Positions 1-24,012 of a DNA stretch of 24,012 nucleotides are shown here, in pieces. The DNA is from a virus: positions 1 through 24,012 of IMG/VR virus record IMGVR_UViG_3300048034_000523; one strand, written 5' to 3'. A model generated the notes under the pieces. The model made no database searches. It had not been told where the DNA came from and saw nothing but the letters and a program-made list of their open reading frames with translations. Numbering within the stretch: position 1 is the stretch's first letter; the number at the start of each line of letters is the position of its first letter. Made by a program: the position numbers and the translations under genes.

Positions 1-3000
1 TTAAATCTTGCAGCTACAGCTTCGTCATCAAAAGTTTCACCTGTTCCAATTCCAACAGTAATATTTGTATAATCAACAGTTTGATATCCCCAAGTTGCTC
101 CGCGGAATTCTCTTGCGGCTGGTAAATCTCCGTTTGTTGAAACAAACCCTGGGTGACTTGCTATAATACTTGCTTCAATTCTATAGTTAGTAGTTGAGTC
201 AAAATCTGGCACCAAGTCCGTACCTGGAATAATATGATCCCAACCTGCTGTACCGTCTGATTCTTTTGTTACTGTTACATCTCTAGTTACACTATCAAAT
301 ACGTTAAGCTGTGCATATTGTCCTGCACCTCGACCACTTGTAATAATAACACGCATGCCTTGCACATCTGCTGTAAATTGTGTTGGATCGTTAGCATTCA
401 AACGTATTCTATCTGATGCATCAACTGTAATTTGTGCGCTACTTGCTATAACTTTAAATCCACTTCCGCCTTCAGTACCTGAACCTTTAGTATTAATAAG
501 TCTTGGCTCATGGACGCCGCCATCTCTAAAATCAACATATTCTACTGTTGCGTCATCACCTGCACCAACAATAGTTGCTGTAGCTTCTGTGTATTGTTCG
601 CCAGTATGCGAATATTGGAATAAGAATAATTCATCTGCAGATCCGCCTGCAAATGCACTTTCAACAATAGCTTCGTTTACTCTGTTGTTTACTGTTCCTG
701 CATCTGGAGTTTCTAGAGGATCGTTGCCGTCTGACACAGCACCAAAACTTCCGTATGAGTTGTTACCGTTTGTAGCACGTATCACTCCGCCGCTTTCTGC
801 TAGATATCCAACTGCACAATAGTACGTAAACACTGACACAAGCTCAGCTCGTGCATTGTTTAATATGTGTGCGCCAATACCATCACTTAGTACTTGTGTA
901 AAGTCATTTGATGTCATTGACTTGTTACCGCCATTGTGTAAAGCACCGTCTACTTTTTTACCATAACAACGTTCACCGATGTTTGTAACACCTTGAATGT
1001 AAGGTGATCTGTTAGCAATCCAAACTCTTTCATCTGCTGGTCCCCAACCTGGATCAAGTGCAACACATGCACCACCTGTTGGTCTTTGATAAATGTCGTA
1101 AACTCCTGGAGGATTCAATCCGCCAGTTAGTCCTTCAATAGTCATTTGACGCAAGCCTGTTGTATCTCTTACTAAGAACATGTCTGTTGTACCAGAACCT
1201 GTTATAGCTCTTGCATATCTGTTAGCTGCGTTTATTGTTCCGTATGTTCCTGGGTATTTTAAATCTCTTATCATTGCACGTATGAAACTTTGCACATCAT
1301 TTCTAATACGCAGAAGGTCACCGTCAAAATCTGGGAATACTGTTCTAATATATCCAAAACAATCTTGCACAATATATTCTTTATTTTGCTCTATAATAGC
1401 TGCAGAATTTACTAACCCTTCGTCAGTACTTAAAGTATTAGTACCACTCATTGTAGGATTTGTAGCACCACTTGCAGAAATAAATTGAATTCTATTAAAA
1501 TAATCTAATTTTCTTGCACCCATTAAAACAAAAGCATCGTTTGATCCAACTGGTAAATTTCTTTTTTGTTCAATTGGATTTCCGCTTTGTGAATCTATTT
1601 CTTGGTTCAAAACTAGTTTTTGTGATATGCCTAAAAAGTGCGAAATAATATTATTATGAAAGGCTGTATCGTCTTGATACGCTGCAATTGGTCCTGTGGC
1701 TGCAATAGTTGTTGCACGAAGTTCATCTCCCATTACAACACAACCTGCTGGAATAGCAATTGGACCTATCTCTTCAAATCTTCCTGCTGACACAGCTACC
1801 TTAGTTGGTACTAGAGGATTAAAATTATCTTCGATCCATTCACACGCATGTCTTACTGTGCGGAATGGTGTTTCAGGTTCTCTACCATATGTGTCTTGGT
1901 CTTTACCATTTAATCCTACATACACAACTTGGTTTTCAAAATCTCTATTACGCCAAAATACTTCTTGTTCTGCTGTAACACTTAAAATTTGATTTGTTTC
2001 ACCAATTGGTACTCTTGCATCGCCAAGTGTACTATCGTCTTCGTAATTGTCTTTTCTCCAAGCACCATAAGTTATCAAATCACCCTTTGTTGTAAGTGCT
2101 GCTTGCTGTCCTGCTTGTACAGTTAAATCCCAATAGTTGTATATACCTACAGCAAAATCACCTGGAGCTTTTTCAAAGTCTGATGCATGTTCAAAGTTAC
2201 AAGTGTATGTACTTCCTAGATAATAAACTACATCGCCTCTTGAATAGTAAGTATTTGTTTTCCAGTTAGCTTTCCATCTTTGTCCTTTTGCAAGTAAGTT
2301 CCATACTTCTGGATCAAGGTCAGTACTTGCACTATCTTTACCGTCTTGTAAACCTACATCTCTTACTGCCTCATATAAATAACCACCACGTTGTACAATA
2401 TCACCTGCTTGATATTCGCTTCCTAATACCCAGTCACCTGCAAAATCGTTACTCTTGGCTAGTACTCTCCAGTTAATAGTCGAGTCGCCACCTAAATCTT
2501 GTGATACAACTTTTCCTTGTGCGTCTAGCACTGTAACTAAACTAGGCTGACTGTCTTGGTTGTTGTTTATAGCACTATATAAAAATCCGCCATATCTTAC
2601 AATATCACCAACGGAGTAAACAGAAAGTGAATCCCACTCATTTTTAAATCCTGTACCCGGAAATGTAATTGTAAAGTTTGTATTATCAATTGCATTGCCT
2701 GCAGAAGTGTGCGTAGTATTACATTCGTATATTGCGCCACCATATGAAACTTGATCATTTACTCTGTATAATGTATTTGTTAACCAAGCACTGCGCCATT
2801 CTTTTCCTGGATGGAAAATATCCCAGCAATTAAAACTAGGATTAGCACTTATATTATCTTCAAGTGTTGCGCCTGCATCGTGTGCTAGTTTACAACGATA
2901 TACAATACCGTTATATCTTACTAATGCGCCTTCTCCATAACCTGTACCAGAAACCCATGGACCAACAAAGTCTATTCCGTCTCCAAAATCTTCCCATTTG

Positions 3001-3347
3001 CTTGTTTGATCTGCAAAGTTAGTTGAAGTGTGTGGTTTTATACATAAATGTAATTTACCATTGAATAAAACTATTTCACCAGGTATATACTCTACGCCAA
3101 TTTCATAATCGCCGCTAAACGTTTTACTACTGGTCATTACAATCCAGTATGGTGCTGGAGCTGGAGGATTTGATCCTGGTAATATTCTAGCTAGATCTGT
3201 TCCGAATTCTGTACTTGAAGTATGACTTACAATACAAACATAACTTTTACCACCATTATAAACAACATCATCTTTTAAGTATTCTGTACTTAGAGCCCAT
3301 TGCCCTTTCCACGTATACTTAAATCTATCTAACTTAAACTCTGCCAT
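1..3347 (-). CDS. Giant tail fibre/adhesin-like protein with repeated carbohydrate-binding-like modules (C-terminus cut by window edge)
   Basis: The frame is open from an ATG at 3347 to base 1, giving at least 1115 codons, so the C-terminus is outside the window. The start lies 1 nt after the stop of the upstream gene and has AGGA just upstream (GATAGGATACTAATATG). Residues about 13-410 hold about seven tandem modules of roughly 50 residues, each with a W, then Y-x-x-G-D-x-V-x-Y-x-G-x-x-Y-x-C and often H-T-S. This resembles small chitin/carbohydrate-binding modules of the CBM5/12 type. From about residue 474 a second part starts with VVYVGLNGKD and PFRTVRHACEW, the style of right-handed beta-helix (pectin-lyase-like) phage proteins, and later contains NRSPYIQGVTNIG, shared in style with the two paralogues nearby. 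The likely role is an external virion protein that binds host surface sugars. The module family and role are inferred from pattern only. Confidence 0.85.
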   Translation of the reverse strand, partial: MAEFKLDRFKYTWKGQWALSTEYLKDDVVYNGGKSYVCIVSHTSSTEFGTDLARILPGSNPPAPAPYWIVMTSSKTFSGDYEIGVEYIPGEIVLFNGKLHLCIKPHTSTNFADQTSKWEDFGDGIDFVGPWVSGTGYGEGALVRYNGIVYRCKLAHDAGATLEDNISANPSFNCWDIFHPGKEWRSAWLTNTLYRVNDQVSYGGAIYECNTTHTSAGNAIDNTNFTITFPGTGFKNEWDSLSVYSVGDIVRYGGFLYSAINNNQDSQPSLVTVLDAQGKVVSQDLGGDSTINWRVLAKSNDFAGDWVLGSEYQAGDIVQRGGYLYEAVRDVGLQDGKDSASTDLDPEVWNLLAKGQRWKANWKTNTYYSRGDVVYYLGSTYTCNFEHASDFEKAPGDFAVGIYNYWDLTVQAGQQAALTTKGDLITYGAWRKDNYEDDSTLGDARVPIGETNQILSVTAEQEVFWRNRDFENQVVYVGLNGKDQDTYGREPETPFRTVRHACEWIEDNFNPLVPTKVAVSAGRFEEIGPIAIPAGCVVMGDELRATTIAATGPIAAYQDDTAFHNNIISHFLGISQKLVLNQEIDSQSGNPIEQKRNLPVGSNDAFVLMGARKLDYFNRIQFISASGATNPTMSGTNTLSTDEGLVNSAAIIEQNKEYIVQDCFGYIRTVFPDFDGDLLRIRNDVQSFIRAMIRDLKYPGTYGTINAANRYARAITGSGTTDMFLVRDTTGLRQMTIEGLTGGLNPPGVYDIYQRPTGGACVALDPGWGPADERVWIANRSPYIQGVTNIGERCYGKKVDGALHNGGNKSMTSNDFTQVLSDGIGAHILNNARAELVSVFTYYCAVGYLAESGGVIRATNGNNSYGSFGAVSDGNDPLETPDAGTVNNRVNEAIVESAFAGGSADELFLFQYSHTGEQYTEATATIVGAGDDATVEYVDFRDGGVHEPRLINTKGSGTEGGSGFKVIASSAQITVDASDRIRLNANDPTQFTADVQGMRVIITSGRGAGQYAQLNVFDSVTRDVTVTKESDGTAGWDHIIPGTDLVPDFDSTTNYRIEASIIASHPGFVSTNGDLPAAREFRGATWGYQTVDYTNITVGIGTGETFDDEAVAARF

Positions 3348-3348
3348 A

Positions 3349-3783
3349 TTAGTATCCTATCTTTTCACTGCTCGATTGTGTAAGCACGTTTTCATCGTTA
3401 CCTTCTCCATAAGCCGGAGAACTGTTTTTGTCTGGGTAAGTATATGCTTCTGAAATTCTTTGTACAAAAAATCCTGTTTCTTCTTCAATGTAATATAATA
3501 AACTTCTATTTTCCCACTTGAACTGTTGATAACGTAAGTTTGGATATAATTGTTCATGATCAATATCAATACCATCAAGGAAGTCAATACCTTCTTCAAA
3601 GTCCGGATAGTTTTCTGATGCAATACCAAGATCGTTAACAATGACAACATTTTCTTGTCCAAGACGTAACTGGTCTAATTGCTGTAAAAACAATTCTCCA
3701 TCTTCGTTTCTGCGTAGTCCGTAAAAGTATCTTTTGATAAATCCTGCTGCTACGTCTGTTGGTGTTGTTCCTATATAATACAT
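3349..3783 (-). CDS. Hypothetical tail-module protein, 144 aa
   Basis: I do not recognise a family with certainty. The protein is rich in aromatic and acidic residues (MYYIGTTPTD..., GIDFLDGIDID, a Tyr-rich C-terminal half) with no signal peptide or membrane segment. Its ATG overlaps the stop of the 109-residue gene by one base (TAATG), and its own stop is 1 nt before the giant adhesin gene, so it is probably translated by coupling within one tail operon. The context suggests a small structural or assembly partner of the neighbouring adhesins. A second frame inside it (3357-3662) is a shadow. Confidence 0.8.
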   Translation of the reverse strand: MYYIGTTPTDVAAGFIKRYFYGLRRNEDGELFLQQLDQLRLGQENVVIVNDLGIASENYPDFEEGIDFLDGIDIDHEQLYPNLRYQQFKWENRSLLYYIEEETGFFVQRISEAYTYPDKNSSPAYGEGNDENVLTQSSSEKIGY

Positions 3784-4112
3784 TATGTTATCTCCACGTA
3801 ACTAATAATAACATCAACTGAGTCATCGAGTGTGGACGATACATACATTGCATTACTAGTTGCTAATATTAATTTTTCGCCGGATGATACTGCACGTAAA
3901 CTTGTGCCTGAAGGAAGAATAGAATCTTTTAAATAAAATCCTCTTGCACTATCCTGGCTTTGTAGTTCAACGTTAACATACACGAACTTATCAGTAAGAT
4001 TAGTAAAACTTAATCCAATTACTGTTGCTCGTGTAGCACCATTAGTTTCAATAACTTTTACTGGTGTTGTTCCTACGTTTTTTACTACTTCATTTCTAAA
4101 AAAGGTTGCCAT
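3783..4112 (-). CDS. Small beta-rich virion protein, 109 aa
   Basis: This short protein is predicted all-beta. It begins MATFFRNEVVKNVGTTPVKV and ends in VDVIISYVEIT. Its layout parallels the 111-residue protein at 10814-11149: both have a short beta N-terminus, an LPSG/LPAG turn in the middle and a final I-S-Y-(V/L)-E-(I/V). The two are probably distant paralogues or share a beta-sandwich fold. AAGGA lies 8-9 nt before the ATG, partly inside the end of the 1018-residue gene's stop region. The function is unknown; the position between tail adhesin genes argues for a virion or fibre-attachment role. Confidence 0.8.
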   Translation of the reverse strand: MATFFRNEVVKNVGTTPVKVIETNGATRATVIGLSFTNLTDKFVYVNVELQSQDSARGFYLKDSILPSGTSLRAVSSGEKLILATSNAMYVSSTLDDSVDVIISYVEIT

Positions 4113-4122
4113 CTATATTTCC

Positions 4123-7100
4123 TTATCCCATAAATAAAACATTTTCAATTGCAATGTTTGTTGCGTCGATCGAACTAACCGCTCCGCTCAAACCTGCTAC
4201 ACTAGTCCATATACTACCATCAAAAACTTCAACTCTTAGATCAGCTGTGTTAAAACGTATCATGCCTATTTCAGGCGTTGCTGGTCTATTTAATGATGTT
4301 CCTACTGGTATAACTAATCCGTATGATCCGTCGAATTTATAATACGCATTAACTCCAGTTTTTTGGAACTCCATTATGCCTTGAGGTACTGTATGTGTTA
4401 TAGTGTTGTCCTTGATAGAAAAATTATCAATTACAACTGAGCCTGTTCCGTTGGGTGATAAAACTAAGTCTAAATCTCCCGACGTAGTATTTATCACATT
4501 GCCGTCTATGCGGATATTATCTATCTCAATTTGATTTGCATTAAATCCGTTGGTATCTACACTAAAAACTACATCATTTTTAACATAAAATCTAATTATA
4601 TCGTCGTTTGCGCCTTCTGTCAATTCAGCTGTGATTCTAGTATCTCCGTTGAGATCCTCAACACCTTTTAGATTAAACCAATTAGTTCCATTAAATCCTT
4701 CAAATCTTGCTAATTCGCTATTGTAACGCAGTTCCCCTGCTACTCCGCTTGTTCGTTGCGCTGTTGTTCCTGTTGGAAGTTTAATTGCTCCAGATGAATT
4801 AAAATTAATTAATTCTGAGCCAGCGTCAAATACCATATCACCTGTAGTTGAAATGTTATTTGTTTCAAATGTAAATCCTTCAGCTACAACACTACCTGTT
4901 CCGTTTGCACGTAATTCTAAATCTGCATCTGATGATGTAGTTGTAATTACATTTGTATTAATATTAACATCATCAACTTGTAGTTCTGATACCCAAAGTT
5001 TTGACCAAGTATTTGTATTTGTTCCTAAACTAAATGTACTTGTACTACTTGGTACTAGGTTACTATTAATACCTGCTACAATTTCTATACTATCTGTACC
5101 TTCATCACCAATAGTAATATTTCCGCCAATAGTTACGTCACCGCTAACATCTAAGTTACCAGTAATGTCAACATTGTCTAATAGATTAATTGCTCCGCTA
5201 CTACTATTAAGATTAATATCACCTACAGTACTTGATAATGTATTTCCAGTTAGTCTTAAATTTCCAACATCAATGCGTGATCCGTTTATAAAACTAGTAT
5301 CTCCGCCTGTTGTAAATGTTGCACCTGTTGTTAAGTCAACAGTAAGTGCATTTGCTGTGAAACTAACTGTACCGTCATCTTGGTTTACATAAAATAATTC
5401 ACCAACTCTAAAATCACCTTTATGGTCAACTGAGTTGTATCTTACTTTTGCGTTGTTTAATTCAACTACTTCGTTTGCTTGAATAACTGTTCCTGGATCG
5501 TTAGTAACTTCTTTTCCGTTACCAATGTATGCCAAGTTTTGTCCAATTGCATATACAATAATACCCGGACCGTCTCCGTAAATACCAAAGTTACCATATA
5601 CACATGCAGAACCAATCATTCTTATTTCTGCACCAAAGTCTGCTAAATCTACATTTTCTATTACTGTTGCTGTTGCACCTGCGCCGTTTGAAATACTTTG
5701 CGGAGTTGTGTCAAACCCAATAAAGTTTGTATTCTTCCCGTCAATAACAAGTATATCATTATCAACACTTTCAACTGTCACAGTTTCAACAGTACTTGCA
5801 TCAGTTGATGTAAATGTAACTGTATCAGCAGCATTAAATGTGCCTGTTATTCCACTAAGTCTAATACGTGTTTTACCATCGCCTTTTAAACCTGTTGCAC
5901 CGTCAAGTGCGTGTATTCCTTTATTAGCAAAATATGTAAATGAGTTTAGCCATTCTATTCTCACACCGTTTGTTGCTGTAAGAGCATCAACTCCAGGTGT
6001 TATAAATGTAACACTGTGGAACAACATACTTGCTTCTTTACTTGATGCATTTGCTACTGATCCGTCAGCTAGAATACCTCTACCAGCATCTCCTTGATTG
6101 AACCCTCTTGGATCTTCTGCTGTTGTTACACTACCTGCTGTAATAACTGTAATATTTTTTACGTAAGGTGACCTTGACGTAACTGTAATATTGTTTGCAA
6201 ATCTAAATGCATAACCCGGACTAAAAAATCCTGATACTGTTAAATCTTCAACTGTTGTTTCACCGTTAAGTAATATAGCATCATTAGTATTTGTACCTGC
6301 TGTTGGTTGTATTGTAACTGATCTAATACCAGCACCTTTAAGTGTAACACCAACTGGTACTGTTAAAGGAAAAACTTCAGTGTACACTCCTGGTGTAATA
6401 TAAACTGTATCGCCTGCTGTTGCTAAACTTAATCCTTGTTTAATAGTTGCAACAGGATCCTGAGGATGTGTCCCTGAATGTGTATCGTCGCCGTTTTCAC
6501 TTACATAAATTAAATTGCCTTGTCTAAGAGTAAGATCTATTCCACTTACAAATAAATCAGTTGTGTTTATTTGTCCAGTAAATAAAGTTTGTGCATGAAC
6601 CTCGCTCCATATTTTTCCTACTTCACCTATACTAAAAGTATCAGTTTGGTCAGGAATAAGATCGCTTCCTATTTCTGCATTAATTGTTATGCTATCAGTA
6701 TCAGCATCACCAATTACAATGTCGCCGTCTGCAGAAATATTACCAGTAGCATGTATATTACCTGTAACATTCATATCTGAATGTACATGAACTTCACCTG
6801 TGCCGTTTGGTCTAAATTCTAAATTTGAATGTGAATCGTTGGTGCTTATTACATTACCTTGAATGTCAATGCCGTCAATTCTTGCTTTGTTTTGGTAAAC
6901 AATGTTATCAAGAGTACCTAAGTTTAAATATTGTTCTGAGGTACTGATTGTATTACCAGTTATATTAATATTTGCTATGTCTAAATTATTGTCAACATTA
7001 ATATTAGTACTTCTCATTGTACCAGTAATGTCTAAATCGTATTGGGGAGATGAGTTCTTAACACCAATGCGCTGATTATTTACATCTAGATATAAAAGAT

Positions 7101-7179
7101 CTGTTTCAAAAGCTAAATCTATTCCATTTCGGATTAGATTCGATTTAAGTAACGGACCCGATATGCGACCTACAGCCAT
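4123..7179 (-). CDS. Large tail fibre-like structural protein with central pectin-lyase-like domain, 1018 aa
   Basis: It starts MAVGRISGPLL, nearly the same as the next upstream gene, and is clearly its paralogue. Residues 1-220 are fibre-like repeats (G-N-x-I-x-T, F-x-x-N-G-T-G-x-V). Residues about 223-600 form a right-handed beta-helix type region starting with LIYVSENGDD, with ITPGVYTEVFPL and TSRSPYVKNI. The C-terminal third returns to fibre repeats and ends with two copies of the phage motif in which a G-T-x-x-x-R turn leads to I/L-R-Y/F-N-T/S and a final W (ELRYNSELARFEGFNGTNW; MIRFNTADLRVEVFDG). Relative to its paralogue it has an insert of about 75 residues (431-512). The ribosome site is strong (AAGGAG 6 nt before ATG). 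The likely role is a virion adhesin; whether the beta-helix has enzymatic activity cannot be told from sequence. Confidence 0.9.
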   Translation of the reverse strand: MAVGRISGPLLKSNLIRNGIDLAFETDLLYLDVNNQRIGVKNSSPQYDLDITGTMRSTNINVDNNLDIANINITGNTISTSEQYLNLGTLDNIVYQNKARIDGIDIQGNVISTNDSHSNLEFRPNGTGEVHVHSDMNVTGNIHATGNISADGDIVIGDADTDSITINAEIGSDLIPDQTDTFSIGEVGKIWSEVHAQTLFTGQINTTDLFVSGIDLTLRQGNLIYVSENGDDTHSGTHPQDPVATIKQGLSLATAGDTVYITPGVYTEVFPLTVPVGVTLKGAGIRSVTIQPTAGTNTNDAILLNGETTVEDLTVSGFFSPGYAFRFANNITVTSRSPYVKNITVITAGSVTTAEDPRGFNQGDAGRGILADGSVANASSKEASMLFHSVTFITPGVDALTATNGVRIEWLNSFTYFANKGIHALDGATGLKGDGKTRIRLSGITGTFNAADTVTFTSTDASTVETVTVESVDNDILVIDGKNTNFIGFDTTPQSISNGAGATATVIENVDLADFGAEIRMIGSACVYGNFGIYGDGPGIIVYAIGQNLAYIGNGKEVTNDPGTVIQANEVVELNNAKVRYNSVDHKGDFRVGELFYVNQDDGTVSFTANALTVDLTTGATFTTGGDTSFINGSRIDVGNLRLTGNTLSSTVGDINLNSSSGAINLLDNVDITGNLDVSGDVTIGGNITIGDEGTDSIEIVAGINSNLVPSSTSTFSLGTNTNTWSKLWVSELQVDDVNINTNVITTTSSDADLELRANGTGSVVAEGFTFETNNISTTGDMVFDAGSELINFNSSGAIKLPTGTTAQRTSGVAGELRYNSELARFEGFNGTNWFNLKGVEDLNGDTRITAELTEGANDDIIRFYVKNDVVFSVDTNGFNANQIEIDNIRIDGNVINTTSGDLDLVLSPNGTGSVVIDNFSIKDNTITHTVPQGIMEFQKTGVNAYYKFDGSYGLVIPVGTSLNRPATPEIGMIRFNTADLRVEVFDGSIWTSVAGLSGAVSSIDATNIAIENVLFMG

Positions 7180-7261
7180 TTTTTCTCCTTATACGGGCAT
7201 CCTGTGCCTCCAACCTGTTCAAGCATTATGCTTCTATCGCTGGTTGACCGCGGTTTGTAAC

Positions 7262-7287
7262 TGCAAAACAATGGTCGCTGTTTTGCA
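7262..7287 (-). promoter_or_regulatory. Leader hairpin before the 1018-aa gene
   Basis: A perfect 9-bp inverted repeat (TGCAAAACA / TGTTTTGCA) has an 8-nt loop. It lies just after the late-promoter-like sequence, so it would be at the very 5' end of that transcript. No U-run follows on the minus strand, so it is more likely a 5' mRNA-stabilising stem or a weak processing site than a terminator. A second small stem (AAGCAT/ATGCTT, about 7223-7235) follows in the same 145-nt leader. Confidence 0.5.
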
Positions 7288-7289
7288 TT

Positions 7290-7302
7290 AATAGTATTTA
7301 GT
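7290..7302 (-). promoter_or_regulatory. T4-like late promoter candidate for the 1018-aa gene
   Basis: On the minus strand this reads ACTAAATACTATT. It matches 11 of 13 positions of the T4 extended late promoter TATAAATACTATT (my recollection of the consensus), differing at the first two bases. It lies in the 145-nt gap between the two giant paralogues, where a separate promoter is expected. Confidence 0.5.
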
Positions 7303-7324
7303 TGTATTTGAAATTTTAGTTAGG

Positions 7325-10246
7325 TTATCCTAGTACAATGGACCAAATATTAACCTGATCTTCTTGATACTCTATAGTAACACTTTCGCCAGCACCTGTA
7401 GCCGGAATCCATTCCTGGAATTCACCTTCTTTGTTGTCTACTCCAGCATAAACTTCTAGAGCTTTTACATCTGCTCTAGCATTAAATCTAGTATCACCCG
7501 TTTGTGGATTAGGACCTCTAGTGTCATTGCCACCGCTTGGCATAACAATTCCAGATGCGCCTCTAAATGCAAAATACCCGTCATCTGTTACAAATGTCAT
7601 AGGGCCGCCGTCGGTAATTTCTAAAATATTATTTTTTATTTTTAAATCTTTTTGTATAAATTTACCATCACCGTGCATAGCAAATTGTAAATTACTATTT
7701 GATACTTCTGTTGAAATAGTGTTGCCATCTAGCTTTATATCATCTACACTAAGAGCTCCAAATAAGATACTGTCGCCTGTTATATCTGCCATTAATGTAG
7801 AAGAATCTATTGCATCTACTGCTCCGTTTACTATAAATCTAATATTGTTTGATGTAGGATCAGCTGTTACGCTAGTTAGTCTGTTTGATGAAAATACACC
7901 ATTAAATGTAATTGGTGCATTAACAGTTTGGCCTTCAAACCTATTTGAATCTGTACTGTACCTAATTGATCCTATTCCTGGTGCTCCGGTTGAATCAGCG
8001 TTGATTCTTTGACCGTCTGTACCTGCAGGCAATTTAATTGATCCTGTAGTTGCTATGTTAAAATTAGTATTTGTAGTAAAATTTAAATCATCAGCTCTAG
8101 TAAAAAGTTTATTTTCATCTACAGCTATATCTTCTAATAATACCGCGCCAGTGCTTTGAGCTCTAAATTCTAAATCGTTATTTGTTTCAGTAGTTGTTAT
8201 AAAATTATCTTGTATTAAAACATCATCAGATTGTGCTGCACTTAACCAAGCCTTTTTCCAAGTCTTACTTGCAAGTCCTAAACTATATGCTCCACTAATG
8301 TCTGGTACGATATTTTGATCAATTTCTTGTGCAAAACTAATTGTATCATTAGCATCATTACCAAATCCTATTGCACTGCCGCCGATTGTAAAATCTCCTG
8401 ACATTACAACATTACCAGTAACATTTGTATTGTCTAAAAAGTTTATTATTCCTGCTGCACTATCAACATTAATACTTCCTGGACTACTAAACAATGTATT
8501 ATTTGTGATTATAAGATTGCCTGTTGATGCTTGTGCGCCGTTTAAAATACTTGTAGATCCACCAGTTGTAACATTAATACCATTAAGTGCATTTACTTGT
8601 GCTTCTGTAATAACAATACTTGATTCGCCGCTTTCTAAGTCAACAAAAAATTGATCACCAACTCTAAAGTTACCTAAATGGTCAGTTGATGAAAAATAAA
8701 TATTTCCACTGTTAAGCTCACTTGTTTCTTGAGCTTGTATTGCTCTACTTGGATCATTGTCTAAGAATTTACCACTTCCGATATATCCAAAGTTGTGTTG
8801 TATTAGATACATAATAGTATCTGCACCGTCAGCTACTGCTCCGTAATTTCCGTAAACATTTGCTGAACCTATTGATCTAATTTCAGCTCCAAATTGTGTT
8901 GTTGATCCGTCTGTACTTAAATGACCAGTTACTCCTCTAACAGCATATAATCCTCTGTTAGCAAAGTATGTAAAAGAATTAAGCCATTCAACTCTAACAC
9001 CATTTGTCATTGTAATTGCATCAACTCCAGGTGTGATAAATGTAACGCTATGGAATAGCATGCTTGCTTCTTGACTAGCACTTAAAACATTTGCTCCGTC
9101 AACTAATGCGCCTTTACCTGCATCGCCTTGTGCAAAGCCTCTAGGATCGCTTGCACTTGTTACACTGCCTGCTGTAATTACTGATACGTTTTGTACATAG
9201 GGAGATCTCGAGGTTACTACTGTATCTGTTGCAAAACTAAATGCATGCCCTGGACTAAAGAAATCTTTTATAGTAACATGTTGGACTGTTGTTTCGCCAT
9301 TCATTAAGAAACAGTTATTTGTATTTGTTCCTGCTGTTGGTTTAATAATAACACCACGCATGTTATGTCCAACTATACTTACGTTAGTTGGTATTTCTAA
9401 AGGAAATATTTCTTCGTATTCTCCAGGAAATATATGTATTTCAACTGGTCCTTGTGTACTTGCATCAGCTCTTGCTAGTGCCGCTTTAATAGTAAGCATA
9501 GGACCTTGTACACTGTCGCCTACTGCTGAATCGTTTCCGTTTTTACTAACATAAAATATATTACCAACACGTAAGTTCATACTCGCTGTGCCAGCGATAA
9601 TATCACCAGAATTTATTACTTGACCATTAACAACACCAGGATGAATTTCTCCAAAACGTTTTCCAGCCTTGCCTAATTTCAAGGTATTATTTGTGCCTGG
9701 ATTTAGATCATTAGTCATTTCTGCGTTTAAAACTAATGTATCTTCATCATCACTACCTATTGTAATATTACCATCAAAAGTAATGTTAGATTGTGAATGT
9801 AAACTTCCAAATAATTCTAAATTAGTAGGTATTTCTGTTGTACCTGTGCCGTTTGGTCTTAGATCAATATTTGAATTTGTATTATAACTTTTAATACTAT
9901 TATCATTAATTTCAATTTGATCTGTTGCGAACCCTGATAGATTTATTCTTCCGCCAACAGCTGCTTGTAATACTATTGGCGAGTCTAAGGAATTAATATT
10001 ACTTCCGTTTCCCCAAATTAAATTACCAATCTTTAATTCTGTAGATGCAATCATGCTAGGCATTTGAGACATGCCTGATACTTGTATTTCGTCTGTAGTT
10101 ACATCAGTATTAAACCCTAATTTAAGTGCTGTTGCATCTAAATGAAGGAGAGATGTATCACTTAATGTATTTTTAACATTTAAGTTAATTCCGTTACGTT
10201 CAAGATTAGCTGCTAATAACGGTCCAGATATTCTACCTACTGCCAT
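7325..10246 (-). CDS. Large tail fibre-like structural protein with central pectin-lyase-like domain, 973 aa
   Basis: This is the paralogue of the following 1018-residue protein, sharing the N-terminus MAVGRISGPLL and long matching blocks in the centre (MLFHSVTFITPGVDA; WLNSFTYFAN; DPRGFxQGDAG). Residues 1-225 are fibre-like repeats with NGTGT turns. From about residue 229 a beta-helix type region begins (IFYVSKNGND, then IHIFPGEYEEIFPLEIP) and runs to about 560. The remainder is fibre repeats, with a short GTDGQR...GSIRYSTDSNRFEG motif near residue 770. The C-terminus (EWIPATGAGESVTIEY...) is unlike the paralogue's, so the two may differ in binding target. AAGGAG lies 6 nt before the ATG. 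It is probably a virion adhesin on the tail or baseplate periphery. Confidence 0.9.
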   Translation of the reverse strand: MAVGRISGPLLAANLERNGINLNVKNTLSDTSLLHLDATALKLGFNTDVTTDEIQVSGMSQMPSMIASTELKIGNLIWGNGSNINSLDSPIVLQAAVGGRINLSGFATDQIEINDNSIKSYNTNSNIDLRPNGTGTTEIPTNLELFGSLHSQSNITFDGNITIGSDDEDTLVLNAEMTNDLNPGTNNTLKLGKAGKRFGEIHPGVVNGQVINSGDIIAGTASMNLRVGNIFYVSKNGNDSAVGDSVQGPMLTIKAALARADASTQGPVEIHIFPGEYEEIFPLEIPTNVSIVGHNMRGVIIKPTAGTNTNNCFLMNGETTVQHVTIKDFFSPGHAFSFATDTVVTSRSPYVQNVSVITAGSVTSASDPRGFAQGDAGKGALVDGANVLSASQEASMLFHSVTFITPGVDAITMTNGVRVEWLNSFTYFANRGLYAVRGVTGHLSTDGSTTQFGAEIRSIGSANVYGNYGAVADGADTIMYLIQHNFGYIGSGKFLDNDPSRAIQAQETSELNSGNIYFSSTDHLGNFRVGDQFFVDLESGESSIVITEAQVNALNGINVTTGGSTSILNGAQASTGNLIITNNTLFSSPGSINVDSAAGIINFLDNTNVTGNVVMSGDFTIGGSAIGFGNDANDTISFAQEIDQNIVPDISGAYSLGLASKTWKKAWLSAAQSDDVLIQDNFITTTETNNDLEFRAQSTGAVLLEDIAVDENKLFTRADDLNFTTNTNFNIATTGSIKLPAGTDGQRINADSTGAPGIGSIRYSTDSNRFEGQTVNAPITFNGVFSSNRLTSVTADPTSNNIRFIVNGAVDAIDSSTLMADITGDSILFGALSVDDIKLDGNTISTEVSNSNLQFAMHGDGKFIQKDLKIKNNILEITDGGPMTFVTDDGYFAFRGASGIVMPSGGNDTRGPNPQTGDTRFNARADVKALEVYAGVDNKEGEFQEWIPATGAGESVTIEYQEDQVNIWSIVLG

Positions 10247-10261
10247 GATGTCTCCTTATAC

Positions 10262-10274
10262 AGTAGTATTTATT
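10262..10274 (-). promoter_or_regulatory. T4-like late promoter candidate for the 973-aa gene
   Basis: The minus strand reads AATAAATACTACT, 11 of 13 matches to TATAAATACTATT. It fills the 31-nt gap between the 177-residue gene and the 973-residue gene and would give a leader of about 12-20 nt holding AAGGAG. Confidence 0.5.
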
Positions 10275-10277
10275 GGA

Positions 10278-10811
10278 TTACTTGTCAAAGTTATGTAGTA
10301 CAGTAATAGGTTTTGCTAGATCTGGAGCAGATGCAAATTTTAAATACCATCCGTCTGCGTATGGCGAATTAGGACCAGCAAGATTACCACTTGAGCTTTG
10401 TTCTAGAGTATAGTTTGTTGTTGCTACTTGAAATACGTTTTCAACAAATACTAAAACATTCTGCGCCGCGGCAGGAACAGGAAAATCTGCATCACCGCTT
10501 GCTAATGGTCCAAATACTGTTTCTACAGCATCACCATTACCTAAATTTTGTTGTGTTATACCTGGATCTTGATTTGGTTCTTTAAATCTTAATTCTCGCC
10601 AAGCACCGTTTTGATATGCTTCAAATTGATCATCATCTGTGTTATATCTAATCTGCCCGTTAACAGGACTTGTTGGCCGTTGTGCTTCTGTACCTTTAGG
10701 CACTAATATAGTATTGGTACTTTCAATAACTACTTGTCCGTTAATGTCATACTGAACACCATTACCATAAATGGTCCTACTGTTTGTATTTTGAGCTTTC
10801 ATTAGTCTCAT
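10278..10811 (-). CDS. Short fibre-like virion protein, 177 aa
   Basis: The protein carries one clear phage fibre motif at residues about 38-72 (LVPKGTEAQRPTSP, GQIRYNTDDDQFEAYQNG, then AWREL), the same motif as near the C-termini of the larger fibre-like proteins. The C-terminal half (VLVFVENVFQVATTNYTLEQ...) resembles a beta-rich tip domain. The start at 10811 was chosen because GGAAG lies 8 nt upstream and the stop of the preceding gene is 2 nt away; an internal ATG at codon 4 is possible. It is probably a minor fibre or attachment protein; the exact role is unknown. Confidence 0.85.
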   Translation of the reverse strand: MRLMKAQNTNSRTIYGNGVQYDINGQVVIESTNTILVPKGTEAQRPTSPVNGQIRYNTDDDQFEAYQNGAWRELRFKEPNQDPGITQQNLGNGDAVETVFGPLASGDADFPVPAAAQNVLVFVENVFQVATTNYTLEQSSSGNLAGPNSPYADGWYLKFASAPDLAKPITVLHNFDK

Positions 10812-10813
10812 TA

Positions 10814-11149
10814 TTACACTTCCAAATAACTTATTGTTGCAGAAAGATTAGTTAAGTTTGCACCAATGTCAGGTGCTGCAACAAAGCTAACTATGTCGCC
10901 TTCTTCTAATACTATTCTTTCTGAGTCAAAAGTAAACGTTTCGCCTGCTGGTAAAACTAAGTTGTTTACAATTCTAGTTATAGCATTGTTTAATGCTACT
11001 CCGCTAGGAAGAAAGTGTAAATCAAAATTTGCAGCGTCAACGCTGTTATTATTACATACCATTATATTTGTAATAGCATATCTTTTTCCTGCTGGTACTG
11101 TAATAACATCTAGTTGTGTGTTTGTTAATTGTGCGTTTGTGATTGCCAT
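10814..11149 (-). CDS. Small beta-rich virion protein, 111 aa
   Basis: The all-beta sequence has LPAGETFTFDSERIVLEEGDIVSF-like strands (residues about 70-95) and ends ATISYLEV, similar in layout to the 109-residue protein at 3783-4112. There is no signal or membrane segment. AAGGA lies 8 nt before the ATG, overlapping the stop region of the upstream 351-residue gene. It is probably a structural protein of the tail or neck periphery; the function is not established. Confidence 0.8.
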   Translation of the reverse strand: MAITNAQLTNTQLDVITVPAGKRYAITNIMVCNNNSVDAANFDLHFLPSGVALNNAITRIVNNLVLPAGETFTFDSERIVLEEGDIVSFVAAPDIGANLTNLSATISYLEV

Positions 11150-11158
11150 ATTGTTTCC

Positions 11159-12214
11159 TTAAAAGAGCATTCCGAACAGTAGTGCTCTATTTCTACTTAC
11201 TAATTCGTCTGTTACATTGTTTTTATTTACATAATACAAACCAACATTACCTTCGCTGTTGGCGGTATCTTTTGAAAATAATTTAATTCCACTAACAGGC
11301 GCTGCCGGACTAGCTGATAAGTCATCGTCAAATGGTGACCCGGTCATTACAAACGTATCTTTTACTGTAACTGATCCTGTTCCTGGCGCTGATAAAAATA
11401 AATTATCATCTGATATTGTAGTTGATATTTCATTTTTTTGTATTTTTAAATCTGCTAGTTCTAATCTATTAGAGTATATATTTGCAATTAGCGTGTTGTC
11501 GACTTTTACTTCAATTGTACTTTCTATACCTGTTGTAGATTCATCTAATGCTCTTAATGTTGTATCATTATCAGCAATACCCGGTTGTAGTGTATTTGAA
11601 AAAGCATATGTTACATAATCTTTAACACCTTTTGCATTAACCAATCCATCATTGTTTATTAATACATTACCGCTTCCAGGATCGGTAATAATAAAATCGT
11701 TTGCAACAGCATTAAATGCATATTCAAAAATATTACGTTCGTAGTTTACTGTACCGCTAACATCAATACTTGCTGCAGGAGTTGTAATATATAACACTCC
11801 TTCTGCGTTTATACTATTTGTTGTAAATGGTAAAGTTGTTCCGGTTGCATCTTGTAATTTAAATGCTCCATTACCACTTGTTCCGCCTGTAAAATATTGT
11901 GTTTGTTCATTGAAAACAATTCTTGCTGTAGGCAGTGATCCTCTATCAACTTCTATACCTGCAATATACCCATTACTAGCACTAATTCCTGCTGCAGACT
12001 CGCCTTCATTTAACGTAATAATATTGTCTGCAATAGTTGTAACTGTTGACTCAACTGTTGTTTGTGTTCCTCTAACTTCAAGATCACCATTGACAATAAC
12101 AGTTCCTTGAACAGCAGAAGCACCGTCAGTAGTGTCTAGAGTAATAGTACCTGATGCACCATTACTAACTGCAATTTTATAATTGCCTCCGGTTACTTTA
12201 TCTATCTTTGACAT
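11159..12214 (-). CDS. Fibre-like tail structural protein, 351 aa
   Basis: The N-terminal region has the beta-solenoid style found in many phage virion proteins (VNGDLEVRGTQTTVESTVTT, then IADNIITLNEGE). A repeat of the type L-x-I-x-x-N-x-I-x-T-T-x-S-D-x-N-L-x-L-x-x-x-G-T-G-S-V (residues about 250-282) is shared with the giant fibre-like proteins downstream. The ATG lies 3 nt after the upstream stop with AGGGA as ribosome site. It is likely a tail fibre or baseplate-attached structural protein; I cannot assign a T4 counterpart. Confidence 0.85.
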   Translation of the reverse strand: MSKIDKVTGGNYKIAVSNGASGTITLDTTDGASAVQGTVIVNGDLEVRGTQTTVESTVTTIADNIITLNEGESAAGISASNGYIAGIEVDRGSLPTARIVFNEQTQYFTGGTSGNGAFKLQDATGTTLPFTTNSINAEGVLYITTPAASIDVSGTVNYERNIFEYAFNAVANDFIITDPGSGNVLINNDGLVNAKGVKDYVTYAFSNTLQPGIADNDTTLRALDESTTGIESTIEVKVDNTLIANIYSNRLELADLKIQKNEISTTISDDNLFLSAPGTGSVTVKDTFVMTGSPFDDDLSASPAAPVSGIKLFSKDTANSEGNVGLYYVNKNNVTDELVSRNRALLFGMLF

Positions 12215-12217
12215 TTA

Positions 12218-12580
12218 CTATTTCCCTGTTAACATTAATACATTTGTTGTTGAGTCATTGTGTATGTCCCAACTATATTCACTGTTATTAAAATCTATCA
12301 TTAAGTTATTAACAATTGAAGCAATATAAACAAATGCTGAACTATGTAATACAATACCTATTAGTGACATTTCATTGTCATCTAAATCGTTTGTACTTTT
12401 ATTAACTAGTTCGCATACTCCTTCATTTCCTTTATTATCAGTAACTTTAAATTTTGTATCGCTAAGTTGCTCTAAAACACTACCATGCGGTGTTGCCTTA
12501 GAGCTTCCTAGTTTTACAGAAACGACCAAATCTTTTAGAAGATTATAAAAATTCCAAAAAACATTTACTGGTCGTTCCAT
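12218..12580 (-). CDS. Hypothetical virion-module protein, 120 aa
   Basis: I do not recognise the family. The protein begins MERPVNVFWNFYNLLKDLVV, has a short segment VTDNKGNEGVCELV typical of beta structure, and a hydrophobic centre (SLIGIVLHSSAFVYIASIV) that looks buried rather than membrane-spanning. AAGGA overlaps the stop of the previous gene. Being packed between virion genes, it is probably a small structural or assembly protein. Confidence 0.75.
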   Translation of the reverse strand: MERPVNVFWNFYNLLKDLVVSVKLGSSKATPHGSVLEQLSDTKFKVTDNKGNEGVCELVNKSTNDLDDNEMSLIGIVLHSSAFVYIASIVNNLMIDFNNSEYSWDIHNDSTTNVLMLTGK

Positions 12581-12591
12581 TAAGTTAGTCC

Positions 12592-13053
12592 TTATGCGTC
12601 TTCTGTAAAGTCGTCGTCATCTGCGCCGATTAATGTGTTATCATCACCAGCTTCTTCAACTTGTGCTGCGCCATCTGCTACAGATGTACTAAAGTTCCAC
12701 GGAACACTTTTGCCGTCATACAAGTTAGTACCTGTACCACTTGGTGCTGACAAAGTAACTTTACGTCCAGCAATTTTACTTACTGTGTATGTTTCTGCAT
12801 CGTCCATTTTGAATGAAATTGACATTTCACCTGCTACCAAGTTAGCTGGTAATTTACCAGTTGTTAGCGTACAAGTAAATAGTCCTGCTGTTTCAATTTC
12901 TTCACATACAAATTTCTTTGAGCCTACTTGCTTTACAATATAGCCTTCTTTAACTGCTGTGTTGTTATGAAAGTTTACTTTGATTTCGTTTCCGCCTGCT
13001 GTAGGGCCTACGCCTTCTACACCAAACAATCTTTTATTAAGTGGTCTTCCCAT
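12592..13053 (-). CDS. Conserved marine T4-like phage structural protein, 153 aa
   Basis: It starts MGRPLNKRLFG, a beginning I associate with small virion proteins of marine T4-like phages (recollection, not a search). The body is beta-rich with alternating short strands, and the tail is acidic (DDNTLIGADDDDFTEDA). It is the first gene of the leftward tail operon, behind a long structured leader and a late-promoter-like sequence. The ribosome site is strong (AGGAG, about 8 nt before ATG). It is likely abundant in the virion; the exact location is unknown. Confidence 0.85.
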   Translation of the reverse strand: MGRPLNKRLFGVEGVGPTAGGNEIKVNFHNNTAVKEGYIVKQVGSKKFVCEEIETAGLFTCTLTTGKLPANLVAGEMSISFKMDDAETYTVSKIAGRKVTLSAPSGTGTNLYDGKSVPWNFSTSVADGAAQVEEAGDDNTLIGADDDDFTEDA

Positions 13054-13080
13054 TTTTTTCTCCTATAATAGTAGTCCTAT

Positions 13081-13129
13081 GCCCGTTCTATGGGCTACGC
13101 TGTGGGTACAGCATAAGTCCGCCTTGCGG
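13081..13129 (-). promoter_or_regulatory. Structured 5' leader of the tail operon (three hairpins)
   Basis: Between the late-promoter-like site and the ATG at 13053 the minus-strand RNA has three consecutive hairpins: CCGC-AAG-GCGG (13119-13129), an 8-bp stem including one G-U with loop ACCC (13096-13115), and GCCC/GGGC (13081-13095). The role is unknown; mRNA stability or protein binding are possible. Confidence 0.45.
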
Positions 13130-13142
13130 CACACTATCTGAC

Positions 13143-13155
13143 ACAAGTATTTATC
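13143..13155 (-). promoter_or_regulatory. T4-like late promoter candidate for the tail operon
   Basis: The minus strand reads GATAAATACTTGT, with TAAATACT as in the other candidates. It lies after the ncRNA terminator and 90 nt upstream of the 153-residue gene, where a new transcription unit must begin. Confidence 0.5.
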
Positions 13156-13186
13156 ATCAATACAATATAAAGGATTTTAAGTCAAG

Positions 13187-13433
13187 AAAAAAGACTCCGA
13201 AGAGTCTTTTTAAAATATAAGCAAAATAGGTAGGACTTGGGTACACCTACAAGCACGGACCGAAATACCATTTCTAAACCGTACAACCTGTCCCCGCGGG
13301 TTAGTGCGATGTGACTCAGCGTATTTCTACTACCAAGCCTGGGTACCACCCCTGGACAGTCAAGTTCGACTCTTTTGGTAGGAGCCTCTTCCTTGCACTA
13401 TAAACAAAAATTAATTACTTTTTTGTTGCTTAT
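13187..13433 (-). ncRNA. Candidate structured non-coding RNA, about 245 nt
   Basis: This gene-free stretch has its own sigma70-type promoter (13440-13468) and ends at the UUCG terminator. On the minus strand the following helices can be drawn: TAGTGC/GCACTA (13395-13400 with 13302-13307), CTACCAA/TTGGTAG (13375-13381 with 13330-13336), GGGT/ACCC (13341-13351), CTGTCC/GGACAG (13354-13359 with 13288-13293, crossing the first two, so a pseudoknot), a long hairpin 13253-13284 (GUACGG/CCGUGC with inner GAAAU/AUUUC), and GTAGG/CCTAC (13230-13250). The G-U pair in the long hairpin exists only on the minus strand, supporting that orientation. It does not fit tRNA, tmRNA, RNase P or 6S RNA as I know them. 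Confidence 0.6.
13188..13211 (-). terminator. Rho-independent terminator with UUCG loop
   Basis: A perfect 10-bp stem AAAAAGACTC / GAGTCTTTTT. On the minus strand the loop is C(UUCG)G and a U-run follows, ending the structured RNA. The A-run on the other side makes it potentially bidirectional. Confidence 0.85.
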
Positions 13434-13439
13434 GTACTT

Positions 13440-13468
13440 AATATAACAGACTTTATATATAAAGTCAA
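13440..13468 (-). promoter_or_regulatory. Sigma70-type promoter for the structured RNA
   Basis: The minus strand has TTGACT (13463-13468), a 17-nt spacer and TATATT (13440-13445), one mismatch in each hexamer. It lies after the stop of the 50-residue peptide gene, with the expected start near 13433. Confidence 0.65.
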
Positions 13469-13487
13469 CCTCTTTTTTACCAAAATA

Positions 13488-13640
13488 TTAAATTTTTTGT
13501 AATCTAGGGTCTGTACTAAGTATGTTCTTTTCAGCTCTTGGTCTAGATAGACGATTTTCAGCCATTTTGCGTACTATTGCTTTATGTGCTAGTTCCGTTT
13601 TTCTCTTTTTGCGAGCTATTTCGAAGTCTTTATGATTCAT
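13488..13640 (-). CDS. Small basic peptide behind a glutamine-riboswitch-like leader, 50 aa
   Basis: The reading frame from ATG at 13640 to TAA gives 50 residues beginning MNHKDFEIARKKRKTELAHK and ending DPRLQKI. It has a strong ribosome site (GAGGAG, 6 nt before ATG). The peptide is highly basic, probably mostly helical, with L-S-R-x-R-A-E near residue 31. Its position directly after a glnA/Downstream-peptide type RNA fits the short proteins known behind such riboswitches. In cyanobacteria, glutamine riboswitches control glutamine synthetase inactivating factors (IF17), which are small basic proteins. By size, charge and the L-S-R-x-x-A-E pattern this peptide could be a phage version of such an inhibitor. 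That is inference; identity is not shown. Confidence 0.8.
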   Translation of the reverse strand: MNHKDFEIARKKRKTELAHKAIVRKMAENRLSRPRAEKNILSTDPRLQKI

Positions 13641-13665
13641 GACACTCTCCTCGTTAAAGTTAAGT

Positions 13666-13709
13666 GCGTTCCTTCGCTAATGCTACTTCCGGGCTAATTG
13701 CCTGAACGT
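13666..13709 (-). ncRNA. Glutamine riboswitch (glnA / Downstream-peptide class)
   Basis: Minus-strand order: CGTTCA (P1 5' side, about 13703-13708), hairpin GGC-AATTA-GCC, then CGGAAGTAG, a short hairpin GC-ATTA-GC, then GAAGGAACGC whose GAACG closes P1 with CGTTC. The conserved strings CGUUCA, GGAAGUAG and GAAGGAACGC in this order and spacing are the core of the glutamine riboswitch class as I know it. It sits 25 nt upstream of the start codon of the 50-residue peptide. The 3' flank can pair CACT with AGTG around the ribosome site, a possible translational switch. Confidence 0.85.
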
Positions 13710-13716
13710 TGTATTA

Positions 13717-14088
13717 TTATTTAGTATCTAGTACTTGAATAAATTCGTTTTCTCTGTCCAAATATTTAAAGTCAATCTTTACTGGATCAAACTTATCTAA
13801 CGCATCAAATACTATTCGTGTGTCTAACTCTCCACAAGTATAGACGTCTAATTGTATTAGTTTTGGAGATTGTTCGTCCCATATGTGTATTGCTACATGT
13901 GATGTTTCAATGATGGTAACGCAAGTAAATCCTTTGTTACCTTTCATATCACAATACTTAACATAAGGTCCCATCATAATCTTCATACCAATGTCTCTAA
14001 TTAAATTAGAGGCCCAATCAGTAATAGTTTGTTCGCATATTGGAGGATTACTTACTTCTGCTCGTACTATTAAATGTTTATGTTTCAT
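13717..14088 (-). CDS. speD: S-adenosylmethionine decarboxylase proenzyme-like protein
   Basis: The 123-residue length fits the prokaryotic class 1B AdoMet decarboxylase. The enzyme makes decarboxylated AdoMet, the aminopropyl donor for spermidine. The pyruvoyl-forming region reads ETSHVAIHIWDE, giving Ser63 (pyruvoyl precursor) and His68 at the same numbers as in the Thermotoga enzyme. The catalytic Cys is in DVYTCGELD at Cys85, two residues later than usual. The residue before Ser63 is Thr, not the usual Glu; I believe phage versions share this. speD is a known auxiliary metabolic gene of marine T4-like cyanophages. Here it follows gp23 and its terminator and has its own sigma70-type promoter, with almost no leader and no clear ribosome site. 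Expected action: cytoplasmic, during infection. Confidence 0.9.
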   Translation of the reverse strand: MKHKHLIVRAEVSNPPICEQTITDWASNLIRDIGMKIMMGPYVKYCDMKGNKGFTCVTIIETSHVAIHIWDEQSPKLIQLDVYTCGELDTRIVFDALDKFDPVKIDFKYLDRENEFIQVLDTK

Positions 14089-14107
14089 AACTTATAGTTT
14101 ATATTAA

Positions 14108-14136
14108 GTTATACCTTATTTGAAACAAAATGTCAA
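14108..14136 (-). promoter_or_regulatory. Strong sigma70-type promoter for speD
   Basis: The minus strand shows a perfect -35 TTGACA (14131-14136), a 17-nt spacer and TATAAC (14108-14113), one mismatch from TATAAT. The expected start is near 14101, about 12 nt before the speD ATG. This is host-type and would act early, unlike the late genes on both sides. Confidence 0.8.
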
Positions 14137-14154
14137 CCAGAAAATTTAGTCAAA

Positions 14155-14180
14155 AAAATAGGCGCCGTAGCGCCTATTTT
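14155..14180 (-). terminator. Rho-independent terminator after gp23
   Basis: A perfect 11-bp stem AAAATAGGCGC / GCGCCTATTTT with a 4-nt loop. On the minus strand the loop is C(UACG)G, a UNCG-type tetraloop, and a run of seven T follows. It ends the head operon. Confidence 0.9.
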
Positions 14181-14199
14181 GTATTTTGTAACTTAAGAC

Positions 14200-15372
14200 T
14201 TAGCTAAAGCTAACGTTAGCAATGCTAACACGAGCTAGGTAGTCTGCTGCGTTACCTAATGAACTTGCAGTGTTGTTTAGCTCAACATATCCGTATCTAG
14301 TCATGAATGACACAACTGGTTCGAATGATGTTGGATCTAATACAACGCCACTTGACATTAGTGGGATATATGGGCAATAGAACGCTGCTGCGTCTGATTC
14401 GCTTGATCCCTTGTAACCTACAAGTACGTCTTGTGCATCAGCAGCATATGTGTTTACATATACTTTCATTGCATTGTTTAAAGTACCAACCATTTTAGTA
14501 TTAGTTGGAGCTTCAAATGTGCCTTCAGTTGTTCTTGCGAACGCTGAAGTTGTTGCTGATTGAAGTACTGTTAATGCATACGGACTTACAACTGCCCAGT
14601 TACCTGCGCCTCTACGTGTACGTTGTGCAATTTTGTTACTTGCGCGGTTGATCATAACAGCTAATGCTGCATGCTCGTCACCTACGAAAGTAGCTGTTCC
14701 TGATACACCAGCTTGATCATACTGAGTATCTGCTTCAGCTGTTCCTGCTAATGTGTATAGTGAACCAAGTACTTCTTGGTCAATCTCAGCTGTAATTTCT
14801 TGAGCTAAAGCAGCCATAATTTCTGCTTCAACATCAATACCATGCTGTGATTGTGCGTCTTGTGCAGACTCAAAAGTCCAACGTGCTGATAGCTTACGTG
14901 ATTTAGCTTCAACAGTCTGTTTTAAGATCTGAATAGACATTTTGTTACCAGCTTCACCTTCTAGTGCTGCTGTGTTTGCCGCTGTTCCTGCTGTCGCACC
15001 TGAGTACGCTTCAGCAATTTTGAACGGTGATAGTGCTTCTTCACCAGCTACAGTACCGCTTGCGCCTGTACCAACTGTATCCGAATAACGAACACGTAGT
15101 GTGTGAATTTGCCCTACTGGGCCAGTCATAGGCTGAACACCAACGATTTCATTAGCAATGACTGTTGGCATTACACGTCTGATGACGGGTAAAATAACTC
15201 TGTTAAGAGTTGCGACGTTACCGGCGGATGTTGCACCTGCGCCTGCAGTTTCTGACAAATACTTGCGTGTATTTTCCAGTGTAGCTGACATTACAGATTT
15301 CTTTGTGCCTGCTAGGCCTTCAAGAAGTGCGCTCTTCGTATCCAGCCAGCGACTTTCTAATAGTTCTGACAT
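14200..15372 (-). CDS. gp23: Major capsid protein, T4 gp23-like
   Basis: It forms the hexamers of the head shell. The N-terminus MSELLESRWLDTKSALLEGL is typical of gp23, followed by LNRVILPVIRRVMPTVIANEIVGVQPM, the most conserved part of the family. A gp21 cleavage site of the (I/L)-x-E type is at L39-S40-E41, followed by TAGAGATS, so the mature protein would start near residue 42. At 390 residues it is much shorter than T4 gp23 (521), as in several marine relatives. AAGGAG lies 7 nt before the ATG. It directly follows the scaffold gene and is the last gene before the strong terminator, consistent with high expression. Confidence 0.95.
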   Translation of the reverse strand: MSELLESRWLDTKSALLEGLAGTKKSVMSATLENTRKYLSETAGAGATSAGNVATLNRVILPVIRRVMPTVIANEIVGVQPMTGPVGQIHTLRVRYSDTVGTGASGTVAGEEALSPFKIAEAYSGATAGTAANTAALEGEAGNKMSIQILKQTVEAKSRKLSARWTFESAQDAQSQHGIDVEAEIMAALAQEITAEIDQEVLGSLYTLAGTAEADTQYDQAGVSGTATFVGDEHAALAVMINRASNKIAQRTRRGAGNWAVVSPYALTVLQSATTSAFARTTEGTFEAPTNTKMVGTLNNAMKVYVNTYAADAQDVLVGYKGSSESDAAAFYCPYIPLMSSGVVLDPTSFEPVVSFMTRYGYVELNNTASSLGNAADYLARVSIANVSFS

Positions 15373-15382
15373 AGTTTTCTCC

Positions 15383-16474
15383 TTAATTTAAACCAGCTAA
15401 ACGTCTAATGTCAACGACATTATCGTCTTGCTTTGAACTAACGTTAGTTTGTTTTCTATTGCCTGTGATTTCTGTGCCTTCTGTAATTACTGCCTTCTGC
15501 TTCGCTGGAGATTTACCATCAATTACTGACGGTAGGTACTTGTCAAATGCAGATTGTAGTCTGTTTGTTTGTACTGATTCCAGTAAATCTGTCATGATTT
15601 CTTGTTCTGCTCTGTTTAGTGGGCTTAACAATCCATCAATAGTTTCTTTGCGCTCAGCGATTTGTGCCATACGCTTAACTTCGTTCGCCTTAGACTCAGC
15701 TAAAACTTTTGCTTTTGTTGCAAATGCTTTTGCTTCAGCTAGTTGTTTGTCTTTAACTGCAACTACATTCATAAGTTTTGCAACTTCTGAATTTTCATTC
15801 AGATGACTTGTTGCGTACTCAGATGCAAATGCTTCAAACATTTTGCGACCGAAATCGTTCTTACGTGCTTCTTCAATATCTTCTTTTAATGCGCTAATCT
15901 CACCCTTAAGAGTGTTTTCAACGATTGTAGATACTTTATCGGCACTTTTCGCAATGAAGTTAGTCTTAACTTCAGCAAATTTATTTTTAGCTTCTTTTAT
16001 AAGTTTGACCTTAGTTTCAGCTAAATCTTTTTTGTCTTCGTGGAACTCTGCAATTTCTTTAGCAAGTGCATCGACAATAAAGTTCTCAAGCATGCTGAAC
16101 TTATCAGACATTGCTTTTTGATCTTCATGTAACTCAGAAACTTCTGTCTTTAGTGATTCTAAAACAAATTTTTGCATTAATTTTGCGTCTTCACGCATTT
16201 TAACAGCATATTTTGCTTTAGCTTCAGCTAGTTGTTTGCGGTCTTCTGCAAACTCAGCAATTTCTTCAGCTAAACGCTCTGAGATCATAGCATCGATAGC
16301 CTCAACCATAGTTGATTTATCATGCTCATATTTCTTAGCAAATTCTTCGCGAAGTTCAGCAGTTGCTTGCTGACGATTCTCTTTGATTTTGCTTTCCCAA
16401 GCGCCTTCGATTTCAGCACGTACTTCTTCGGAAACTACATCGTTTTCAAAAAGTGTTTTAAGTGCGTCCAACAT
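15383..16474 (-). CDS. gp22: Prohead core scaffolding protein, T4 gp22-like
   Basis: It forms the core on which the capsid assembles and is later cut up by gp21. The protein starts MLDALKTLFENDVVSEEVRAEIE-like and is almost wholly charged alpha-helix/coiled coil. An internal unit with E-I-A-E-F-x-E-D-x-K-x-L-A-E recurs about four times between residues 85 and 200. I-T-E (in KAVITEGTEITG, near the C-terminus) fits the gp21 cleavage consensus. At 363 residues it is longer than T4 gp22 (269), explained by the helical repeats. Position between gp21 and gp23 is as in T4. AAGGAG lies 7 nt before the ATG. Confidence 0.92.
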   Translation of the reverse strand: MLDALKTLFENDVVSEEVRAEIEGAWESKIKENRQQATAELREEFAKKYEHDKSTMVEAIDAMISERLAEEIAEFAEDRKQLAEAKAKYAVKMREDAKLMQKFVLESLKTEVSELHEDQKAMSDKFSMLENFIVDALAKEIAEFHEDKKDLAETKVKLIKEAKNKFAEVKTNFIAKSADKVSTIVENTLKGEISALKEDIEEARKNDFGRKMFEAFASEYATSHLNENSEVAKLMNVVAVKDKQLAEAKAFATKAKVLAESKANEVKRMAQIAERKETIDGLLSPLNRAEQEIMTDLLESVQTNRLQSAFDKYLPSVIDGKSPAKQKAVITEGTEITGNRKQTNVSSKQDDNVVDIRRLAGLN

Positions 16475-16488
16475 ATTATGTTCTCCTT

Positions 16489-17121
16489 TTATTGGAGTCT
16501 ACTGATTATATTAATCAGAGATTCTTTTAAGTATTTTTGTGCCTTTGTGTCGTGTTTAGTTGCCTGTGCAAGTTCGTATGCCTTCATTCCTCCACGTGCA
16601 TTCATTAAATGTTCGTAAATTGGTGTCGGATACGCACCAGGGGCGCTAGGCTGAGCCACAACGTCCACAGTGATTATTTCGAAATCAGAAACTTCGTTGC
16701 CGCCGTCTTCTGATACATTGCCGCTACCACGCGATGAAACACCTAGTTTAACACCATTTTGTATCATAGTGCTAACTAACTGCCCCATCGGAGTTGGTAG
16801 AATTTTTAATTTACCATAACCGTTTGCGCCATCCATCCAACATTCTTGGATCATATGACTCACGCGGTCTAAGTTAATGTTAAGTCCTTCTGGATGATCA
16901 ACTTCTCCGAGAACTGAATATCCTCCCTGGATTTGATCATTGAGAGTTTTGACAGCCCTACCAATTTCGTTTACAGGATATACACGTTGGTTTGCATTAC
17001 GCACTCCACCTTGTATACAAATACCTTTCATATAAAGATCTTTGCCCCCATTGGCGTTATCGGTAGACTCAACGACTATATTAGCCTGGTCGAATGTCAG
17101 ATGCTCTCGTAAGTTTATCAT
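16489..17121 (-). CDS. gp21: Prohead core maturation protease, T4 gp21-like
   Basis: This serine protease cleaves capsid and core proteins during head maturation. Family marks are visible: G-E-V-D-H-P-E-G with catalytic His76, G-V-S-S-R-G-S-G with the nucleophile Ser129 or Ser130, and T-V-D-V-V-A-Q-P-S-A-P-G-A with Asp153 and the conserved P-S-A-P. These belong to the herpesvirus-assemblin/gp21 fold. At 210 residues it matches T4 gp21 (212). The ribosome site is AAGGA about 8-9 nt before ATG. It lies directly before its substrate gp22 and after the acidic core protein, the standard T4-like order. Confidence 0.95.
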   Translation of the reverse strand: MINLREHLTFDQANIVVESTDNANGGKDLYMKGICIQGGVRNANQRVYPVNEIGRAVKTLNDQIQGGYSVLGEVDHPEGLNINLDRVSHMIQECWMDGANGYGKLKILPTPMGQLVSTMIQNGVKLGVSSRGSGNVSEDGGNEVSDFEIITVDVVAQPSAPGAYPTPIYEHLMNARGGMKAYELAQATKHDTKAQKYLKESLINIISRLQ

Positions 17122-17137
17122 TTAAAGTTCCTTAACC

Positions 17138-18100
17138 TTAAGAACCGATAGTTGATTTACTATCTGCTCCGCTTTCGCCTGCGCCTTTTTTCTCTGCGCC
17201 GTGGCCTTTTGGCTGTGCTTTCATGCTTTTTGATGCTTTGCCGCCTGGAACGTTAACATTACCAGCTGTTTCATCTTTTGGAGATGTTCCTGCTAGTCCG
17301 CCTTCTGTTCCGCCGTTTCCGCCGTCTGCATTCTGCGCCAAGTTTGAAGCAGTTCCGCCCATGTCATTTGCACTAGCTACAGTTGACTTAGTGTTTGCAC
17401 CGTTGTCGCCCATTTTAGCTGTTACTTTTTCAACATATTCACGCATTGTTTCTGCTTCTGATTTAGATGATTCATCAGTTTCTTCGTCTGCTGCTTCATC
17501 TACTTCTTCATCTGATGCTTCGTCGACTTCTTCGTCAGTTGCTTCAAACGCTACTGATTCTTCTTCAGCTTCGTCGTCACCGTCAGCGTCCATATCCATG
17601 TCGCCTTCGTCACCAGCATCTTCGTCTTCGTCACCCATCATTTTTTCAAATTCTGCTTTAAGATCATCTAAAGCAACTTCTAGATCGTCAACACGATCTT
17701 CTACGTCACCTTCGCCACCTTCAGCATCCATATCCATATCCATGTCGCCGCCTTCTGCGTCACCGTCCATGTCCATGCCCATTTTGTCCATCATGTCATC
17801 AGCTGGATCGCCACCTTCAACTTCAAACTCATCTAAGTTAAAGTCTTCGTTAGTAGCTTCTTCTTTGTCATCATCTGATGCTTCATCTACTTCTTCGTCT
17901 GATGCTTCATCTACTTCTTCGTCTGATGCTTCATCTACTTCTTCATCTGTAGTTTCATCAACTTCTAGATCTGACTCTAATAGTCCTTCGTAGATATCTC
18001 TTGATTTTTCAACCACAATCTCGTGGAATAATTCTTCTGCTCCAGCTTTGTCTTCGTTGACTAGCTTTTCGAGCATTTCTTCAAATTTATTACTCGCCAT
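17138..18100 (-). CDS. Acidic prohead core protein (gp67/gp68-like position), 320 aa
   Basis: The N-terminus (FEEMLEKLVNEDKAGAEELF, then HEIVVEKSRDIYEGLLESD) is a short helical domain found in marine T4-like prohead core proteins. The rest is extreme low complexity. An acidic block of D-E-E-V-D-E-A-S repeats occurs at residues about 49-78 and again about 190-210, with Met/Asp-rich runs (MDMDMDAEGG) between, one predicted helix (VEDRVDDLEVALDDLKAEFEK) and a Gly/Ala/Lys/Ser C-terminus. Position directly before gp21 and after gp20 matches T4 genes 67/68, which are core proteins removed by gp21. The assignment rests on position and composition; it is much longer than T4 gp67 (80) or gp68 (141). 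Confidence 0.75.
   Translation of the reverse strand: MASNKFEEMLEKLVNEDKAGAEELFHEIVVEKSRDIYEGLLESDLEVDETTDEEVDEASDEEVDEASDEEVDEASDDDKEEATNEDFNLDEFEVEGGDPADDMMDKMGMDMDGDAEGGDMDMDMDAEGGEGDVEDRVDDLEVALDDLKAEFEKMMGDEDEDAGDEGDMDMDADGDDEAEEESVAFEATDEEVDEASDEEVDEAADEETDESSKSEAETMREYVEKVTAKMGDNGANTKSTVASANDMGGTASNLAQNADGGNGGTEGGLAGTSPKDETAGNVNVPGGKASKSMKAQPKGHGAEKKGAGESGADSKSTIGS
17874..17945. repeat. Three tandem 24-bp repeats in the acidic core gene
   Basis: The unit tctgatgcttcatctacttc + ttcg occurs three times in a row at 17874, 17898 and 17922, the last with one changed base. It encodes DEEVDEAS on the minus strand. Degenerate copies occur at about 17470-17545. Confidence 0.9.
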
Positions 18101-18141
18101 TATTTTCTCCTATAAATTGTTGTACCTATGGTAAGGCTGTC

Positions 18142-18154
18142 CTTTGTATTTAAC
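18142..18154 (-). promoter_or_regulatory. Weak late-promoter-like site before the acidic core gene
   Basis: The minus strand reads GTTAAATACAAAG; TAAATAC matches the other candidates but the first bases and the CTATT part do not. It lies 42-54 nt before the ATG in the 108-nt gap after a hairpin, so a promoter here is plausible but weakly supported. Confidence 0.3.
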
Positions 18155-18181
18155 GTATATAGAGAAAAGTGTGTAGAAATA

Positions 18182-18196
18182 GGCTCAAAACGAGCC
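18182..18196 (-). terminator. Hairpin after the Rossmann-type gene, possible weak terminator
   Basis: Stem GGCTC/GAGCC with a 5-nt loop lies 12 nt after the stop codon. The minus-strand tail is TATTTCT, a poor U-run; on the plus strand GTTTTT follows, so it may block antisense transcription better than sense. Confidence 0.45.
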
Positions 18197-18208
18197 GTTT
18201 TTAAAAAA

Positions 18209-18967
18209 TCAGGCTAAAACAAACCGATTTTTGAACTCTTGAACAGTAATTGTGTTGTAGTTTTCAAGTTTATTTAGTTCCTCTGGACAATAATTATCTG
18301 GTGCTATTACCCTTACAAACTCAGTTTTTTCATGTTCTTTTACTACACTAGTTGTTTGTCGTAACCAATTTCCAAAGAATGTAGCACTATCTTGTGACTT
18401 TTTGTAGTTAGGAGTATCAGCATATAAGTTATTAAACTTCATACCGTCTTTTAATCCTTTGTAGTCAAAGCCTAGTATATAAATTGTTTTATGTCGATGT
18501 TGTGCTGATAACCATAATGCTGTTGGTCCACTTGACCAACCTTTTCCTGGTTGAAAATAATTAAAATGTTGAAGACCTTCGTAGGACTTATTATAATTTG
18601 TCCATACTTGATTTTTATGTTGATACATTGATTTATTAATTTCTAAAATCATTTTAACATCAACCGCAACTAAGTAATCTGGTCTAAATGTTCGATACAA
18701 AGCATTACATCCATATACCGGACCGTACTTTTTTAGCTCTTCGGGCTCTATGCTTTTTCTACTTAAACCGTTACCTAAAACAAATGCTGTATTTTGATTG
18801 TGAGCAAATCTACTTTCGTCTACTATTTCTTGATGTGCAAAGTTTATTGGTTTAGCACGTTTAGCAAACTGTTCTTTTTTGTCGTCAGACATTTTTTCTA
18901 AACGTCTAATCTCCATTAAACGTGTTGCTTCTTCTTTTGAATATTTGGTCTTATCTAATTTTGCCAT
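18209..18967 (-). CDS. Rossmann-type protein resembling DUF115/MptE-like enzymes, 252 aa
   Basis: The N-terminal 55 residues are a charged helix. From residue 61 the pattern FVLGNGLSR, then YGCNALYRTFRPDYLVAVD, then GPTALWLSAQHRHKTIYILGFDYKG (residues 147-171) follows the order of DUF115/MptE-like and related sialyltransferase-like folds: glycine loop, N-A-x-x-x-x-x-x-P-D-x-x-V-x-x-D, then helix and I-x-I-x-G-x-D. A nucleotide or phospho-sugar ligand is plausible but not shown. The ATG overlaps the stop of the 82-residue gene by one base (TAATG), so translation is coupled. A position between portal and prohead core genes suggests a role tied to head assembly, or just a conserved passenger. 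No T4 counterpart is known to me. Confidence 0.8.
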   Translation of the reverse strand: MAKLDKTKYSKEEATRLMEIRRLEKMSDDKKEQFAKRAKPINFAHQEIVDESRFAHNQNTAFVLGNGLSRKSIEPEELKKYGPVYGCNALYRTFRPDYLVAVDVKMILEINKSMYQHKNQVWTNYNKSYEGLQHFNYFQPGKGWSSGPTALWLSAQHRHKTIYILGFDYKGLKDGMKFNNLYADTPNYKKSQDSATFFGNWLRQTTSVVKEHEKTEFVRVIAPDNYCPEELNKLENYNTITVQEFKNRFVLA

Positions 18968-19215
18968 TAAACACCGGCAGCGGCTGCTTGCGCTGCTATC
19001 CCATACATCTGTCTAACAAAATCTAATTCGTCAGCTTTCTCATTTGTATGTAGCTCGCTTGCTTTCCTTGCACGGTTAATTTGGCGTAGGGTGAGTCTTG
19101 TCTTTCTTGTATCGTCAAAATTGACAATTGAATCATCATATTCGGGCTCATAGCGATTGTCGTCTACAGGCTCAATTGTTTCTTTATCAAAATAAAATAA
19201 TTCTCTTAATATCAT
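18967..19215 (-). CDS. Small conserved protein between gp20 and the core genes, 82 aa
   Basis: It starts MILRELFYFDKETIEPVDD and contains a helical stretch TRKTRLTLRQINRARKASEL and DFVRQMYGIAAQAAAAGV at the end. I recall similar small proteins after the portal in marine T4-like phages; the slot is that of T4 gp67, but sequence relation is not shown. The start has no clear ribosome site. A TATAAATA sequence lies 6 nt upstream and includes the portal stop codon. Translation may be by coupling to gp20 or from a nearly leaderless late transcript. Confidence 0.8.
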   Translation of the reverse strand: MILRELFYFDKETIEPVDDNRYEPEYDDSIVNFDDTRKTRLTLRQINRARKASELHTNEKADELDFVRQMYGIAAQAAAAGV

Positions 19216-19228
19216 AATACTATTTATA
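19216..19228 (-). promoter_or_regulatory. T4-like late promoter match overlapping the portal stop codon
   Basis: The minus strand reads TATAAATAGTATT, a perfect TATAAATA and 12 of 13 matches to the extended T4 late consensus. It overlaps the TAA of gp20 and touches the ATG of the next gene, so a transcript from it would be leaderless or nearly so; chance identity in AT-rich DNA is possible. Confidence 0.45.
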
Positions 19229-20969
19229 TCGTTTGGTCAGTTGCCGGTGCACCCGGTGCTGCTGTGTCGCCGCCTGTTGCTGTTTCAGGTGGAGTTGCTT
19301 CTGCGCCAATTTCTGCTGTTTCGTCATCTGGTGCAATATCCTCTGCTCCACTAATGTCAGCACTAATGCCTGCTGAACTAATTCCTGCTCCACGCATTTC
19401 TGCACTTGCATCTGCTGCTGGTTGATTTAATGTTTCGTCATTTTCTTCACGCCACATACGTTCATTCTCTGCAATCTCTTCAGCACTCATGCCCAAGAAT
19501 CGTTTCATTGCAAAACGATTTGAAATATAAGGTATAGCACTCATTTGTGTATATGTTGGAACACGAGCATTATCAAGTTCTGATTGTCTATATGCTGCAA
19601 AGTTTTGCGGTGGTTCAAATTCTAAGTCAAACATTGCTGTGTCAATGTTTACACCTTTTTCTAATAGATATCTTTTAAATTCTTGATTAAAGTCTTCTAT
19701 AATAAGACCTTGTAAACGTTCACAGTATGTGTTGAAACGCAATTCTTGAATAAATGCTGTACCTACTCTACCATCATTATATGATGAAGTTGCGTCATCA
19801 CCGCCGGTAGGCAAGTAGCTGCTAGGGATTCGTAAACCGCGTACGAGCTTATTAGTAAAATATCGTAAGTCATCAATCTCTCCTAAGTTAGTTCCGCCTG
19901 GTAGTGTTTCAACTTTAGATCCTCTACCTTCTGCTGTTTGTGGGAAAAAGTAATCTTCGTTAATTGACAGAGGATTGTAAGAACTGTCTATGACATTTGT
20001 GCCTCCACCTGTCGCTGATGGGATCCTTCTTTGATGGATTTCCGTTTTAACACGTTCAACAAATTGCATAGCAAGGTGTGATGGCATGTTACCCACATCA
20101 ACGTAGAATACTCTGCGCTCAGGCGCACGTTGTACACGATAGATAATAATAGCATCTTCGAGTAATTCTTTTTGTTTGAATACTTTAAATATTGTTTCTA
20201 ATAATGAGTTACCAAAAGGAAAGTTATTGTCTAATCCTTCTGACAGGCTTAGGTGTAACACATGCTGTGCGTCGACAGCAACTTCGCCTTCTTCAATAGC
20301 AAAACGTGAACCTGGTGGTACATTAACACCGCCAGTCATTCCTCTTGCTCCGCCAGTTTGATAACTTGCGCCAGGACTACTTATGTTACCGTTTGTAATA
20401 TGCGGTGATGTTGCAACCATTTCTTTGAAATTTAAGTTTACATCTTTGATAATGTACTGTTCAGGCTTTTTGCCGTCTGATTCATTTACAATAATACGTG
20501 TAAGTTTTGCAGGATCAACATGAAATAATTTTTTTGTTTCTGGATCTCTTAGAAATATTGCATCTCCGTATTTGAATACATTACGGAATGTTCTAAACAT
20601 ACGTGTTTCAAAATTATTAATTTTGCACCATTGTTTTAGGTACTGACCTAAAATATTAATTTCGTTATTAGTTGCTGCTTTGTTATAATGAAAATTAAAG
20701 TTAGTTCCGTTTTCATCATTTTTTTGTGTACAAAACTCAGCAAGGATATCAAGTGCAGCATTTACTTCACTGTCGTTGTCCATTGTGTTATATTGTCCGT
20801 AGCGTTCAACTCTATTTGGGCTACCTACGTATACATCTGGTAAGTAACTTGAATAGTTTGATCTTGCAGGACCTGGTCGACCGTTTGCACCGCCTCCGCT
20901 TATTGGTCCGTAGCTACCGCTTAGATTGTCGCCTGTGGGCACTGGGGTAAAATATTTTTTCCAACTCAT
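19224..20969 (-). CDS. gp20: Portal vertex protein, T4 gp20-like
   Basis: Twelve copies form the DNA entry channel at one head vertex, start prohead assembly and dock terminase and neck. Family features: Q-Y-N-T-M-D-N-D-S-E-V-N-A-A-L-D-I-L-A-E near residues 58-80, FKYGDAIFLRDPETKK, the long P-E-R-R-V-F-Y-V-D-V-G-N-M-P segment and EDYFFPQTAEGRGSKVETLP, all typical of gp20. At 581 residues it exceeds T4 gp20 (524), mainly through a low-complexity Ala/Gly/Pro/Asp-rich tail of about 65 residues. The ATG lies 1 nt after the stop of the tape-measure-like gene with AGGAAG as ribosome site inside that gene. Confidence 0.96.
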   Translation of the reverse strand: MSWKKYFTPVPTGDNLSGSYGPISGGGANGRPGPARSNYSSYLPDVYVGSPNRVERYGQYNTMDNDSEVNAALDILAEFCTQKNDENGTNFNFHYNKAATNNEINILGQYLKQWCKINNFETRMFRTFRNVFKYGDAIFLRDPETKKLFHVDPAKLTRIIVNESDGKKPEQYIIKDVNLNFKEMVATSPHITNGNISSPGASYQTGGARGMTGGVNVPPGSRFAIEEGEVAVDAQHVLHLSLSEGLDNNFPFGNSLLETIFKVFKQKELLEDAIIIYRVQRAPERRVFYVDVGNMPSHLAMQFVERVKTEIHQRRIPSATGGGTNVIDSSYNPLSINEDYFFPQTAEGRGSKVETLPGGTNLGEIDDLRYFTNKLVRGLRIPSSYLPTGGDDATSSYNDGRVGTAFIQELRFNTYCERLQGLIIEDFNQEFKRYLLEKGVNIDTAMFDLEFEPPQNFAAYRQSELDNARVPTYTQMSAIPYISNRFAMKRFLGMSAEEIAENERMWREENDETLNQPAADASAEMRGAGISSAGISADISGAEDIAPDDETAEIGAEATPPETATGGDTAAPGAPATDQTI

Positions 20970-20970
20970 A

Positions 20971-23007
20971 TTATGCTCTTCCTAATCCGCTCATTAAATT
21001 GCCCGCACTGCGCATTGTTCTAATCTGTTTATTTCCAATATCTTTCTGCATGTTATTTATATTAACTAATTGTAACATGGTTTGGTTCAGAATGTCAAGT
21101 TTTTCTTCTACAGATCCGCCCTGCGGCATTGTAGCCATAGCTGTTTTAGCCGCTTCTGTCATAGGAGCACCCATAGTTGCCATCTGATCTTGTAATTGTT
21201 GTGCCATATCTGGCATTCTATTCAGCATTGACTTCATATTTGGTATAATTGATCCGTCCATGTTAGGCACAAACGTTTCTGGTCCGAGTTCACCAATTTT
21301 GTATGCAACATTTTCCATTACGCCGCCACCGATTGCTTTACTTCCTTGTTCTGATGTACTAACTGAATTCTGTGAATCGTTTTTGTCTGCATCTCGTGCT
21401 TGATCTAACACGTCAACTGGTGTTACACGAATTGCATTACCATTTGTTACGCCTTTAAAAAGTTCAGTAAAATTATTTCTATCTGTTAATATTGGATTCA
21501 TTTCAGCATCATCACCAATAAAATTACCAAGATCAAAACTTTCTCTTAATTGCCTTGTAATCTCTACTGTAGCCCGAATACCTTCTGCTATGTTGTTTTG
21601 TAATACTGTATTTGCTGATAAATTTTTTGCTACAGTACCTTGCACATCTGCTGCACTATTTGCTAACTCAATTGTAGCTTTGTTTAACTCTCTAGATATT
21701 GATTGTCCTTCAGAGCCGCCACCTGTTTGAGCCCTTACTACATTTCTAGCTTCTTCTAAATAAATTTTAGCTGCTTCTGCGGTGCTAACAGTTCCTTCAC
21801 CAGCGGCCTGCATTCTTGCTTGTACTTTTTCAACACCTTCTGTGAATGCTCTAGTTTCTGCAATAACTTTAGCTTGAGATTCACCAATAGAATTAAGTTG
21901 GCCAACTGATGCAGCAAATAATTGTGTGTCACCAACTGATTCTTCTGCAAATGCAGCTTTTGCTTGGTCTGACAGTCTAGCAATTTCTTTGTTCTTTTGT
22001 GCTGTTGTCATGTTAGATTCTCTAACTCTTTGCATTGCTTCGATGTTTGCAGCAGTTTCAGGATGCATTAGTTTAAAGTTTTTCGTCATGTCGCTCATCG
22101 GCACGCCGGTTTGATTCATGTCTTGTGCAAATGCTTTTGCTGCTGATCCTAATGGTCCTAAAGAAACCAACGCTGTATTCATTGTTTGAGTTGCATCATG
22201 GATGCCTCTATTTTCCATACGTCTGTTTGCAGCAATATTCTTACCATCACGTTGCGAATCAACTAGGTCTTGTTTTTGTTTTTCAGCACTTTCACCGCTT
22301 ATCTCGGCCATTACAGCAATATTTTGAGCCATATCTAATGTTGCTTGAGTAACCGCTTTATCGCTCATTCCTGTTAGCATAGCTTGTCTACCAAGTAAAC
22401 TAGCATTGGTCAACAGCATTTCATTAGATTCTTCTAAACTATAACCTAAATTTGCCATACCTGCAATAACTTTACCGTCTTCAAACATCACTCTTGATAG
22501 TTCAGAAAATCTTTTAGCACCTTGGTTAACACTTCCTCCAAGAACAGTTAAATTTTGTGCATTATTTCCAACCATATTTGCAAATACGTCTAATGTCATT
22601 CTAGTGTTTGCAGTTGCAGCCCGCAGAGCTCCTAGGTCACCATTAAATCCAGCACCAACTTTTGAAAGTGATTGGAATGTACGTTGTGTATCATCTAAAT
22701 AACCAATAAAATCAGCGGCTGAATTGCCGAATGACTTAAATATCGGCGGCAAGACACTTGCCTGGCTTTTCATATTTTCTACAACTGATGATTGGTTAGT
22801 TAAAAACTTAGTAAAATTACTAGCTGCATTAGTGGCGTTGTTAACGCTTTTTCCAAAGTCAGTGCTACTGCCACCGCTGGTGCCACCACCACCACCACTA
22901 GATGATGTTTGTTGGCTCTTGGCAATCCCTGATTTTTTTAATGCTCCAACTAATGCGGTTTGGAGTTGTCCTACTGTTAATTCACTTACTGGGTCATCTG
23001 AAGCCAT
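20971..23007 (-). CDS. Tail tape-measure-like protein (gp29-like role), 678 aa
   Basis: The sequence is mostly alpha-helix with Gln/Asn/Ala/Met-rich stretches and a Gly/Ser linker at residues about 37-50. Near residue 572 it has I-G-E-L-G-P-E-T-F-V-P-N-M-D-G-S-I-I-P-N, the C-terminal signature of many tape-measure proteins (G-E-x-G-P-E-x-x-V-P). It ends with a helical segment (GGSVEEKLDILNQTMLQLVN). T4 gp29, the tail-length determinator, is 590 residues; similarity to gp29 itself is not evident. The divergent neighbour is a gp26-like hub protein, fitting a hub/tail-tube gene pair. The ribosome site is weak (TTGGAAAC). Alternative: another long helical virion protein, possibly ejected with the DNA. 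Confidence 0.7.
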   Translation of the reverse strand: MASDDPVSELTVGQLQTALVGALKKSGIAKSQQTSSSGGGGGTSGGSSTDFGKSVNNATNAASNFTKFLTNQSSVVENMKSQASVLPPIFKSFGNSAADFIGYLDDTQRTFQSLSKVGAGFNGDLGALRAATANTRMTLDVFANMVGNNAQNLTVLGGSVNQGAKRFSELSRVMFEDGKVIAGMANLGYSLEESNEMLLTNASLLGRQAMLTGMSDKAVTQATLDMAQNIAVMAEISGESAEKQKQDLVDSQRDGKNIAANRRMENRGIHDATQTMNTALVSLGPLGSAAKAFAQDMNQTGVPMSDMTKNFKLMHPETAANIEAMQRVRESNMTTAQKNKEIARLSDQAKAAFAEESVGDTQLFAASVGQLNSIGESQAKVIAETRAFTEGVEKVQARMQAAGEGTVSTAEAAKIYLEEARNVVRAQTGGGSEGQSISRELNKATIELANSAADVQGTVAKNLSANTVLQNNIAEGIRATVEITRQLRESFDLGNFIGDDAEMNPILTDRNNFTELFKGVTNGNAIRVTPVDVLDQARDADKNDSQNSVSTSEQGSKAIGGGVMENVAYKIGELGPETFVPNMDGSIIPNMKSMLNRMPDMAQQLQDQMATMGAPMTEAAKTAMATMPQGGSVEEKLDILNQTMLQLVNINNMQKDIGNKQIRTMRSAGNLMSGLGRA

Positions 23008-23043
23008 TTTGTTTCCAATTTATAATATGCATACTTTATAAAG

Positions 23044-23056
23044 CATAAATAATAGT
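23044..23056 (+). promoter_or_regulatory. Late-promoter-like site for the gp26-like gene
   Basis: CATAAATAATAGT matches TATAAATA at 7 of 8 positions and lies 35-47 nt before the ATG on the plus strand, in an 83-nt divergent gap. Confidence 0.4.
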
Positions 23057-23067
23057 ATGTTAGTTAT

Positions 23068-23080
23068 TAGTATTTATCGG
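23068..23080 (-). promoter_or_regulatory. T4-like late promoter candidate for the tape-measure-like gene
   Basis: The minus strand reads GATAAATACTAAT, 11 of 13 matches to TATAAATACTATT. It lies upstream of the leftward gene and to the right of the rightward promoter candidate, so the two transcripts would overlap at their starts. Confidence 0.5.
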
Positions 23081-23090
23081 AAAGGATTAT

Positions 23091-23957
23091 ATGAGTAGTT
23101 TTCTTCAAGATTATAAAAGACAGCCTAAATTATTTATTGACTTGCCTAGCCAAGGTCATTTCTATGATCACACAGTAATAGCTGATAATAAGTTTTCTTC
23201 AATACCTGTTTTTGGTATGAACGCTATGGATGAGATACTATTTAAAACACCTGATGCATTATTTACAGGCAATGCAACAGCAGAAGTCATAAAAAGTTGT
23301 ATACCAGACATTACAGATCCTTGGAAATTAGTAGGTTTTGATATTGACTATATCTTAGTAGCAATACGTATTGCTACATATACTGACGATCTTCCTGTCA
23401 AAACAACTTGCCCTAGTTGTAGTAATGACAATGATAGTATTCTTAGTTTAACATCTTTAATTGAAAATTTTAATAATTACAAAATTGAAAATAATTTTAA
23501 AATTGACGATCTTACTTTTAAACTAAAGCCGTTGACTTACAAACAAATGTCAGATATTGCTATTGAAAATTATACCTTAGAAAGACAAATTATACAAATT
23601 GCTAAAAATAAAGATTTTACAGATAATCAAAGAGACAACGAAACTCAAAAAATATATAATAAAATGAACGAGTTAAATCTTAGCACTGCTGTATTATACA
23701 TTCAATCAATCGATAATAGTGCAAATACTGAAACTGATGCACAATTAATTAAAGATTTTATTTCAACAAATGATACTAGATTTTATAAAGAATTAAAAGA
23801 AAATATTTTTGATTTAAGTAATCAGTGGAAGTTACCTAACTTAGAAGTAGTGTGTGGCGCAGAAGAGTGTGGACACAAATATAAGTCACAAATCGATCTG
23901 GACTACTCAAATTTTTTCGGACTACAATTCTTACACTCGAGGAATCTGATCAATTAA
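23091..23957 (+). CDS. gp26: Baseplate hub protein/assembly chaperone, T4 gp26-like, zero-frame product
   Basis: The N-terminus (LFIDLPSQGHFYD; SIPVFGMNAMDEILFKTPDA; SCIPDITDPWKLVGFDIDYI) is highly typical of the T4 baseplate gp26-like family of marine phages. In T4, gp26 takes part in building the baseplate hub. A likely zinc site is formed by C107-x-x-C110 and C255-x4-C260-x-H262. AAGGA lies 6 nt before ATG. At 288 residues it is longer than T4 gp26 (208). The gene ends in the sequence A AAT TTT TTC, after which the -1 frame is open; a longer frameshift product is likely. It is the only gene here on the plus strand. Confidence 0.9.
   Translation: MSSFLQDYKRQPKLFIDLPSQGHFYDHTVIADNKFSSIPVFGMNAMDEILFKTPDALFTGNATAEVIKSCIPDITDPWKLVGFDIDYILVAIRIATYTDDLPVKTTCPSCSNDNDSILSLTSLIENFNNYKIENNFKIDDLTFKLKPLTYKQMSDIAIENYTLERQIIQIAKNKDFTDNQRDNETQKIYNKMNELNLSTAVLYIQSIDNSANTETDAQLIKDFISTNDTRFYKELKENIFDLSNQWKLPNLEVVCGAEECGHKYKSQIDLDYSNFFGLQFLHSRNLIN
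23909..23915 (+). promoter_or_regulatory. Candidate -1 ribosomal frameshift slippery site
   Basis: In the gp26-like frame the codons are TCA AAT TTT TTC, giving the heptamer A AAT TTT, a canonical X-XXY-YYZ slippery site, at Asn274-Phe275. The zero-frame stop follows 40 nt later (23955). The -1 frame has a stop at 23882-23884, then stays open to the window end with no ATG, GTG or TTG start. Confidence 0.6.
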
Positions 23958-24012
23958 ATCTGATCAAACAACTTGAAAACGATATCAAACAAATCAAAGA
24001 TGATAGGTATCG
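23912..24012 (+). CDS. -1 frame extension of the gp26-like gene (gp51-like slot), cut by window edge
   Basis: After the slippery site the -1 frame reads FRTTILTLEESDQLNLIKQL and goes on with a charged helix (NDIKQIKDDRY) to the last base. This looks like genuine coding sequence, with a coiled-coil pattern, but has no conventional start codon (only CTG at 23960). In T4 the gene after 26 is 51, a hub assembly factor, so this may be its counterpart made as a fusion. That match is by position only. Confidence 0.5.

Follow-up and report, generated by a model that had tools for sequence, protein, structure and literature searches.

Seven CBM5/12-type beads at the N-terminus of a viral tail-fibre protein: a candidate virion-proximal arm

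The fibre gene and its neighbourhood

The window, by which we mean the whole stretch of DNA analysed (24,012 nt, IMG/VR record IMGVR_UViG_3300048034_000523), is a 24 kb virus record whose minus strand carries T4-like genes for head proteins: a gp23-like capsid protein, a gp20-like portal and a prohead protease. A tail-fibre gene on the same strand runs into the window edge (Table 1). Its ORF matches phrog_9851 (phage tail fiber) with an E-value of 5.4e-99, the best stretch being residues 150-890, and the near-identical contigs L002, L003 and L010, which show a 100% match to it in the best segment, carry the full fibre protein of 1858 aa. A first-pass annotation, made from the sequence alone, had called the protein a giant adhesin; this is its size. 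Host recognition by way of sugar binding is not supported by the results given below. The fibre part that follows the array and its linker may form a beta-helix. Beyond the window, the distal fibre of L003 contains STDG..W repeats of about 45 aa, as judged by eye (11481-12320, residues 1161-1440), which resemble a beta-propeller but have only weak Pfam matches (DUF6242, BNR).

A counterpart of the small phrog_8997 ORF was found directly upstream of the fibre gene in 74 of the 75 loci with enough upstream DNA, and only L075 has no such gene detectable there. P-SSM2, S-BM3 and S-CAM3 likewise have a similar small protein ahead of the fibre, and these three proteins are also seeds of the profile that was used for the search.

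Further along the window, two adjoining long proteins (4123-7179 and 7325-10246) have the common start MAVGRISGPLL and share their matches to PHROG baseplate-wedge families; they look like the result of an old gene duplication. A gene for S-adenosylmethionine decarboxylase (13717-14088; PF02675, 1.6e-13) lies amid the structural genes. Next to the prohead protease is a very acidic protein (17138-18100) in which EEVDEASDE blocks recur, and there the G+C content rises locally to 0.44. Near 23.0 kb the coding strand switches and G+C drops to 0.28; a plus-strand gene with a match to T4_baseplate follows (23091-23957; PF12322).

Table 1. The fibre gene, its segments and the upstream ORF in the window.
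Feature	Residues	Position	Strand	Remarks
Tail-fibre gene		3..3347	-	1115 aa in window; 3' end cut by window edge
N-terminal peptide MAEFKLDRFK		3318..3347	-	precedes bead 1; close variants in each homologue read
Bead 1	11-73	3129..3317	-	Cys/His type; most conserved bead; Phe at ChiA1 Trp687 place
Bead 2	75-123	2979..3125	-	Cys/His type
Bead 3	125-179	2811..2975	-	Cys/His type; ligand place mostly Leu-Glu-Asp
Bead 4	182-230	2658..2804	-	Cys/His type
Bead 5	232-298	2454..2654	-	without Cys/His
Bead 6	300-354	2286..2450	-	without Cys/His; V.RGG signature
Bead 7	356-410	2118..2282	-	terminal bead; Phe/Tyr-Pro-Gly-Asp in most relatives
Linker with GDL..YG		1938..2117	-	closes array family-wide; sequence comparison by eye
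Remaining fibre in window		3..1937	-	similar to tail-fibre family phrog_9851
Small ORF, phrog_8997		3349..3783	-	directly upstream of fibre gene

Seven beads with a predicted CBM5/12 fold

The first-pass annotation had reported about seven tandem modules at the start of the fibre protein and had guessed at the CBM5/12 family, suggesting a structure prediction as a check. Both points hold. Pfam CBM_5_12 (PF02839) matches the whole ORF in seven stretches with an E-value of 1.8e-43 and 146.7 bits (curated cut-off 26.2); on residues 1-430 alone the value is 7.7e-47, with five stretches above the stricter cut-off applied there. A bead profile, trained partly on these same beads, scored 39.9-51.2 bits on the seven beads, while the top score among 1000 shuffled proteins was 8.9 bits. 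It places the bead cores at residues 11-45, 75-109, 125-159, 182-216, 232-266, 300-334 and 356-390. With the closing strands included, the beads extend from 2118 to 3317, which slightly shifts the earlier limits of 2130-3320. The unit that had been described (W, Y-x-x-G-D-x-V-x-Y-x-G-x-x-Y-x-C and H-T-S) is indeed repeated, but neither the Cys nor the HTS is present in beads 5 and 6. Tandem Repeats Finder detected no DNA repeat in the array region, which indicates that the units are old and agrees with the remark that they differ from each other in a way not expected of recent duplicates.

An AlphaFold2 model of residues 1-430 (27 sequences; mean pLDDT 81.3, pTM 0.56) is a run of beta beads. 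Among solved structures, the model is best matched, in bead 7, by the CBM12 of a Vibrio chitin-oligosaccharide deacetylase (4nz4; Z 8.7, rmsd 1.1 over 48 residues), followed by ChiC (Z 7.2) and the chitin-binding domain (ChBD) of ChiA1 (1ed7; Z 5.7, rmsd 1.6 over 44 residues). PDB sequence searches with the beads led to the same families. By profile and by predicted structure, the beads are thus of the CBM5/12 fold. In the literature on CBM modules of phages, cyanophages and pelagiphages, judged by titles or the beginnings of abstracts, we did not recognise this array, which is not to claim that it is unpublished.

Bead number and order in related phages

The comparison comprised 79 proteins (78 loci and the window), of which two (L064, L072) were excluded as truncated at the 5' end. 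Exactly seven beads were counted in 76 of the 77 relatives with a complete start, using a profile for which these very proteins had been the training set. The exception is L075 (3035-7837), an outlier homologue of 1600 aa with eight beads. Bead 1 starts at residue 11 in all 77 save L075 (residue 12), and also in eight cyanophage and pelagiphage homologues. A nonredundant set of 34 was drawn from the 76 seven-bead proteins and hence does not contain L075. Beads at the same position have a mean identity of 40-59%, versus 26-39% between positions, and in 5806 of 7854 comparisons the best match is a bead from the same position, where 14% would be expected. Recent tandem duplication was rejected, since identity at the same position exceeds that within a protein and there is no DNA repeat. 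With a near-constant count, an own signature for each position and a fixed start, the array does not duplicate freely.

The 'tail fiber-like' proteins of T4-GC_296 (P-SSM2, S-SSM7, S-CAM1, S-CAM3, S-BM3) and the fibre of Pelagibacter phage Mosig share the homologous N-terminus, the bead order and the linker, and the cyanophages of this group have a related small gene upstream, as in the window. They differ in bead number: among the named records, the cyanophage homologues have five beads and Mosig has six, against seven here. S-BM3 encodes the array on its own, in a 297-aa protein that lacks the remainder of the fibre. The S-BM3 array gene in L086 (6001-6894) is directly followed by a gene of over 6 kb. 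Bead counts were extended to contigs of both clades, where the protein start was located by a motif that was lacking in 5 of 96 loci. In the cyanophage clade, all 15 complete arrays have five beads (L104, which is cut, shows 4), while the 75 proteins of the Mosig clade have five (49 proteins), six (17) or seven beads (9). The module count in related phages, for which the first-pass annotation had asked, is therefore fixed in the clade of the window and in the cyanophage clade, but a fixed count is not a general rule as it fails in the Mosig clade.

Per-position profiles, which were run on the named records and, as shown, on seven of 91 contig proteins, assign a bead of the bead-1 type, one to three Cys/His beads, two beads resembling beads 5 and 6, and a terminal bead. 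This suggests that the shorter arrays have the same bead order and that the Cys/His beads are the part which grows; we only infer the common order, since the score differences between profiles are in some cases small and profile 7 is not the best-scoring one for the terminal bead of the other clades.

It might be argued that the beads are a plain spacer, which sets the reach and flexibility of the fibre and neither docks to anything nor binds sugar. Changes by whole beads in the Mosig clade would fit, as would the long inserts that are tolerated between several bead pairs. However, an own signature for each position and a count constant in 76 of 77 proteins are more than a spacer needs, and we consider this explanation very unlikely.

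The dN/dS ratio of the array is 0.07-0.09 against five close relatives (L004-L008), similar to the rest of the gene; values for L009, L011 and L012 were not used because synonymous change is near saturation. The array is under purifying selection, and the low ratio led us to reject diversifying selection by hosts. In the earlier annotation, the divergence between units had been taken as a sign of kept binding ability; it reflects, instead, old beads that are specific to their positions and evolve under purifying selection. Averaged over all pairs, identity is 0.43 in the array, 0.51 in residues 425-900, 0.37 in 1201-1500 and 0.56 in 1501-1858. The array thus does not stand out by its conservation, nor is the C-terminal end hypervariable, which argues against a simple picture of a conserved base and a variable tip.

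Core motif and sugar-binding site

The core of the ChiA1 ChBD is described as consisting of Trp656, Tyr662, Val668, Tyr670, Tyr675, Cys677, Leu695 and Trp696, while Trp687 is located on the surface and is assigned the major role in ligand binding (PMC3701571). His681, Thr682, Pro689 and Pro693 have been named as further putative chitin contacts (PMC2265269). The core residues match W...Y..GD.V.Y.G..Y.C, so that the motif noticed in the first pass corresponds to the hydrophobic core and not to the sugar site. In the 238 beads of the 34 nonredundant proteins, the columns corresponding to ChiA1 W656, Y662, V668, Y670, Y675 and C677 hold W 213, Y 234, V 213, Y 122, Y 167 and C 165 times, respectively, the Y670 column being mixed. 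The closing W (ChiA1 W696) is present in most beads, with the exception of bead 4 (5 of 34 in the stretch examined). Cys and His occur together in 157 beads, neither is found in 62 and one alone in 19. Nearly all beads at positions 1-4 and 7 retain the His equivalent to His681; beads 5 and 6 form the pair that has neither Cys nor His, and they also lack the His-Thr.

The CBM12s of the Vibrio deacetylases (4nz4, 3wx7) and the Bacillus circulans ChiA1 ChBD (1ed7) share fold, core motif and His-Thr motif with the phage beads. They differ six residues past the His, which is the place of residue 687 in the register of 1ed7 (residues 655-699): ChiA1 and, in the alignments, the Vibrio domains have a Trp, whereas a Phe, Tyr or Leu, or no aromatic residue at all, is found there in the phage beads, nearly always in place of the Trp. 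A Trp within two residues of this place was found in only 2 of the 238 beads, and in 2 of 532 when all 76 proteins are considered. These counts are anchored on the Cys; a count anchored on the His gave 0 but omitted the beads without His, and the Cys-position counts of that analysis are unreliable due to a loose pattern. Judged by these alignments, the surface Trp that is mainly responsible for chitin binding by known CBM12s is almost absent from the phage beads. An aromatic residue near this place is nevertheless found in bead 1 (34 of 34, always Phe), bead 2 (32 of 34; 30 Phe, 2 Trp) and bead 7 (33 of 34, Phe or Tyr), while the place is non-aromatic in 26 (bead 3), 19 (bead 4), 26 (bead 5) and 30 (bead 6) of the 34 proteins.

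The main rival to a connector arm is a true multivalent glycan binder, as had been proposed in the first pass, where Phe and Tyr of beads 1, 2 and 7 would stack on sugars and weak sites would add up by avidity on the host envelope. The family and fold, the equivalents of His681 and Thr682 and the aromatic residues just described agree with this proposal. It has to contend with the near-absence of the Trp, with two beads that have no site at all, and with the placement of bead 1 at the extreme N-terminus in every homologue. Host recognition by a sugar-binding array, as originally put forward, is not supported by these findings, and we rate glycan binding as possible but rather unlikely. One might also think of decayed remnants of a former sugar-binding array that are functionless now. 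The near-loss of the main ligand Trp would be expected in that case, but with purifying selection, a preserved fold core and a fixed count it is hardly credible.

Similar beads in solved tails

The array model also matches parts of solved phage and contractile injection system (CIS) proteins, with Z-scores of 5.9-7.3 that are below 8, the line below which the tool advises caution with a 'middling' match. In Milano gp124 the match (residues 75-118, Z 6.5) lies within residues 1-175, which are reported as the N-terminal tail-binding module (PMC10811340). In the long tail fibre of phage 7-7-1 the match (residues 73-118, Z 5.9, with a sequence match of E 2.6e-4) lies within residues 1-120, which anchor the fibre to the baseplate according to PMC12796354. 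Residues 36-93 of Cis13 from the Anabaena CIS (Z 6.1) belong to a fibre-like protein with N-terminal domains that are described as binding to the baseplate (PMC8894136). Head domain D2 of CBA120 TSP1 has the fold of the ChiA1 ChBD, and its authors state that polysaccharide binding by such head domains had never been reported (PMC3966878). The array begins right at the N-terminus of its protein, and in solved fibres that have such a bead this end attaches to the virion; at middling Z-scores, these cases point towards a virion-proximal reading. Counter-examples are the Pam1 tailspike (7eea, Z 5.5), where the bead is in the receptor-binding domain, and the A-1(L) chain 8kec_a (Z 7.3), a match not assigned to a named fibre. 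For the neck fibre of A-1(L), a distal carbohydrate-binding module of unstated CBM family is reported to fail to bind the host (PMC10966104), which speaks against the glycan binder.

Milano gp124, the 7-7-1 long tail fibre and domain D2 of CBA120 TSP1 resemble our array in being small N-terminal beads of CBM12 fold on fibres or spikes of contractile tails. They differ in having only one or two beads, and they are trimeric. CBA120 TSP4 and domains XD2-XD3 of T4 gp10, in which beads near the N-terminus dock other trimeric proteins, provide a functional analogy only, since their fold is a beta-jellyroll and not CBM12. Chains of T4 gp10 and CBA120 were absent among the fold-search matches listed, though they may be present further down.

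A proposed virion-proximal connector and docking arm

We consider it probable, if only just, that the array, a chain of beads of CBM12 fold, serves as a virion-proximal connector and docking arm. The fibre would belong to a T4-like marine myovirus, and the array would form its virion-proximal arm: a chain in set order with one capping bead, three Cys/His beads, two beads without Cys/His and one terminal bead on a linker. This chain would anchor the fibre to the baseplate or neck and set its length, while the faces of the beads may dock partner proteins such as the small upstream protein, and we regard the phrog_8997 protein as a candidate for this role. Host recognition would then reside in the distal fibre or in inserted domains. 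The fixed start, the seven-bead count, the position signatures, the array-only protein of S-BM3, the loss of the Trp and the purifying selection all support a connector arm. Weighing against it are the variable counts in the Mosig clade, the aromatic residues and the His kept at the site in beads 1, 2 and 7, the Pam1 bead, the A-1(L) chain, Z-scores below 8 and an array conserved no better than the remaining fibre.

Phage proteins with CBM5/12 matches are easily taken for sugar-binding receptor proteins. In the case described here, the fold core accounts for the match, and the Trp chiefly used for ligand binding is nearly gone. Should the connector arm be correct, annotating tail fibres of marine phages as carbohydrate-binding may direct attention to the wrong fibre end. 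The bead order also offers a concrete system for studying fibre anchoring and the addition of domains.

Domains inserted between beads

Relatives of the window fibre carry inserts of 150-300 aa between beads 3 and 4, 5 and 6, or 6 and 7. The insert of L041 (residues 172-322, locus 8514-8966) is a predicted cupredoxin-like domain with the His, Cys, His and Met of a type-1 copper site, and matching inserts occur in L042, L043, L050, L054, L055, L056, L063, L067 and L076. The L041 insert was modelled from 11 sequences with a pLDDT of 89.6 and a pTM of 0.85. Rusticyanin is its best match in Foldseek (E 3.8e-3, none being below 0.001), and in VIA it matches domains of copper nitrite reductase and laccase (Z 8.8-8.0). 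Pfam gave no match above chance for this domain, and PDB sequences gave a single weak match to a ribokinase (E 0.045). A Cys-x2-His-x2-Met-Gly motif is kept in ten proteins, together with an upstream His-Pro in those of the set that are aligned, while the ligands have been lost in the copies of L045 and L065. Copper binding by the inserted domain is a prediction from these models.

A more far-reaching version of the connector arm would be a modular assembly arm. It would have a conserved frame (the cap, the two beads without Cys/His and the terminal bead) and a growable Cys/His block, the bead faces would dock different receptor proteins, and the joints would take up plug-in domains including the predicted blue-copper cupredoxin. 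We consider this extended version unlikely, but if it were true, the cupredoxin domains would bring a redox or metal-binding function to a phage fibre.

YHYH and concanavalin-like domains are mentioned for structural genes of pelagimyophages (PMC7029224), and the insert described here may or may not be among them. According to PHROGs, the inserted domain is found in baseplate and fibre families.
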